A DNA stretch of 54,874 bases, taken from the NCBI GenBank assembly GCA_016208465.1, contig JACQXZ010000012.1, positions 3,141-58,014 of the forward strand. The letters run 5' to 3'. The DNA is from Actinomycetota bacterium. Its GTDB lineage: Bacteria > Actinomycetota > Aquicultoria > JACQXZ01. Shown here one piece after another: positions 1-54,874 of this stretch (positions within the stretch are counted from its first letter, which is position 1; each line of letters opens with the position of its first letter). Both the position numbers and the translations under genes were made by a program. The notes beneath the pieces are model-generated. The model searched no databases. It was not told where the DNA came from and saw only the letters and a list, made by a program, of their open reading frames with translations.

Positions 1-105
1 TTCTCACCCCTCCTTCAGCCATCAATTACCCCTCTGCAAGTTATCTTAAGCTCCTCCGTTGAAATTTTAAGACTCTGAATCATAAAGACTAAAGCCTAAT
101 ATATT
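1..105. other. Left edge, no complete gene
   Basis: No complete gene is visible. On the minus strand an ATG at position 22 runs off the edge (first residues MAEGG). It is preceded by AGAGGGG with a six-base spacer, so the next gene of the cluster may start here. Seven codons are too few to identify it. Confidence 0.3.
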
Positions 106-867
106 TTATTCTATAAAAATTGACAAACATCCTACCAAAATTCCAAATAAAACTGATAAAATTATTTTGTTGTTTTCCCCTTTTGTAATTCCCTCAATCT
201 CATGAGCTTCAGGCAACATATCTGCTACGGCTACATAAAGAAAGGAACCAGCAGTAAAGCCTAACACCAATCCCAAATTTACAGATAGTCCATAAGCAAA
301 ACCATAATAAGTAATTAAAGCTCCCAACGGAGTCATTATAGCAAATAAACTCAGAAGCAAAACAATTATTTTCCTGGAATATTTCTTACACAAAAGAAGA
401 GTGCCAAGACAAAAACCGTCGGGAATTTTATGAGCAATAACAGCAATAGCTACTAAAATTCCTAATTTAAATGAGCTTGCTAATGCCCCGCCGAAAGCTA
501 ATCCATCAATTAAACTATGAATACTTATGCCAGCGAAAGAAAAAAAACCGATGGGTTCAAGACTTTTGCCGTGTTCAGGACAATTATGTTCAGTGGAAGG
601 ACAGAAATGAGTTTTAAAGACCTGCTCAATTACATAAAAGAAAGCAAAACCAACTATTGCCATTATATAAGCATTTTTGCTTTCTGAAACTGCCTCGGGA
701 AGTAAATCAATCAGCCCAATCGAAAGCATAAAACCAGATCCTAATCCCAGCCCAATTTTAAGCCGCAGGGACTTTCCTTCTCCAATCTTGAGGGCAAAAT
801 AACCCCCAATACCGCCCATTAAAAAAACAACAAGAGAAAAGATGAATAAAACAGATTGTTTTCCCAT
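106..867 (-). CDS. ZIP-family metal transporter
   Basis: 253-residue multi-span membrane protein of the ZIP family, which moves zinc, iron or other divalent metals into the cytoplasm. Both metal-site helices are present: HSLIDG (117-122) and HKIPDG (146-151), the family's H-x3-DG and HxxP signatures. A Cys/His-rich loop (87-100, with CP, HNC and EH) could bind metal. It is the last complete gene of the train, 38 bp after the CcdA-like gene. The gap holds a short TTCTG-word repeat. Substrate cannot be told from sequence; neighbours suggest copper or zinc traffic. Confidence 0.85.
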   Translation of the reverse strand: MGKQSVLFIFSLVVFLMGGIGGYFALKIGEGKSLRLKIGLGLGSGFMLSIGLIDLLPEAVSESKNAYIMAIVGFAFFYVIEQVFKTHFCPSTEHNCPEHGKSLEPIGFFSFAGISIHSLIDGLAFGGALASSFKLGILVAIAVIAHKIPDGFCLGTLLLCKKYSRKIIVLLLSLFAIMTPLGALITYYGFAYGLSVNLGLVLGFTAGSFLYVAVADMLPEAHEIEGITKGENNKIILSVLFGILVGCLSIFIE

Positions 868-905
868 TTCCTAATCTCCCTCTATCTTCTGTGTTCTGTA
901 TTCTG

Positions 906-1583
906 CTAGGCAATCCAGACAAAAAGCAGCCCAATTATCACCATCAGAGTACCGCTGACTAAATTTATATACGAAGACCAGGTCTGAAGTCTCTCAAATT
1001 TACGAATCGCCCCCGCTGAAACACCAACAAGAAGTAAAGGAATTCCATGACCAAGCGTATAAACAAAAACCAAAGATGCCCCATAAACCAATTTACCTTT
1101 TGCAAATGTTAAAGCAAATATGCCAAGAAGACCCGGTAGACAGCAGGGACAAACAAGCAGCCCAAATACCAGACCCATAATAAAAGTTCCTGTGCCGCCT
1201 CTGTATTTTAGATACAATTTTCTAAAGTTATCAAGTCTTGAAGAGCTGGTTGGTAATCTTAACTTAATTATTTCCGCAAAATGCAATCCAAGCAAAATTA
1301 TTGCAATTCCAATAATATAGTAAAGACATACCCCCATCTGAACCTGATTTGCGGCAAGAAATCCTATTGAACCCATAGCGCTGTAAGAAATAGTGAGTCC
1401 AATTAAAAAAATAAATGCCAGAAAAAAACCTTTTTTTCGGTTGAGGTTTTCTTCAGTCCCCAGATAACTTAACAACATCACAGCCCTGGCGAAAGTGCAC
1501 GGTCCTAAACTAGTTAGAGCTCCCAGAGAAAATGCTGCCAGATAGGCATATAATGGATTTGATAAAATTGATATTTTAAACAT
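906..1583 (-). CDS. CcdA/DsbD-like transmembrane thiol-disulfide transporter
   Basis: 225 residues, about six membrane spans, resembling CcdA and the core of DsbD, which carry reducing equivalents across the membrane to exported thiols. The paired cysteine sites are visible: GPCTFA near the first span (C29) and CPCCLP in the fourth (C145, C147, C148). The ATG at 1583 starts just after the HMA gene in the same direction. In this company it probably keeps exported metal-binding cysteines reduced (inference). A general cytochrome c biogenesis role is an alternative, but no cytochrome genes are nearby. Confidence 0.75.
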   Translation of the reverse strand: MFKISILSNPLYAYLAAFSLGALTSLGPCTFARAVMLLSYLGTEENLNRKKGFFLAFIFLIGLTISYSAMGSIGFLAANQVQMGVCLYYIIGIAIILLGLHFAEIIKLRLPTSSSRLDNFRKLYLKYRGGTGTFIMGLVFGLLVCPCCLPGLLGIFALTFAKGKLVYGASLVFVYTLGHGIPLLLVGVSAGAIRKFERLQTWSSYINLVSGTLMVIIGLLFVWIA

Positions 1584-1604
1584 TTACTAAAACAAACCAT
1601 TCCC

Positions 1605-1949
1605 TTATAAATTTCTTGTCCACCAGACAAAAACAATTAAAAAAACAACAATTACAGATATAATTAACAGATTTATCAATCTACCCCCCATCCCCCCTTT
1701 GACAAAGGGGGGCGAGGGGGGATTATTTTCATGGATTTTTAATCCAGAATCTGAAATAAGTTTTCTTATATTATTTTCATCTATTACTTCTTCATCAAAA
1801 GAAACATTTAAAATAAATTCTTTATCATTGAAAGAAACTTTTTTAATTCCCGGTTTATTCAAAAGAACACTTTCCGCTAAATCTCTGGCACAATCAGCGC
1901 AGTGTACTTCGGGCAGATAAACAGCTAACTGCTTCAATTGATTACTCAT
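1605..1949 (-). CDS. Membrane-anchored HMA domain protein
   Basis: 114 residues. An N-terminal heavy-metal-associated fold (about 8-72) carries a CADC metal-binding pair (C17, C20), and one membrane span lies near 91-110. Such proteins bind Cu(I) or related soft metals and hand them to P-type ATPases. Residues 76-89 (NPPSPPFVKGGMGG) are the translation of a dispersed G/C-run palindrome inserted exactly between the metal domain and the membrane span. Its start overlaps the stop of the upstream TPR gene by four bases (ATGA), so translation is coupled. Confidence 0.8.
   Translation of the reverse strand: MSNQLKQLAVYLPEVHCADCARDLAESVLLNKPGIKKVSFNDKEFILNVSFDEEVIDENNIRKLISDSGLKIHENNPPSPPFVKGGMGGRLINLLIISVIVVFLIVFVWWTRNL
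1683..1724. repeat. G/C-run palindrome inside HMA gene
   Basis: CCCCCC-AT-CCCCCCTTT, a short loop, then AAAGGGGGG and GGGGGG. The unit reads through in frame as PPSPPFVKGG. It belongs to the same family as the units in hsdM, folC and floxB and the ends of the 48.7-49.2 kb element. Confidence 0.85.
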
Positions 1950-2506
1950 CTTGGTTCCCTTTTCTTAAGTTTATCCTCAATTTTTTTAATTCGTTCTTTT
2001 GCTTCAATTTCAGGAAACATTCTTTTAAGTTCTTTTAATTCACTAATTGCTTTTTCAAACCTTCCTGTTCTATCATAAACATTTACCAACATACGGTGTG
2101 ATAATAAATGTTTCTTTTCCAGCTTCAATGATTTTTTAAATAAGCCCTCAGCCAGATAGTATTTTTTCTGTTCGAATAAGATTAATCCAAGATAAAAATA
2201 ATTATCATGTTCTTTGGGGTCAAGTTTGATAGCTTTTTTATAAAGAGAAATTGCTTTATTTTTATCAGAAGATTGATATAAATAAGCGAGAAATGAATAA
2301 TAAGATGCATTGGTGGGATCAAGCAAAACGGCTTTTTTAAAAGCAATTATGCTTTCCTTCTTGTCGTTAAGATGGAGATATTGCTCTCCACGCCATGCAT
2401 TTAAATAAGCAATTATCGGCCTGAAAATTATAATAAAAGCGACAACTGACAAAACTAAAATTATCAAACGATCTCTTTTCGAAATCGCATAATTACTATA
2501 TTCCAT
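1946..2506 (-). CDS. Membrane-anchored TPR protein
   Basis: 186 residues: a membrane anchor near 13-34, then about four tetratricopeptide repeats (consensus pieces such as LDPTNASYYSFLAYLY and LDPKEHDNYFYLGLIL) to the C-terminus. TPR domains are protein-binding scaffolds. The ATG at 2506 follows a GGAG-type ribosome site. It sits between the exported GGHH protein and the HMA gene, overlapping the latter by four bases. A role as an assembly scaffold for the membrane metal proteins is inference. Confidence 0.75.
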   Translation of the reverse strand: MEYSNYAISKRDRLIILVLSVVAFIIIFRPIIAYLNAWRGEQYLHLNDKKESIIAFKKAVLLDPTNASYYSFLAYLYQSSDKNKAISLYKKAIKLDPKEHDNYFYLGLILFEQKKYYLAEGLFKKSLKLEKKHLLSHRMLVNVYDRTGRFEKAISELKELKRMFPEIEAKERIKKIEDKLKKREPR

Positions 2507-2551
2507 TTTTCTCCTGTTTTAAAAATACATTATGCTACTGCTAATTAATTA

Positions 2552-3016
2552 TTATTCTATTTCCCAGACAAAAACCCTCTCTGAAACATCAAAGACATTT
2601 TTGATAATAAGCTTGATATACTTTGTCTTCTTTTTGAATCTTGAAAAAGATAAAATACCAGATCTGTGGTGACCACCGGGAGGAGAACCCTGCCATTTTA
2701 GAGGAAAATATTCGTTCCCACTGTCATCTTCCAATATTGATATTTTGGTCAGATCAAAATCCAAAGAACCCTCATGAACATCCACTGCTATCTTAAATTT
2801 AACCGGAAAAGCAGAGTTAAAATCCTTCGGTGTTACTTCTATAGACACATCATTCTCGTTATTTATTTTTGGAGGCAAATCAATACTCTGATTTTTTGAT
2901 GCTGTCTTAATTTCTGATGCGTTCTCAACCTTTAATGCAAGACTAATAGATACAATAGAAATAACAATTAAAGAGAGAATAATTACGGCGTTCCGAATAA
3001 CTTTCATGTTGTTCAC
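2552..3016 (-). CDS. Exported protein with SPPGGHHRSG motif, function unknown
   Basis: 154 residues with an N-terminal hydrophobic segment (about 7-28), either signal peptide or anchor. The mature part looks like a single beta-rich domain with the motif WQGSPPGGHHRSG near 109-121. The paired histidines could bind a metal. It lies 13 bp after copB and is probably co-transcribed with it. I do not recognise a named family with certainty; an accessory periplasmic copper-binding role is inferred from position. Confidence 0.6.
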   Translation of the reverse strand: MNNMKVIRNAVIILSLIVISIVSISLALKVENASEIKTASKNQSIDLPPKINNENDVSIEVTPKDFNSAFPVKFKIAVDVHEGSLDFDLTKISILEDDSGNEYFPLKWQGSPPGGHHRSGILSFSRFKKKTKYIKLIIKNVFDVSERVFVWEIE

Positions 3017-3029
3017 TACAACCCACTCC

Positions 3030-5291
3030 TTATAATTTAACTTTCTTTAACAAAAGAGCATTGGTAACAACAATTATGCTCGAAGCGGCCATTATTAAAG
3101 CTGCCCATTCGGGTTTGAGAACAATCCCAAAAGGAAACAACAAACCTGCCGCGATAGGGATAGCAGCAGCATTGTAAGCGGTTGCCCAAAATAGATTTTG
3201 TTTCATTTTGCTCATAGTCTTATTACTTAATCTGATAAGCTTAGCTATATCTCTCGGATCATTTTTTACCAGAACTATATCAGCCGATTCTACAGCAACA
3301 TCAGTTCCTGCACCAATCGCTATACCTACGTCGGCTTGGGTTAAAGCAGGGGCATCATTAACTCCATCTCCCACCATCGCCACTTTTCCCCCATTTTGTT
3401 GCAGCTCTTTTACCTTGCTTGATTTATCTCCCGGTAAAACTTCTGCAAAATAAGTATCAAGACCAAGCTCGTCTGCCACATATTTTGCCGTAAGTTTATT
3501 GTCGCCGGTCAACATAGCAACTTTTACACCTATATTTTTTAGAGCTTTTACGGTTTCGTATGATTCTTCCCTAATAATATCCGATAGCGCTATCAGACCT
3601 TTGACTTCCTTGTCTGTTGCCACATAAACAACCGTCTTCCCCTGAGAAGAAAGCTTTTCCAGTTGTCTCTTTATTTTCTCTGTATCAAGTTTTAAAAAAT
3701 CCATTAGCGCTTTATTCCCAACATATATTTTCCCTTCTTCTATGTTGGCGCTTGCTCCTTTTCCCGGAATTGCTTCAAACTTCTGGACATTCGACAAAGA
3801 GACATTATTTTCTTTAGCTTTTTTAACAATACCTTTGGCAATGACATGTTCTGAGTTGACTTCCATCGCGGCAGACTTTCTTAAAATCTCATCTTCTTTC
3901 CAATCATTCAAAGACACAAGGTCAGAGACTCCAAATTCTCCTTTTGTAAGAGTGCCTGTTTTATCAAAAACAATAAAATCAATATTCTTTGCTATTTCCA
4001 TTGCCACCATATCCTTGATAAGCATCCCGTTTTTTGCGGCTAGCGTTGTAGAAATTGATGTTACAGTTGGGATAGCTAATCCCAGCGCGTGAGGACAAGC
4101 AATTACAAAAACAGTTATCATAAGCGTTAAAGCAAAAACTATTCCCGCTCCAACGATTACTGCCCAATATATAAATGTCAAAACCCCTACAATTATGGCC
4201 GTAAGCGTAAGATAATGAGCCGCTTTATCTGCCAGTTTCTGAGTTTTTGGTTTAGATGCCTGAGCGTTTTTTACCAGTTCTATAATTTGAGCCAAAGCAG
4301 TGTCTTTGCCTGTTTTTTCAACTTTTATTTTTATTGAACCTGATTCATTTATGGTGCCGCCAATTACTTTATCGCTGATCTTTTTAGATACAGGTTTTGA
4401 TTCCCCGGTAACCATTGATTCATTAATGCTGGTTTCCCCTTCAACAACAATGCCGTCTATGGCAACTTTTTCACCGGGACGAATCAGAATAACATCACTT
4501 ACTTTCAAATCAGCAGTATCAACTTCAACAATACTGCCTTCTTTAACAAGATTTGCTTTGGGAGGAATAAGTTTAACTAACTCATTAAGCGCTCCTGAAG
4601 CTCCCATAACAGCACGCATTTCCATCCAATGGCCAAAAACAAGGAAAAGAACAAGTGTTGAGATTTCCCAATAAAAATCCATAGCCTGAAATAAAAAAGT
4701 AGCTCCGAGACTATATAAATAACCGGAACCAACCGCCAGACTTACCAGCACATTCATGTCTAATATTTTACTTCTAAGAGACCTGACAGCTCCCCTGTAA
4801 AAAGGAGATGCTCCATAAACAGCTATTAAAGAAGAAAAGATAACCAGTAACGCGACATTAAAACCAAAATCCGGAACCGTTAACCCTATCCATTCCTGGA
4901 TGGTTGGAGATAAAAAAAGAACCGGTATCGTAAAAACCAAGGAAATAATCGTCTTTGCTCTAAATTCCTTAACCATCATCGCGTGATGGTTTTTATGTTC
5001 TTCGTGTTTCATTTTCTTGTGTTTCACATGCTCTTTATGTTCCATTTCTTCGTGAGCATCTTTTTTGGCAACCGAGCAATCATAGCCGCATTTTTTCATC
5101 CACTCGATTATTTCTTTTTTAGAAGTCATCCCCTGATGAAAAGTAACTTTCATTGTGTTATCCATTGGGTTAATGTTTACTTCAATTATGTGAGGATTTT
5201 CTTTCTTTAACTTTTCTTCAAGATTACAATGACAGCCGGGCGACATATATTCTTCGATTAACAAATCAACGGTATCGATACTCTTTTCCAT
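3030..5291 (-). CDS. copB: CopB-type copper-exporting P-type ATPase
   Basis: 753-residue P1B-type ATPase. An HMA-like N-terminal domain has GCHC (C20, C22) instead of the usual CxxC. A His/Met-rich linker follows (about 79-108). The core motifs are all present: TGES actuator loop, DKTGTLT phosphorylation site, the TGDN loop and GDGVNDAP. The membrane motif is CPH, not CPC, which marks the CopB subgroup exporting Cu(I)/Cu(II) or silver. It follows the phosphoesterase gene by 24 bp in the same train. With the CopA at 20.2-22.6 kb the window holds two copper ATPases of different type. Confidence 0.92.
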   Translation of the reverse strand: MEKSIDTVDLLIEEYMSPGCHCNLEEKLKKENPHIIEVNINPMDNTMKVTFHQGMTSKKEIIEWMKKCGYDCSVAKKDAHEEMEHKEHVKHKKMKHEEHKNHHAMMVKEFRAKTIISLVFTIPVLFLSPTIQEWIGLTVPDFGFNVALLVIFSSLIAVYGASPFYRGAVRSLRSKILDMNVLVSLAVGSGYLYSLGATFLFQAMDFYWEISTLVLFLVFGHWMEMRAVMGASGALNELVKLIPPKANLVKEGSIVEVDTADLKVSDVILIRPGEKVAIDGIVVEGETSINESMVTGESKPVSKKISDKVIGGTINESGSIKIKVEKTGKDTALAQIIELVKNAQASKPKTQKLADKAAHYLTLTAIIVGVLTFIYWAVIVGAGIVFALTLMITVFVIACPHALGLAIPTVTSISTTLAAKNGMLIKDMVAMEIAKNIDFIVFDKTGTLTKGEFGVSDLVSLNDWKEDEILRKSAAMEVNSEHVIAKGIVKKAKENNVSLSNVQKFEAIPGKGASANIEEGKIYVGNKALMDFLKLDTEKIKRQLEKLSSQGKTVVYVATDKEVKGLIALSDIIREESYETVKALKNIGVKVAMLTGDNKLTAKYVADELGLDTYFAEVLPGDKSSKVKELQQNGGKVAMVGDGVNDAPALTQADVGIAIGAGTDVAVESADIVLVKNDPRDIAKLIRLSNKTMSKMKQNLFWATAYNAAAIPIAAGLLFPFGIVLKPEWAALIMAASSIIVVTNALLLKKVKL

Positions 5292-5315
5292 CTTTATCTG
5301 CTTTTGTCCAACATT

Positions 5316-6104
5316 TTAGCCCAAAACCTTTCTGGGAAATTTTTCTGTTTCTGACCTTTCCTCTCCCGGTGTTTTTATAACCACTTCGATATTATCCGAT
5401 CTTATGTTTATAATATTATAAGAAGGCTTTGTGTATCCTCTAGTCCTCCAGGTGCTTACCGTTCCACTATTAATGATTAACATATTCGCGACAGGCCAGA
5501 TATAGGGAACGTGTTTATGGCCAGACAAGACTAAGTCTGTCCCCGCTTTGCGAAGCTCTTCTAATACGTCTCCTGCATCCCAAACAATATTTCTCTCTCT
5601 TCCTGTTCCGGGCGTACTTACCAGGTGGTGATGCAGGACAAAAACTTTAAAATCATTTTCACTTCCAAATTGATCTTTTATCCACTGGTAATGATCACGA
5701 CCAATTTCTCCATCATCCAAATCTGGCTTGTTGGAATCAACAGCAACAATTTTAACTTTTTCCTGAAGCACGCCACCGCAACAGACACAAAAATTAAAGG
5801 TTACCGTTTGATAGCGGGGGCCAATCAATTCCTCAAAGTGAACGAAGCCTACATTTCTACAGTCATGATTGCCGGCGATAACCACTATTTGAGGACATTG
5901 GATTTGGTCAATGTAATCCTTTGCCTCCTCAAATTGCTCGCGATAACCAAAAGCCGTCAGATCACCGGGAACCACTACTAAGTCTGCAACTCTCTCATTT
6001 ATCTCCTCCAAAGCTGTTTGCATAAGCTTTTTATCAAAGCGATCATCTCCGCAGTGAAAATCGGAAAGTTGGATGATGGTAAAAGAATCCTTTGTCTGAG
6101 CCAT
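5316..6104 (-). CDS. Calcineurin-like metallophosphoesterase
   Basis: 262 residues with every metal-binding block of the family in order: LSDFHCGD, VVPGDLTAFGY, GNHD, LHHHL and SGHKHVP. The closest general group is the class III cyclic-nucleotide phosphodiesterase type, but the substrate cannot be inferred. No signal peptide is visible, so it is probably cytoplasmic. It lies 24 bp upstream of copB. A gap of about 150 bp holding no gene separates it from the exported protein upstream. Confidence 0.85.
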   Translation of the reverse strand: MAQTKDSFTIIQLSDFHCGDDRFDKKLMQTALEEINERVADLVVVPGDLTAFGYREQFEEAKDYIDQIQCPQIVVIAGNHDCRNVGFVHFEELIGPRYQTVTFNFCVCCGGVLQEKVKIVAVDSNKPDLDDGEIGRDHYQWIKDQFGSENDFKVFVLHHHLVSTPGTGRERNIVWDAGDVLEELRKAGTDLVLSGHKHVPYIWPVANMLIINSGTVSTWRTRGYTKPSYNIINIRSDNIEVVIKTPGEERSETEKFPRKVLG

Positions 6105-6254
6105 AACGCAAAATCTCCCTTCTAGCCTTCTTTCGCTTCGCTATTTTTCGAAATGCTTTTGAGATATGCCTAACATATAAGGGCTGTTGAAAAATCCTTT
6201 TCCTAATAGACAAGGTTTACTAACCCCGCATTATGGCAGGATGGGAATGTATTG

Positions 6255-7142
6255 CTAAATTTTCTTATTGTTTTTGTTTTTTCTTGGCTTTGATCCTCTT
6301 GGCTTGGTTTTAACGCCCTGTCTGCTTGTCGATAAAAAATATCCGCTGAAAAAGACACTAACAATAGCTATTATGCCAAGAACTATTATTAAGGTATTAT
6401 TGCCTGTTCCACTGCCGGATGCAGCCGCCCCCGGCGCCGAAGTCTGTCCACCCCCGGTTTGATCTTTTTTCTTTTCTACCGAAGGATTGGGATCGCTTTT
6501 TGTATAAGAAACCTTTATGCCAATTGGCTGATCCTTCTTAACAGATTTAAAACCGTAAAGATTAAGTTTAAAGCCAGCCGAATCGGTCGAACTTTCAGTT
6601 GAAGGAGGCTCTAGTTTAAAATTTGTTGACTTAAGCGGTTCCTGAACTTCTACTTTTAAATCATCAATCTCATAAACAGGCTTATAAATAAAATCAAAAG
6701 ACTTATTAGTGTCACCCTTAAGCGGATTATAATAATATTCAAAAAACAGTGTTGGGCGGCTTTGAACAACATAACTCAACTCATCATAATCTCCTTTGTT
6801 TACTCTTTGGGTCGGCTTACAAGTATGTCCGCCTGTTTCGGTAACTTCACAAGCCATTCCAATAAACGCATCTTTAGGAATAAGAAATTTGATTCTAAAA
6901 GGAAATTCATACGGCTGTTTAAGAGTTATGTTGTAAATAACTAAAACTCGTGGATCGTCATACTCAGGCCAGACCGAAAGATCTAACTTGCCTATTTTAA
7001 GGGCTGGCGAAGGCACATCATCTTCAGCGGCCAAAGCTACTCCGCTAAAACTAACAAAAAGCATTGACAGAGAAATGATAAAACTAATTAGTTTAAATAA
7101 TTTCTCCCTTCTAATCGAAACAAAATTTGTCATCTTATTCAC
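6255..7142 (-). CDS. Exported, C-terminally anchored protein, function unknown
   Basis: 295 residues. Signal peptide (hydrophobic about 17-38, cleavage near ALAAED), a beta-rich extracytoplasmic region, a Gly/Ser/Ala-rich linker near 226-248, one membrane span (about 250-272) and a basic Lys/Arg tail. This is the layout of a surface or periplasmic protein held by a C-terminal anchor. Two cysteines in the mature domain (MACEV, HTCKP) may form a disulfide. Its start overlaps the flavoprotein stop (ATGA). No family recognised. Confidence 0.65.
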   Translation of the reverse strand: MNKMTNFVSIRREKLFKLISFIISLSMLFVSFSGVALAAEDDVPSPALKIGKLDLSVWPEYDDPRVLVIYNITLKQPYEFPFRIKFLIPKDAFIGMACEVTETGGHTCKPTQRVNKGDYDELSYVVQSRPTLFFEYYYNPLKGDTNKSFDFIYKPVYEIDDLKVEVQEPLKSTNFKLEPPSTESSTDSAGFKLNLYGFKSVKKDQPIGIKVSYTKSDPNPSVEKKKDQTGGGQTSAPGAAASGSGTGNNTLIIVLGIIAIVSVFFSGYFLSTSRQGVKTKPRGSKPRKNKNNKKI

Positions 7143-8191
7143 TCCATTCCTTTTTTCGACCCAAACAAAAATCCCAAGCTTTCGTATTTATTCATCGCAT
7201 ACTGATATACTGGTTTTAGTCTGGTGTATTTAAATAATTGAGTTACCCAAAAATCAGATATACTGCTAAAGGTTGACTGTTTTCTCTCTAAAACATCAAA
7301 ATATCTCCTGTGAGAAACAACAACATTTTTATATTTGCTTAAGCCCTCCTCTAAAGTTAATTTTTTATCAATAATCTCCTGAATAATGTCACCACAGACT
7401 TCGCCAAAATAAATTGCTGTTCTTATTCCTTCCCCTGTAAGCGGCAGACAATGACCGGCAGAATCTCCTGCTAAAAATATCTTGCCTACCACCGGCTCCC
7501 TGAATTCATGAGGGAAAAACCCGCCGTAAACCGAATTAACTTCTAATCCAAATTCATCTAAAAATTTGGCTAATTTTTTCTTTAGGGATGGATTTCTACC
7601 ATAACTTCCTATTCCAAATCTTGCCATTTTACCAACGGGAAAAACCCACGCATATCCATCTTTTATTGTCTTGGAATTATTATAAAAATAAAAATGCATT
7701 TCATCGGTTTTAAAATCAAGAACTGTCTCAATCCCAAAGCTTAATTTGGTTCTGTCAACAAAATTTTTTTCTAATGAACTCGCCAAAACAGCCCGCCATC
7801 CTGTTGCATCAACAATGCAGTCAGACTGAAATTCACCTTTGTCAGTAATAACTTTACCTTCGTTAAAAGTTTTCACTTTTGCTTTAACAAATTCGACCTG
7901 AATCTTCTTAAAAAATGATTCACAAAATTTCTTGTAATCAAAAGTGCAATATAAATTGTTTAAATCAAAATCGATCTCATCCAAAACTGTATGGACCTTT
8001 GCCTTTTCAAAAACCTGAAAAATTACTTCTTCACCGGCTATTCGCTTGACGAGACTGTAGGGAGCAGCGCAGGCAGACGTTTCATTTAATCCCACATCCT
8101 GCTTATCAATCAACAAAATATTCCCTTTAACTCTGCTTGCAACAGCCAAACCCGCAAAGCTGGCTCCTGCAATTATCACATCGTATTTCAT
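7139..8191 (-). CDS. FAD-dependent oxidoreductase, geranylgeranyl-reductase type
   Basis: 350 residues. N-terminal FAD-binding Rossmann motif VIIAGASFAGLAVAS, then the second FAD motif FLAGDSAGHCLPLTGEGI near 270, as in geranylgeranyl reductase and related flavoproteins acting on lipids or quinones. The ATG at 8191 is chosen because GAGAGGT lies just before it. An upstream in-frame ATG at 8254 would add 21 residues encoded by low-complexity word repeat. It sits between the acidic TPR protein and the exported protein, overlapping the latter by four bases. Substrate unknown. Confidence 0.8.
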   Translation of the reverse strand: MKYDVIIAGASFAGLAVASRVKGNILLIDKQDVGLNETSACAAPYSLVKRIAGEEVIFQVFEKAKVHTVLDEIDFDLNNLYCTFDYKKFCESFFKKIQVEFVKAKVKTFNEGKVITDKGEFQSDCIVDATGWRAVLASSLEKNFVDRTKLSFGIETVLDFKTDEMHFYFYNNSKTIKDGYAWVFPVGKMARFGIGSYGRNPSLKKKLAKFLDEFGLEVNSVYGGFFPHEFREPVVGKIFLAGDSAGHCLPLTGEGIRTAIYFGEVCGDIIQEIIDKKLTLEEGLSKYKNVVVSHRRYFDVLERKQSTFSSISDFWVTQLFKYTRLKPVYQYAMNKYESLGFLFGSKKGME

Positions 8192-8265
8192 ATACCTCTC
8201 GGTCCCCAACCTCTTATCTTCCCAATTTCCTATCTTCCGTTTCTTCCACCTCATATCTCGCGCTT

Positions 8266-9171
8266 CTATTTACCCGGAGAAGGAACAGTTGGTTGAGATT
8301 TTAACGTATTTAACTCGTCAACATACTTTTTAATCTGATTGTATTCCTGACCCCCTTGAGGGACCGCATTTAACGCCTGGTTGTACCACTTTAAAGCCTC
8401 ATCGTAATCCCTCTTAACTCCAGCATAATAAGCGCCTTTCGACCATAAAGCAAAACTATATTTTGGATCTACCCCAAGCGCCTTGTCATAATTTTGTAAT
8501 GCCTCATCATATTTTCCCTGCCCTTCCAACGAAACACCTAAATCAGTGTATCCCTCAGCATCATTAGGGCTCAAAGAAACAATTTTCCTGAAAATTTCTT
8601 CTCCTTTGGCATAATTTTTTGTATTATTATAGCTGTGCCCTAGACCATATAAAGCATTGAGATCATTCGGGTTTGCCTTAACTTTAGCTTCATAGCCTGC
8701 TATATCAGTTGACTGGCTTGAACCAGTTCCAGTAGCGCCTGTGGTTCCAGTGCTTGTTGGACTAATCCTTCCAGCCCAGACCACGATAAGCGCTACTACT
8801 AATACAACACTAACAATCCCGGCAATTACCCCAATTCTTTTGCGAGAATTACCGCTCTCTTCGTATTCCTCATCTTCGTATTCGTCTTCATAATCCTCAT
8901 CTTCTCCATACTCTTCTTCGTCGTATTCATCTTCAGTGTATTCGCTATCTTCTTCGTAATCGTCGTCGTACTCATCACCTTCGTCTTCATAACCCTCTTC
9001 CTCATCTTCTTCTTCAACATATTCATCATCTTCTTCGTATTCTTCTTCATCGTATTCGTCTTCATAGATATCATCTTCATCAGAACTACGGGACTCTATC
9101 ACATCATCATCAGAACCAAATGAATCAAACTGCTCTTTTTCATTTAAATTTTCATCTCGCTCATTTTTCAT
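8266..9171 (-). CDS. Membrane TPR protein with long acidic Asp/Glu/Tyr tract
   Basis: 301 residues. Residues about 20-107 are almost only Asp, Glu and Tyr. A basic patch (RKRIG), a membrane span (about 112-132) and a Ser/Thr/Gly linker follow. Three or so TPR units then occupy 150-285 (for example LDPKYSFALWSKGAYY-like units), and a Pro-rich tail ends it. The positive-inside rule puts the acidic region in the cytoplasm and the TPRs outside. The acidic tract could bind cations or basic proteins (inference). It follows lgt by 32 bp. Confidence 0.75.
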   Translation of the reverse strand: MKNERDENLNEKEQFDSFGSDDDVIESRSSDEDDIYEDEYDEEEYEEDDEYVEEEDEEEGYEDEGDEYDDDYEEDSEYTEDEYDEEEYGEDEDYEDEYEDEEYEESGNSRKRIGVIAGIVSVVLVVALIVVWAGRISPTSTGTTGATGTGSSQSTDIAGYEAKVKANPNDLNALYGLGHSYNNTKNYAKGEEIFRKIVSLSPNDAEGYTDLGVSLEGQGKYDEALQNYDKALGVDPKYSFALWSKGAYYAGVKRDYDEALKWYNQALNAVPQGGQEYNQIKKYVDELNTLKSQPTVPSPGK

Positions 9172-9203
9172 TTTTCATTCCCCATTTACTCAAATAATAA
9201 ATT

Positions 9204-9971
9204 TTACTTTTCTGTAAGTCTCAATTTTTTACGCTCAACAAGTAAATCCTTTTTGTAAAATTTAATCAACAAGCAAGAAACTATTATAATTAATACACTT
9301 GCGCCTTGAGCATAAGTTAAAGGTTTTAAAATATATTCACTTGATCTGAATATTTCAACTATAGACCTTACGATAGAATAAAGAATCAGATATATCAAAA
9401 ACAAATGTCCTTCAAACTTTTTCCTGTCCTTCCACTTCCAGATAATAATAAAAACTATCAGATTTAAAACAGCTTCATATATCTGTGTAGGATGACGCTT
9501 CTCGGAAAACCCAATAAACTGAACACCCCATGGAAGCGTAGTAATCTTACCATAACTGTCTCCATTTAAAAAACAACCGATTCTGCCTATCGTTTGACCT
9601 AAAACTAATGATGGCGCAATAATATCAGCTAATTTTCCAAAAGAAATTTTGTGACGACGCGAAAACCAATAACCAACCAAAACCCCGCCTAAAAGCGAAC
9701 CATGAATTGCCAGTCCGCCTTCCTGAATCATAAAAATTCTTAGCGGGTTTTCTTTAAAATATGAAAGATCAAAGATTATGTAAACAAACCTGCCAAATAT
9801 AATTCCTGCTATAAGCAGATAAATTGCCAGATCGGTAATCGCATCTGGTGAAATTTTAGCTCTTATTGCCTCCCGGCGAGCAAGAAACAATCCAACCAGA
9901 AAACCAATCGCAACCATTACTCCCCAGGAATAAACTGAAATTGGACCTATTTCAAACAAAACCGGCCTCAA
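9204..9971 (-). CDS. lgt: Prolipoprotein diacylglyceryl transferase
   Basis: 255 residues, about seven membrane spans. Lgt moves diacylglycerol from phosphatidylglycerol to the lipobox cysteine of prolipoproteins. The signature GRIGCFLNGDSYG and the conserved GLAIHGSLLGG and HPTQIYEA stretches are intact. It starts with TTG at 9971, whose last two bases overlap the TGA of the preceding 52-residue gene, so translation is coupled. An essential envelope gene embedded in a metal-resistance train is unusual. Confidence 0.95.
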   Translation of the reverse strand: MRPVLFEIGPISVYSWGVMVAIGFLVGLFLARREAIRAKISPDAITDLAIYLLIAGIIFGRFVYIIFDLSYFKENPLRIFMIQEGGLAIHGSLLGGVLVGYWFSRRHKISFGKLADIIAPSLVLGQTIGRIGCFLNGDSYGKITTLPWGVQFIGFSEKRHPTQIYEAVLNLIVFIIIWKWKDRKKFEGHLFLIYLILYSIVRSIVEIFRSSEYILKPLTYAQGASVLIIIVSCLLIKFYKKDLLVERKKLRLTEK

Positions 9972-10126
9972 TTTAACTTATCCTTTCTCTCGAAAGATTT
10001 AACCTGAGACGCCACTTTATCTTTTGTGTCACAGCAACTGGGTGGTTTATTGCCAAATTCCTTTTTGTTCGCTTCGGCTAATCTCTTTAAAAAATCATTC
10101 CACCATGCCTTGATTCCTTTAAACAT
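9968..10126 (-). CDS. Small Cys-Cys protein coupled to lgt
   Basis: 52 residues (starts MFKGIKAWWNDF, ends ERKDKLN), soluble, with a central PPSCCDTKDK motif. An AAGAAGGT ribosome site lies about nine bases before the ATG at 10126. The stop overlaps the lgt TTG start (TTGA), which supports it as a real gene despite its size. The vicinal cysteines suggest binding of Cu(I) or another soft metal (inference). Family not recognised; small proteins of this kind with a CC motif occur in heavy-metal gene sets. Confidence 0.7.
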   Translation of the reverse strand: MFKGIKAWWNDFLKRLAEANKKEFGNKPPSCCDTKDKVASQVKSFERKDKLN

Positions 10127-10147
10127 AATTAATTACCTTCTTTGAGT

Positions 10148-10432
10148 TTAAACATCCCTTTTCTCTTTCTTCATCTCTATCTCTATCTCTTTCTCTTTCT
10201 TCTCTGTCATCTCTTCCTTGCATTCATTGTGATTGCTATGATCGTGCGACTTGTGACCAAACATCATAAAAACCATCATTAGCGGACAAAGTAAGAAAAA
10301 CAACAAGTTTCCGCCGCTTCTGAAAATTGGGAATCTTGCCAAAAACGTAATCAAAAAAAGCGGAACAAGACAACAGAGAGCCATCATCGCTAAATGATTG
10401 TGTCCTTTTCCTTTATTGTTCTGAGAATTCAC
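10148..10432 (-). CDS. DUF2933-like small membrane protein, His-rich
   Basis: 94 residues: His-containing N-terminus (GKGHNHL), two close membrane spans (about 14-31 and 42-58; first contains ALCCLVP), then a His/Asp patch (GHKSHDHSNHNEC) and a charged Glu/Lys tail. The ALCC segment and His patches resemble the DUF2933 family seen near copper genes. The repetitive EKKEKEIEIEMKKEK tail is encoded by a simple TCTC-rich stretch and may be repeat-derived. It is transcribed with the ABC exporter upstream and lgt downstream. Metal binding is likely but unproven. Confidence 0.65.
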   Translation of the reverse strand: MNSQNNKGKGHNHLAMMALCCLVPLFLITFLARFPIFRSGGNLLFFLLCPLMMVFMMFGHKSHDHSNHNECKEEMTEKKEKEIEIEMKKEKRDV

Positions 10433-10454
10433 AATATTTCAACCCCTTTGTTTA

Positions 10455-11630
10455 TTAATCCAGATCCCTGGCATTTCTCTTAAGATGATGTTTTGGTCTC
10501 AAAGAAACTGGTTTGATTTTCTTGGCAGTTTTAATATCCTCCAGCTTTCTTATCTTGCGTCTTTTTCTTTCACCTCTTTTTAATTTGACTTCATCTTCTA
10601 ATTCTCTTAATTCTCTCTCTAATCTTTTACGGAACTCTGCTTCTTTATTTTTCTCGGCTGCAATTTCTTTCTCTTCTTTCTTAAAATCTGTTTTAAGCTC
10701 ATCAACTTCATCTTCCAGTTCCATCAACTCTTCTTCGAGCTTCCTGCGAAACTCTGCAGTTCTAGCACTTTCAGAAATAATCTCTCCTTCTTCATTTTTA
10801 ACTTTTGAATCGAGCTTTTCAACTTCGCCCTCTAACTTCTCCCATTCTTCCTTTCTGTCTTCTGTCTTCTGTCTTCTGACTTCTGACTCCTTCTCTATTC
10901 CTATTTCTTCTTTCACTGGCGGCTCTGATTTTATCTTTGGCTCAACTCTAAAATCAGCGCCGGTGCTGTCTGAAAAAATCATTCCATCTTTTATCTGAAC
11001 AATCCGTCCTACGTTCTCAAGTGACTCCGGGTTATGGGTAACCATTATAATTGTTTGTCCTTCTTTGTGAAGTTCATGAAACAAACGAAGTACTTCAGCG
11101 CCGGTTTTTGTATCCAGACTGCCAACCGGCTCATCAGCCAGAATAATAGGAGGATTATTAACAAGCGCTCTTGCAATTGCTACCCTGCTTTGCTCGCCGC
11201 CTGAAAGCTCAGAGGGAAGTTTGTTCAGCTTGCTTGAAAGGCCCATCTTTTCTAAAACCTGAATTGCTCTTTCTTCGTGATTCTTTAAATCAGTTACCAC
11301 CAATGGCAGCATTACGTTTTCAAGAGCTGTTAAGTAAGGAACAAGCTGAAGCTGTTGAAATACGAATCCTAAATATTCCCGTCTGAAATCCGCCCGTCTT
11401 TCCTGAGTCAACTTATAAACATCAATTCCATCAACTTCAAGAATTCCATCACTTGGAGGATTCATTGCGCCAAGGATTGAAAGCAATGTGCTCTTGCCAG
11501 ATCCAGAAGGACCAATTATTGCTACAAACTCTCCATGGTTAATTTCAAAACTTACTTTTCTTAGAGCATTTACCCGTCCTTCGCCCTCGCCGTAATGTTT
11601 TGAAATCTCGTTTACACTAATTAAGATCAT
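10455..11630 (-). CDS. ABC transporter ATPase (MacB/LolD type) with coiled-coil tail
   Basis: 391 residues. Residues 1-225 are a canonical MacB/LolD-type ATPase: Walker [10 protein letters not shown], signature [15 protein letters not shown], Walker [13 protein letters not shown] and the switch histidine in MVTHNPES. Relatives are about 220-230 residues long; here about 150 further residues form a charged coiled coil with two copies of an [16 protein letters not shown]-like unit. The first part of the tail ([14 protein letters not shown]) is a translated CTTCTGTC word repeat. It pairs with the two permeases just upstream. The tail may hold the ATPase to another membrane component (inference). 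Confidence 0.88.
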
Positions 11631-11639
11631 TTTGACCCC

Positions 11640-12800
11640 CTATAAGTTCTTCAGCGATTCCGCGGGATCAAGATTCGCGGCTCGCCTTGCTGGAAGAGAA
11701 CTTGAAATCAATCCGATAATTACTGACAATACCACTGAAACTACCAGCAGATAGACATTAAAACTGGCTGCTACTTTGATAGATTTTACAAAAAACGGAA
11801 GCAGTTTTGCCGCGGTAAAACCTGTAAAATAACCAACCCATCCGCCAATAAGACTCAAAATGAATGCCTCAATTAAAATTATTTTTGCAACTTTTGTCTG
11901 GCGATATCCAATCGCTCTAAAAATCCCGATTTCTCTTGTTCTGTCATTTACAGATGATGTCATTGTGGTAAAAACAATCAGCCCGCTGATAAAAATAATC
12001 ACAAAAGTAACCGCTAATCCGAACTTGCCTAATTGCCCCATTGCATCCTCTTTGTATTTAACAGCCTGCTTAACCGATGAAACCTCGGCGTTTGGAAGAG
12101 TTTTATTTACTTCTTCAACAATAGAATCAATGTCTTCCGTGCTTTTCGCCGAGATCTCAATTAAATTAATTTCACTCTTGCGTTTTAGGAAATTCTGAAA
12201 TAGAGAAAGACTTCCGAAAATCAAATCATCATCCTGACTGCCAGTTGTTTTTAAAATTCCTGCTATTTCAAATTTCTTCTCGTGAATCGAAATGCTGTCA
12301 CCGACTTTTAAACCTAATTTTTTGGAGGCATCAGAACCCAATAATAACTGATTAGTATTTACAACCGGCGGTTTACCTTTGATCTGCCACCATTTTTTTA
12401 TAACTAATTCCTGACGTATGTCTATCCCAACCAAAAGCACCTGTTTCTGCTTTACCGTCACCGCGTGAAGTATTTTAGGAGAAATCACTTGTATAAGGTC
12501 TGAGTTCTTGATTGATTTTATCTTTTTTACATCGGAATCACTTAAGGTTCTCACTTTATATGACTGAACACCTGAAATTGTAATTCCGCCATAAGAAAGT
12601 GAAAGATCAGACGATTTTGGATAAACCATTATATTAAAACCATAAGCGTTCAATTCTTCACTAATACTGCTTTGAAATGCCAGCATAATTGAAAGAACAG
12701 AAACAAAAGCTGTAATCCCAACAGCTAATCCTGCTACTACCAGAATCATTTTGCCTTTCCTTCTGTTTATATTTTTAAACGCAATTGTTCTAAGATACAT
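11640..12800 (-). CDS. ABC transporter permease, FtsX/MacB type (second copy)
   Basis: 386 residues: one N-terminal span (about 16-36), a large extracytoplasmic MacB-PCD-like domain (about 40-255) and three C-terminal spans. The FtsX-domain motif DRTREIGIFRAIGYR is present. It is a clear paralogue of the neighbouring permease, sharing SLSYGGIT, LGLKVGDS and IKGKPPV-like stretches, so the transporter is probably a heterodimer. MacB-type machines use ATP to drive work on the outer side and do not pump substrate through the membrane. Ten bases separate it from the ATPase gene. Confidence 0.88.
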   Translation of the reverse strand: MYLRTIAFKNINRRKGKMILVVAGLAVGITAFVSVLSIMLAFQSSISEELNAYGFNIMVYPKSSDLSLSYGGITISGVQSYKVRTLSDSDVKKIKSIKNSDLIQVISPKILHAVTVKQKQVLLVGIDIRQELVIKKWWQIKGKPPVVNTNQLLLGSDASKKLGLKVGDSISIHEKKFEIAGILKTTGSQDDDLIFGSLSLFQNFLKRKSEINLIEISAKSTEDIDSIVEEVNKTLPNAEVSSVKQAVKYKEDAMGQLGKFGLAVTFVIIFISGLIVFTTMTSSVNDRTREIGIFRAIGYRQTKVAKIILIEAFILSLIGGWVGYFTGFTAAKLLPFFVKSIKVAASFNVYLLVVSVVLSVIIGLISSSLPARRAANLDPAESLKNL

Positions 12801-12812
12801 TTTCTTGGGCTC

Positions 12813-13970
12813 CTAAACAGCTTCAAGAGCAGTTACCGGATCAAGTTTTGCCGCGGCGATTGCCGGATATAGACTGGAAACAAACGAAAGCAACACTGCT
12901 CCGCCGATTGCAATAATTGCCAGTTGGGCATCAAGTTCAATCGGGACATCAATATTGGCGGAACCTGACGCAATAAATTTCGCTATTCCAAAACCAGCCA
13001 GATAACCAATTGTTCCTGAGACAAAACTCATAAAAACTGATTCAGATAAAATTATCTGGAGTATGTGAGCTCTTCGGTAACCCATAGCTCTGAATATCCC
13101 GATTTCACGCCTGCGTTCCCTGACAGAACTAAGCATATTGGTAAAAACAATCAGCGCCGCTACTACCATCATAATAACCGAAAGAACCACTGCAAAAGTT
13201 ATAAACTGACCAACCAGATTATTACGCGATTTGGCTGCCTGCAAAAGAGCTGATACTTTCGCTCCGGGAATTTTTTCTGAAGTCTGGGCAACAATCTGCT
13301 CAATCGGACAGGTACTGCAAAATGCGGCTACTTCAATTAAACTTAACTGACCAGATTTTTTAAATATGTTCTGAGCCCGTTGTAGATCCATATAAATTAA
13401 ATCATCTTCCTGCGTTCCTACTCTATTGATGATTCCGGAAACTTTATAAGACAAACCTTCCAGTTTAACAGTATCATTAACCTTTAAGCCTAACTTATTA
13501 GAAGCGCTAGCTCCTAATAAAATATCCTGCGAAGTTACAGGCGCTTTTCCTTTTATTTCCCACCATTTCTTAAGACGAAGTTCTTCACCAAAATTAACCC
13601 CGACAATCATAACGCGTTTCCCTTTGATATCCTGAACTCCTAATAATTTTGGCGCCACTATATTTATATTTTCTTTATTCTTAATTGTTCTTATTTTCGC
13701 GGCATCTTCCTCTGTTAAAGTATTCGCTTCATACTGAAGTCCGCCCAGAGTAACCCCGCCGTAAGAAAGCGATAGATTTTTTGATTTCGGAACGATAACC
13801 ATATTGGCGCCAAACGCATCTATTTTATTCGCCAAATCAAGCTGCATTGCCCAAGCAACAAGATATAAAGCAACAACCGTAGTTACGCCAAGCGTTAAAG
13901 CCATCATCAGCAAAGCAACCCTTGGAAGATGTCTGGTTACATTTCTGGTTGTTATTCTTGAGAGTTTCAT
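12813..13970 (-). CDS. ABC transporter permease, FtsX/MacB type (first copy)
   Basis: 385 residues with the same build as the next gene: N-terminal span, extracytoplasmic domain, three C-terminal spans, and ERRREIGIFRAMGYR. It differs by a CSTC cysteine pair in the outer domain, which could bind a metal or form a disulfide. I take the ATG at 13970, six bases after GGAG; an earlier in-frame start at 14000 would add ten residues encoded by an ACGTT word repeat. DUF2318 plus two FtsX permeases plus an ATPase is a known grouping near iron-uptake genes such as P19/FTR1 in Campylobacter, though P19 and FTR1 are absent here. Confidence 0.88.
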   Translation of the reverse strand: MKLSRITTRNVTRHLPRVALLMMALTLGVTTVVALYLVAWAMQLDLANKIDAFGANMVIVPKSKNLSLSYGGVTLGGLQYEANTLTEEDAAKIRTIKNKENINIVAPKLLGVQDIKGKRVMIVGVNFGEELRLKKWWEIKGKAPVTSQDILLGASASNKLGLKVNDTVKLEGLSYKVSGIINRVGTQEDDLIYMDLQRAQNIFKKSGQLSLIEVAAFCSTCPIEQIVAQTSEKIPGAKVSALLQAAKSRNNLVGQFITFAVVLSVIMMVVAALIVFTNMLSSVRERRREIGIFRAMGYRRAHILQIILSESVFMSFVSGTIGYLAGFGIAKFIASGSANIDVPIELDAQLAIIAIGGAVLLSFVSSLYPAIAAAKLDPVTALEAV

Positions 13971-14018
13971 TTTAACTCCGGACCCCGTCTTACGTTTCAC
14001 GTTTAACGTCTTACGTCT

Positions 14019-14594
14019 CTATATTTCACTAAACTGGTTATTTCTGTATGATAACTCTTTAACTAGTTCCCCATCTTTATAAATATTACACTGAATATGA
14101 CAACCAAAGTCTTGTGATTTAACAGTAACATTCCTGTCACCATATTTAGTTGCGTAAAAGTCAAGAGCGGCTGCTTCTATTTTTTGAAGCTCCGCAGGAT
14201 TAGTGGCGGCTGCTGATCCGCCTCCACAGCAACCGCCGCCAGAACCACCACTTGAACCACTAGAATTGTTATTTGAAGTTGTAGCAAACTGAACGGGTGT
14301 GCCATTATAACCAGAAGAAAAATTGTCGTTTGCTAAAGACGCTTCATTTTTAGACTGAAAAATAAAAATATTCAAAACTAAAAACAAAACACCTACTGTA
14401 ATTGTTGTTGCCACAATTGTACCTAATTGGCTCTTAAAAACTTTCTTGTAATTTTTGTTTTTATTTTTGCTTTCATAACCAACTTCTGCTAGTTCTCTTT
14501 TTATACGTTTTATTTTCTTCTTAGCCAATTCCAATTCAGACAATAGTTTTGTTGATTTTTCATAACCTTCACTTTCATAATCTTTGTCATTCAT
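14019..14594 (-). CDS. Membrane protein with Gly-Cys-Cys linker, function unknown
   Basis: 191 residues: a charged N-terminal helix (about 10-50), one membrane span (about 58-78), a low-complexity Asn/Ser/Gly linker containing GGGCCGGGS, and a small outer C-terminal domain with GCHIQC and a closing YKDGELVKELSY-like strand pair. Two cysteine pairs outside the membrane suggest metal or redox chemistry. It lies between the DUF2318 gene and the permeases, and so probably serves the same machine (inference). No family recognised. Confidence 0.65.
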   Translation of the reverse strand: MNDKDYESEGYEKSTKLLSELELAKKKIKRIKRELAEVGYESKNKNKNYKKVFKSQLGTIVATTITVGVLFLVLNIFIFQSKNEASLANDNFSSGYNGTPVQFATTSNNNSSGSSGGSGGGCCGGGSAAATNPAELQKIEAAALDFYATKYGDRNVTVKSQDFGCHIQCNIYKDGELVKELSYRNNQFSEI

Positions 14595-14671
14595 ATTTTG
14601 TTCCCTCCTGTATTCTTCGGTATTGTCAAAATCTTTCTAATTGATGCGGAATCCAGTTCTTCTCTTTATTT

Positions 14672-14702
14672 TCCTGGATTCCCGCTTTCGCGGGAATGAC
14701 AT
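14672..14702. repeat. Dispersed palindrome (VIPAKAGIQ type)
   Basis: ATTCCCGC-TTTC-GCGGGAAT is a perfect 8-bp stem at 14678-14697. It is flanked by CTGG and GACA, the well-known bacterial repeat that translates as VIPAKAGIQ. A second arm GGAATCCAG (14648-14656) pairs with CTGGATTCC (14674-14682). It lies after the DUF2318 gene and may act as a terminator or be a passive repeat. Confidence 0.8.
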
Positions 14703-14750
14703 TTGTTTTCTGTCTTCTGTTGTCTGTTGTCTGTTGTCTGTTGTCTGTCT
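14703..14750. repeat. TGTCTGT word repeat
   Basis: Tandem TTGTCTG units (about five) between the palindrome and the DUF2318 stop codon. It is one of many word-repeat blocks in this window. Confidence 0.7.
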
Positions 14751-15531
14751 TATATTCTTGGCTTCCACGATGCAATTCCAGAAGCTTTAATATATATCTT
14801 TCCATCTTTGATTTCGTGTTGGAATTCGTCCGGTGGATATTTCGGACACCCGCCTGAAATACCTTCGAGTGTCTCAAGATTCCACTTAGTTCCACAAGCC
14901 TTACAGGTTAAGGTCTGATCCGCGGAATCTATGTAGAACAATGTCGATTTACAAGGTTCACATAAACTAACACCAGTAACTAATTTACCGGATGGAGCAA
15001 TATAAGCAACCAACGGAAATGGTCGGGCCGCTCCAAAACCAGAAGGAATAGTTACTTTACTGTATTCAAAACCGACAAGTTTATTTTTTTTCACATCATC
15101 AAGAGAAACAACCACACTGTCTCCTGTTTCTTCTGCCTTAACAGGGATCATCTCAATCTTGCCTGTTGTAGAATAGTCTATTGGATCAGAGACCACCGAG
15201 CGTTCAACTTTTATGGCCGGACCTCTCCGACTGGAAAAGAATATTCCTCCAACTACGCCTAAGATAAGCACAAGTACTCCGACTGTTTTAAATATCCCTT
15301 TTGATCCGCTTGATTTGCCGCTGACAAATCTTTCTCTCTTATCTTCAAAATCATTATCTCTATCCCGATATACGGGTCTATCCCTATATGCAGATCTAAT
15401 CTGTCCTCTGTCTTCTGACTTCTGACTTCTGACTTTTCTTCCTAATCTTTCTCTCTCTGGCTCTCATCGTCTCTTAAATATTCTCTATTTGCTTTAGATC
15501 TTGGTAGATCTTCATACCTATCATCTTTCAT
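14750..15531 (-). pseudogene. DUF2318 Fe-S/metal-binding membrane protein, frameshifted
   Basis: The C-terminal part is a clear DUF2318 domain: SLCEPCKSTLFYID, TCKACGTKW and GISGGCPKYPP, giving two CxxC pairs plus a Cys for metal. A strong GGAGG site precedes the ATG at 15531, but that frame stops at 15442-15444 after 29 codons (ends SQREKD). The second frame continues (RDRPVYRDRDNDF, then a membrane span and the domain) but has no convincing start; a GTG at 15271 would cut the span. The break coincides with a 44-base word repeat, whose length is not a multiple of three. The gene is broken, or read by frameshifting, or the base count is wrong in the assembly. Confidence 0.75.
15401..15444. 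repeat. TTCTGAC word repeat inside DUF2318 gene
   Basis: On the plus strand CTGTCCTCTGTCTTCTGACT and following TTCTGACT units, 44 bases. It interrupts the reading frame exactly where the DUF2318 gene changes frame. Confidence 0.75.
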
Positions 15532-15616
15532 TTCAGCAAATCCTCCTTTTATCATTCACGCTTAAATTGATTTTCTTCTAAAGTTTATAAATTCCTGTAT
15601 AAATAATCTTATCTAT

Positions 15617-15633
15617 TACTACCTTCTGTAGTA
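15617..15633 (-). promoter_or_regulatory. BlaI-type operator before the metal train
   Basis: TACTAC-CTTCT-GTAGTA, a perfect 6+6 inverted repeat with a five-base centre. It has the same arms and spacing as the site upstream of blaI at 17049. It lies 84 bp before the DUF2318 start. A candidate promoter overlaps it (TTGCCC, 17 bp, TAGTAA on the minus strand), so a bound repressor would block transcription of the train. Confidence 0.75.
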
Positions 15634-15659
15634 TTAGAGGGCAAAAAAATTCCTCTTCT

Positions 15660-16577
15660 TTAAAAATGACCAAGATAGTTACTATCGTTGCAATTAAAAC
15701 GATTACCCACTTTAACGCACTGACTTGACGATCTCTCGCTAACAGCCAATGCGGTTGCTGTAAATATGATTACCATTATAAGTGTTGCCAAAACTGCTAT
15801 AACAAAACCTTTCAAAGGTTTTCGAACTTCCTTTTTATCTATTAAGCGGGTAATTCTTTCATGTATTGAGGCTCTGTCGGAAAATGCCGGAGCATAACTT
15901 AAAATCATAGGTGTCTCAACAAAATGCATTTTGGCAACTTTAACCAATGCTCTTGCTAAAACCAATGGATCCTTAGTGACACTAATCGCATAATCATCTG
16001 CCGCTTTCTCTTTTTCCATACAAAATTCTTCAAACAGATAATGGCTGAGCGGCAGGAAAAACATAAAGTCTCTTACAAAAATTCCAAGATTAAGCAAAAT
16101 ATTATCCCGGTGCTTAATGTGAGCGATCTCGTGAATAACAAGAGCCTTAAATTCAGAATCTTCCAGTTTATTTATAATCGAGGAAGCAATATAAATTTGT
16201 GGTTTAAAAATTCCCCAGACAAACGCCAGTGGTATATTGGTATCCAGAATGTTTACTTTATATCCATCAATTAATATACTTTCCCACTGAGTTGCTTTTA
16301 TATGTCTGGCAGTAAGATAAACAATGAAAAGATTTCTGCCTACAGCCCATAAAAACGCGCTAAGTCCTACTAACAGTAAAATAGCAAGAATTGGATTTGA
16401 CATTAAAATCTTTCCAATAGTGTTCTGGGCGTGAGTGCAAAATTCGCGAACTTGGTCAAGGCTAACATATGTACTCATTCCGGCTATTGTTGTAAATAAT
16501 AACCCAACGAGTCCAAGCGCTATCAATAAAGAAACGGATAATCTGGAATTGTGATAAGATTTAAAATTAACCTTCAA
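15660..16577 (-). CDS. M56-family membrane metalloprotease (BlaR1-like sensor)
   Basis: 305 residues: about four membrane spans and a cytosolic zinc protease with HEIAH (149-153) and the downstream acidic ligand block EKEKAADDYA. A last span near 258-280 and a short outer tail with two Cys (QCVKVGNRFNC) follow. BlaR1/MecR1 proteins sense a signal outside and cleave a BlaI-type repressor. The penicillin-binding sensor domain is absent; the Cys tail could sense a metal or redox state (inference). Its ATG overlaps the blaI stop (ATGA). Confidence 0.88.
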   Translation of the reverse strand: MKVNFKSYHNSRLSVSLLIALGLVGLLFTTIAGMSTYVSLDQVREFCTHAQNTIGKILMSNPILAILLLVGLSAFLWAVGRNLFIVYLTARHIKATQWESILIDGYKVNILDTNIPLAFVWGIFKPQIYIASSIINKLEDSEFKALVIHEIAHIKHRDNILLNLGIFVRDFMFFLPLSHYLFEEFCMEKEKAADDYAISVTKDPLVLARALVKVAKMHFVETPMILSYAPAFSDRASIHERITRLIDKKEVRKPLKGFVIAVLATLIMVIIFTATALAVSERSSSQCVKVGNRFNCNDSNYLGHF

Positions 16578-17029
16578 TTTAAACTATCTCCCTCTGGAGA
16601 ATCTTCGGATTCTTTTAAAATCCGGCGCTCAAGCTCTTCCAGCTTCTTTTTGTCATCGCTTGAAACAGCCTCAACAAAATGAGAAAGAGCAGAAGCGCTT
16701 ATTCCAGTAAACAAACTCTTAAGCACTTCTTCAGCTGTTTTTTTCTGAAAATCCGCTTTGCTAATCGACGGGGAATAAATAAAGGCGTTGCAATTCTTCT
16801 CTCTTACAAGCAACCCCTTTTCAGCAAGACGGCCCATCACGGTCATAACAGTTGTGTAAGCCACTTCGCGACTTTTGTTAATCTGAACAAAAACATCGCG
16901 AACCGAAACTGTGCCACCACACCAAACGCAATCCATAATATCAGCTTCTAGTTCGCCCAAGACTTTTCTTGTCCCGTTTTCAGCAGGATAAAATTTATTG
17001 ATTTTTAGCTTATTTACATATTTCTTCAT
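16574..17029 (-). CDS. BlaI/MecI/CopY-family repressor
   Basis: 151 residues with the winged-helix domain at about 20-95 (LGELEADIMDCVW, then AYTTVMTVMGRLAEKGLL, the classic BlaI recognition region) and a helical dimerisation tail. The CopY Cys-x-Cys copper hook is missing. Two tandem operators sit on its own promoter and one before the neighbouring metal train. The M56 protease gene overlaps it by four bases, so this is a repressor-protease pair. Signal likely metal or envelope stress, judged from the target genes. Confidence 0.9.
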   Translation of the reverse strand: MKKYVNKLKINKFYPAENGTRKVLGELEADIMDCVWCGGTVSVRDVFVQINKSREVAYTTVMTVMGRLAEKGLLVREKNCNAFIYSPSISKADFQKKTAEEVLKSLFTGISASALSHFVEAVSSDDKKKLEELERRILKESEDSPEGDSLN

Positions 17030-17048
17030 AATTTAAACCTTCTTTAGC

Positions 17049-17090
17049 TACTACTAAACGTAGTATACTACAATATGTCGTAAAAATCAA
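17049..17090 (-). promoter_or_regulatory. blaI promoter with two tandem operators
   Basis: Operator 1, 17049-17065: TACTAC-TAAAC-GTAGTA. Operator 2, 17066-17082: TACTAC-AATAT-GTCGTA (one mismatch). They abut with a 17-bp repeat distance. On the minus strand a good promoter overlaps both: TTGATT (17090-17085), 17 bp, TATACT (17067-17062). This is the layout of an autoregulated repressor. Confidence 0.85.
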
Positions 17091-17190
17091 CCGTAATCTT
17101 TAATTTTTTTAGAATTCTTTTTATTCCAATTTCGGATACGCCCAGCGAGGTTAAATACCATCCTATCAAGAACAAATTTTCAATAATTCG

Positions 17191-17238
17191 TCGAAAAAGT
17201 CAAAAGAAGGTATTTTCCTTGTAAAAAAGGTTTTTCGA
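17191..17238. repeat. TCGAAAAA hairpin
   Basis: TCGAAAAA (17191-17198) pairs with TTTTTCGA (17231-17238), with an inner AAGG/CCTT stem. A related GGCTGTTGAAAAA-like piece lies at 6180-6193. Between blaI and vapC; origin unknown. Confidence 0.6.
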
Positions 17239-17244
17239 CAGCTT

Positions 17245-17292
17245 CAACGCCTGCCTTCAGTAGCGCTTTCTATCGCCCGCTGCAAGGCGTTG
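17245..17292. repeat. Imperfect palindrome after vapC, attC-like
   Basis: CAACGCCT (17245-17252) pairs with AGGCGTTG (17285-17292) around an imperfect GC-richer stem, about 48 bases, 11 bases beyond the vapC stop. Position and shape recall an integron attC site, but the outer core motifs do not fit the consensus well. Confidence 0.35.
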
Positions 17293-17303
17293 TTATCTGA
17301 CTG

Positions 17304-17666
17304 TTACTTGTTAAAGTCCAAACCCAGCTTTGAAGAAACTTCATCCAGTTTTTTGTCAAGAGTCCATATTGGAACTCCTGTTAATACTGCCGACGCAATC
17401 AGGTGGACATCAATATAGCCTAATCCCTTCCCTATAAGTTTATTACTCTCTATAAATTGCATAACTTCTTCATGTTCTGCCTGGGTCGCCATGGGAAGTG
17501 CTTGAAGAAGTGAAAGTATTTCAGATCTATTACCGAGATTCCCACAAGCCAGTTCACCAACTATAAACGGATGACAAATAACATCTCCATCATTTAATAA
17601 TCCCTCAAGCTTTGTATTGCCCTCCCGCAGATGGGATACCCATACCGAAGTATCAACAATAACCAT
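17304..17666 (-). CDS. vapC: VapC-type PIN-domain toxin
   Basis: 120-residue PIN ribonuclease. The acidic metal-site residues are visible: D5 (IVDTSVWV), the Glu of IVGELACG, the Asp of YIDVHLIAS and the Asp of WTLDKKL. VapC toxins cleave tRNA or rRNA when freed from antitoxin. One base separates it from the antitoxin gene upstream. The pair is a self-contained module beside repeats and may be recently acquired. Confidence 0.88.
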   Translation of the reverse strand: MVIVDTSVWVSHLREGNTKLEGLLNDGDVICHPFIVGELACGNLGNRSEILSLLQALPMATQAEHEEVMQFIESNKLIGKGLGYIDVHLIASAVLTGVPIWTLDKKLDEVSSKLGLDFNK

Positions 17667-17667
17667 T

Positions 17668-17868
17668 TTATCTATTTTCTGTTCTTCTGCGAGGTATCAT
17701 TCTCAATTTCTTTTCAGTTCCCCCTAATCTGGCAAGTCTCTTACTGCTTTCCCTCGCAATCAAGGCTTCCAGACCACGCTTGACTAAAGTCGTCTTTTCC
17801 TTAATGCCAGTCAATCTTGACGCCTTATCAATCAATTTGTCCTCTATATTTAATGTTGTCCTCATCAT
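17668..17868 (-). CDS. vapB: VapB-type antitoxin
   Basis: 66 residues. The N-terminus (MRTTLNIEDKLIDKA) is a ribbon-helix-helix DNA-binding domain, and the basic tail (RMIPRRRTENR) would wrap the toxin. Two ATGs in tandem (17868 and 17865) follow GAGGTG, so either may be used. It probably represses its own promoter. Confidence 0.85.
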   Translation of the reverse strand: MMRTTLNIEDKLIDKASRLTGIKEKTTLVKRGLEALIARESSKRLARLGGTEKKLRMIPRRRTENR

Positions 17869-17882
17869 TTTTCACCTCAACT

Positions 17883-17932
17883 ATATGTAATATTATATGT
17901 ATAAGTATGTCTTAATAAAGCATATTTGTCAA
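17883..17932 (-). promoter_or_regulatory. vapBC promoter and operator
   Basis: TTGACA (17932-17927), 17 bp, CATACT (17909-17904) on the minus strand. A near-palindrome around AATATT (ATATGTAATATTATATGT, 17884-17901) follows, fitting autoregulation by the antitoxin. Confidence 0.6.
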
Positions 17933-18222
17933 GTAGCATCTGAGTTCGTTTCTTCAGATAACCACTAAGCATACTGACCCCGCCCTGCAGTCCATCTCTC
18001 AAATTTATCTATCTGAAAAACTAAGATTTACCAGTAAGTTCCTGCATTTTTAGAGCTTCGCCAATTCTTCTTTACTTAACAAATACTGCGAATCTTGCAG
18101 TCTATCGTGATATCAGCCCGCAGTATATACAGACCAACAAGCCACAGCTTATTAGTCAGAGTCGATCCGCAGAGTTGAAAACTCCATGTCCGCTTCGGTT
18201 TAAGACGTGAGTATAATAAACA

Positions 18223-20064
18223 CTAAAGACATTTTTCTGATTTCCTATAATTAGATAAAAAATAAGCTATAATAGACCACACCAAAAAAATCAGCAATAA
18301 AGCCATCAAGACTATGCCCTGATATTGATATCTGGAGCCACTAATATAAAACAAATCTATTGTAGTTAAAAAGGCATTAAAAACAAAATGGGCTATCATT
18401 GTTGATTCAATCCCATGGGTCAGAAAAAAAACACCCATAACCAAACCAACAACAGTCAATTCAATTCCCCGCAAATACACAGGAAAAACAGGATAACCGG
18501 AATGGCCAAAAGCCCAGAGAAGCGCTGGTAGTAATAGGGCTAGCGGCATCCACTTCAAGTAGCGTTTAGCCAATGGTATGCTAAACCAACGAAACAAAAT
18601 TTCCTCACCTATGGCGGCTTTTAACCCAATACTAAGAGGAATTAACCAAGCCCATTTGACTGATAAAAGAGAACTATAGTTTGGCATTGCAGGAGACCAA
18701 GCATGCAAGTATTTGGTCGCTGCCCAATAAAATAACACAACATATCCCAACATCAACCCAGCCAGACCATAACCTGCCACAGCCACTCTTGAAAAACCCG
18801 AAGTTAATCGCTTGCCAGATGATATATTTAGCAATATTAGCGACTTGGAAGAACCCAAATAACGTTGAGAAGCGGCGCTGGCAGTTAAAAAAGTTACCAC
18901 CTGAGCTCCATACAAAAAAACCACCCCCGCCACAGCAACAGCGATCACGCCAGCCAAATAAACCCCATAAGAAATGTCAGTTGTATAAGAAGAAACCGTA
19001 TATGCAAAACCAGAGATATTTTCAAATATAAAAATTACAACCACTACTAAAGACGCTATCAAAGCATACTTCCAAAACATTTTATATCTTTTAACTGCAA
19101 AATAAACAAAGAAACCAAACATAATCAGTCCCAGAAAACCAGTGATGACCGCAGAGATTAAAGCCATAAGATCACCTACGGACATATCTTTATTAAAACG
19201 GCGGCTCCATTTTTCTGGTGTATATATATATTCATTAAAATATGTAATGGATTCCCCCGAAAGACCTACTTCCATACGACGTTTGGCTCCTTTAATATCA
19301 AAGCGTCGTAACTCCCATTCGAAAATCCAATCAGTGCGTTTTTTTAAACGTTCACTATTCTTGCTCGTTAAACGATAATTTTCCAAAACATAACCGTTGT
19401 CTTTCAAAAAATTCTTAGCGCGGGATAAGGCAACTTTCTGGTTAAGTCGTGCTCCCGGGGCATCTTCTGATAGTGTACGTTCATAATAAAGCAAGCGTCC
19501 GCTAGCAGGATCTATGCTAAGATTAAATTCCTCTTCTGTAAGGTCTTTAAACCAGCGAATATCCCAAGATTGAAAAGGTAGGCCTGAATCAATAATTTTC
19601 TGTGCTTTACGAGAACCTACATTTTGATCTAAGAAGGTAAGAATTTCACCATCATAGGAGAAGGTTGATACTTTACTATAGCCAGGCGGCAGTTTGTGTA
19701 TTTTTAATAAATATTCCGTAGCAAGCTTCTCAGCTTTTGTTTTGTCAAAATTAAGATTGAGTGGTGACTGCCAAAACACTTTCTGGTGGAAGAGAACAAA
19801 AACTACAAAACCGATAATTCCAAAAAGTAACGGTCCCCAAGCTGAGCGCCGGGGCAAAACATAAGAGCTCACCAATTCTTTTTCATCACTGAAAAAACTA
19901 TGTTGTAATTCCTCAATTAGATGCAGTTTGCCATCAGACTTCCATTTAGACAGTTCTTCTTTTCCAATCTCACCATCCAGACCCTCGACTCCATATTGTC
20001 CCGGAGATATTTCATATACTGCTTTTTCATCTTGATTATCTATAAGACTACCAATACGTTTCAT
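18223..20064 (-). CDS. CPBP (CAAX-like) membrane protease
   Basis: 613 residues, larger than the common 200-300 residue CPBP proteins. A cytosolic N-terminus precedes a span near 78-95. A long extracytoplasmic region follows (about 96-295; PepSY-like alternation of Lys-Ala-rich helices, not certain), then about ten spans. The catalytic motifs sit in the last third: EEILFR (about 486), FGHSGY and HFVFNAF. CPBP proteases cleave membrane or prenylated substrates, and in bacteria often mature peptides. Stand-alone gene flanked by about 290 bp with nothing recognisable (17933-18222). Substrate unknown. Confidence 0.82.
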   Translation of the reverse strand: MKRIGSLIDNQDEKAVYEISPGQYGVEGLDGEIGKEELSKWKSDGKLHLIEELQHSFFSDEKELVSSYVLPRRSAWGPLLFGIIGFVVFVLFHQKVFWQSPLNLNFDKTKAEKLATEYLLKIHKLPPGYSKVSTFSYDGEILTFLDQNVGSRKAQKIIDSGLPFQSWDIRWFKDLTEEEFNLSIDPASGRLLYYERTLSEDAPGARLNQKVALSRAKNFLKDNGYVLENYRLTSKNSERLKKRTDWIFEWELRRFDIKGAKRRMEVGLSGESITYFNEYIYTPEKWSRRFNKDMSVGDLMALISAVITGFLGLIMFGFFVYFAVKRYKMFWKYALIASLVVVVIFIFENISGFAYTVSSYTTDISYGVYLAGVIAVAVAGVVFLYGAQVVTFLTASAASQRYLGSSKSLILLNISSGKRLTSGFSRVAVAGYGLAGLMLGYVVLFYWAATKYLHAWSPAMPNYSSLLSVKWAWLIPLSIGLKAAIGEEILFRWFSIPLAKRYLKWMPLALLLPALLWAFGHSGYPVFPVYLRGIELTVVGLVMGVFFLTHGIESTMIAHFVFNAFLTTIDLFYISGSRYQYQGIVLMALLLIFLVWSIIAYFLSNYRKSEKCL

Positions 20065-20231
20065 ACCGACTCCGAAATAATTTTATTATTATCCTGCAAG
20101 AAATCTGAATAAAAATCCTTTTTATCTGTTCTTCAAAACATCAACAACTCCTTTTATTTCTCTCTCCGGATGTTTTAGATATTTTTGCATTTCAACAATA
20201 ATTCATTGCGATTTTAATGTTTCCAATTCAA

Positions 20232-22556
20232 TCAGACAACCAGCTTAAATCTTTTAAGCAATGCTGAATTGCTAACTACAGAAAGAGAACTTAAGGCCAT
20301 TGCGGCGGCAGCGATAATAGGATTTAAGAGGCCAAAGGCAGCGATAGGGATACTAATCGTATTATAAAAGAAAGCCCAGAAAAGGTTTTGTTTAATTTTT
20401 CTCATTGTAGCTTTGCTTAATTTAACACCAGCGACTACATCTCTGATATCATCTTTTACAAGGATAATTCCACCAGTTTCTTTAGCGATATCTGAACCTC
20501 CGCCAATAGCAATCCCTATATCAGACTGAGCTAGGGCCGGAGCATCGTTTATTCCATCTCCAACCATACTTACAACTTTGCCTTCTTTTTGAAGCTCTTT
20601 GATTATATTGGCTTTTTCCCACGGTAAAACATTGGCTATTATTCTATCTATTCCAACCTGAGCCGCAATAGCTTTAGCTGTTCGTTCATTATCACCAGTC
20701 AGCATAATTACTTCTATGCCTTCTTTTTTCAATTTTTCCACCGCTTCTTTTGAATGTCCCTTTAGGGTATCCGCTACAGCTATCAATCCGTAAATCTTTT
20801 CACCCTCAGCCAGAATCATTACAGTTTTGCCTTTCTCCTCCAAAGCCGCAATCTTTTCTTCCAAAGATCCAATCTCTATATTAAAATCATTCATTAATTT
20901 GCGATTGCCTAAAAGAATTCTCGAACCATTAATATCTACTTTAACTCCATGCCCCGGAACTGCCTCAAAATGACCAGGTTCAGAAATATTATTTATTTTC
21001 TTTTTCGCTTCCTTTATAATCGCTTCTCCTAAAGGATGTTCGGAGCCCTTTTCCGCGATTGCCGCCATCTTTAAAATTTCATCTTCCTTGGTTCCATTCA
21101 CAGAAATAATATCAGTTACCTCCGGCTCTCCTTTAGTTAAAGTACCCGTTTTATCAAACACTATCGTGGTTAGACTTTGGGCTCTTTCCAGATACTCTCC
21201 GCCTCTTATCAAAATACCATTCTCAGCTCCCTTGCCAACCCCAACCATTAAGGCGGCCGGAGTAGCAATTCCCAGCGCGCAGGGACAGGAAATAACCAGA
21301 ACCGCTACAAACGCGAGAACTGCCTGAGCCAAATTACCGGTCAATGTCCAAATGGTAAAAGAAAGAAAAGCTACTATTAAAACTGCTGGAACAAAATACG
21401 CGCTTGCTTTATCTGCCAGTCGCTGGATAGGCGCGCTTGAGGCTTGCGCCTCTTCAACCATCTTCACAATCTGCATAAGAGTAGTATTTGATCCAACTTT
21501 AGTTGCTTTAAATTTAAGTCTTCCAACCTTATTCAAGGTTGCGCCGATTACCTCATCGCCTGTTTTCTTTTCTACCGGAATGCTTTCACCGGTAATCATT
21601 TTTTCATCCACCGAAGAATGACCGTCTACCACTACTCCATCGGTCGGAATTTTTTCGCCCGGTCTGACTATTACAATATCTCCAACCTGTACATTTTCTG
21701 CCGGTATCTCAATTTCCTCACCGCTTTTTTCTATTCTGGCTATAGTGGGCCTCAGATCAATCAACTTTCTTACTGCCGCGCTGCTTCTCTTTTTAATAAT
21801 TTCTTCCATAAATTTCCCCAGCAAAACAAAAGCAATAATAATTGCCGCTACTTCAAAATAGACATCTTTTTCTTTGACCGGAAGAACTTTTGGAAAGAAA
21901 ACCACAAATACACTGTAGAAATAAGCAGTCAGTGTGCCAATAGAAATTAAAACATCCATATTCGCTCTTTTGTTTTTAAGAGCATTATATGCTCCAGTAT
22001 AAAACCCCCATCCGCCAATGAATTGAATGGGTGTTACAATAATAAACAACCAGACACCCCAGGTAAAATAAGGGAGAGCGGGAATGGGAACCCATGTAAC
22101 CAGCGTTGCTCCTGTCGCCAAACCAAGCATAACAACTACTCTTAAGAAAGCCAGAATCAAAACGCCTGAAAGAGCGACTGTCACTCGTCTTTTCATACTT
22201 CTGAGTTCCAGCTCTGGAGCTTCAAAAGTGCGCGCGCAGCTTTCCATGCAGAAATAATATTCTCTTCCGTCGATTACTCTTTTTATTGATTTATCTTTAT
22301 CTACTATCATTCCGCAGATAGGATCAACTGCTGTGTTTGGTCCTTTTTCTACCGAAGAAGGCATACCTTCATGAGCGCTCATTTTTGTCTGGGTTTTCTT
22401 TATGTTGCCTTCTTCATCAACGTATTCGTCAGGATTTAAATCAAATTTTTCTTTGCACTTAACATTACAGAAGTAATAAGTTTTTCCTTTATATTCACTT
22501 TTACCGGCCGCTTTGTTTTCATCTACGGTCATTCCGCAAATAGGATCAATAGGCAT
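20232..22556 (-). CDS. copA: CopA-type copper ATPase with two N-terminal YHS domains
   Basis: 774-residue P1B-ATPase. No HMA domain is present; instead two YHS modules (DPICGMTVD to [12 protein letters not shown], about 1-46; DPICGMIVD to [12 protein letters not shown], about 77-114) should bind metal. The core has [25 protein letters not shown] and GDGINDAP, the CPC form typical of Cu(I) export. A CsoR-like operator and a strong promoter lie upstream, so it is controlled separately from copB. No chaperone or repressor gene adjoins it. Confidence 0.93.
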
Positions 22557-22626
22557 TTTAATATCTCTCCTTTTTAGATTTTATCAATAATTTGATGTTC
22601 CCTTTTTATTTTGGAAATCCTTTTAT

Positions 22627-22670
22627 ATACCCCATAAGGGTATCGTATAACGGTTTGTTATCTGTGTCAA
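22627..22670 (-). promoter_or_regulatory. copA promoter with CsoR-like operator
   Basis: On the minus strand TTGACA (22670-22665), 17 bp, TACGAT (22647-22642). ATACCC-CATAA-GGGTAT (22627-22643) overlaps and follows the -10 box. A dyad of C and G runs with flanking AT matches operators of CsoR-type copper repressors. No csoR gene is in the window. Confidence 0.75.
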
Positions 22671-22727
22671 GATATGGCTGATAGGAATTAGGGTTGCGTG
22701 CAGCATTAAACGAAGTCTTGTCTATGT

Positions 22728-23135
22728 CTAAATTTGAAGAGGATCAATTCTTTTAATTTCTTTAATCTGTTTAAAATCGTTATCGGTGCTGATAGTTGTA
22801 TCAATCTTATTATTCAGCATTACCGCTGCATGAATAGCATCTCTGGGTTTAATTTTAGGATACTTTTCCAGAAAGTCTCTAGCTAATAGAAGATCTTTTC
22901 GGTCTACTCTTAAAATTATTGGTATAAGCTTATCAAAATCAGAAAAAACCTGAAATCCTTTATCGAGTTTTCTGATGCTCCAATAACGATAAAGAATTTC
23001 TTGAAGAACCTCTGAATCAGATACTGCATCAATTTCTCCATCACTTATTCTTTTTAAAATATTTAGACAAGGATTTTTATACTTATGTTCCTTACCCGCT
23101 GCATACATAATTATATTGGTATCGATAAAAATCAT
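22728..23135 (-). CDS. PIN-domain toxin of second toxin-antitoxin pair
   Basis: 135-residue PIN ribonuclease: D5 (IFIDTNIIMY), Glu of EVLQEILYRY, Asp of KPRDAIHAAV and Asp of STDNDF. The ATG at 23135 overlaps the antitoxin stop (ATGA) and puts IFIDTN at the normal distance from the start; an earlier in-frame start would be inside the antitoxin. Toxic RNA cleavage is the family role. Unrelated in detail to the vapC at 17.3 kb. Confidence 0.85.
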   Translation of the reverse strand: MIFIDTNIIMYAAGKEHKYKNPCLNILKRISDGEIDAVSDSEVLQEILYRYWSIRKLDKGFQVFSDFDKLIPIILRVDRKDLLLARDFLEKYPKIKPRDAIHAAVMLNNKIDTTISTDNDFKQIKEIKRIDPLQI

Positions 23136-23389
23136 TTCTTTCTCTTTCCCAAAGCGCCAAGAATAATCTCTTCTTCCATAGACTCCCAATCTGATACAGG
23201 AAGATTCATTTTAGAGAGACGCTTAATAATTTCTTCTTTTTCCTTAGATTCTTTCTTTAAATATTTTTCTTCCACTGCTTCACGAATTAAAGCTCCGACA
23301 GATTTCTTTTTCTTTCGGGCGATTCTTTCTAAAAAAGCATATTTATCTTTGGCAAAGAGTACCTGAGTTCTTTTATTTAGAGTCCCCAT
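23132..23389 (-). CDS. Antitoxin of second PIN toxin pair
   Basis: 85 residues. The N-terminal strand TQVLFAKDKYAFLERIARKKKKSVGALIREAVEE fits a ribbon-helix-helix repressor, and the acidic/basic C-terminal part should bind the toxin. Strong AAGGAGG site before the ATG at 23389. Promoter and direct-repeat operators are just upstream. Confidence 0.8.
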   Translation of the reverse strand: MGTLNKRTQVLFAKDKYAFLERIARKKKKSVGALIREAVEEKYLKKESKEKEEIIKRLSKMNLPVSDWESMEEEIILGALGKRKK

Positions 23390-23402
23390 TGTTCCTCCTT
23401 AA

Positions 23403-23446
23403 TATACACATATTTACAATTATACACATATCAATTATTTCGTCAA
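23403..23446 (-). promoter_or_regulatory. Promoter of second toxin pair with direct repeats
   Basis: TTGACG (23446-23441), 16 bp, TATAAT (23424-23419) on the minus strand. TATACACATAT occurs twice (23403-23413 and 23421-23431), 18 bp apart, one copy overlapping the -10 box. A likely antitoxin operator. Confidence 0.7.
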
Positions 23447-23485
23447 GAATAGTTTATTGCCAAACTAAAAACAGAACAAAATATC

Positions 23486-23506
23486 ATGCTGAACTTGTTT
23501 CAGCAT
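23486..23506. repeat. Dispersed ATGCTGAA palindrome
   Basis: ATGCTGAA-CTTGT-TTCAGCAT, perfect 8-bp stem, between hsdSR and the toxin pair. This resembles the widespread bacterial repeat around TGAACnnGTTTCA. Confidence 0.75.
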
Positions 23507-23530
23507 CTAATAGTAAAAGAGATACCTAAC

Positions 23531-26500
23531 TTATTCTTCGCCCTCGTTGAATCGATTATAAATCTTCTTTGTCAGCCATTCCCTTACTTCCTGTTTAAAT
23601 TCTGAATTTTCCATAATCTTTTCAAATATACCCTGATTCGCGTCCATTCTATCTATTAAAGTTTGAATAAATGCTTCTTCAAACGCGTATTTGAAATTTT
23701 CGATTGGATTGTTTTTAGCTCTTACCCTTAGTTCTTCATTTTCATAAAGCGCCTGTTCAATCTGTTCAAAATACAAACGGTCCGCTTCTGTAAAGTCTGT
23801 GCCAAACCTATCATTCAATAATTTAATAATATTTGAAAGTTTTTCTTTTTCATCTTTTGGTTTACTTATCCCGGCTTCCGTGACAGGGTCAAGACCATAC
23901 CCGCCCTGAATCTGAAGAACCAAATCACCTTCAGCGATTTTTTGAAGCCTGTAATATTCCAGAGCTACTTCATTGTCAAGCTTTAATCTTTCTATATAAT
24001 CAGTTTTAGGCAGTTTGGTTAATAAAAACCGTCCGTAAGAATATAGTTTCTCTAATTCAACATCCTGAAACGGCATAATCTGGGACAGGAAAGAATAGAG
24101 ACGGACAAAAGATGTCATCGACTTTTTAAATTCATCCTGTGGTTCTTCTTCCAATTCTTTATACCGATCAACAGCCGGATCTATATACGCGTATAATTTT
24201 GCCTGATCTTTTACTGAAGCATTGCCGGGTTTATAAAATACTTTTGAAAAGGCATCAATTTCTGACTGATAATAAACTTGTGCTTTATCAGTAATTTCCT
24301 TCAAATCATACAAATGATTCGGATCGGTGACATCTGTCATAGTAGTCAGCTCATAATATGGTTGAAATGAATCAATGATCGTCTGGCGATCATTCGCGAA
24401 ATCAAGTACAAACGTATTTTCTTTTCCGGGACAGGTTCTGTTTAATCGCGATAAAGTCTGAACCGCTCTTACTCCTGATAGTTTTTTATCCACGTACATT
24501 GTATGCAGTAAGGGCTGGTCGAAACCATATTGGTATTTATCCGCGACAAGTAAAACCTGATATTCGGGAGTTGAGAATTTTTCGGGTAGTTCCTTTTCCC
24601 CAAACTTGTTTAATTGTGTTTCAGTAACACCTTCAGGAAATATGTCGTCGATCACAGTGCCTGAAAAAGCAACCAAGGGTTTAATGTTGGAATAGCCTTT
24701 TTCTTTAATGTAATCCTTAAATTCCAGATAAAACCGCAAGGCATGTTTGCGGGACGCGGTTACAACCATCGCTTTTGCTTTTCCGCCAATTTTCTTCATC
24801 GTTATCTGTCTGAAATGCTCCACTATCACTTCTGTTTTTTGGGCAAGATTCGTCGGATGCAATGAAGCAAACCTGCCAATGGCTTTTGCTGCTTTTCTTT
24901 TATTCAGTTCCGGATCATCCTCAATAGTTTTACAGAACTGATAATAAGTTTCATAGGTCGTGTAATTCTTGAGAACATCCAGAATAAATCCTTCTTCAAT
25001 AGCCTGCCGCATAGAATACAGATGAAACGGTACTGGTTTGCCTTCGGCGTCTTTCATTCCGAACACTTCCAGTGTCTTTGCTTTGGGTGTTGCCGTAAAA
25101 GCAAAAAGACTGATGTTTTTCTGCGGACCTCTTTTAAGAATAGTTTCCCTGATATAGTCATCTTCATCCGCGACACTGTTCTCAATTTCACTTTCAACTT
25201 TAGCGGATTCTTCCAATGAAACATTTTTACCCACTAATGCTTCCGTCATTTTACGGCTGGCTTCACCGCCCTGACTGCTGTGTGCCTCATCAATAATGAC
25301 CGCGTAACTGCGGTTCGGAGCTTCGGTAAGATGATTTAAAGCAAAAGGAAATTTCTGCAAAGTCGTAATGATAATATTGAGTCCTGATGTTATCGCGTCC
25401 GCCAATTGTCTGGAATCTACATCTATACGCTGAACAACGCCTGTTTTATGTTCAAATTGGTAAATAGTATTCTGCAATTGCTGGTCGAGCACATTTCGGT
25501 CGGTTATGACAATAATTGAATCAAATACCTTTTCGTCTTTTTCGTTATATAGAGACGATAGTCTGTAAGCCAGCCAGGCAATCGAGTTGCTTTTTCCACT
25601 TCCCGCCGAATGCTCTATGAGATACCTTTTACCCGTTCCATTAGTTTTTGAATCCGCGGTTAATTTTCTCACCACATCGAGTTGATGAAAACGGGGAAAC
25701 AAAATGGTTTCTTTATAATACTTTTTTCCATCAACCCGGTATTCATCTTTTTGAAGATGCATAAAACGTCCGATGATTTCAAGCCAACTGTCAACACTGA
25801 GAATTTCCTCCCAGAAATAAGCAGAGCGGTAAGTTGTATAACCTGTGGACGGAGGATTGCCGGCGCCATTGTTAAAACCCTTATTGAAAGGGAAAAATCG
25901 GGTGCCGCTGCCTTCGAGTTTAGTGGTAAAATAAACCTCGTCAGGATCAACCGTAAAATGAACCAACGCCCTTTTTTTGAATTGGAATAATAATTCTCTC
26001 GAGTCGCGGCTGGTTCGGTATTGTTCCATAGCTTCGTCTACCCTTTGCCCGGTAAAATGACTCTTTAGTTCAATCGTTGCTATGGGTAGACCATTTAGAG
26101 AAAGCAAAAGGTCAATGCTTTTATTGTTTTTTGATGAGAAGCGAACCTGCCGTGTGACATACAACCTGTTACAATTGTATTGGGCAAGTGTATCAGGATT
26201 AAGTTTGCTGTCGGGTTTGAAGTAAGCCAGTCTGAATTTTATGCCGCTATCGGTGATGCCGTGACGAATGACATCCAGCGTTCCCCGCAAATCCAGTTCT
26301 TTAAACAAGCGCTGAATGAATTTGTTTTCCGCGTCTTCCTTGTAATATGATTTCAGCTTTTCCCATTCTTTAGACTGAGATTCCTGAATAAATGAGAGAA
26401 CAGCCTTTTTATCCATCGCAAGGTCGGGGCTGAAATCAGAAGCATTGCCTTCTGTCCAGCCATTGGAGCTCAAATGAAACATAGGCAAGCGCAAGCTATC

Positions 26501-27472
26501 TACTGTAGATTTGGCATTATATCGCAGAATCTCTTTTATTAAGTTAATCTTTAGATAATAAAATAAATATTTTCCAATTACTTCTTTAAAATGACTAATC
26601 CTGTAAACTCTTTGATGATAATCAAATTCACCATTGTAATAATGAAATACTTTAGCAACGCCAACTCCATCACCAGCTGTTAAAATTGCTTCTCCTGCAA
26701 ATGAGTAAGAATTTATTCTTTCTATCTCTTGTGACCTTACAAAGAATGGATACATTCCGTCCTCAACTCTATCCTCAGTATTTTTCTCTCCAGTTTTAAT
26801 TTCACTTAGATATTTTAATCTTTTTACTTCCCAATGCGCAGGAATATCGCCCAGCCACTCAATGCCGCTAGATTTAAGTTTTACGTCCGGGTCAATGCCT
26901 TTGGTTACCGCCTGATTGATAATCGTCGTCCGTTCTTCTTTCAAAAGCCCAATCAGCTTTTGCTTGTTGGTAATGAGAGTATCTGTCTGAGAGGTTTTTT
27001 GGTCTAAGTAGTTAGCAATAGCGGTTTGTTCGTCTGGGGACGGCAAAGGCAAATGGTTCTGATAAGCATCTTCTCTATTTAATCCAGGAACTCCTGTATC
27101 TCTTGAAAAGGTGTCCAACCCCAATTGCTGCAATCCATAAAATAGCCATCTGAGATTAGTATTAGTTTTGTCCGAATCAATATAATAGGTGGTATCTATT
27201 GGGAAACACTTTTCGTCAGACCAATTCACCTTGCCAAAAGAACCCTTTCTGCCAACAATAATACATGGGGCCTTTGAAATGGCTGTTAAATGGAAACCTG
27301 TTACGCCATTAGAACCAAATACTGGGAAATCACCAGCTTCCCTGTCATTGACAGACAAAGATTCACCATATTCAAGGCGGCAAATCCACTTCAACCTACT
27401 CTTATCCCAATGCTCTGGAATCTCACCAATCCACTCAACTCCTGAAGGTTTATATTTCTCGTAACGCTCCAT
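23531..27472 (-). CDS. HsdS-HsdR fusion, type I restriction specificity and motor subunits
   Basis: 1313 residues. Residues 1 to about 332 are an HsdS specificity subunit: SGVEWIGEIPEHW and SGIEWLGDIPAHWEVKRLKYL open the two target-recognition domains, separated by a conserved helix (EQTAIANYLDQKT). It stops abruptly after DSLRLPMF, lacking the end of the second domain and the last helix. From about 333 it is an HsdR: HLSSNGWTEG start block, nuclease ATIELKS (about 470), Walker A SAGSGKS (about 625), DEAH (about 727), FTATPK. HsdR lacks only its first few residues. The frame is open throughout, consistent with an in-frame deletion of the hsdS end, any spacer and the hsdR start. Coupled to hsdM by TAATG. 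The fused HsdS half may no longer assemble normally. Confidence 0.88.
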   Translation of the reverse strand: MERYEKYKPSGVEWIGEIPEHWDKSRLKWICRLEYGESLSVNDREAGDFPVFGSNGVTGFHLTAISKAPCIIVGRKGSFGKVNWSDEKCFPIDTTYYIDSDKTNTNLRWLFYGLQQLGLDTFSRDTGVPGLNREDAYQNHLPLPSPDEQTAIANYLDQKTSQTDTLITNKQKLIGLLKEERTTIINQAVTKGIDPDVKLKSSGIEWLGDIPAHWEVKRLKYLSEIKTGEKNTEDRVEDGMYPFFVRSQEIERINSYSFAGEAILTAGDGVGVAKVFHYYNGEFDYHQRVYRISHFKEVIGKYLFYYLKINLIKEILRYNAKSTVDSLRLPMFHLSSNGWTEGNASDFSPDLAMDKKAVLSFIQESQSKEWEKLKSYYKEDAENKFIQRLFKELDLRGTLDVIRHGITDSGIKFRLAYFKPDSKLNPDTLAQYNCNRLYVTRQVRFSSKNNKSIDLLLSLNGLPIATIELKSHFTGQRVDEAMEQYRTSRDSRELLFQFKKRALVHFTVDPDEVYFTTKLEGSGTRFFPFNKGFNNGAGNPPSTGYTTYRSAYFWEEILSVDSWLEIIGRFMHLQKDEYRVDGKKYYKETILFPRFHQLDVVRKLTADSKTNGTGKRYLIEHSAGSGKSNSIAWLAYRLSSLYNEKDEKVFDSIIVITDRNVLDQQLQNTIYQFEHKTGVVQRIDVDSRQLADAITSGLNIIITTLQKFPFALNHLTEAPNRSYAVIIDEAHSSQGGEASRKMTEALVGKNVSLEESAKVESEIENSVADEDDYIRETILKRGPQKNISLFAFTATPKAKTLEVFGMKDAEGKPVPFHLYSMRQAIEEGFILDVLKNYTTYETYYQFCKTIEDDPELNKRKAAKAIGRFASLHPTNLAQKTEVIVEHFRQITMKKIGGKAKAMVVTASRKHALRFYLEFKDYIKEKGYSNIKPLVAFSGTVIDDIFPEGVTETQLNKFGEKELPEKFSTPEYQVLLVADKYQYGFDQPLLHTMYVDKKLSGVRAVQTLSRLNRTCPGKENTFVLDFANDRQTIIDSFQPYYELTTMTDVTDPNHLYDLKEITDKAQVYYQSEIDAFSKVFYKPGNASVKDQAKLYAYIDPAVDRYKELEEEPQDEFKKSMTSFVRLYSFLSQIMPFQDVELEKLYSYGRFLLTKLPKTDYIERLKLDNEVALEYYRLQKIAEGDLVLQIQGGYGLDPVTEAGISKPKDEKEKLSNIIKLLNDRFGTDFTEADRLYFEQIEQALYENEELRVRAKNNPIENFKYAFEEAFIQTLIDRMDANQGIFEKIMENSEFKQEVREWLTKKIYNRFNEGEE

Positions 27473-29247
27473 TATCGAATCACTTCTTTTATCATCCCAT
27501 CAGTTTCAGCTTCCAACGCCAGAATATCTTTGCGTATTTCTCCCAGACTTCTCAGTGGTTTATATTTATAAAAGTATTTGGTAAAGTTAATTTCGTAACC
27601 AACCTTAGTTTTACCGTGATCAATCCAGGCATCCGACAGATGAGGCAAAACTTCGCGTTCAAAGTATTTCTCTGCGTCTTCTTTTGATGGCACATTTTCA
27701 GAATCCCTTAAATCAGAATCAGGCACGGGGTTTCCTTTGTGGTCTTTTTCAATTTCGCCTTGCTCGTTGCGTTTGGGTCGTTCTACTGTTATCCGTTGAG
27801 ATCCAAAATCTTCATTATCAAAAATCTTGCAATAAGGTCCTTCTTCAAAATCGCTGTAAATTTTGGTAATCCGTTTAATGGCTTCTTCGTGTATCTCTTT
27901 TCGTTTATTGCCTAAACTGCGAAGCATTTTGCTATAAAATGGATTGTCTTTATCTTCCTTGTCCGCTCCGGTGACATTAATCAATTGCACCTTTCCTTTT
28001 CGTTCCGGGCTTTTTCTGTCGGTTACTATCCAAATATAAGTAGCAATGCCAGTATTGTAAAACAACTGGTCCGGCATAGCGACAATGGCTTCCAGCATAT
28101 CATTTTCAATAATCCACTTTCGGATATTACTGGGACCGCTTCCCGCGCCGCCGCTAAACAAAGGCGAGCCATTGAAAACAATCGCAATGCGGCTTCCAAC
28201 ATCCCCCTTACCCCCTTCAAAGGGGGATTTTTTTGTATGTTTCATTTTGCTGATCATGTGCTGTAAAAACAGCAATGAACCATCGCTGATTGAAGGCAAT
28301 CCAGCCCCAAAACGTCCGGCAAAGCCTCTGCTTTCGTATTCATCCTTTATGTGCTTCTGGGCTTTTTTCCAGTCCACTCCAAAAGGCGGATTGCTCAACA
28401 TATAATCAAAAGTTTCGTCTTCCAAGCCATCCTGGGTAAAACTGTTGCCAAATTTTATGTTTGCCGGATTTTGACCTTTAATTAACATGTCCGATTTGCA
28501 AATGGCATAGGATTCCGGATTAATTTCCTGTCCGAATAGCTCCAGCCGCGCGCCCTTGTTAAGATCGTGAAGATATTCGTCCGCGATAGAAAGCATACCG
28601 CCAGTACCGCAAGCCGGGTCGTAAAGCGTTTTCACGATACCTTCTTTTCTTAAAATATCTTTATCATCCACGAAAAGCAGATTTACCATCAGGCGGATGA
28701 CTTCTCTTGGGGTAAAATGTTCCCCGGCAGTTTCATTGCTAAGTTCGGCAAATTTTCGGATCAACTCTTCAAAAATGTATCCCATCTCCATGGTATCAAC
28801 ATCTTTAAAAGCGTCACCTTTTTTCGAAAATTCTTTTATGATTAAATACAACAGGTCATATTCGTCCAGTTTTTTAATTTGATCTTCAAAGCTGAAATAA
28901 TCAATTATCTCTTTCGCGCTGATTGAGAAACCATTGATGTAGTTGCGAAGATTCGCGGCGACATTATTATGGTCATTAGCAAGTTCATTAAAATCAAATT
29001 TGCTGCGGTTATAGAATTTAACCTTGGTAACTCCATTTAAAATAGGTTCCAGTACTTCCGGTTTTTTATCCTTGTGTTTTTGATATGCTTTCAGTACCTC
29101 TTTTTTTGTAGGTTCAAGCACCATATCCAGCCTTCTCAGCACCGTAAAAGGCAGGATAACTTTTCCATAATCAGCCTGTTTGTAATGCCCTCGCAGTAAA
29201 TCGGCAATGGACCAGATGAAGTTTGCTTTTTCTCTAAAATTGTTCAT
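27472..29247 (-). CDS. hsdM: Type I restriction-modification methyltransferase
   Basis: 591 residues: helical N-terminal domain (FIWSIADLLRGHY start, as in HsdM), then an N6-adenine methyltransferase with DPACGTGGML (SAM motif I) and NPPFG (catalytic motif IV). About a dozen extra residues (KKSPFEGGKGDV) are inserted before the conserved GSRIAIVFNGSPLF; they translate a G/C-run palindrome. The ATG at 29247 is only two bases from an IS end, so its own leader and promoter have been replaced. Its stop overlaps the hsdS-hsdR start. Confidence 0.93.
   Translation of the reverse strand: MNNFREKANFIWSIADLLRGHYKQADYGKVILPFTVLRRLDMVLEPTKKEVLKAYQKHKDKKPEVLEPILNGVTKVKFYNRSKFDFNELANDHNNVAANLRNYINGFSISAKEIIDYFSFEDQIKKLDEYDLLYLIIKEFSKKGDAFKDVDTMEMGYIFEELIRKFAELSNETAGEHFTPREVIRLMVNLLFVDDKDILRKEGIVKTLYDPACGTGGMLSIADEYLHDLNKGARLELFGQEINPESYAICKSDMLIKGQNPANIKFGNSFTQDGLEDETFDYMLSNPPFGVDWKKAQKHIKDEYESRGFAGRFGAGLPSISDGSLLFLQHMISKMKHTKKSPFEGGKGDVGSRIAIVFNGSPLFSGGAGSGPSNIRKWIIENDMLEAIVAMPDQLFYNTGIATYIWIVTDRKSPERKGKVQLINVTGADKEDKDNPFYSKMLRSLGNKRKEIHEEAIKRITKIYSDFEEGPYCKIFDNEDFGSQRITVERPKRNEQGEIEKDHKGNPVPDSDLRDSENVPSKEDAEKYFEREVLPHLSDAWIDHGKTKVGYEINFTKYFYKYKPLRSLGEIRKDILALEAETDGMIKEVIR
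28201..28228. repeat. G/C-run palindrome inside hsdM
   Basis: CCCCCTTA-CCCCCTTCAAAGGGGG, translated on the minus strand as part of KSPFEGGKGDV. Same family as at 1683, 45062 and 48697. Confidence 0.8.
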
Positions 29248-29362
29248 ATTTTCCCGACTTCATCCCTTTTTTGAAAAACTTCTAAAGAGATCCCTTTAAC
29301 AGCAAGGATTTTAACAAGATAAAAGCAAAAACATCAATGTAGTGCCTAGTTAAAAATAATAG

Positions 29363-29391
29363 TTGACAGATATATTCTTTTATGTTATTGT
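29363..29391 (+). promoter_or_regulatory. Transposase promoter, probably leaderless
   Basis: TTGACA (29363-29368), 17 bp, TATTGT (29386-29391). The transposase ATG at 29398 is six bases after the -10 box, where transcription would begin, and no ribosome site is visible. Confidence 0.5.
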
Positions 29392-29397
29392 CTTTTT

Positions 29398-31137
29398 ATG
29401 TTCATTAGAGTTAAAACAACACCAAACAGCCCAAGAAAATCAGTCCAGATTGTTCAGTCTTTAAGAAAAGGGGATAAAGTCAGACAAAAGATTATCCGCT
29501 ATGTTGGCATTGCTATGGATGACAAAGAGTTAGAACAGTTAAAAATGCTGGCAGAATCAATCCGGATTAAATTAGAAGCAGATAATCAGGAACTTTTATT
29601 CAGCCCGGAAGATTTAGCTAAACTTGAAAGAAAAGCCAAAGAGACAAAAAGAGATGAAAAAGAAGAAGATTATAAAGTTAACTTAAAAGATCTTAAAGAA
29701 GAACAACGAATAATTAAAGGAATACACGATGTCTATGGTAAGCTTTTTGATGATTTGGGATATAAGAATATTTTCAAGAATCCTGAAAGACAGAAAGCAA
29801 CGGTAAATACCTTTAAAAATATAGTGCTTGGAAGAACAGCCAATCCTAAGAGCAAGATGGCATCGGTTGATATGTTAGAAGAAGATTTCGGCGTAACACT
29901 TAATCTCAACAGTGTATATAAAATGATGGATAAAATAGATGATAAAGCAATAGAAAAACTAAACGAGATAGCATATAAAAATACACTGACCCTGTTTTTA
30001 GAAAAGATAGACATTATCTTTTTTGATGCTACAACAATATATTTTGAATCTTTTACAGATGATGAATTAAAAAAGATGGGATACAGCAAAGACTTAAAGT
30101 TTAATCAGCCACAGATAATATTGTCATTGCTGGTCACCAAAGAAGGATTACCAATAGGATATAAAATATTTCCCGGCAATACTTATGAAGGACACACTTT
30201 AATTCCTGTCTTAAAAGAACTAAAGTCAAAATACAATCTGGACAAAATAATCTTTGTTGCAGACAGCGCAATGCTTAACACTGATAACCTGAAGGCGCTT
30301 GAAGATAATCAGTTTGAATATATAGTCAGCGCCAGATTAAAAAATATGAATAAAAAAACAGAGAAACAGATACTGGATGAAAGTAATTACAAAGTGCATA
30401 AATCACAAGACACAGATAAACTGAATCAATACAAAATAGCTAAATTTGAAATTGAGAATAAAAGACAACTGATTGTAAGTTATAGTGACAAAAGAGCAAA
30501 AAAAGATAGCGGAGATAGAATGAAAGCCATAGAGCGATTACAGAAAAAGATAGAGAAAACAAAAAATCAAAAAGAGTATTTGTCCAATTATGGCTACAAA
30601 AAGTATCTTAAAATAAATGGTAAAAGCACAATTGAGATAGATCAGGAAAAAATAGAAAAAGATTCTAAGTGGGATGGTTTACACGGAGTTATTACCAATG
30701 CTAAAGACTTATCCAATGAAGAGATATTAAAACAATACCATAACCTCTGGAATGTAGAAAATGCTTTTAGGATAACAAAGCATGATTTAAAAGTACGACC
30801 GGTCTTTCACTGGGTAGAACGCAGAGTAAAAGCCCATCTGGCAATTTCTTTTACTGCCTATGCTTTAGTAAAGCATCTTGAATATAGAGTTAAATTGCAA
30901 TACAAGAAGATGAGCCCGGAAAAAATCAGACAAACATTAATACATGTGCAGACCAGTATCCTTTATGATAAAAAGAAGAAAATACGCTATGGACTGCCTT
31001 CTAAAATATCTATAGAAGCTAATAAAATATATAATTTTATGAAGATAGCTCACAAATTAACTCCTTATATAATAGAGAAAGAAAAATGTAGTGCCCATGA
31101 AAAAATAAAAAGCCTTATTTTACAAGGAGCTACGTGA
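29398..31137 (+). CDS. IS1634-family DDE transposase
   Basis: 579 residues. N-terminal MFIRVKTTPNSPRKSVQIVQS block as in IS1634 transposases. The catalytic acids are visible: FFDATTIYFES (first Asp), FVADSAMLNTDNL (second Asp) and YHNLWNVENAFRITKHDLKVRP (the Glu region, YREK-like). The gene is intact, so the element may be active. It is AT-rich like its surroundings. Confidence 0.92.
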   Translation: MFIRVKTTPNSPRKSVQIVQSLRKGDKVRQKIIRYVGIAMDDKELEQLKMLAESIRIKLEADNQELLFSPEDLAKLERKAKETKRDEKEEDYKVNLKDLKEEQRIIKGIHDVYGKLFDDLGYKNIFKNPERQKATVNTFKNIVLGRTANPKSKMASVDMLEEDFGVTLNLNSVYKMMDKIDDKAIEKLNEIAYKNTLTLFLEKIDIIFFDATTIYFESFTDDELKKMGYSKDLKFNQPQIILSLLVTKEGLPIGYKIFPGNTYEGHTLIPVLKELKSKYNLDKIIFVADSAMLNTDNLKALEDNQFEYIVSARLKNMNKKTEKQILDESNYKVHKSQDTDKLNQYKIAKFEIENKRQLIVSYSDKRAKKDSGDRMKAIERLQKKIEKTKNQKEYLSNYGYKKYLKINGKSTIEIDQEKIEKDSKWDGLHGVITNAKDLSNEEILKQYHNLWNVENAFRITKHDLKVRPVFHWVERRVKAHLAISFTAYALVKHLEYRVKLQYKKMSPEKIRQTLIHVQTSILYDKKKKIRYGLPSKISIEANKIYNFMKIAHKLTPYIIEKEKCSAHEKIKSLILQGAT

Positions 31138-31185
31138 TTTTAGGGATAAAGTCGGGAAAGTTTTATTTAAGAGGGGTGTGGCAGG

Positions 31186-31701
31186 ATGGATAACTATCAA
31201 AAATTCATTAAATTTGCCAGCGATTTTGAGGAAAAAGGCAATAAATTTTATCTTGAGTCAATTGATAGAGTCAAGAACATCTTCTCAAAAAGAATATTAG
31301 AGTTTCTTGCCACGGAGGAACTTAGGCATCTGGCTAAAATAAAATTATTTAGTCAGAGCCTGATGGAAAAAGATGAGTTTGATGTTGACAAAGAAACAGA
31401 AAGTGATTTATTGGAAAGAGTCAAAAGATTTATTCAGGATTTTATGCAGGACAAGGTTAAACAGATTACAGATATCTTGTCGGATATAGAAATTTATGAT
31501 TTTGCTCTTGGAGTAGAAAAAAATGGATATAATGTGTATAAAGAATTTTTTGAAAAATCTGAAGATAAAAAACTTAAAAGATTCGCTGAGTTTTTAATGA
31601 ATGAAGAAAAAATTCATTATGATTTATTGGCTGATTCCAAGAAATATCTGGAAGATCCGTCTTATTATTTTGAAGAAGCCGGTGGTTGGATTTTTGGATA
31701 A
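31186..31701 (+). CDS. Ferritin-like di-iron protein (rubrerythrin type)
   Basis: 171 residues, a four-helix bundle with both diiron half-sites: EEKGNKFY with EELRH (about 45-49), and GVEKNGYNVY with EEKIHYDLL. No rubredoxin domain. Relatives in anaerobes reduce peroxide or store and sense iron. GAGGGG precedes the ATG by nine bases. It begins 27 bp after the IS right end, so its promoter may also have been disturbed. A strong terminator follows. Confidence 0.82.
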   Translation: MDNYQKFIKFASDFEEKGNKFYLESIDRVKNIFSKRILEFLATEELRHLAKIKLFSQSLMEKDEFDVDKETESDLLERVKRFIQDFMQDKVKQITDILSDIEIYDFALGVEKNGYNVYKEFFEKSEDKKLKRFAEFLMNEEKIHYDLLADSKKYLEDPSYYFEEAGGWIFG

Positions 31702-31752
31702 AGAATTATTGATAGCTATTGTATGCAAGAGTGTAATTATCTATAATATTTT

Positions 31753-31792
31753 TAATTAATGGTAGACGCAAGAGCCTACCATTAATTATTTT
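31753..31792 (+). terminator. Rho-independent terminator
   Basis: TAATTAATGGTAG pairs perfectly with CTACCATTAATTA (13 bp) around a ten-base loop, followed by TTTTAT. It ends the ferritin-like transcript just before the tRNA cluster. Confidence 0.85.
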
Positions 31793-31798
31793 ATACCT

Positions 31799-31875
31799 GC
31801 GCCTGTAGCTCAGCTGGATAGAGCGTCGGACTTCGAATCCGCAGGTCGGGGGTTCGAATCCCTCCAGGCGCGCCA
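31799..31875 (+). tRNA. tRNA-Arg(TCG)
   Basis: 77 bases. Acceptor GCGCCTG pairs with CAGGCGC, anticodon loop CTTCGAA gives TCG, T loop TTCGAAT, encoded CCA. The 3' 25 bases are repeated at 32046-32070. Confidence 0.95.
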
Positions 31876-32045
31876 GAAAATAATTCACAATCAACAATTG
31901 ACAATGCATAATAGAAAAAGATAGAAATGAGAAGCCCCGACCAAAGGGGTTTGGGGAAATTATTTCCCCAAGCTTTCGGGGTACAGGCCGATTTTTGGCC
32001 GTCCTAGGGGCGGAGCCCCTGGAAGGAGCGGAGCGACTAGAGGGC
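31876..32045. other. 170-bp segment between tRNA-Arg and its duplicated 3' end
   Basis: No gene. It contains several hairpins: the 21-bp palindrome TTGGGGAAAT-T-ATTTCCCCAA (31951-31971), nested inside CCCCGA (31935) and TCGGGG (31976), then GGCCGATTTTTGGCC and AGGGGC-GGA-GCCCCT. The part 31914-31959 recurs at 32824-32870. Confidence 0.7.
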
Positions 32046-32070
32046 GGTTCGAATCCCTCCAGGCGCGCCA
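32046..32070 (+). repeat. Duplicate of tRNA-Arg 3' end (att-like)
   Basis: A perfect 25-bp copy of 31851-31875 (GGTTCGAATCCCTCCAGGCG and on through CCA). This is the classic mark of site-specific integration into a tRNA gene, but the enclosed segment is far too short to hold an integrase. Confidence 0.85.
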
Positions 32071-32095
32071 TTTAACGTAAGGCGTAAAACATAGA

Positions 32096-32183
32096 GGTTA
32101 CAAGTCACAGGTCACAAGACACAAGTAAAGAAAGGATACAAACGAAGAAACTTGTCACCTGTGACTTGTAGCTTGTGACTTTC
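32096..32183. repeat. GTCACAAG / CTTGTGAC word-repeat hairpin
   Basis: Left arm with CAAGTCACAGGTCACAAG, right arm with CTTGTCACCTGTGACTTG, about 40 bases apart. Together they form a long imperfect hairpin ending just before tRNA-Lys. Confidence 0.8.
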
Positions 32184-32185
32184 AT

Positions 32186-32261
32186 GGGCGCTTAGCTCAA
32201 TTGGTAGAGCAACTGACTCTTAATCAGTAGGTCACAGGTTCGATTCCTGTAGCGCCCACCA
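32186..32261 (+). tRNA. tRNA-Lys(CTT)
   Basis: 76 bases. Acceptor GGGCGCT/AGCGCCC, anticodon stem ACTGA/TCAGT, loop CTCTTAA gives CTT, T loop TTCGATT, encoded CCA. Confidence 0.95.
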
Positions 32262-32267
32262 TTAAAC

Positions 32268-32460
32268 GGTTAGGCTAAACGAAGAGACGGAGGCATTTTG
32301 GTGAATGAAGCAAATCATTTAGCCAATGTTAGATGCTGTTGTATTTATTTGCCTAACCTAATTGCAAAATGAAGATTGCAAAATGCAAAGTACAAAATTA
32401 AGTCGCTTGTTTTTAATAGTTTTGCATTTTTCAATTTGCATTTTGAATTTTGTATTGAGT
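32268..32460. repeat. Inverted repeat and TTGCAAAATG word hairpin
   Basis: GGTTAGGC (32268-32275) and GCCTAACC (32351-32358) form an inverted pair about 75 bases apart. A word-repeat hairpin follows: TTGCAAAATGAAGATTGCAA on the left, TTTGCATTTTTCAATTTGCA on the right. No gene. Confidence 0.6.
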
Positions 32461-32471
32461 ATACGTTTAAT

Positions 32472-32556
32472 GCGAGAGTGGCGGAACTGGCAGACGCGCT
32501 GGACTTAGGAGCCAGTGGGTAATACCGTAGGGGTTCAACTCCCCTCTCTCGCACCA
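32472..32556 (+). tRNA. tRNA-Leu(TAG)
   Basis: 85 bases with the long variable arm of type II tRNAs. Acceptor GCGAGAG/CTCTCGC, anticodon loop CTTAGGA gives TAG, T loop TTCAACT, encoded CCA. Confidence 0.95.
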
Positions 32557-32584
32557 TATATCACATATGTTCCGCCAAAATGAT

Positions 32585-32675
32585 AATGTCCTATTTAACC
32601 AATTTAGAAATGTCCGGTTCCTCTAAAATGTTTTCCTGGGAGGGAAAACATAATGAGAAGGATAATCCCCGGATT
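32585..32675 (+). mobile_element. Possible insertion-sequence 5' remnant
   Basis: Two spaced TGTCC motifs (TGTCCTATTT, TGTCCGGTTCC), a perfect hairpin ATGTTTTCC-6-GGAAAACAT (32628-32651), and then an ATG (MRRIIPGF, stop) after GGGAGGG. It looks like the left end and leader of a transposase gene with the body deleted. Family not established. Confidence 0.3.
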
Positions 32676-32689
32676 TTGATGTAAAATAT

Positions 32690-32765
32690 GCGGATGTGGC
32701 TCAGTTGGTAGAGCATCACCTTGCCAAGGTGAGAGTCGGGGGTTCGAGTCCCGTCATCCGCTCCA
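32690..32765 (+). tRNA. tRNA-Gly(GCC)
   Basis: 76 bases. Acceptor GCGGATG/CATCCGC, anticodon stem TCACC/GGTGA, loop TTGCCAA gives GCC, T loop TTCGAGT, encoded CCA. Confidence 0.95.
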
Positions 32766-32769
32766 GTTT

Positions 32770-32945
32770 TAACGTAAGACGTGAGACATAGAGGTCACAA
32801 GTCACAGGTCACAAGACACAAGTAAAAAAAGATAGAATGAGAAACCCCGACCAAAAGGGTTTGGGGAAAAGAATTTTAAAGTTTCAGGCTGCAAGCCACA
32901 AACTATGGGCTACATACGACTTGAAACTTGCAGCTTGTAAATAAA
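32770..32945. repeat. Word-repeat block before tig
   Basis: No gene. GTCACAAGTCACAGGTCACA words (32793-32820), a second copy of the GAAACCCCGACC unit (32824-32870) and GCAAGCCACAA / CTTGCAGCTTG words before the tig ribosome site. Confidence 0.7.
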
Positions 32946-32961
32946 AAAGGAGATAATTATA

Positions 32962-34368
32962 TTGAAGACAGCAGTAGAGAAATTAGAAGGCAATAAAGTT
33001 TTATTAAAAGTAGAAGTATCTGTGGAAAAGTTTGACGAAGCAATCCATGGCGCCTACAAAGAGGTTGGCAATAAAGTCAAAATTCCCGGTTTCAGAAAAG
33101 GAAAAATACCTCAGGAAATTATTAAGACCAGAGTTGGAGAAAATGTTGTTGTTGAAGAAGCGTTGGATAGAAATTTAATCAACTATTATGCTGAGGCCGT
33201 TAATCACGCTGATATACAGCCAATAGATAAGCCTGATTTTAATGTTATTCAGTCCGAAGCAGGCAAGCCTCTTTTATTCGAAGTTAAAGTGGATGTAAGA
33301 CCAGAAGTTAAGTTAGGCGAATATAAAAATCTGGATATTAAAATAGATCCAATTGAGGTTTCTGATGAGGAAGTAGATAAAGAAGTTGAGAATCTGCGCG
33401 ATAAATTTTCAAAACTTGAAATTTCTCCGGATGATACAAAATTAAAAGAAGGAGATTTTGCCCTAATAGATTTCAAAGGCCATTTGAATGATGAGCCTTT
33501 TGAAGGCGGTTCCGCTAGTGATTATTTGCTCGAGATAGGATCGAAAAACTTTGTTCCCGGGTTTGAAGATCAGTTAATTGGCGCGTCAAAAGGAGAAGAA
33601 CGTCAGATTAGTATAACTTTTCCGGAAGATTATGACGCCGCAGAATTAGCTGGAAAAGAAACAAAATTTGATGTTCAGGTGAAAGAAATAAAATATAAAG
33701 TCCTGCCTGAAATAAATGATGACTTTGCAAAAGAAGTAGGCGGTTTTGATGCCCTCGAAGAATTACGAAAAGATATAAAAGAAAAAATTAAAGACATGAA
33801 GACCAAAAACGCAGAACATGAATTACACGGAAAAATTCTGGAAGCAGTCTATAATGGCTCAGAAGTAGAAATTCCTGAAATAATGATTACCAAGCATTCC
33901 AATGATGTAATAAATAATTTTGCTAATTCTCTCAGCGCCCAAGGCATGAATATGGAAGCTTACTTGAATCAGATAAATAAAGATTTTAAAGCATTTGTTG
34001 ACGATGTAAATAAAAATAGTGAACGAGATATAAAAGTTAAGACTATATTGGAAGCAATAGGAAGAGCAGAAGGATTTATTCCCACAGAGGACGAAATAAA
34101 TGAGGAGATAAATTTTTACGCCAGCAAAAACAAGCAAAACTTTGAAGATCTGAAAAATTTTATTATTACTCATGGCGACTTACCTATACTAAAAAGCGAC
34201 ATAATAGTGAATAAAACATTGCATTGGCTTATCGAGAACGAAAAAGAGAAACTTGGCTGGAAAACAGAAAGCGAAAACATTGAAGAGCCAGATACTTCTG
34301 AAGGACTCGATATGTCTGCTATATTTGAAGGAATAGATCAAATAAAAGGCAAGGAGGAAGAAGAATGA
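32962..34368 (+). CDS. tig: Trigger factor
   Basis: 468-residue ribosome-bound chaperone and prolyl isomerase that meets nascent chains at the exit tunnel. The ribosome-binding signature [12 protein letters not shown] is at about 43-54, the FKBP-type isomerase domain at about 155-245 ([17 protein letters not shown]), and the helical chaperone arms follow. The acidic tail (IKGKEEEE) is lineage-specific. It starts with TTG after AAGGAGA. Its stop overlaps the clpP start (ATGA). Confidence 0.95.
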
Positions 34369-34961
34369 CAGGGGGCTTAATTCCTATTGTTATAGAACAG
34401 ACCAATCGGGGTGAAAGGTCTTTTGATATATACTCAAGACTTTTAAATGAAAGAATTATATTTTTGGGAACAGAAATTAATGATAATGTGGCAAATGTGA
34501 TTATGGCACAACTGCTTCATTTGGAATCTGAAGATCCGGGAAAAGATATTTTTCTCTATATAAATAGTCCGGGCGGAATCATTACTGCCGGACTGGCAAT
34601 TTATGATACGATGCAGTATGTGAAACCAAATGTATCAACTATCTGCATTGGTCAGGCGGCTAGTATGGCGGCAGTGCTTTTGTCTGCTGGCGAAAAAGGT
34701 AAAAGATATTCTTTGCCAAATGCTCGTATCTTAATCCATCAGCCTCATGGCGGAGTAACAGGTCAGGCAGTTGATATTGAAATTCAGGCTAAGGAAATAC
34801 TCCGAACCAGAAAGGTGTTGGATGAAATTTTAGCGTACCACACGGGTCAGACTCTGGATAAAATCACCAAGGATACTGATCGCGATTTTATAATGACATC
34901 CGAAGAAGCAAAAAGTTATGGGATAGTTGACGAGGTCATTGTTCATAGCAAAGAAAAATAG
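34365..34961 (+). CDS. clpP: ATP-dependent Clp protease proteolytic subunit
   Basis: 198 residues. Catalytic triad S100 (GQAASMAA), H125 (LIHQPHGG) and D174 (DTDRDF), with the conserved NSPGG loop. It forms the double-heptamer barrel that degrades substrates fed by ClpX. Overlaps tig by four bases; clpX follows after a repeat-filled gap. Confidence 0.96.
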
Positions 34962-35307
34962 GTTTAAAATTAAAAATAAAAAATCAAAATTCAAAAATGA
35001 ACTCAAAATAAAGTTCAAACTTGAGATTAAGAGGCTATAGGCTAGAGGTGATAGGCTATAGGTGTAGGTTGGATTGAAAGTTTAAATACTTATCCTATTG
35101 CCCCTAACCCCTCGCCTATTGCCCTTTTTGTAATTTTGGCTCCAACTCATTTGGGTTAAGCCCCTAATTTCTCTGAAAATTGCAAATATAGATAAGTAAT
35201 CCTTATTTTGCAATTTGCATTTTTCAATTTACAATTTACAATTCAAGTTAGCGAACGAAGTAAGCCTAACTTGTAGAGAATGTTATTTATGAAAGAAGGT
35301 GTCTTGG
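34962..35307. repeat. Word-repeat hairpins between clpP and clpX
   Basis: No gene in 346 bp. Left arm AGGCTATAGGCTAGAGGTGA (from 35030) and right arm CCTATTGCCCCTAACCCCTC (from 35093) make one large imperfect hairpin. AAAATTCAAAAATGAA words (from 34966) and TTGCATTTTTCAATTTACAA words (from 35216) flank it. A last small stem is AAGTTAG / CTAACTT (35254-35275). Confidence 0.75.
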
Positions 35308-36597
35308 GTGGTAAAGTTTGGCGAGGGAAGCGATCATTTCAAGTGTTCATTTTGTGGTAAAAGCCAGCGTCAGGTTAAAAAACTTATTGCTGGTCCGGGT
35401 GTATACATTTGTGATGAATGTATAGATCTTTGCAATGAAATAATTGATGAAGAATTAGGATCAGAAGTTGAATTAAAATTAGAAAATCTGCCTAAACCAA
35501 AAGAGATATATAAATTTTTAAGCGAGTATGTTATTGGTCAGGAATCAGCCAAAAAAATCCTTTCCGTTGCTGTTTATAATCATTACAAGAGAATTCAACT
35601 TGGCGCTCAGACTGATGACGATGTAGAGCTTCAGAAAAGCAATATTCTTCTTTTGGGACCAACAGGCTGTGGTAAGACGCTTTTAGCCCAGACTCTTGCG
35701 CGAATTCTTAATGTTCCCTTTGCGATTGCTGATGCTACAGCATTAACTGAAGCTGGTTATGTGGGAGAAGACGTAGAAAATATTTTACTAAAGTTAATTC
35801 AGTCAGCGGATTATGATGTTAAGAGAGCAGAAACAGGAATCATTTATATAGATGAAATTGACAAGGTAGCGCGAAAATTAGAGAGCACTTCTATTACAAG
35901 AGATGTTTCGGGAGAGGGCGTTCAGCAGGCGCTGCTTAAAATTCTGGAGGGAACAGAAGCAAGTGTTCCTCCTCAGGGCGGAAGAAAACATCCTCATCAG
36001 GAATTTATTCAGATTGACACCACAAACATTCTTTTTATCTGCGGCGGCGCGTTTACTGATTTGGAAAAAATTATTGAAACAAGAATAGGCAAGAAAGGAA
36101 TTGGTTTTGGAGCTGATATTAAAAAGCGCGAAGAGAAAGAAATAGGACAGATACTTTCTCAGGTTCTCCCGGAAGACTTATTAAAATATGGTTTAATACC
36201 AGAGTTTGTAGGACGATTGCCTGTAGTTTCAGCGGTTCATAATTTGAAGGAAGAAGACTTGGTGCGTATTTTAGTGGAGCCACGAAACGCTTTGATTAAA
36301 CAATACAAAAAGTTCTTTAAATACGACAATATTGAACTTGTTTTTACTCCTGACGCGCTTAAAGCCATTGCGAGAAAGGCTTTAAAAAGAGCGGGAGGAG
36401 CTCGTGGTTTAAGGGCTGTGCTTGAAGGAATTTTATTGGATGTTATGTATGAATTTCCCTCAAGGTCTGATATAATAAAATGTGTTATTACTAAGGAAGC
36501 AGTCGAACAAAACATCGAACCCACTTTAGTAACTTCGCGATCAGAAAAACATATTTCCAGCAAGAATAAAATAGCCAACAAGGAAGAAACCGCCTAA
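35308..36597 (+). CDS. clpX: ClpX, AAA+ unfoldase of the Clp protease
   Basis: 429 residues. N-terminal zinc domain (CSFCGKSQ and CDECIDLC) for substrate choice, then the AAA+ module with Walker A GPTGCGKT, Walker [10 protein letters not shown] and the pore motif GYVGEDVE. I take GTG at 35308, eight bases after AGAAGG; an in-frame GTG at 35299 overlaps that ribosome site. The tig-clpP-clpX-lon order is a conserved protein-quality block. Confidence 0.95.
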
Positions 36598-36662
36598 CAG
36601 TCTTTACTTGTGACTTTGTGACTTATAACTTGTAGCTTAACGTAAACGGAGTTGTATTTAAA

Positions 36663-38999
36663 TTGAAAAGAAGTAAAAGAGAAGAAATGACATTGCCGCT
36701 GGTTCCTTTAAGGGACATTATTGTTTTTCCTCATATGGTAATTCCTCTTTTTGTCGGAAGGGAAAAATCTATTCGCGCGCTTGAAGAAGCGGCTAAATAT
36801 CAAAATAAAATAATTCTTTCTTCACAGAAGAAGGCAACTATTGAAAATCCGACACCGGAAGATATTTATAACATAGGAACGGTGGCCGAGATTGTTCAAT
36901 TGGGCAAATTACCAGATGGTTCGCTTAAGGTTTTGGTTGAAGGTAAAAACAGAGTAAAAATTGAAGAGTTTTTGACAAGCGATTCTCATTTTATGGTTCA
37001 CGCGTCTAGTTTAGAAATAAAAAAAGATTCTTCGCTAAGAATACAGGCATTTGCAAGAAGCGTAGCAAGAGAATTTGAAAAGTATGTAGGATTAAACAGA
37101 CAGCTTCCGCCTGAAACCGTAATGACAATCACTTCAGTTGCAGAACCTGCTCAACTGGCAGATATTATTTCTTCTCATTTGGTTTTGGGTGTTGAAGAAA
37201 AACAGAAATTACTTGAGGCTTCTTCAGTAGAAGAAAAACTTGAGCAAATTCTGATCGCCCTGAAAAAAGAAAATCAAATTCTGGAAATTGAAAATGAAAT
37301 ACTTACAAAAGCTCAGAGTCATATGGAAAAGGCACAGCGTGAGTTTTTCCTTCGTGAAAAATTAAAGGTTATCAAAGAAGAACTAGGTGGTCCAAGTGAA
37401 GACACCACCGAGGAAGTGGAAGAGTATCGTCAGAAAATAAAAGCTGCAAAATTACAGCCTGTCATAGAAGAGAAATTATTAAAGGAAGTAAACAGGCTGG
37501 AAAAATATCCGCCGATGGCCGCTGAAACAACAGTAGTAAGAAATTATCTTGACTGGATTTTATCATTACCATGGGGGAAACCCGAAGATGAAGATATTGA
37601 TTTGTCAAAGATTGAAGAGATATTTAATGAGGACCATTATGGTTTACAAAAACCCAAAGACAGAATTTTAGAATATATGGCGGTGAAAAAATTAACCGGC
37701 GCTAATCCCGGAACAATACTTTGTCTTATAGGCGCTCCGGGAGTAGGTAAAAGTTCTCTTGCAAGATCAGTCGCGCGGGCTTTAAACAGAAAATTTGTCA
37801 GGATTTCATTGGGCGGAGTAAGGGATGAAGCCGAAATCCGGGGACATCGAAGAACATATATTGGATCAATGCCCGGACGGATGATCTATGCAATGCAGCA
37901 GGCAGGAACAGTAAATCCAGTAATATTGCTGGATGAAATTGATAAAATGAGCAGTGATTTTAGAGGCAACCCTGCCGCCGCGCTTTTAGAAGTTCTTGAT
38001 CCTGAGCAGAATAGCGCGTTCAGAGATCATTATCTGGAGATAGATTATGATCTCTCAAGCGTAATTTTTATCGCTACCGCAAATTCTTCAGGGGCGATTC
38101 CGCCAACTTTGCGTGACAGGCTGGAGGTTATTTTTCTTCCAAGCTACACAGAAGAAGAAAAAATTAAAATTGCTGAGAAATTTTTGTTTCCAAAACAATT
38201 AAAAAAGCACGGTTTGAACGCGGATGATATAAAAATCAGTCATAATATGATTAAGCAGATTATAGGATTTTATACCAGAGAAGCCGGCGTAAGGAATCTG
38301 GAAAGAGAAATAGCTAAAATATGCAGAAAAGCAGCGCGTCAGGTTGTTTCAAAGACAAAAGAGCTTCCAATCAAAGTTACAAATAAGTCTTTGTCTTTTT
38401 ATCTTGGAGTATCCGTGTTTGATGTTAAAAAAAGAGAGAAAAAAGATATTATTGGAGTTGCGACAGGATTAGCATATACAGAGGTTGGAGGAGAAACGTT
38501 ATCCATAGAAGCGCTTGTTTATCCCGGCAAAGGCAAACTTGTCTTAACAGGAAAACTGGGAGATGTAATGCAGGAGTCTGCTCAGGCCGCCTATAGTTAT
38601 TTAAAGTCCCGCGCTTCTGAATTTAATCTTTTAGAAGATTTTCAACAGAAGAATGATGTTCATCTTCATGTTCCCGAAGGCGCGGTTCCAAAGGATGGTC
38701 CGTCAGCGGGATTAGCAATGACCGTAGCTTTAATTTCTGCTTTTACCCGTTATCCGGTAAAAAGTGATATTGCGATGACAGGAGAAATAACCTTAACAGG
38801 ACGGGTTTTAAAAATTGGAGGATTAAAAGAAAAAGTTTTAGCTGCCTACCGCGCGGGTATTTATAAAGTTATTTTGCCCGAGCAGAACCTGAATGAATTA
38901 AAAGAATTGCCTGCGGATGTTGGGAAAAAAATGGAGTTTATCGGTGTAAATAATTTGAGCGATTGTCTGGATACTATTTTGGTTAAAGAAGGGTCGTAG
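36663..38999 (+). CDS. lon: Lon protease
   Basis: 778-residue LonA: N-terminal substrate domain (LPLVPLRDIIVFPHMVIPLF), AAA+ core with Walker A GAPGVGKSS and the HRRTYIGSMPGR block, and the protease domain with the catalytic Ser in PKDGPSAGLAM and Lys in GGLKEKVLAA. TTG start. The 65 bp before it carry TTGTGACTT words. Confidence 0.97.
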   Translation: MKRSKREEMTLPLVPLRDIIVFPHMVIPLFVGREKSIRALEEAAKYQNKIILSSQKKATIENPTPEDIYNIGTVAEIVQLGKLPDGSLKVLVEGKNRVKIEEFLTSDSHFMVHASSLEIKKDSSLRIQAFARSVAREFEKYVGLNRQLPPETVMTITSVAEPAQLADIISSHLVLGVEEKQKLLEASSVEEKLEQILIALKKENQILEIENEILTKAQSHMEKAQREFFLREKLKVIKEELGGPSEDTTEEVEEYRQKIKAAKLQPVIEEKLLKEVNRLEKYPPMAAETTVVRNYLDWILSLPWGKPEDEDIDLSKIEEIFNEDHYGLQKPKDRILEYMAVKKLTGANPGTILCLIGAPGVGKSSLARSVARALNRKFVRISLGGVRDEAEIRGHRRTYIGSMPGRMIYAMQQAGTVNPVILLDEIDKMSSDFRGNPAAALLEVLDPEQNSAFRDHYLEIDYDLSSVIFIATANSSGAIPPTLRDRLEVIFLPSYTEEEKIKIAEKFLFPKQLKKHGLNADDIKISHNMIKQIIGFYTREAGVRNLEREIAKICRKAARQVVSKTKELPIKVTNKSLSFYLGVSVFDVKKREKKDIIGVATGLAYTEVGGETLSIEALVYPGKGKLVLTGKLGDVMQESAQAAYSYLKSRASEFNLLEDFQQKNDVHLHVPEGAVPKDGPSAGLAMTVALISAFTRYPVKSDIAMTGEITLTGRVLKIGGLKEKVLAAYRAGIYKVILPEQNLNELKELPADVGKKMEFIGVNNLSDCLDTILVKEGS

Positions 39000-39431
39000 T
39001 TCAAGGTTATTTATACATTGAGTCTTTTTCTCTCCTGAGTTTAACTCTTCTGTTGTTGGAATTCAGTAGTCAGAAAATACTAAGCGCTATTTTTTATTTG
39101 TATTTTTTCTGACTTCTGAATTCTGTATTCTGAATACTTAATACCCCACATTTTACCTTCACATATCATTGACTATCATTTATATCTTAGGCATAATCCT
39201 CTTTGAAAGGCAAAATAATAAATTTAACTCAGATTTTGCATTAGATTTCGATGAGAAGCGCAGAAATTTTGCTTTTAGGCAAGGAAGACGAGACTTTTTG
39301 GCGCAGGCGTACTTGAATTGTACGTTGAGCATAAAAAGTCTTGACTGACACAGCATAAAAGCAAAATAACAAGCTTATCGCGAAAGCTATTGCAATATCT
39401 GGGTTTGATAAAAAGGTCAGGATTAATCTGA
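39000..39431. other. Gene-free region after lon with words and a long hairpin
   Basis: 432 bp without a gene. It holds a TTCTGACTTCTGAATTCTGT word block (39109-39135), paired with GTCAGAAAATAC-like words upstream, and the large hairpin listed separately. I see no promoter with confidence. Confidence 0.65.
39266..39367. repeat. Three-tier nested hairpin, about 100 bases
   Basis: ATTTTGCTTTTA (39266-39277) with TAAAAGCAAAAT (39356-39367); AGACTTTTT (39291-39299) with AAAAAGTCT (39333-39341); CGTAC (39308-39312) with GTACG (39320-39324). All arms are perfect. It could be a MITE-like element or a structured RNA; no coding frame. Confidence 0.75.
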
Positions 39432-40058
39432 ATGAGGATTAATTTGTATCAAATTAAAAATTATAAGTTTAGACTAATTTTTTATTTTTTTATTTCAATA
39501 TTTTTTATTCTTTTGTTTAATGGCTGTGGGAGAGAAACAGAAGATGAATTGGTTACTCAACCCAAAAAATCTGACAATCAGTCCGAGAATATAAAATTAA
39601 AAACCAAATCAGACAGTATAACTTTCTGGAAGACTCATACAAACAAAAGATACAATTATTCAATAAGTTATCCTGATAATTGGAGAATGGATGATGATTC
39701 AAGAAATGACTGGAAGGGACAAGGTTATATATCATCAAGACTCGAACTTCATCGATATGGGGCAAAGCAGGTTTCGCAAGATAGATTTAAAGATGGCGCA
39801 TGGTTAATGATTTATATAGCTGGTAATCCTAATAATCTTGCATTGAATGAATGGGTTAAACAAAAAGGGTTTACGGGCAAACAGGAAGAAATAAAAATTG
39901 GCAGTATAAAGGCGGTTAAGATTTCTAATGAAGTAAGCTTGCCGGACAGTTCGGGTCAAAGTGAAATTAAAAGCACGGCAACAGATGTTTATATTTCATA
40001 TGGTGGAAAAATTTATAATATTTCCTCTCAGACCTTTGGAGAGGATTATCAGAAGTAG
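39432..40058 (+). CDS. Probable lipoprotein, PsbP-like, with premature amber codon
   Basis: 208 residues. N-terminal hydrophobic segment ending FNGC (weak lipobox, Cys 32), then a linker and a domain beginning YNYSISYPDNWRM, typical of PsbP/MOG1-like lipoproteins. After YQK the frame meets TAG at 40056-40058 and then continues in the same frame for 15 more codons (REIIDQIVASFRFLI) to TAA at 40104-40106. That tail resembles the family's final helix, so the true end is probably 40106 and the TAG is a mutation or is read through. Confidence 0.65.
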   Translation: MRINLYQIKNYKFRLIFYFFISIFFILLFNGCGRETEDELVTQPKKSDNQSENIKLKTKSDSITFWKTHTNKRYNYSISYPDNWRMDDDSRNDWKGQGYISSRLELHRYGAKQVSQDRFKDGAWLMIYIAGNPNNLALNEWVKQKGFTGKQEEIKIGSIKAVKISNEVSLPDSSGQSEIKSTATDVYISYGGKIYNISSQTFGEDYQK

Positions 40059-40151
40059 AGGGAAATAATAGATCAAATTGTGGCTTCATTCAGGTTTTTA
40101 ATTTAAAGACGGTGAAAAGTGAATAGGGCGCATAAGGAATTAGAGGTTTGA

Positions 40152-40352
40152 GAGGAAAGCATTACCGGAGGTTCTTTGAGTGAGTTGGATACTCAGACCG
40201 AAATAGCTTCAAATCTGAAATACTTAAACAATGAGCAAAGACAAAACTTTGAAACAAGACTTGAGTCTATTGCTAAAAAATTAGCAGGATTAATTTCTCA
40301 TACTTTCCATTCACTTTTAACCATTCACCTTTCACTAATTTATGACCTGTGA
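40152..40352 (+). pseudogene. Four-helix-bundle (S23/IVP-type) protein remnant
   Basis: Open frame after a TGA with GGSLSELDTQTEIASNLKYL and a helix to IAKKLAGLI: the C-terminal half of a four-helix-bundle protein of the 23S intervening-sequence type. The N-terminal helices are missing, and the last 18 or so residues are encoded by TTCACTTTTAACC words. It lies between inverted word arms (GGTGAAAAGTGAA at 40113; TTCACTTTTAACCATTCACC at 40310). Not functional as it stands. Confidence 0.6.
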
Positions 40353-40400
40353 CTTACAACTTGTGACTTTCAGTTCCGACTTGTTCGGGTTAGGAAAGAA

Positions 40401-40808
40401 ATGAAATGGGTATTATCAGAAAACAAGGCAATGATGAATAAAAGAAATTTTTTTATTGTTCTGATTTTAGTTTATTTGCTCACAAATCTGTCCACTGTCT
40501 TTGCCGCAAATCCTTCGGAAATTCAAAGCAAAGAATTTTTGAACAATATTTTGCTTACGTTATCTATATTATTTGTTTTTTTGTTTTTTGGTGGAGCAAT
40601 TTTGATAATAATAGCGGCATCGTTACAGACAAGAAAAATTTTATTAAGCTACAAAGATCTTTCAATTGAAAAAATTAAAGAAATAGAAGAGCAGCGCAAG
40701 AAAGCTGTTTTAAAGACTTTAAAAATTTTCACTATTGGTGAATTAATTATTATTTTGATTTTGATTGTTTTATTTGGCATTTTATGGTATTTGAATATTG
40801 AAAGGTGA
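40401..40808 (+). CDS. Small membrane protein, function unknown
   Basis: 135 residues: a signal-like segment ending VFAANPSE, a span near 50-72, a charged helix (SIEKIKEIEEQRKKA) and a last span near 110-130. ATG 40401 follows AGGAAAG; an internal pair of ATGs (40431, 40434) would give a more classical signal peptide beginning MNKRNFF. No family recognised. Between envelope-type genes. Confidence 0.55.
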   Translation: MKWVLSENKAMMNKRNFFIVLILVYLLTNLSTVFAANPSEIQSKEFLNNILLTLSILFVFLFFGGAILIIIAASLQTRKILLSYKDLSIEKIKEIEEQRKKAVLKTLKIFTIGELIIILILIVLFGILWYLNIER

Positions 40809-40992
40809 GATGCGAGGTCACAAGTCGAAGGTCACAAGACACAAGTAAAGAAAAGACGCAAAAGTTCGAAGTTCTATCTCCTAAGTCATAGAAAAGAGTA
40901 GGTTCTAGAAGGCAGTAAGAATAAATTAGGAGTTTTTTATTTTATGGAGAAACAATAAGAAAAGATGGACGAGGGGAAATTCAGGCGTAAAA

Positions 40993-41601
40993 ATGGATCT
41001 AGAAAAAGCGGAAGCTGAAAAAATTAATTATGTACGATTATTTAGAATCTGCTCGTTTCTTGTTACTGTTTTTGTTTTAATTCTTGTTTTTGGCGCTACT
41101 ACGCCAATTGATTTAGGTGTAAGAGCGGATCCCCAAAAGGCTAATATTCTTGCTAATATGCAGGATAGGTTTACTAATCTTCAGTTAGGCATTAATAGTT
41201 TTGAAGGCATCATAACCAGCGAGGAGGCAACTTCTTACATTGTTTACAATGTAAAGGATTTTCCTCTTGAGAATGTCCAAATAAAATTTGAAGATGAATT
41301 AGTGAAGCTTTCAGGAACTCTGGTAAAACCAATTCGACTGCAGTTGTTTACCAGTTTTAAAATTGTAGCTCAAAATAGCAAACCTGTTTTTGATGGTATC
41401 AAGGAGCTTCAGGTTGGGTATTTGCCGATTCCTGTGTTTTTGATTGAAAAAGCTTTGGAGAATAATCAGGATTTTCAAAGACTAAAAAGCGGCGATGCTT
41501 ATCAGTCTACCATTAAAGTTGAAGAAATTAAGATTGAAGATAATGTATTGAAGTTTAAATTGTTAATTCCTGTTTCTGTTGATCCTGCTTCTTTTAAATA
41601 A
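40993..41601 (+). CDS. Membrane-anchored exported protein, YpmS-like
   Basis: 202 residues: N-terminal anchor (about 20-38), then a single beta-rich outer domain with paired strands (LVKLSGTLVKPIRLQLFTSF and DNVLKFKLLIPVSV). The layout resembles the DUF2140/YpmS group of envelope proteins, but similarity is weak. The 184 bp before it are mostly GTCACAAG-type words. It precedes valS and may share its transcript. Confidence 0.5.
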   Translation: MDLEKAEAEKINYVRLFRICSFLVTVFVLILVFGATTPIDLGVRADPQKANILANMQDRFTNLQLGINSFEGIITSEEATSYIVYNVKDFPLENVQIKFEDELVKLSGTLVKPIRLQLFTSFKIVAQNSKPVFDGIKELQVGYLPIPVFLIEKALENNQDFQRLKSGDAYQSTIKVEEIKIEDNVLKFKLLIPVSVDPASFK

Positions 41602-41624
41602 TTTGACATAGGTTTGATATTAAG

Positions 41625-41725
41625 GTAAAAGGGCTATAGGCGATAGGCTATAGGTCGCAGGGTCTAGATTGAAAGTTCAAATATACATCCCATTGCCTCT
41701 GACCTCTAGCCTCTTGCCTATCTTA
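41625..41725. repeat. CTATAGG word-repeat hairpin before valS
   Basis: Left arm GGGCTATAGGCGATAGGCTA (41630), right arm CATTGCCTCTGACCTCTAGC (41693) and CTTGCCTATC. The hairpin ends just before the valS ribosome site. Confidence 0.75.
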
Positions 41726-41745
41726 TAATTCAAGAGGTGAATTTG

Positions 41746-44394
41746 TTGTCCGAAGAAATTCTGTCAAAAGTTTACGATCCAAAAGAAACAGAGAATAAAT
41801 GGTATGCTTTCTGGCTCAAGAAGGATTATTTTCACGCAGTGATAGATAAAAATAAAGATCCGTTTTGTATTGTAATTCCTCCGCCCAATGTAACTGGTTC
41901 TTTGCATATGGGTCACGCGCTTAATAATGTTTTACAGGATATTGTTATTCGCCAGAAAAGGATGGAAGGAAAATCAACCTTGTGGCTTCCGGGAACCGAT
42001 CATGCGGGAATTGCGACACAGAATGTGGTTGAACATCAGTTAGCCGCTGAAGGAGTTACCCGTCAGGATTTAGGGCGCGAGAAATTTATTGAAAGAGTAT
42101 GGAAATGGAAAGAGCAGTATGGAAGCACAATCATTAATCAGTTAAAACGATTAGGCTGTTCCTGTGACTGGAAACGTGAAAGATTTACCATGGACGAGGG
42201 TTGTTCGAAAGCGGTTCGTGAGGTTTTTGTCAAGCTCTACGAAGAAGGGTTGATTTATCGAGGCAGTTATATTATCAACTGGTGTCCCAGATGTCATACC
42301 GCTTTATCTGATATTGAGGTTGAACATCAGGAAACAGAAGGCAGTTTGTGGTATATTAAATATCTTTTTAAAGATTCAGATGATTATTTAACTGTAGCCA
42401 CAACCCGTCCCGAGACTCTTCTTGGAGATACGGCTGTCGCGGTTAGTCCAAACGATGAACGTTATAAACACTTGATTGGCAAAACTCTGATTCTTCCTGT
42501 TCTAAAAAAGGAAACCCCACTCATCGCGGATGATTTTGTTGATATGAAATTCGGAACAGGAGTAGTTAAAGTTACTCCGGCTCATGATCCAAATGATTTT
42601 GAAATTGGTCTTCGTCACAATCTTCCTCAAGTAAATATTTTTACTCCCGATGCAAAAATTAATGAAAATGGCGGTAGATATAATGGGCTTGATCGTTATG
42701 AATGCCGTCGGTTGATCATAAAAGATTTAGAAAAGGAAGGGCTGATTGAAAAAATTGATAAGCATATTCATTCGGTTGGCCATTGTTATCGCTGTAATAC
42801 TATTGTTGAACCTTATTTATCTCTTCAGTGGTTTGTTAAAATGAAACCTCTCGCTGAAAAAGCAATTAAAGCGGTTGAAGATAAAAAAACAGTTTTTGTT
42901 CCTTCAAGATGGGAAAAACTTTATTTTGACTGGATGAATAATATTCGTGACTGGTGTATCTCGCGTCAAATCTGGTGGGGTCATCGGATTCCTGTCTGGT
43001 ATTGCGATGATTGTTCCGAGGTGATTGTCAGCACGAAAAATCCGGAAAACTGCGGTAAATGCGAGAGCAAAAATTTAACCCAAGAGACGGATGTTTTAGA
43101 CACATGGTTTAGTTCCGCGCTTTGGCCATTTTCAACTTTAGGCTGGCCCGACGAAACAGAAGATCTTAAATATTTTTACCCAACCTCGCTTCTATCAACC
43201 GGTTTTGATATTATTTTTTTCTGGGTGGCGAGAATGATGATGATGGGTCTTCATTTTTGCGGTGATGTTCCCTTTGAAAAAGTTTATATTCATGCTTTAA
43301 TCAGGGATGCGGAAGGAAAGAAAATGAGCAAGTCCCGCGGAAACGTAATGGATCCACTGGATTTAATTGATGAATATGGGACAGATGCGCTTCGTTTCAC
43401 TCTGGCATCGCTTGCGGTTCCCGGAAGAGATGTTTATTTGTCCGAGGAACGGATAGAGGGTTACAGAAATTTTATCAATAAGATCTGGAATGCCTCAAGG
43501 TTTGTTTTGATGAATCTGAATGATTTTGATAAAGACATAGATATAGATAGACTGGAATATACCTTAGCGGATAAATGGATACTCAGCCGTCTTAATCAAA
43601 CAATTGTAAAAGTAGAAGAATGTCTGGATAAGTTTAATTTTAGCGAAGCGGCTTATTTATTGTATAGTTTTATGTGGAGTGAGTTTTGTGATTGGTATAT
43701 TGAGTTATCTAAATCAAGATTATATTCGAAAGATGATTCTCCGTTTGAAAAACAAACTGCTCAATACATTTTAAATACTGTTTTGGATACTACACTCCGA
43801 CTACTTCATCCTTTAATTCCATTTGTGACAGAAGAAATCTGGCAGAAACTTCCTACAAAAGGCGAGAGTATTATGATGGCTGAGTGGCCCAAAAAGAATA
43901 ATTTATTGATTGATTTAGATGTTGAGAATAAAATGAGTTTAATTCAGGATGTGATAAGCGGAATCAGGAAAGCCCGTTCCGAACTTAACATTCCGCCATC
44001 GCAAAAAGCAAAGGTTGTAGTAAATGCCTTAAAAGATGAAACCAGACAGATATTGAAGAATTATTCAGATTATGTAATTAATCTTGCGAATTTAAGTGAT
44101 TTTAAAGTAGAGAAAAAAATTGAAAGACCAGAAAAATCCATTGTTGTAGTTGAGCATGGAATTGAGATTTTTATCTTGTTAGCTGATTTGATTGATTTTA
44201 ACAAGGAAGCTCAGAGAATTGAAAACGAGATTGCCAAAGTAAAAGATAAACTGGCAAAGATTGAGACTAAACTTTCTGATGGACAATTTATAGAAAAAGC
44301 TCCTTCTTATATTGTTGAAAAAAAGAAACAGGAAAGAGAAATTTTAGAAGATAAATTAAAGAAATTTGAAGATCAAATGAGGCTGATTAAATAA
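41746..44394 (+). CDS. valS: Valyl-tRNA synthetase
   Basis: 882-residue class I synthetase. HIGH-type motif PPPNVTGSLHMGH, KMSKS motif KKMSKSRGN, editing domain (TTRPETLLGD and GTGVVKVTPAHD), zinc-like cysteine pairs (WCPRCH), and the C-terminal coiled coil. Start choice: GAGG at 41734-41737 makes TTG 41746 (or 41743) more likely than GTG 41737, which overlaps it. folC follows directly. Confidence 0.96.
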   Translation: MSEEILSKVYDPKETENKWYAFWLKKDYFHAVIDKNKDPFCIVIPPPNVTGSLHMGHALNNVLQDIVIRQKRMEGKSTLWLPGTDHAGIATQNVVEHQLAAEGVTRQDLGREKFIERVWKWKEQYGSTIINQLKRLGCSCDWKRERFTMDEGCSKAVREVFVKLYEEGLIYRGSYIINWCPRCHTALSDIEVEHQETEGSLWYIKYLFKDSDDYLTVATTRPETLLGDTAVAVSPNDERYKHLIGKTLILPVLKKETPLIADDFVDMKFGTGVVKVTPAHDPNDFEIGLRHNLPQVNIFTPDAKINENGGRYNGLDRYECRRLIIKDLEKEGLIEKIDKHIHSVGHCYRCNTIVEPYLSLQWFVKMKPLAEKAIKAVEDKKTVFVPSRWEKLYFDWMNNIRDWCISRQIWWGHRIPVWYCDDCSEVIVSTKNPENCGKCESKNLTQETDVLDTWFSSALWPFSTLGWPDETEDLKYFYPTSLLSTGFDIIFFWVARMMMMGLHFCGDVPFEKVYIHALIRDAEGKKMSKSRGNVMDPLDLIDEYGTDALRFTLASLAVPGRDVYLSEERIEGYRNFINKIWNASRFVLMNLNDFDKDIDIDRLEYTLADKWILSRLNQTIVKVEECLDKFNFSEAAYLLYSFMWSEFCDWYIELSKSRLYSKDDSPFEKQTAQYILNTVLDTTLRLLHPLIPFVTEEIWQKLPTKGESIMMAEWPKKNNLLIDLDVENKMSLIQDVISGIRKARSELNIPPSQKAKVVVNALKDETRQILKNYSDYVINLANLSDFKVEKKIERPEKSIVVVEHGIEIFILLADLIDFNKEAQRIENEIAKVKDKLAKIETKLSDGQFIEKAPSYIVEKKKQEREILEDKLKKFEDQMRLIK

Positions 44395-45771
44395 TTGGAT
44401 TTTAAAGAAGCCATTCAGTATCTTGAATCAACAATTAAATATGGAATTAATCCAAGTCTTAGCAGAATTATTGATTTATGCAACAGACTGGGGAATCCAG
44501 AGCGCAAATTTAAAGTAATTCATATTACAGGAACAAACGGCAAAACATCCACAACAAAAATTATTTCCTCTATTCTTAATCAAATGGGATTCACCGTTGG
44601 GGCTTATACTTCTCCTCACCTTGAAACAGTAAGAGAAAGAATTGTTGTCAATAATCGGATGATTTCAGAAAGAGATTTTGCGGAATGTATTTCGAAAATA
44701 AAGCCCATGGTTGAAGAAGTAAACAAAAAACACAAGGAGCACCTAACCTATTTTGAAATTTTAACCGCGCTTGCTTTTGTATATTTTGCGGAAAAAGAGG
44801 TAGATTGTGCTGTAATTGAAGTTGGCATGGGCGGGAGATGGGATGCCACAAATATTGTTGTGCCCGATGTTGCGGTAGTGCTTAAAATCAGGTTAGATCA
44901 TACTGATTTATTGGGCAACACTATTGTTGAGATTGCAAAAGAGAAGTCTAAAATAGTTAAGAAAGGCTGTAAAGCAATAACCTCCGAATCGCAAAAAGAT
45001 GTTTTAAGGATTATCAGGGAACGCTGCAGGCGCGAGAAAGTTGAATTAAAAGTTTATGAAGATAACCCCCCTCTGTCCCCCCTTGGTAAGGGGGCTCACC
45101 CCCCTCTGTCCCCCCTTGGTAAGGGGGGAATTAAAGGGGGGTTATCAGACGAAAAAGGTTTTTCCTCTATTATAAAATCAAAGAAAGACGGCAATTGGTT
45201 AATTGATATTAAAGGAATTTATTCTGCCTATAAAAATTTAAAGCTTCCTCTGATTGGAAGGCATCAGATTGACAATTGTGCGGCGGCTGTAGCGGCAGTA
45301 GAACTATTTTACGGGAAAGCTTTGCCTGTCGAGAAGCTAAAGAAAGCGCTTGCCAAAGTAAAATGTTTTGGGCGGCTTGAATTAGTTAGCGAGAATCCTC
45401 TTATTGTTTTGGATGGAGCTCATAATCCTGATGGCGCGACGGCTCTTTCAAGAGCGCTTAGAGACGAGTTTGATTACGAACATCTTATTTTAATTATAGC
45501 GGTTCTTTACGACAAAGATGTGGAAAGTATTTTTAATGAACTGATTCCCCTTGCTTCAATGGTAGTAGTTACCCAGAATTCAAATAACCGTTGCGCGCCA
45601 GTGGAATTTTTGAAGGAAATAGTGGCTGGATTTAATTGTGATTTTATGGTTGAACCAAAACTTTCCTCGGCAATAAAAGCAGGATTAGATTATTCGGGCA
45701 AGGATGACTTAATCTGTATTACAGGTTCTTTATATACAGTAGGCGAGGCAAGAGAAATATTAGTAAAATAA
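44395..45771 (+). CDS. folC: Folylpolyglutamate / dihydrofolate synthase
   Basis: 458 residues. ATP-binding ITGTNGKTSTTKI, the SPHLETVRERI block, VIEVGMGGRWDATN and the C-terminal LDGAHNPDGA domain define FolC, which adds glutamate to folates. About 30 extra residues near 225-253 (two copies of PPLSPLGKG, then GGIKGGL) are G/C-run palindromes inserted in the linker between the two domains. TTG start immediately after the valS stop. Confidence 0.93.
   Translation: MDFKEAIQYLESTIKYGINPSLSRIIDLCNRLGNPERKFKVIHITGTNGKTSTTKIISSILNQMGFTVGAYTSPHLETVRERIVVNNRMISERDFAECISKIKPMVEEVNKKHKEHLTYFEILTALAFVYFAEKEVDCAVIEVGMGGRWDATNIVVPDVAVVLKIRLDHTDLLGNTIVEIAKEKSKIVKKGCKAITSESQKDVLRIIRERCRREKVELKVYEDNPPLSPLGKGAHPPLSPLGKGGIKGGLSDEKGFSSIIKSKKDGNWLIDIKGIYSAYKNLKLPLIGRHQIDNCAAAVAAVELFYGKALPVEKLKKALAKVKCFGRLELVSENPLIVLDGAHNPDGATALSRALRDEFDYEHLILIIAVLYDKDVESIFNELIPLASMVVVTQNSNNRCAPVEFLKEIVAGFNCDFMVEPKLSSAIKAGLDYSGKDDLICITGSLYTVGEAREILVK
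45062..45146. repeat. Tandem G/C-run palindromes inside folC
   Basis: CCCCCCTCTGTCCCCCCTTG-GTAAGGGGG occurs twice, 33 bases apart, followed by AATTAAAGGGGGGTTAT that pairs back with the start. The 33-base period keeps the frame. Confidence 0.85.
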
Positions 45772-45880
45772 TAAAAAATAAAATCTAGGAATTTAAGGAA
45801 GCAAGAAGAAAATATAATAAATTAGATATTAGTTTCTTAGTCGTCAAATTCTTGCTTTTTTTGGCAGAGCGTATAAGATG

Positions 45881-46030
45881 GGTCACAAAGTCACAAGGAC
45901 ACATGTTTAGAAGACAGATTACGGAAGTCAGAAAACAGATTTTTTGAAAACTCCACTTTTATTTAGTCTGTCCTCTGAACTTGCGACCTGTGACTTGCAA
46001 CTTGTGACTTTTAATTCCGACTATAGACAG
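45881..46030. repeat. GTCACAAAG / CTTGTGAC word-repeat hairpin
   Basis: GGTCACAAAGTCACAAGGAC on the left; GCGACCTGTGACTTGCAACT and TGTGACTTTT on the right. Internal CAGATTACGGAAGTCAGAAA / CTGTCCTCTGAAC words also pair. No gene in 45772-46038. Confidence 0.75.
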
Positions 46031-46038
46031 GAGAAACA

Positions 46039-46309
46039 TTGAATGCTTTTGAATCGATAGTTTCATTTTTTCAGTCGCCAATTTTTAAATTTACAATCAG
46101 GTTTACAATTTGGTTTATGTTTATTCTCTGGATAAGTCTGGTTTTCTGGACATTCAGAGACGTTTTGCCCGAATTGCAGTAAATTAGTTGAAAAAGATTT
46201 TTTAATTTGCCCCTATTGTGAGGAAAAACTTAAAATAGAATGCCCCGGTTGCAATAGCCCGCTTGAGAAAGACTGGAAAGCCTGTCCTTATTGTAAGAAA
46301 ATTCTCTAA
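46039..46309 (+). pseudogene. Zinc-ribbon membrane protein, disrupted
   Basis: TTG at 46039 after CAGGAG opens a membrane segment (FTIWFMFILWISLVFWTFRD) that stops at a TAA (46180-46182). A different frame then gives an intact double zinc ribbon: FCPNCSKLVEKDFLICPYC, ECPGCNSPLEKDWKACPYC. Intact relatives have a longer middle membrane part between FWT-RD and the first ribbon, so an internal deletion joined the ends out of frame. It may also be an assembly error. Confidence 0.65.
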
Positions 46310-46315
46310 GAAAAG

Positions 46316-46428
46316 ATGTCACAAGTCACAGGTCACAAAGTCACAAGTAGCAAAGGATGGAAAAAGAAGGTTCAAAAGATTGATTGTTTAAAGCTTTCAA
46401 CTTATGACTTAAAACTTATGACTTAAAG
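46316..46428. repeat. Word-repeat hairpin before ndk
   Basis: GTCACAAGTCACAGGTCACA on the left; CAACTTATGACTTAAAACTT on the right, ending at the ndk ribosome site. Confidence 0.7.
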
Positions 46429-46439
46429 GAGGAATTATT

Positions 46440-46853
46440 TTGCAGAAAACTTTTGTAATGATTAAACCGGATGGGGTAAAAAAGAATATAATCGGAGAGG
46501 TAATTAAACGTTTTGAAGCAAAAGGATTAAAAGTTATTGGTTTAAAACTGCTTCAGCTTTCGAAAGAAAAAGCGGAGGAACTTTATTCAATCCATCGCGA
46601 AAGGCCATTTTTTGAGAGTCTGGTTAATTTTGTTACTTCAGGACCAGTGGTAGTTATGGTTTTAACCGGAGATGATGTTGTCAGGATTGTAAGAGAAACA
46701 ATGGGAGCAACTAATCCTAAAGAGGCTGATCCGGGAACAATCAGGGCTGATTTCGCGGAAGAAATTGAAGAGAACATCGTTCATGGTTCCGATTCTGAAG
46801 AAAGCGCTTCAAGAGAAATTCCAATATTTTTTAGCCAGAATGAGTTATGTTAG
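46440..46853 (+). CDS. ndk: Nucleoside diphosphate kinase
   Basis: 137 residues, standard length. Phosphate-accepting His115 in NIVHGSDS, plus KPDGV and the RETMGATNP block. It equalises nucleoside di- and triphosphates. TTG start eight bases after AAAGGAGG. hdrC starts 14 bp later, so ndk may lead the hdr operon. Confidence 0.96.
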   Translation: MQKTFVMIKPDGVKKNIIGEVIKRFEAKGLKVIGLKLLQLSKEKAEELYSIHRERPFFESLVNFVTSGPVVVMVLTGDDVVRIVRETMGATNPKEADPGTIRADFAEEIEENIVHGSDSEESASREIPIFFSQNELC

Positions 46854-46867
46854 TTTAAGGATTAAAA

Positions 46868-47431
46868 TTGAATAAATTAATTGCTCTAAATAACGTTAAC
46901 CAAAAATTTATTCATCAGGTTGAAAGTATAAGCAAACAAAAGGTCTCAAATTGTTATCAGTGCGGAAAATGCACTGCAAGTTGCCCTGCCGATTTTCTGA
47001 TGGATATTTCTCCTAATCAGATAATGCATCTTATTCAGATAGGTCAGAAAGATGAAATTTTAAATTCTGACTCAATATGGGTTTGCTTATCCTGTATTAC
47101 CTGCACTGCCCGTTGTCCCCGTGAGATTGATATTACTTCAGTTTTTAATGCTTTGAGAATCATCTCGAGAAAAGAAAAAAGACCAGTTTCAATAAGAAAC
47201 GTAAAATTATTTTTTGATATTGTTTTAAGTTCAATAAAAAATCAGGGGCGATTGAACGAAGTACCTTTGCTCCTAAAATATAATTTATGGTCAGGAATGT
47301 TATTGAATGATGCTGATTTGGCTCCAAGCCTTCTTGGCAGGGGAAAACTTCATTTTATCAGGAGACACAAAGTAAAGGAAATTAAAGAAATTCGTCAGAT
47401 ATTTAGCAGAAGTAGAATTTCTGATTCATAA
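46868..47431 (+). CDS. hdrC: Heterodisulfide reductase-like subunit C
   Basis: 187 residues with two 4Fe-4S motifs, CYQCGKCTASCP and CLSCITCTARCP. HdrC links HdrA to the catalytic HdrB. TTG start after AAGG. In bacteria without methanogenesis, HdrABC sets accept or donate electrons to thiol-disulfide carriers such as DsrC-like proteins. First gene of the hdrCBA-flox operon. Confidence 0.9.
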   Translation: MNKLIALNNVNQKFIHQVESISKQKVSNCYQCGKCTASCPADFLMDISPNQIMHLIQIGQKDEILNSDSIWVCLSCITCTARCPREIDITSVFNALRIISRKEKRPVSIRNVKLFFDIVLSSIKNQGRLNEVPLLLKYNLWSGMLLNDADLAPSLLGRGKLHFIRRHKVKEIKEIRQIFSRSRISDS

Positions 47432-47749
47432 GTTTCAGCGTGTTGTATTAAGATTATTTCGTAAAAAAGTTGATCGTTTTAGACTAAATTAAAAATAAAA
47501 AATCAAATATCAAAATGACAAATCAAAATTCAAAAATAAGCTTAAAAAGCTGTAAGCTTTTTAAGAAAAACGAAAAAGATAACTAAATAATTAACTTTTC
47601 GCATATTTACTTTGAAAAGCTGGAAATAATTTTTTTATTTTAATATGTATTTTTGATTTTTTATCTTTGATTTTTGATTTATTTTTCATCTTTAAGCTTT
47701 GTTATTTGGAATTTCTAACTGCACTACTTGTTTTACAGAAGGGGATATA
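47432..47749. repeat. Word-repeat hairpins between hdrC and hdrB
   Basis: No gene in 318 bp. TAAAAATAAAAAATCAAATA words (47491) pair with TATTTTTGATTTTTTATC words (47647). Inside is a perfect 11-bp hairpin CTTAAAAAGCT-GTA-AGCTTTTTAAG (47541-47565). It may uncouple hdrC from hdrB expression. Confidence 0.7.
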
Positions 47750-48628
47750 ATGTCTCAATACGCATATTATCCGGGTTGCTCGCTTGAAGGCACAGGGATT
47801 GAATTTGACCAGTCAAGTCGGGCAATCGCGAAAGCTCTGGGAATTAAATTGAAAGAACTTCCAGACTGGAATTGTTGCGGCGCCTCACAGATGCATAAGA
47901 TAGATCCAGTTTTGGCGGTTGCTGTTCCAGCGAGGAATTTAGCCATGGCTGAAAAATTAAAACTGGACATTACTGCGCCTTGTCCTGCTTGTTCAATTCG
48001 TTTAAAAACCGCAAACTATAAGATGGAGCGAGATGAAAAGCTTAAAGAAAAAGTTAATAGTCTGCTCCCCCATCCTTACAACCTGACTGTTAAAGCTCAG
48101 TCTTTTTTAGAAACAGTTTATAAAGAAAATTCAGCAGAGCGTATTCGTGAAATTAAAAAATATTCTCTTGATAAATTTAAAATCGCACCCTATTATGGAT
48201 GTTTAGTGGTAAGACCAAAGGAGATAGCTCAATTTGATGATGACGAGAATCCAACTTCAATGGATGAGTTATTGGCTGCTTGCGGAGCTGAAATAATTGA
48301 TTATCCTTTCAAAACAGAATGCTGTGGCGCTTCATATGGTTTAACTAAAAAAGAAATGGTTTTAAAATTAACGGCTGATTTGCTTGAGCAGGCTGTTAAG
48401 CGGGGAGCAAATGCGGTTGCAGTTGCCTGTCCGTTATGTCATCAGAATCTTGATGTAAGACAGAAACAAATTAATTCCAAATTAAAAATGAATTTAAATA
48501 TTCCTGTTTATTATTTTACAGAATTAATCGGACTCGCTCTTGGTTTTAATGTTAAAAGATTAGGTATTGATAAGCACGGTGTTAGTTCTGTTCGGCAGGT
48601 GGAAAGATTGTTAGGTTATAAGTTGTAA
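47750..48628 (+). CDS. hdrB: Heterodisulfide reductase-like subunit B
   Basis: 292 residues with two CCG domains: NCCGAS with CPACS, and ECCGASYG with CPLCH. In HdrB these hold the two noncubane 4Fe-4S clusters that reduce disulfides. ATG 47750 chosen: GAAGGGG lies eight bases upstream, and MSQYAYYPGCSLEG is the normal N-terminus. The DUF559 mini-element separates it from hdrA. Confidence 0.92.
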   Translation: MSQYAYYPGCSLEGTGIEFDQSSRAIAKALGIKLKELPDWNCCGASQMHKIDPVLAVAVPARNLAMAEKLKLDITAPCPACSIRLKTANYKMERDEKLKEKVNSLLPHPYNLTVKAQSFLETVYKENSAERIREIKKYSLDKFKIAPYYGCLVVRPKEIAQFDDDENPTSMDELLAACGAEIIDYPFKTECCGASYGLTKKEMVLKLTADLLEQAVKRGANAVAVACPLCHQNLDVRQKQINSKLKMNLNIPVYYFTELIGLALGFNVKRLGIDKHGVSSVRQVERLLGYKL

Positions 48629-48655
48629 GGTCACAAGGATACAAGTCACAAGTAA

Positions 48656-48663
48656 ATAAATTT
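48656..48663. repeat. Target-site duplication, left copy
   Basis: ATAAATTT, identical to 49153-49160, directly abutting the GGTTCTTTCTCA end of the mini-element. Confidence 0.8.
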
Positions 48664-48696
48664 GGTTCTTTCTCAAATCGAGTGGGTAATGCGTTA

Positions 48697-48731
48697 AATC
48701 CTCCCCTTAACAAGGGGAGGAAAGGAGGGGT
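48697..48731. repeat. Inner left palindrome of the mini-element
   Basis: CTCCCCTT-AACA-AGGGGAGG followed by AAAGGAGGGG. The last part lies six bases before an in-frame ATA at 48737 and would serve as a ribosome site for the nuclease gene. Confidence 0.8.
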
Positions 48732-48781
48732 TTACGATAAAGGTATTTAATAAAACAGAGCAAAAAATAAAGAGAAAGACA

Positions 48782-49117
48782 TTGAGGAATAATATGCCTC
48801 TGGCAGAGGTCATCTTATGGAGCAGATTAAAAAGCAGACAACTTGGAGGCTATAAATTCAGGAGACAATATAGCGTTGAATATTTTGTGATAGATTTTTA
48901 TTGTCCTGAGTTAAAATTAGCCATAGAAGTTGATGGGGATTCCCACTATACAGAAAAAGCAGGTTCATCAGATAAGGATAGACAAATTAAGATTGAAAGT
49001 TTTGGCATTAAGATTTTGAGATTTAATAATAAGGAGATATATAAAAATTTAGATGGGGTATTATTAAAAATATTGGAACAGATTAAACAAATAACCACCC
49101 CTGCCCCTCCTTGCTAA
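48782..49117 (+). CDS. DUF559/Vsr-like endonuclease
   Basis: 111 residues from TTG 48782. AEVILWSRLKSRQLGGYKFRRQ and VIDFYCPELKLAIEVDGDSHY are the DUF559 core, a Vsr-like nuclease fold with Asp and Glu-x-Asp at the metal site. The family usually has about 15 more N-terminal residues; here they are present in frame (VFNKTEQKIKRKT) but begin at ATA 48737, six bases after GGAGGGG, where ATG would be expected. The last residues (TTPAPPC) and the stop are encoded by the right inverted repeat. Role unknown; it may act on the element's ends. Confidence 0.8.
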   Translation: MRNNMPLAEVILWSRLKSRQLGGYKFRRQYSVEYFVIDFYCPELKLAIEVDGDSHYTEKAGSSDKDRQIKIESFGIKILRFNNKEIYKNLDGVLLKILEQIKQITTPAPPC

Positions 49118-49130
49118 GGAGGGGATTTAC
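49095..49130. repeat. Inner right palindrome of the mini-element
   Basis: CCACCCCTGCC, then CCCTCCTT-GCT-AAGGAGGGG. Inverted relative to the left copy and related to the units inside folC, hsdM and the HMA gene. Confidence 0.8.
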
Positions 49131-49152
49131 CCGCTCGGAATGAGAAAGAACC

Positions 49153-49160
49153 ATAAATTT
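49153..49160. repeat. Target-site duplication, right copy
   Basis: ATAAATTT, directly after the GAACC end of the mini-element. Confidence 0.8.
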
Positions 49161-49251
49161 TAACTTACAACCTGTGACTTTTATGTGAGTCAATTTGACA
49201 ATAAAGTTTCTTTTATAAAGAATAAATATTTTTAAAGTAAAGGGATATGTA

Positions 49252-51225
49252 ATGCGAATAGGATTTTTTATCTGTCATTGTGGAAGTAATATCGCAGGCA
49301 CTGTTGATGTTGTCCAAGTGGCTGAATACGTATCGAAATTACCTAATGTTGTTCATTCGGTTCATTTAATGTATACCTGCTCTCAGCCCGGGCAAAAAGA
49401 AATTGTTGATGCGATAAAAGAAAAAAGATTAACCCGTATTGTAATCGCGGCTTGTTCTCCTAAGATGCATGAAGTAACTTTCAGGAGGGCAATCGAGCGG
49501 ACCGGTCTTAATCCCTATCTCTTTGAAATGGCAAATATACGCGAGCATTGTTCATGGATTCATGATGACAGAGAACTGGCAACCCAAAAAGCAATTGAAC
49601 TGGTTGAGATGACTATAGCTAAAGTTGCCAGACACGAATCTCTTTTTAGCAATAAGGTAGATGTAAATAAAAAAGTTTTAATTATCGGAGGAGGAATAGC
49701 AGGAATTCAGGCGGCTCTTGATATGGCTGACGGAGGATTTGAGGTAGTATTGGTTGAGCGGGAGCCAACAATTGGCGGTAAAATGGCTCAGCTTGATAAC
49801 ACTTTTCCGACAATTGACTGTTCTTCCTGTATTTTAACTCCAAAAATGGTAGATGCCGGTCAGCATGAAAAAATTAAATTAATTACCTACGCTGAAATTG
49901 AAAGTGTGTCAGGATACGTCGGAAACTTCGAAGTAAAAGTTCATAAAAAACCGCCTTATGTTAATTATGAAAAATGTATTGGATGCGGGATTTGTGAACG
50001 TAAATGTCCGGCTAAGGCGCCCAATAGATTTAATCTTGGGATAGGCGAAGGAAAAGCAATTTACATTCCATTCCCTCAAGCAGTTCCAAAAGTTGCGACA
50101 ATTACAAAAGAACATTGCATTTATTTTAAATCTTTAGCGGAAGGCAAACTAAACAGATGCAAGATATGCCAGAAAGTTTGTCATGTAAGCGCAGTTGATT
50201 TTGAGATTAAAGATGAATATATAAACGAGAAAGTTGGGGCGATTATTACAGCAGTTGGATTTGATCTTTTCAACCATTCAGTTTATCAGGAATATGGAGG
50301 CGGGCGTTACCCGGATGTAATCAGCTCACTTCAGTATGAACGGCTTCTTTCTGCATCGGGTCCAACAGAGGGAAAAATTAAAAGGCCATCGGACGGAAAG
50401 GAACCTGAAACAGTAGTTTTTATTAGTTGTGTTGGTTCGCGGGATGATTCTGTTGGGCGTCCCTATTGCTCAGGTATTTGTTGTATGTATATGGCAAAAC
50501 AGGCAATTTTAACTAAGGATCATCTTCCTGAGTCAAAAACATTTATTTTTTATATAGATATAAGAGCGGGTAGTAAAGCTTATGAAGAATTTGTTAAACG
50601 GGCGCAGGTTGAAGCAGGCGCTCAATATATTCGGGGAAGAGTGGCAAAGATATATCCTGAAAATGGCGGATTAATAGTTCGGGGAGTGGATACTTTATTA
50701 GGCCAACAGGTTGAAGTGATGGCTGATTTGGTTGTTCTTGCAAATGGTGTTATCTCGTCCAGAGGTTCAAACGAACTTGCTCAGAAACTTCGAATTCCTT
50801 ATGACCAGTATGGATTTTTAAGCGAAGGACATCCAAAGTTAAAACCGGTTGAGACAAACACAGCAGGAATTTTTTTAGCAGGCGCTTGTCAGGGACCCAA
50901 GGATATTCCTTCTTCGGTTGCGCAGGGATCGGCTACAGCAGGAAAAGTTCAGGGATTGCTTTCTAAAGATCAGCTCGAAACCAGTCCATTGGTTGCTTTA
51001 GTTGAATGCAGCCGCTGTATTGGTTGTTTTAAGTGTTTAAAAGTATGTCCTTATAATGCTATAGAAAGAATAACTTTAAAAGATGGTTCTTTAGTGGCGA
51101 GCGTTATTCCAACGGTTTGTCAGGGATGTGGTCTTTGTGTGGCAACCTGTCCATCAGCATCAATAACACTTAAAGGGTTTACCGACGATCAGTTAATCGC
51201 TGAAGTGGAAGCGTTGTGTCGGTGA
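49252..51225 (+). CDS. hdrA: Heterodisulfide reductase-like subunit A
   Basis: 657 residues. N-terminal domain MRIGFFICHCGSNIAG, FAD-binding LIIGGGIAGIQAALDMA (from about 144), the cluster-binding block DCSSCILTPKM, a 4Fe-4S motif CIGCGICERKCP, and two C-terminal ferredoxin motifs (CIGCFKCLKVCP, CQGCGLCVATCP). The FAD in HdrA is the site of flavin-based electron bifurcation. The upstream gap carries the mini-element and a CTGTGAC word. Confidence 0.95.
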   Translation: MRIGFFICHCGSNIAGTVDVVQVAEYVSKLPNVVHSVHLMYTCSQPGQKEIVDAIKEKRLTRIVIAACSPKMHEVTFRRAIERTGLNPYLFEMANIREHCSWIHDDRELATQKAIELVEMTIAKVARHESLFSNKVDVNKKVLIIGGGIAGIQAALDMADGGFEVVLVEREPTIGGKMAQLDNTFPTIDCSSCILTPKMVDAGQHEKIKLITYAEIESVSGYVGNFEVKVHKKPPYVNYEKCIGCGICERKCPAKAPNRFNLGIGEGKAIYIPFPQAVPKVATITKEHCIYFKSLAEGKLNRCKICQKVCHVSAVDFEIKDEYINEKVGAIITAVGFDLFNHSVYQEYGGGRYPDVISSLQYERLLSASGPTEGKIKRPSDGKEPETVVFISCVGSRDDSVGRPYCSGICCMYMAKQAILTKDHLPESKTFIFYIDIRAGSKAYEEFVKRAQVEAGAQYIRGRVAKIYPENGGLIVRGVDTLLGQQVEVMADLVVLANGVISSRGSNELAQKLRIPYDQYGFLSEGHPKLKPVETNTAGIFLAGACQGPKDIPSSVAQGSATAGKVQGLLSKDQLETSPLVALVECSRCIGCFKCLKVCPYNAIERITLKDGSLVASVIPTVCQGCGLCVATCPSASITLKGFTDDQLIAEVEALCR

Positions 51226-51316
51226 TAGGTAAGAGGCTAGAGGCAATAGGCAAGAATTTTAACCCATGGCCCCTAGCTCGTATTAAAGTTATGAAAGGAA
51301 AAGTTTTAATATAAAA

Positions 51317-51757
51317 ATGTCAGATATTCAGAAAGATATTCAAAACAATGATTCCAATATTAAAATTATTGCTTTTTTGTGCAACTGGTGTTCTTACGGT
51401 GGCGCTGATACGGCCGGAACAAGTCGTCTCAAACAGCCGTCTGAAGTAAGAATCATCAGGATTCCGTGCACCGGCAGAGTGAACCCGCTTTTTCCTATGA
51501 AGGCATTTATCGATGGCGCTGACGGTGTTCTTATTTCTGGTTGTCACCCCAACGATTGTCATTATATTGAAGGAAATTTTTACGCGCGGAGAAGACTAGA
51601 AGTATTAAAATATTTTATCGACTTTATGGGAATAGAAAAGGAACGTTTCGATTATCAATGGGTTTCAGCTTCAGAGGGCCAAAGATGGCAGCAGTTAATT
51701 ATAGATTTTGTTGAACGGATTAAAAAACTGGGACCGATTGGGAAGTGTGAGACGTAG
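51317..51757 (+). CDS. floxD: MvhD/FloxD iron-sulfur electron-transfer subunit
   Basis: 146 residues of the MvhD family: FLCNWCSYGGAD, IPCTGRVNP and SGCHPNDCHY supply the cysteines for a 2Fe-2S cluster. MvhD/FloxD passes electrons from the electron-donor module to HdrA. Here the donor genes downstream are Flox type, not hydrogenase. Gap to hdrA holds GGCTAGAGGCAATAGG words. Confidence 0.92.
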   Translation: MSDIQKDIQNNDSNIKIIAFLCNWCSYGGADTAGTSRLKQPSEVRIIRIPCTGRVNPLFPMKAFIDGADGVLISGCHPNDCHYIEGNFYARRRLEVLKYFIDFMGIEKERFDYQWVSASEGQRWQQLIIDFVERIKKLGPIGKCET

Positions 51758-51822
51758 CGTTGGGGCTTGTCCCCAACGAAGGAAGTTAGGAAGATGAGAA
51801 GGTAGGAAGATAGGAGAACAAG

Positions 51823-52791
51823 ATGGATCGCCTTGATATATTAAAAGAAAAAGTAAAAGAGATTCTGCCAGAAGTTGATTTTGTAATTGGTTATAGTAAA
51901 GGTTTTGATATTCTGCATCCGTCTCCTTATTTTGTCAGTGAAGAAAGGCAAATTAGAAATTTAATCTGGGATGAATTTTGCATAAATAATTTCGCGAATT
52001 ATCTGCCTCCCCCAAAAAGAGTTCCTAATGGCTTGTTTAAACAGGATGAAAAAATTGGTCTGGTGGTGAAAGGCTGTGATTCCCGTTCAATTATTCAGCT
52101 TTTGCAGGAGGAAATAATTTTCCGTGATACTTTTATAATTCTTGGAATGCCCTGTGAGATGAAAATAGATTTAAAAAAGTTAAGAGAAAAGATTGATATA
52201 GATTATATTCAGTCATTTAATGTTTCAGGCGATAAAGCTGAGGTTAAAACTTTACTTGAAAAGAAAACAATTAATCTGGATGAAATTCTTTATGATAAAT
52301 GCCTTTATTGTAAATATCCCAATCCTTTGATTTATGATTATTTAATCGGGGATAAAGTCAACCCTCGGTCACGTGAAGGGTTTTACAAAGATGTTGACGA
52401 GTTTGAAATGATCTCAAATGAAGAAAAGATTAGTTGCTGGGAAAAAGAGTTTGACAGATGCATCAGGTGCTATGCCTGTCGGGAAGCTTGTCCCAATTGT
52501 TATTGTCAATATCAGTGTATTGCTCAGACAAGAAGACCTCATTGGATAAGTCAAAGCACTGAGACAATTGATAAAAAATTTTTTCAGATGTTTCGGGCTT
52601 TTCATAATGCGGGACGCTGTACTGATTGCGGAGAGTGCGACAGAGTTTGTCCGGTTGGAATACCAATCAGTAAGATTATGAAAAAATTAACCAAAGAAGT
52701 TTTAAGATTGTTTAATTATGAGGCAGGAGTGGATGAAAAATTAATTCCTCCTCTTATGACGTATAAAAGAGAAGAAGATAATATTGGGTAG
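51823..52791 (+). CDS. floxC: FloxC-like iron-sulfur protein
   Basis: 322 residues. The N-terminal half carries GLVVKGCDSRSI and LGMPCE as in F420-hydrogenase beta-like and related subunits, then CLYCKYP. Two ferredoxin-type motifs follow: CIRCYACREACPNCYC and CTDCGECDRVCP. Gene order and the partners make it the Flox C subunit of an NAD(P)H-oxidising complex (inference from the known hdr-flox cluster). ATG after a GGAAG-rich word block. Confidence 0.82.
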   Translation: MDRLDILKEKVKEILPEVDFVIGYSKGFDILHPSPYFVSEERQIRNLIWDEFCINNFANYLPPPKRVPNGLFKQDEKIGLVVKGCDSRSIIQLLQEEIIFRDTFIILGMPCEMKIDLKKLREKIDIDYIQSFNVSGDKAEVKTLLEKKTINLDEILYDKCLYCKYPNPLIYDYLIGDKVNPRSREGFYKDVDEFEMISNEEKISCWEKEFDRCIRCYACREACPNCYCQYQCIAQTRRPHWISQSTETIDKKFFQMFRAFHNAGRCTDCGECDRVCPVGIPISKIMKKLTKEVLRLFNYEAGVDEKLIPPLMTYKREEDNIG

Positions 52792-52817
52792 GCACCTGAA
52801 TTTATTGCGAGGATAAA

Positions 52818-53852
52818 ATGATCAAAAAGATTCCATTAAATAAAGTTAAAAATTTATTAGATGATTTAAGCGGAGATTATAAGGTTTTTGCGCCGGTTAA
52901 AAACGGCAGAAGCATTATCTTCGATGAATATAGAAGCGATAAAGAAGTAAACCTTGAAAAATTTTCTGTTACTTCAATTAAAGAAGCGCTTTTCCCGTCT
53001 CACGAAGCAATGATAAAATATGATTACAAGAAGGATCCGTCTGATTTAAGTAAAACATCTTTGTCTCTTAAGTCTGAAGTTAATTTTGATAAAACGGTTA
53101 TTTTTGGAGTTCATCCCTGTGATGCGCGTGGATTTTTTACCTTTGACAAAGTTTATGCCGGCAATGGTTACAGGGATGTTTATTACAAAACCAAAAGAGA
53201 TGCCACAGCAATTGTTGCCATTACCTGCGCTAATCCACTGGCAACATGTTTTTGTACCACTGTTGGCGGCTCTCCGGCCGATTCAGAAGGAACAGATGTT
53301 TTGCTTACTAAAGTTGATGAATTTTATTATGCTGAAAGTTATTCGGAAAAAGGAGAACTACTGCTTAAGAATTCAAATTTCTCATCCCCCCAAGGAGGGG
53401 TCGATAACGAGCAGGTTCTAAAAATAAAAGAAGAAGCTGTTCAAAAGTTAGATAAAAATTTTTCCACTGAAGGCATTGAGAATAAACTGCTAAAAATATT
53501 TTCTGATTCCGACTACTGGAAAAACGCGACAAGTAAATGCTTAAGCTGTGGAATTTGCACTTATGTTTGTCCAACTTGTTATTGTTTTAATATTACCGAC
53601 GAAGGCGTTATGGGCCGCGGGGAAAGAATTAGAAGCTGGGATTCCTGTATGTTTCCTCTTTTTACTCTTGAGGCGAGCGGACATAATCCACGCGCCCGGA
53701 AATTTGAGCGTTATCGGAATCGAATCAACCATAAATTTAGTTATCTGGTAATTCGCAATAATATAATCGGATGTGTTGGCTGTGGACGTTGCATCAGGCA
53801 TTGTCCTGTTTCGCTGGATATTAGAGAGGTTGTTAAAGGAGTGATTGATTAA
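52818..53852 (+). CDS. floxB: FloxB-like iron-sulfur protein (sulfhydrogenase beta / AsrA type)
   Basis: 344 residues. VIFGVHPCDARGF and ITCANPLATCFC in the N-terminal half, and CLSCGICTYVCPTCYC plus CVGCGRCIRHCP at the C-terminus, as in sulfhydrogenase beta and anaerobic sulfite reductase A subunits. A short stretch near 189-195 (SSPQGGV) is encoded by a G/C-run unit. The next gene begins at the base after its stop codon. Confidence 0.85.
   Translation: MIKKIPLNKVKNLLDDLSGDYKVFAPVKNGRSIIFDEYRSDKEVNLEKFSVTSIKEALFPSHEAMIKYDYKKDPSDLSKTSLSLKSEVNFDKTVIFGVHPCDARGFFTFDKVYAGNGYRDVYYKTKRDATAIVAITCANPLATCFCTTVGGSPADSEGTDVLLTKVDEFYYAESYSEKGELLLKNSNFSSPQGGVDNEQVLKIKEEAVQKLDKNFSTEGIENKLLKIFSDSDYWKNATSKCLSCGICTYVCPTCYCFNITDEGVMGRGERIRSWDSCMFPLFTLEASGHNPRARKFERYRNRINHKFSYLVIRNNIIGCVGCGRCIRHCPVSLDIREVVKGVID
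53383..53403. repeat. Short G/C-run unit inside floxB
   Basis: CATCCCCCCAAGGAGGGGTCG, a shortened member of the palindrome family, in frame. Confidence 0.6.
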
Positions 53853-54719
53853 ATGTCTGAATTTACAACGATTGTTACTTCAGACAAGGATGCGACCAAT
53901 CCTTATCTGCCTGAAATAGGAATAATTAAAAAAGTTGTCAAAGAAACAGCGGGCATAAAATCTTTTCAGGTTGTTTTAAAAGATGAAGAAAAGATGAAGA
54001 GGTTTAAATTTAAACCGGGACAAGTCGCTCAGCTTTCAGTTTTTGGGGCGGGAGAATCAACTTTTGCAATTAGTTCTTCTCCAACGCGTCCTGAATATTT
54101 TCAGTTTAGCGTAATGATGACAGGTGAAAATACGTCTGCTTTGCATGAACTGTTAGAAGGTGACGAAATTGGTGTCAGGGCTCCGCTTGGAAACTGGTTT
54201 GATTATGAAATGATGAAAGGAAAAAACATTGTTTTTGTTGGCGGAGGGATTGGAGTGGCGCCTCTTAGATCCTTGATTTTATTTATGCTGGATAACCGTT
54301 CGGATTATGGAGATTTAAAAGTTATTTATGGCGCCCGGACCCCAAATGATCTTTGTTTTTCTCTTGATTTAAAAGACTGGCAGCGAAGAGAAGATATAGA
54401 TTTGATTCTAACAGTTGATACAGACTTTCCGGGATGGGAAGGAAAAGTTGGTTTTGTTCCTGTGGTTTTAGGTGAAGAAGACCCTTCGCCCAAGAATACA
54501 ATTGCAATCACCTGCGGTCCTCCAATAATGATAAAGTTTGTTTTGCACGAGCTGGAAAGGATTGGTTTTGGAGATAAACAGGTAATTACTACTCTTGAAC
54601 GCAGAATGAAATGCGGCATTGGAATTTGCGGACGCTGCAATATTGGTTACAAATATATTTGTGTAGATGGACCTGTTTTTACTATGGAAGAACTCAAGGA
54701 ACTGCCGAATGAGATGTGA
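53853..54719 (+). CDS. floxA: FloxA-like FAD/NAD(P)H oxidoreductase
   Basis: 288 residues of the ferredoxin-NADP reductase fold: FAD region FAISSSPTRPEYF, NAD(P)-binding GGGIGVAPLRSLI, and a C-terminal CGIGICGRCNIGYKYIC for a 2Fe-2S cluster, as in sulfhydrogenase gamma and dihydroorotate-dehydrogenase electron-transfer subunits. It is the likely entry point for NADH electrons. It ends 25 bp before a group II intron. Confidence 0.9.
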   Translation: MSEFTTIVTSDKDATNPYLPEIGIIKKVVKETAGIKSFQVVLKDEEKMKRFKFKPGQVAQLSVFGAGESTFAISSSPTRPEYFQFSVMMTGENTSALHELLEGDEIGVRAPLGNWFDYEMMKGKNIVFVGGGIGVAPLRSLILFMLDNRSDYGDLKVIYGARTPNDLCFSLDLKDWQRREDIDLILTVDTDFPGWEGKVGFVPVVLGEEDPSPKNTIAITCGPPIMIKFVLHELERIGFGDKQVITTLERRMKCGIGICGRCNIGYKYICVDGPVFTMEELKELPNEM

Positions 54720-54744
54720 CGGGAAGACGTGAGATGTAAGACGT

Positions 54745-54874
54745 GTGCGCCGAGTAAGCTTATTAACTCTTATCAGTGCAAGTCTGGTCTGGGCAAAGGT
54801 TAGCCACCAGCCCAGCATTGAATCTCACGCATAGGGAGGTAACGAACTATGTGAAGCTGAGAGGAGAGAGGTAT
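54745..54874 (+). ncRNA. Group II intron, 5' end (truncated by window edge)
   Basis: It begins GTGCGCC, the canonical group II 5' splice end. Domain I-like elements follow: CAGTGCAAGTCTGGTCTGGG, AAAGGTTAGCCACCAGCCC and GGGAGGTAACGAACTATGTG. It is inserted in a GACGTGAGATGTAAGACGT word block just after floxA. The maturase gene would lie to the right, outside the window. Confidence 0.75.

Follow-up and report, generated by a model that had tools for sequence, protein, structure and literature searches.

A DUF559 nuclease gene between triplex-motif repeats in an ISL3-like, transposase-less element: a candidate counterpart of the RAYT/REP pairing

Few dispersed repeats are as common in bacteria as intrastrand-triplex motif (TM/PIT) repeats, whose record in E. 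coli goes back to about 2000; Hoyne et al. are said to have worked on these elements earlier. To our knowledge they have no known origin, with reportedly no mobility gene nearby, and we likewise know of no substrate for DUF559/YcjD, a very common family of orphan nucleases. TM/PIT elements have been reported from E. coli, Synechocystis and Neisseria, among others, and the E. coli TM was shown to form a triplex in vitro (Holder et al. 2015, PMC4666352). That study found no mobility gene or activity near E. coli TMs, offered genome instability as their only function and does not mention DUF559/ycjD. Kosinski et al. (2005, PMC1189080) linked YcjD to Vsr and predicted a PD-(D/E)XK fold. No DNA partner or mobility context for YcjD/DUF559 is proposed in the open-access literature that we found and, judged by title and abstract, none of the open-access papers mentioning DUF559 is about such repeats. 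A nuclease-type gene is paired with palindromes in the RAYTs, which according to published descriptions invariably lie between two inverted REPs (Nunvar et al. 2010, PMC2817692). Mobile insertion cassettes (MICs), as described, lack a transposase of their own and become active through a related insertion sequence (IS) (PMC3129680).

The locus analysed here lies in a window of 54,874 nucleotides, by which we mean the whole stretch of DNA examined, from an Actinomycetota genome of 1.75 Mb in 105 contigs. Read to base level, it is a 489-bp element (Table 1), at an hdrB-hdrA site, with 26-bp imperfect inverted ends, the outermost 12 bases of which are perfect: the left end is GGTTCTTTCTCA-AAT-CGAG-T-GGGTAA and the right end, as its reverse complement, GGTTCTTTCTCA-TTC-CGAG-C-GGGTAA. 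A perfect 8-bp repeat, ATAAATTT, abuts both tips. Span, inverted ends and duplication, all claimed in an initial annotation of this DNA, were re-read from the sequence and have exact coordinates. The G/C palindromes that it had placed inside the ends are present on both sides and are recognised here as probable intrastrand-triplex motifs. Of its further claim, that removal of the element restores an ordinary GTCACAAG/CTTGTGAC word hairpin, the inverted word pair in the flanks stands, but the hairpin is imperfect, with 15-nt arms that are 87% complementary; words like this pair are also found elsewhere in the genome. A chance origin of the ends and duplication was considered and ruled out: among the 18 exact inverted 12-mer pairs lying 200-1500 bp apart in the whole window, only the element's own pair is directly bordered by an exact 8-bp direct repeat, and none of 30 Markov-simulated windows yielded such a pair.

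Table 1. Features of the element and its borders, in window coordinates
Feature	Position	Strand	Length	Remarks
Whole element: transposase-less ISL3-type shell with TM-DUF559-TM unit inside	48664..49152	+	489 bp	
Target-site duplication, left copy	48656..48663	.		ATAAATTT
Target-site duplication, right copy	49153..49160	.		ATAAATTT
Left terminal inverted repeat	48664..48689	+		GGTTCTTTCTCAAATCGAGTGGGTAA; resembles resident ISL3 IS ends (GGTTCTTTCTTAAAAAAGTTGG)
Right terminal inverted repeat	49127..49152	-		GGTTCTTTCTCATTCCGAGCGGGTAA
Left predicted intrastrand-triplex motif	48699..48732	+		TCCTCCCCTT-AAC-AAGGGGAGGA-A-AGGAGGGGTT, tail toward gene
Right predicted intrastrand-triplex motif	49093..49124	-		CCCCTCCTT-AGC-AAGGAGGGG-CA-GGGGTGGTT, tail toward gene
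DUF559 (PF04480) Vsr-like PD-(D/E)XK nuclease gene	48782..49117	+		First canonical start TTG 48782

GTCACAAG-type words flank the element at 48630-48655 and 49160-49185 of the window and also occur before the C66 end (L036); they are perhaps a local repeat or a target preference.

The gene carries a full DUF559 domain (Pfam, E 2e-30) and belongs to the same protein family as the YcjD/DUF559 orphan nucleases (PMC1189080), with a solved homologue in PDB 3HRL (E 5e-17); its Pfam matches are to DUF559 and related restriction-type families only. As initially annotated, it is the sole gene of the element: Pfam finds only DUF559 inside 48664-49152, with no ISL3 DDE transposase (PF01610) in that span and no match of the gene to the Y1 HUH tyrosine transposases (PF01797). 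Its conserved reading frame is open already from before 48752, upstream of the TTG start. Thirteen residues are invariant in the DUF559 family, and the family-invariant residues are intact in the window gene. Purifying selection acts on the nuclease (dN/dS 0.06-0.19).

We then compared the outer ends with those of other elements. The window genome contains seven DUF559 loci, all flanked by G/C hairpins, and GGTTCTTTCTCA-type ends are present at three of them: the window element, a 509-bp copy on contig C3 with a perfect 8-bp duplication (AAAGAAAA) and a copy on C11 with an internal deletion. Copies on C73, C60 and C66 are truncated or one-ended. A strict-pattern search for the terminal inverted repeat in 99 relatives gave no match; slightly changed ends were found separately in genus g4 of the same class, where three genomes (G003, G015 and G020) have DUF559 elements with the related end GGTTCTTCTCCA...AGTGGGTA, including a 611-bp element in G003 with a perfect 8-bp duplication (AGAATTTA). 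At one site in this genus the three genomes differ: there is no insertion in G003, a 222-bp DUF559 deletion derivative in G015 and, in G020, a 659-bp element that shares the ends but has a GIY-YIG nuclease in place of DUF559. At another, G003 has its 611-bp element and G015 the identical insertion without the gene. These variants argue that the shell is mobile and that the nuclease unit is exchangeable. A search for phage-borne copies gave only three weak matches.

An ISL3 transposase, which passes the NCBIfam ISL3 model, is present in two of seven genomes searched, namely the window genome and G003. The ends of these two ISs (GGTTCTTTCTTA-AAAAAGTTGG and GGTTCTTTCGTA-TTTAAGGTGC) can be aligned with the element ends, with close agreement confined to the outermost ~12 bases and the AGT.GG block, and their perfect duplications (ATAATTTC and TAAAAGAA) are AT-rich and 8 bp long, like that of the element. 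Both resident transposase genes look frameshifted, and no currently active ISL3 source was found there. The element resembles ISL3 ISs, MICs and MITEs in its GG-starting ~25-bp ends, its 8-bp AT-rich duplication, its passenger, the lack of an internal transposase and the related IS in the same genome, to which genus g4 adds an empty site for a same-end element. It differs from them in that the passenger is a nuclease unit with repeat ends of its own, and in that a similar shell can instead hold a GIY-YIG nuclease unit. Together, the similar IS ends and duplications, the same-end copies, the deletion derivatives and the empty site indicate that the shell is a mobile, transposase-less ISL3 derivative of the MIC type, with the DUF559 unit as its exchangeable passenger. 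Thus, the initial proposal of a mobile element is borne out, and both searches that it had recommended returned examples: same ends on C3, on C11 and in genus g4, and an empty site in G003 for a same-end element of that genus. Neither of the outcomes that it had named as refuting came about. It had left open whether DUF559 is cargo or engine; cargo of an ISL3-type shell agrees with these findings, while a DUF559 transposase producing the 8-bp duplication is unsupported.

The palindromes inside the shell belong to a much wider set. At nearly all DUF559 loci they follow one plan: pyrimidine arm, loop, purine arm, some 3 nt of spacer and, as the tail, a mirror image of the purine arm, with G standing at G, and A or T at A, of that arm. 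A mirror tail of this kind is the rule for an antiparallel purine-motif intrastrand triplex. Both palindromes of the element have this form, a pyrimidine-purine hairpin followed by a mirroring tail, and on sequence grounds we assign them to the TM/PIT elements. Among 172 hairpins whose tails had not been used for selection, and with the spacer fixed at 3, the tail was a perfect mirror in 61 and a perfect direct copy in 2. Tail A or T stood opposite arm T at 243 of 299 positions, versus 53 of 646 at arm C, in the mirror register only, and shuffling tails between loci lowered the score from 0.884 to 0.650 +/- 0.014. The DNA object, with its C-rich arm, loop, G-rich arm and mirror G-rich tail, is identical to that described for TM/PIT elements (PMC4666352). 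Further TMs of the same class lie at 1681-1724 and 28201-28226 of the window, and a TM pair at 45065-45143 lies within folC (44395-45771), where it keeps the reading frame and the protein gains NPPLSPLGKGAHPPLSPLGKGGIKGG. Upstream of a Sphingomonas DUF559 gene (L190, ~1440-1490) the hairpin-to-tail spacer is itself a small hairpin (ACCGGCGAAGCCGGT).

TMs and DUF559 genes are associated across phyla. The 83 loci examined come largely from DUF559 relatives in Nitrospirota, Patescibacteria, Bacteroidota, Chloroflexota, Cyanobacteria, Planctomycetota and Proteobacteria. A TM lay no more than 250 bp from DUF559 at 69 of these, against 13 of 406 control windows displaced within the same loci, and TMs stood on both sides at 40, against a single control window. 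Within the element's own phylum, TMs accompany 8 of 11 strong DUF559 genes and none of 18 weak matches, for the most part DUF559 domains of larger proteins, and they are likewise missing from all 14 GIY-YIG genes of related genomes. Two of the strong genes that lack a TM (L149 and L150) sit among TGTTTCACGTGAAACA (parS-like) sites. The detector also found TMs flanking DUF559 in Neisseria gonorrhoeae, Deinococcus, Azospirillum, Sinorhizobium and Photobacterium, and by eye they can be seen, with shorter arms or longer spacers, at the Picosynechococcus, Pseudanabaena and Sphingomonas loci. An E. coli TM is located ~160 bp from the 3' end of ycjD in E. coli K-12 and, in a diverged E. coli allele, immediately beside the DUF559 gene. 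Strong DUF559 was present in two of the three TM-rich genomes of a 297-genome co-occurrence scan. Its covariance model, which is narrow, covers one loop type and was used with strict filters, gave no TM for many of the genomes with strong DUF559. An empty site for E. coli ycjD was rejected as not clean, ycjD-less strains having the eefRABCD operon at fabI-sapF (PMC12817139).

The TM-DUF559-TM segment is also the unit of homology between unrelated contexts. Where otherwise unrelated contexts share homology, the match stops no more than 5 bp from the outer edge of the TM in ~60% of cases, a figure that holds for either side; Sphaerospermopsis and Anabaena, for example, have a common 519-bp unit (91% identity), the only match between the stretches compared. 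Such units are found within the pnt operon of Sphingomonas and the paa and hpa gene clusters of Deinococcus (L190, L191 and L185), and the pnt genes of many other plasmids have no DUF559 insert. In Gastranaerophilales, the TM-DUF559 cassette is inverted between conserved flanking genes (L102 and L104 vs L113). Both tails point inward in 41 of 52 two-sided units, so that two inverted palindromic repeats flank the gene, as at RAYT loci. Similarity of TM arms goes with DUF559 identity (Mantel r=0.46, p=0.0005), also among pairs below 60% identity (r=0.39). No general target duplication was found at the TM edges of TM-bounded units. Insertion into pre-existing palindromes, of which there are some striking cases, was set aside because the signal was driven by few loci and by TM composites. 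In Marinomonas (L118 and L129), TM1-linker-TM2 composites repeat around DUF559, like REPINs/BIMEs.

These units resemble RAYT/REP systems in several respects: one nuclease-type gene lies between two inverted palindromes, which are also present as many gene-less copies; the repeats occur in pairs and clusters; and enzyme and palindrome sequences co-vary. They differ in that a RAYT is an HUH tyrosine transposase (PF01797) while the enzyme here is a PD-(D/E)XK Vsr-like nuclease, and in that the repeat here is a triplex motif, with a mirror tail as its defining feature; for REPs, a GTAG/CGTC head before the palindrome is characteristic. TMs adjoin DUF559 in many phyla, most DUF559 units elsewhere lack GGTTCTTTCTCA-type outer ends, and the RAYT-like relation would be that between DUF559 and the inner palindromes. 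The RAYT analogy drawn in the initial annotation pointed in the right direction for these, but not for the outer ends and duplication, which we attribute to the ISL3-type shell.

The best overall explanation, and one that we regard as likely, is thus of two nested layers, an ISL3-derived shell around a cognate TM-DUF559-TM unit. An ISL3 transposase acting in trans would bind the ~26-bp GGTTCTTTCTCA ends and insert the element with an 8-bp AT-rich duplication. The passenger would be a stand-alone DUF559 gene between two TMs, their third-strand tails usually toward the gene, and DUF559 would be the cognate partner of these repeats in a RAYT/REP-like pairing. Most likely it recognises the hairpin or triplex of the single-stranded TM; it would then cleave or nick beside it, and repair or recombination could copy TMs to new places and invert, delete or relocate the cassette between them. 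The comparisons suggest that the DUF559 nuclease family is the partner of the widespread TM repeats, and by analogy we propose that DUF559 is to TM repeats as RAYT is to REPs. The stronger statement, that stand-alone YcjD-type DUF559 proteins are dedicated mobility enzymes of TM/PIT repeats, forming a second, independent nuclease-palindrome system beside RAYT/REP that acts on triplex- or hairpin-forming DNA, we consider only slightly better than evenly balanced. Counting against the two-layer explanation are genome G033, which has at least 23 TMs and in which DUF559 was not detected (96% completeness), and the three of 11 strong own-phylum DUF559 genes without a TM (L147, L149 and L150). The same holds for the many strong-DUF559 genomes to which the narrow covariance model gave no TM, the lack of a general duplication at TM-bounded units, the frameshifts apparent in both ISL3 transposase genes and the limited agreement between ISL3 and element ends.

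Could DUF559 instead be the transposase of a minimal autonomous transposon, with the GGTTCTTTCTCA ends and the 8-bp duplication its own products? DUF559 is indeed the only gene of the intact elements, and several DUF559 elements, from two families of the class, share these ends. But a resident DDE transposase has similar ends and an equal duplication length, a same-end element carries a GIY-YIG nuclease and no DUF559, and most DUF559 units elsewhere have neither these ends nor any general duplication, which makes this reading highly improbable. A homing-endonuclease-like selfish gene would account for the data differently: DUF559 would cut TM-less alleles or TM sites, the gene being copied in by break repair, and the TM would be target rather than product. 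Vsr-like homing nucleases do exist (the EDxHD family), and the units inside the pnt, paa and hpa clusters would suit such a gene; however, dozens of gene-less TMs in one genome suggest that the TMs themselves multiply, and homology bounded by TM edges on both sides fits an end better than a target. We therefore judge homing unlikely.

More weight, though still on the doubtful side, goes to the possibility that DUF559 has an unrelated job in defence or repair and that TMs gather around it through homologous recombination between pre-existing TMs, or as terminators. TMs are abundant, dispersed repeats (71 hairpins vs 3 in the reversed control), the inverted Gastranaerophilales cassette would agree with recombination between them, and PADLOC gives DUF559 weak matches to restriction-type nucleases. 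Against this, TMs are absent from the other small nuclease genes of related genomes and from the weak DUF559-domain matches, TM type tracks DUF559 sequence even in distant pairs, and the tails are strongly inward; in addition, TMs had no promoter or terminator activity in an earlier study, as reported in PMC4666352.

If DUF559 is the enzyme of the TM repeats, as the two-layer explanation would have it, two long-standing loose ends would be joined, the origin of TM/PIT elements and the substrate of DUF559. The dispersal of a major repeat class would then become testable in E. coli K-12, as would a part of bacterial genome instability and the peptides that the repeats write into proteins (PPLSPLGKGG-like insertions). 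To this the window element adds that TM-DUF559 units can apparently be picked up and moved on by an ISL3 transposase, presumably in trans.

GIY-YIG genes may offer a parallel. Small GIY-YIG nuclease genes adjoin other very common dispersed repeats (GTCATTCCGAGCGAAGCGAGGAATCT and GATTCCCAGTCAAGCTGAGAATGACA) at L231 (G020:C110), L226 (G000:C102, in the window genome) and L227 (G011:C104), perhaps as a further nuclease-repeat partnership, and one of these repeat-adjoining genes rides in an ISL3-type shell.
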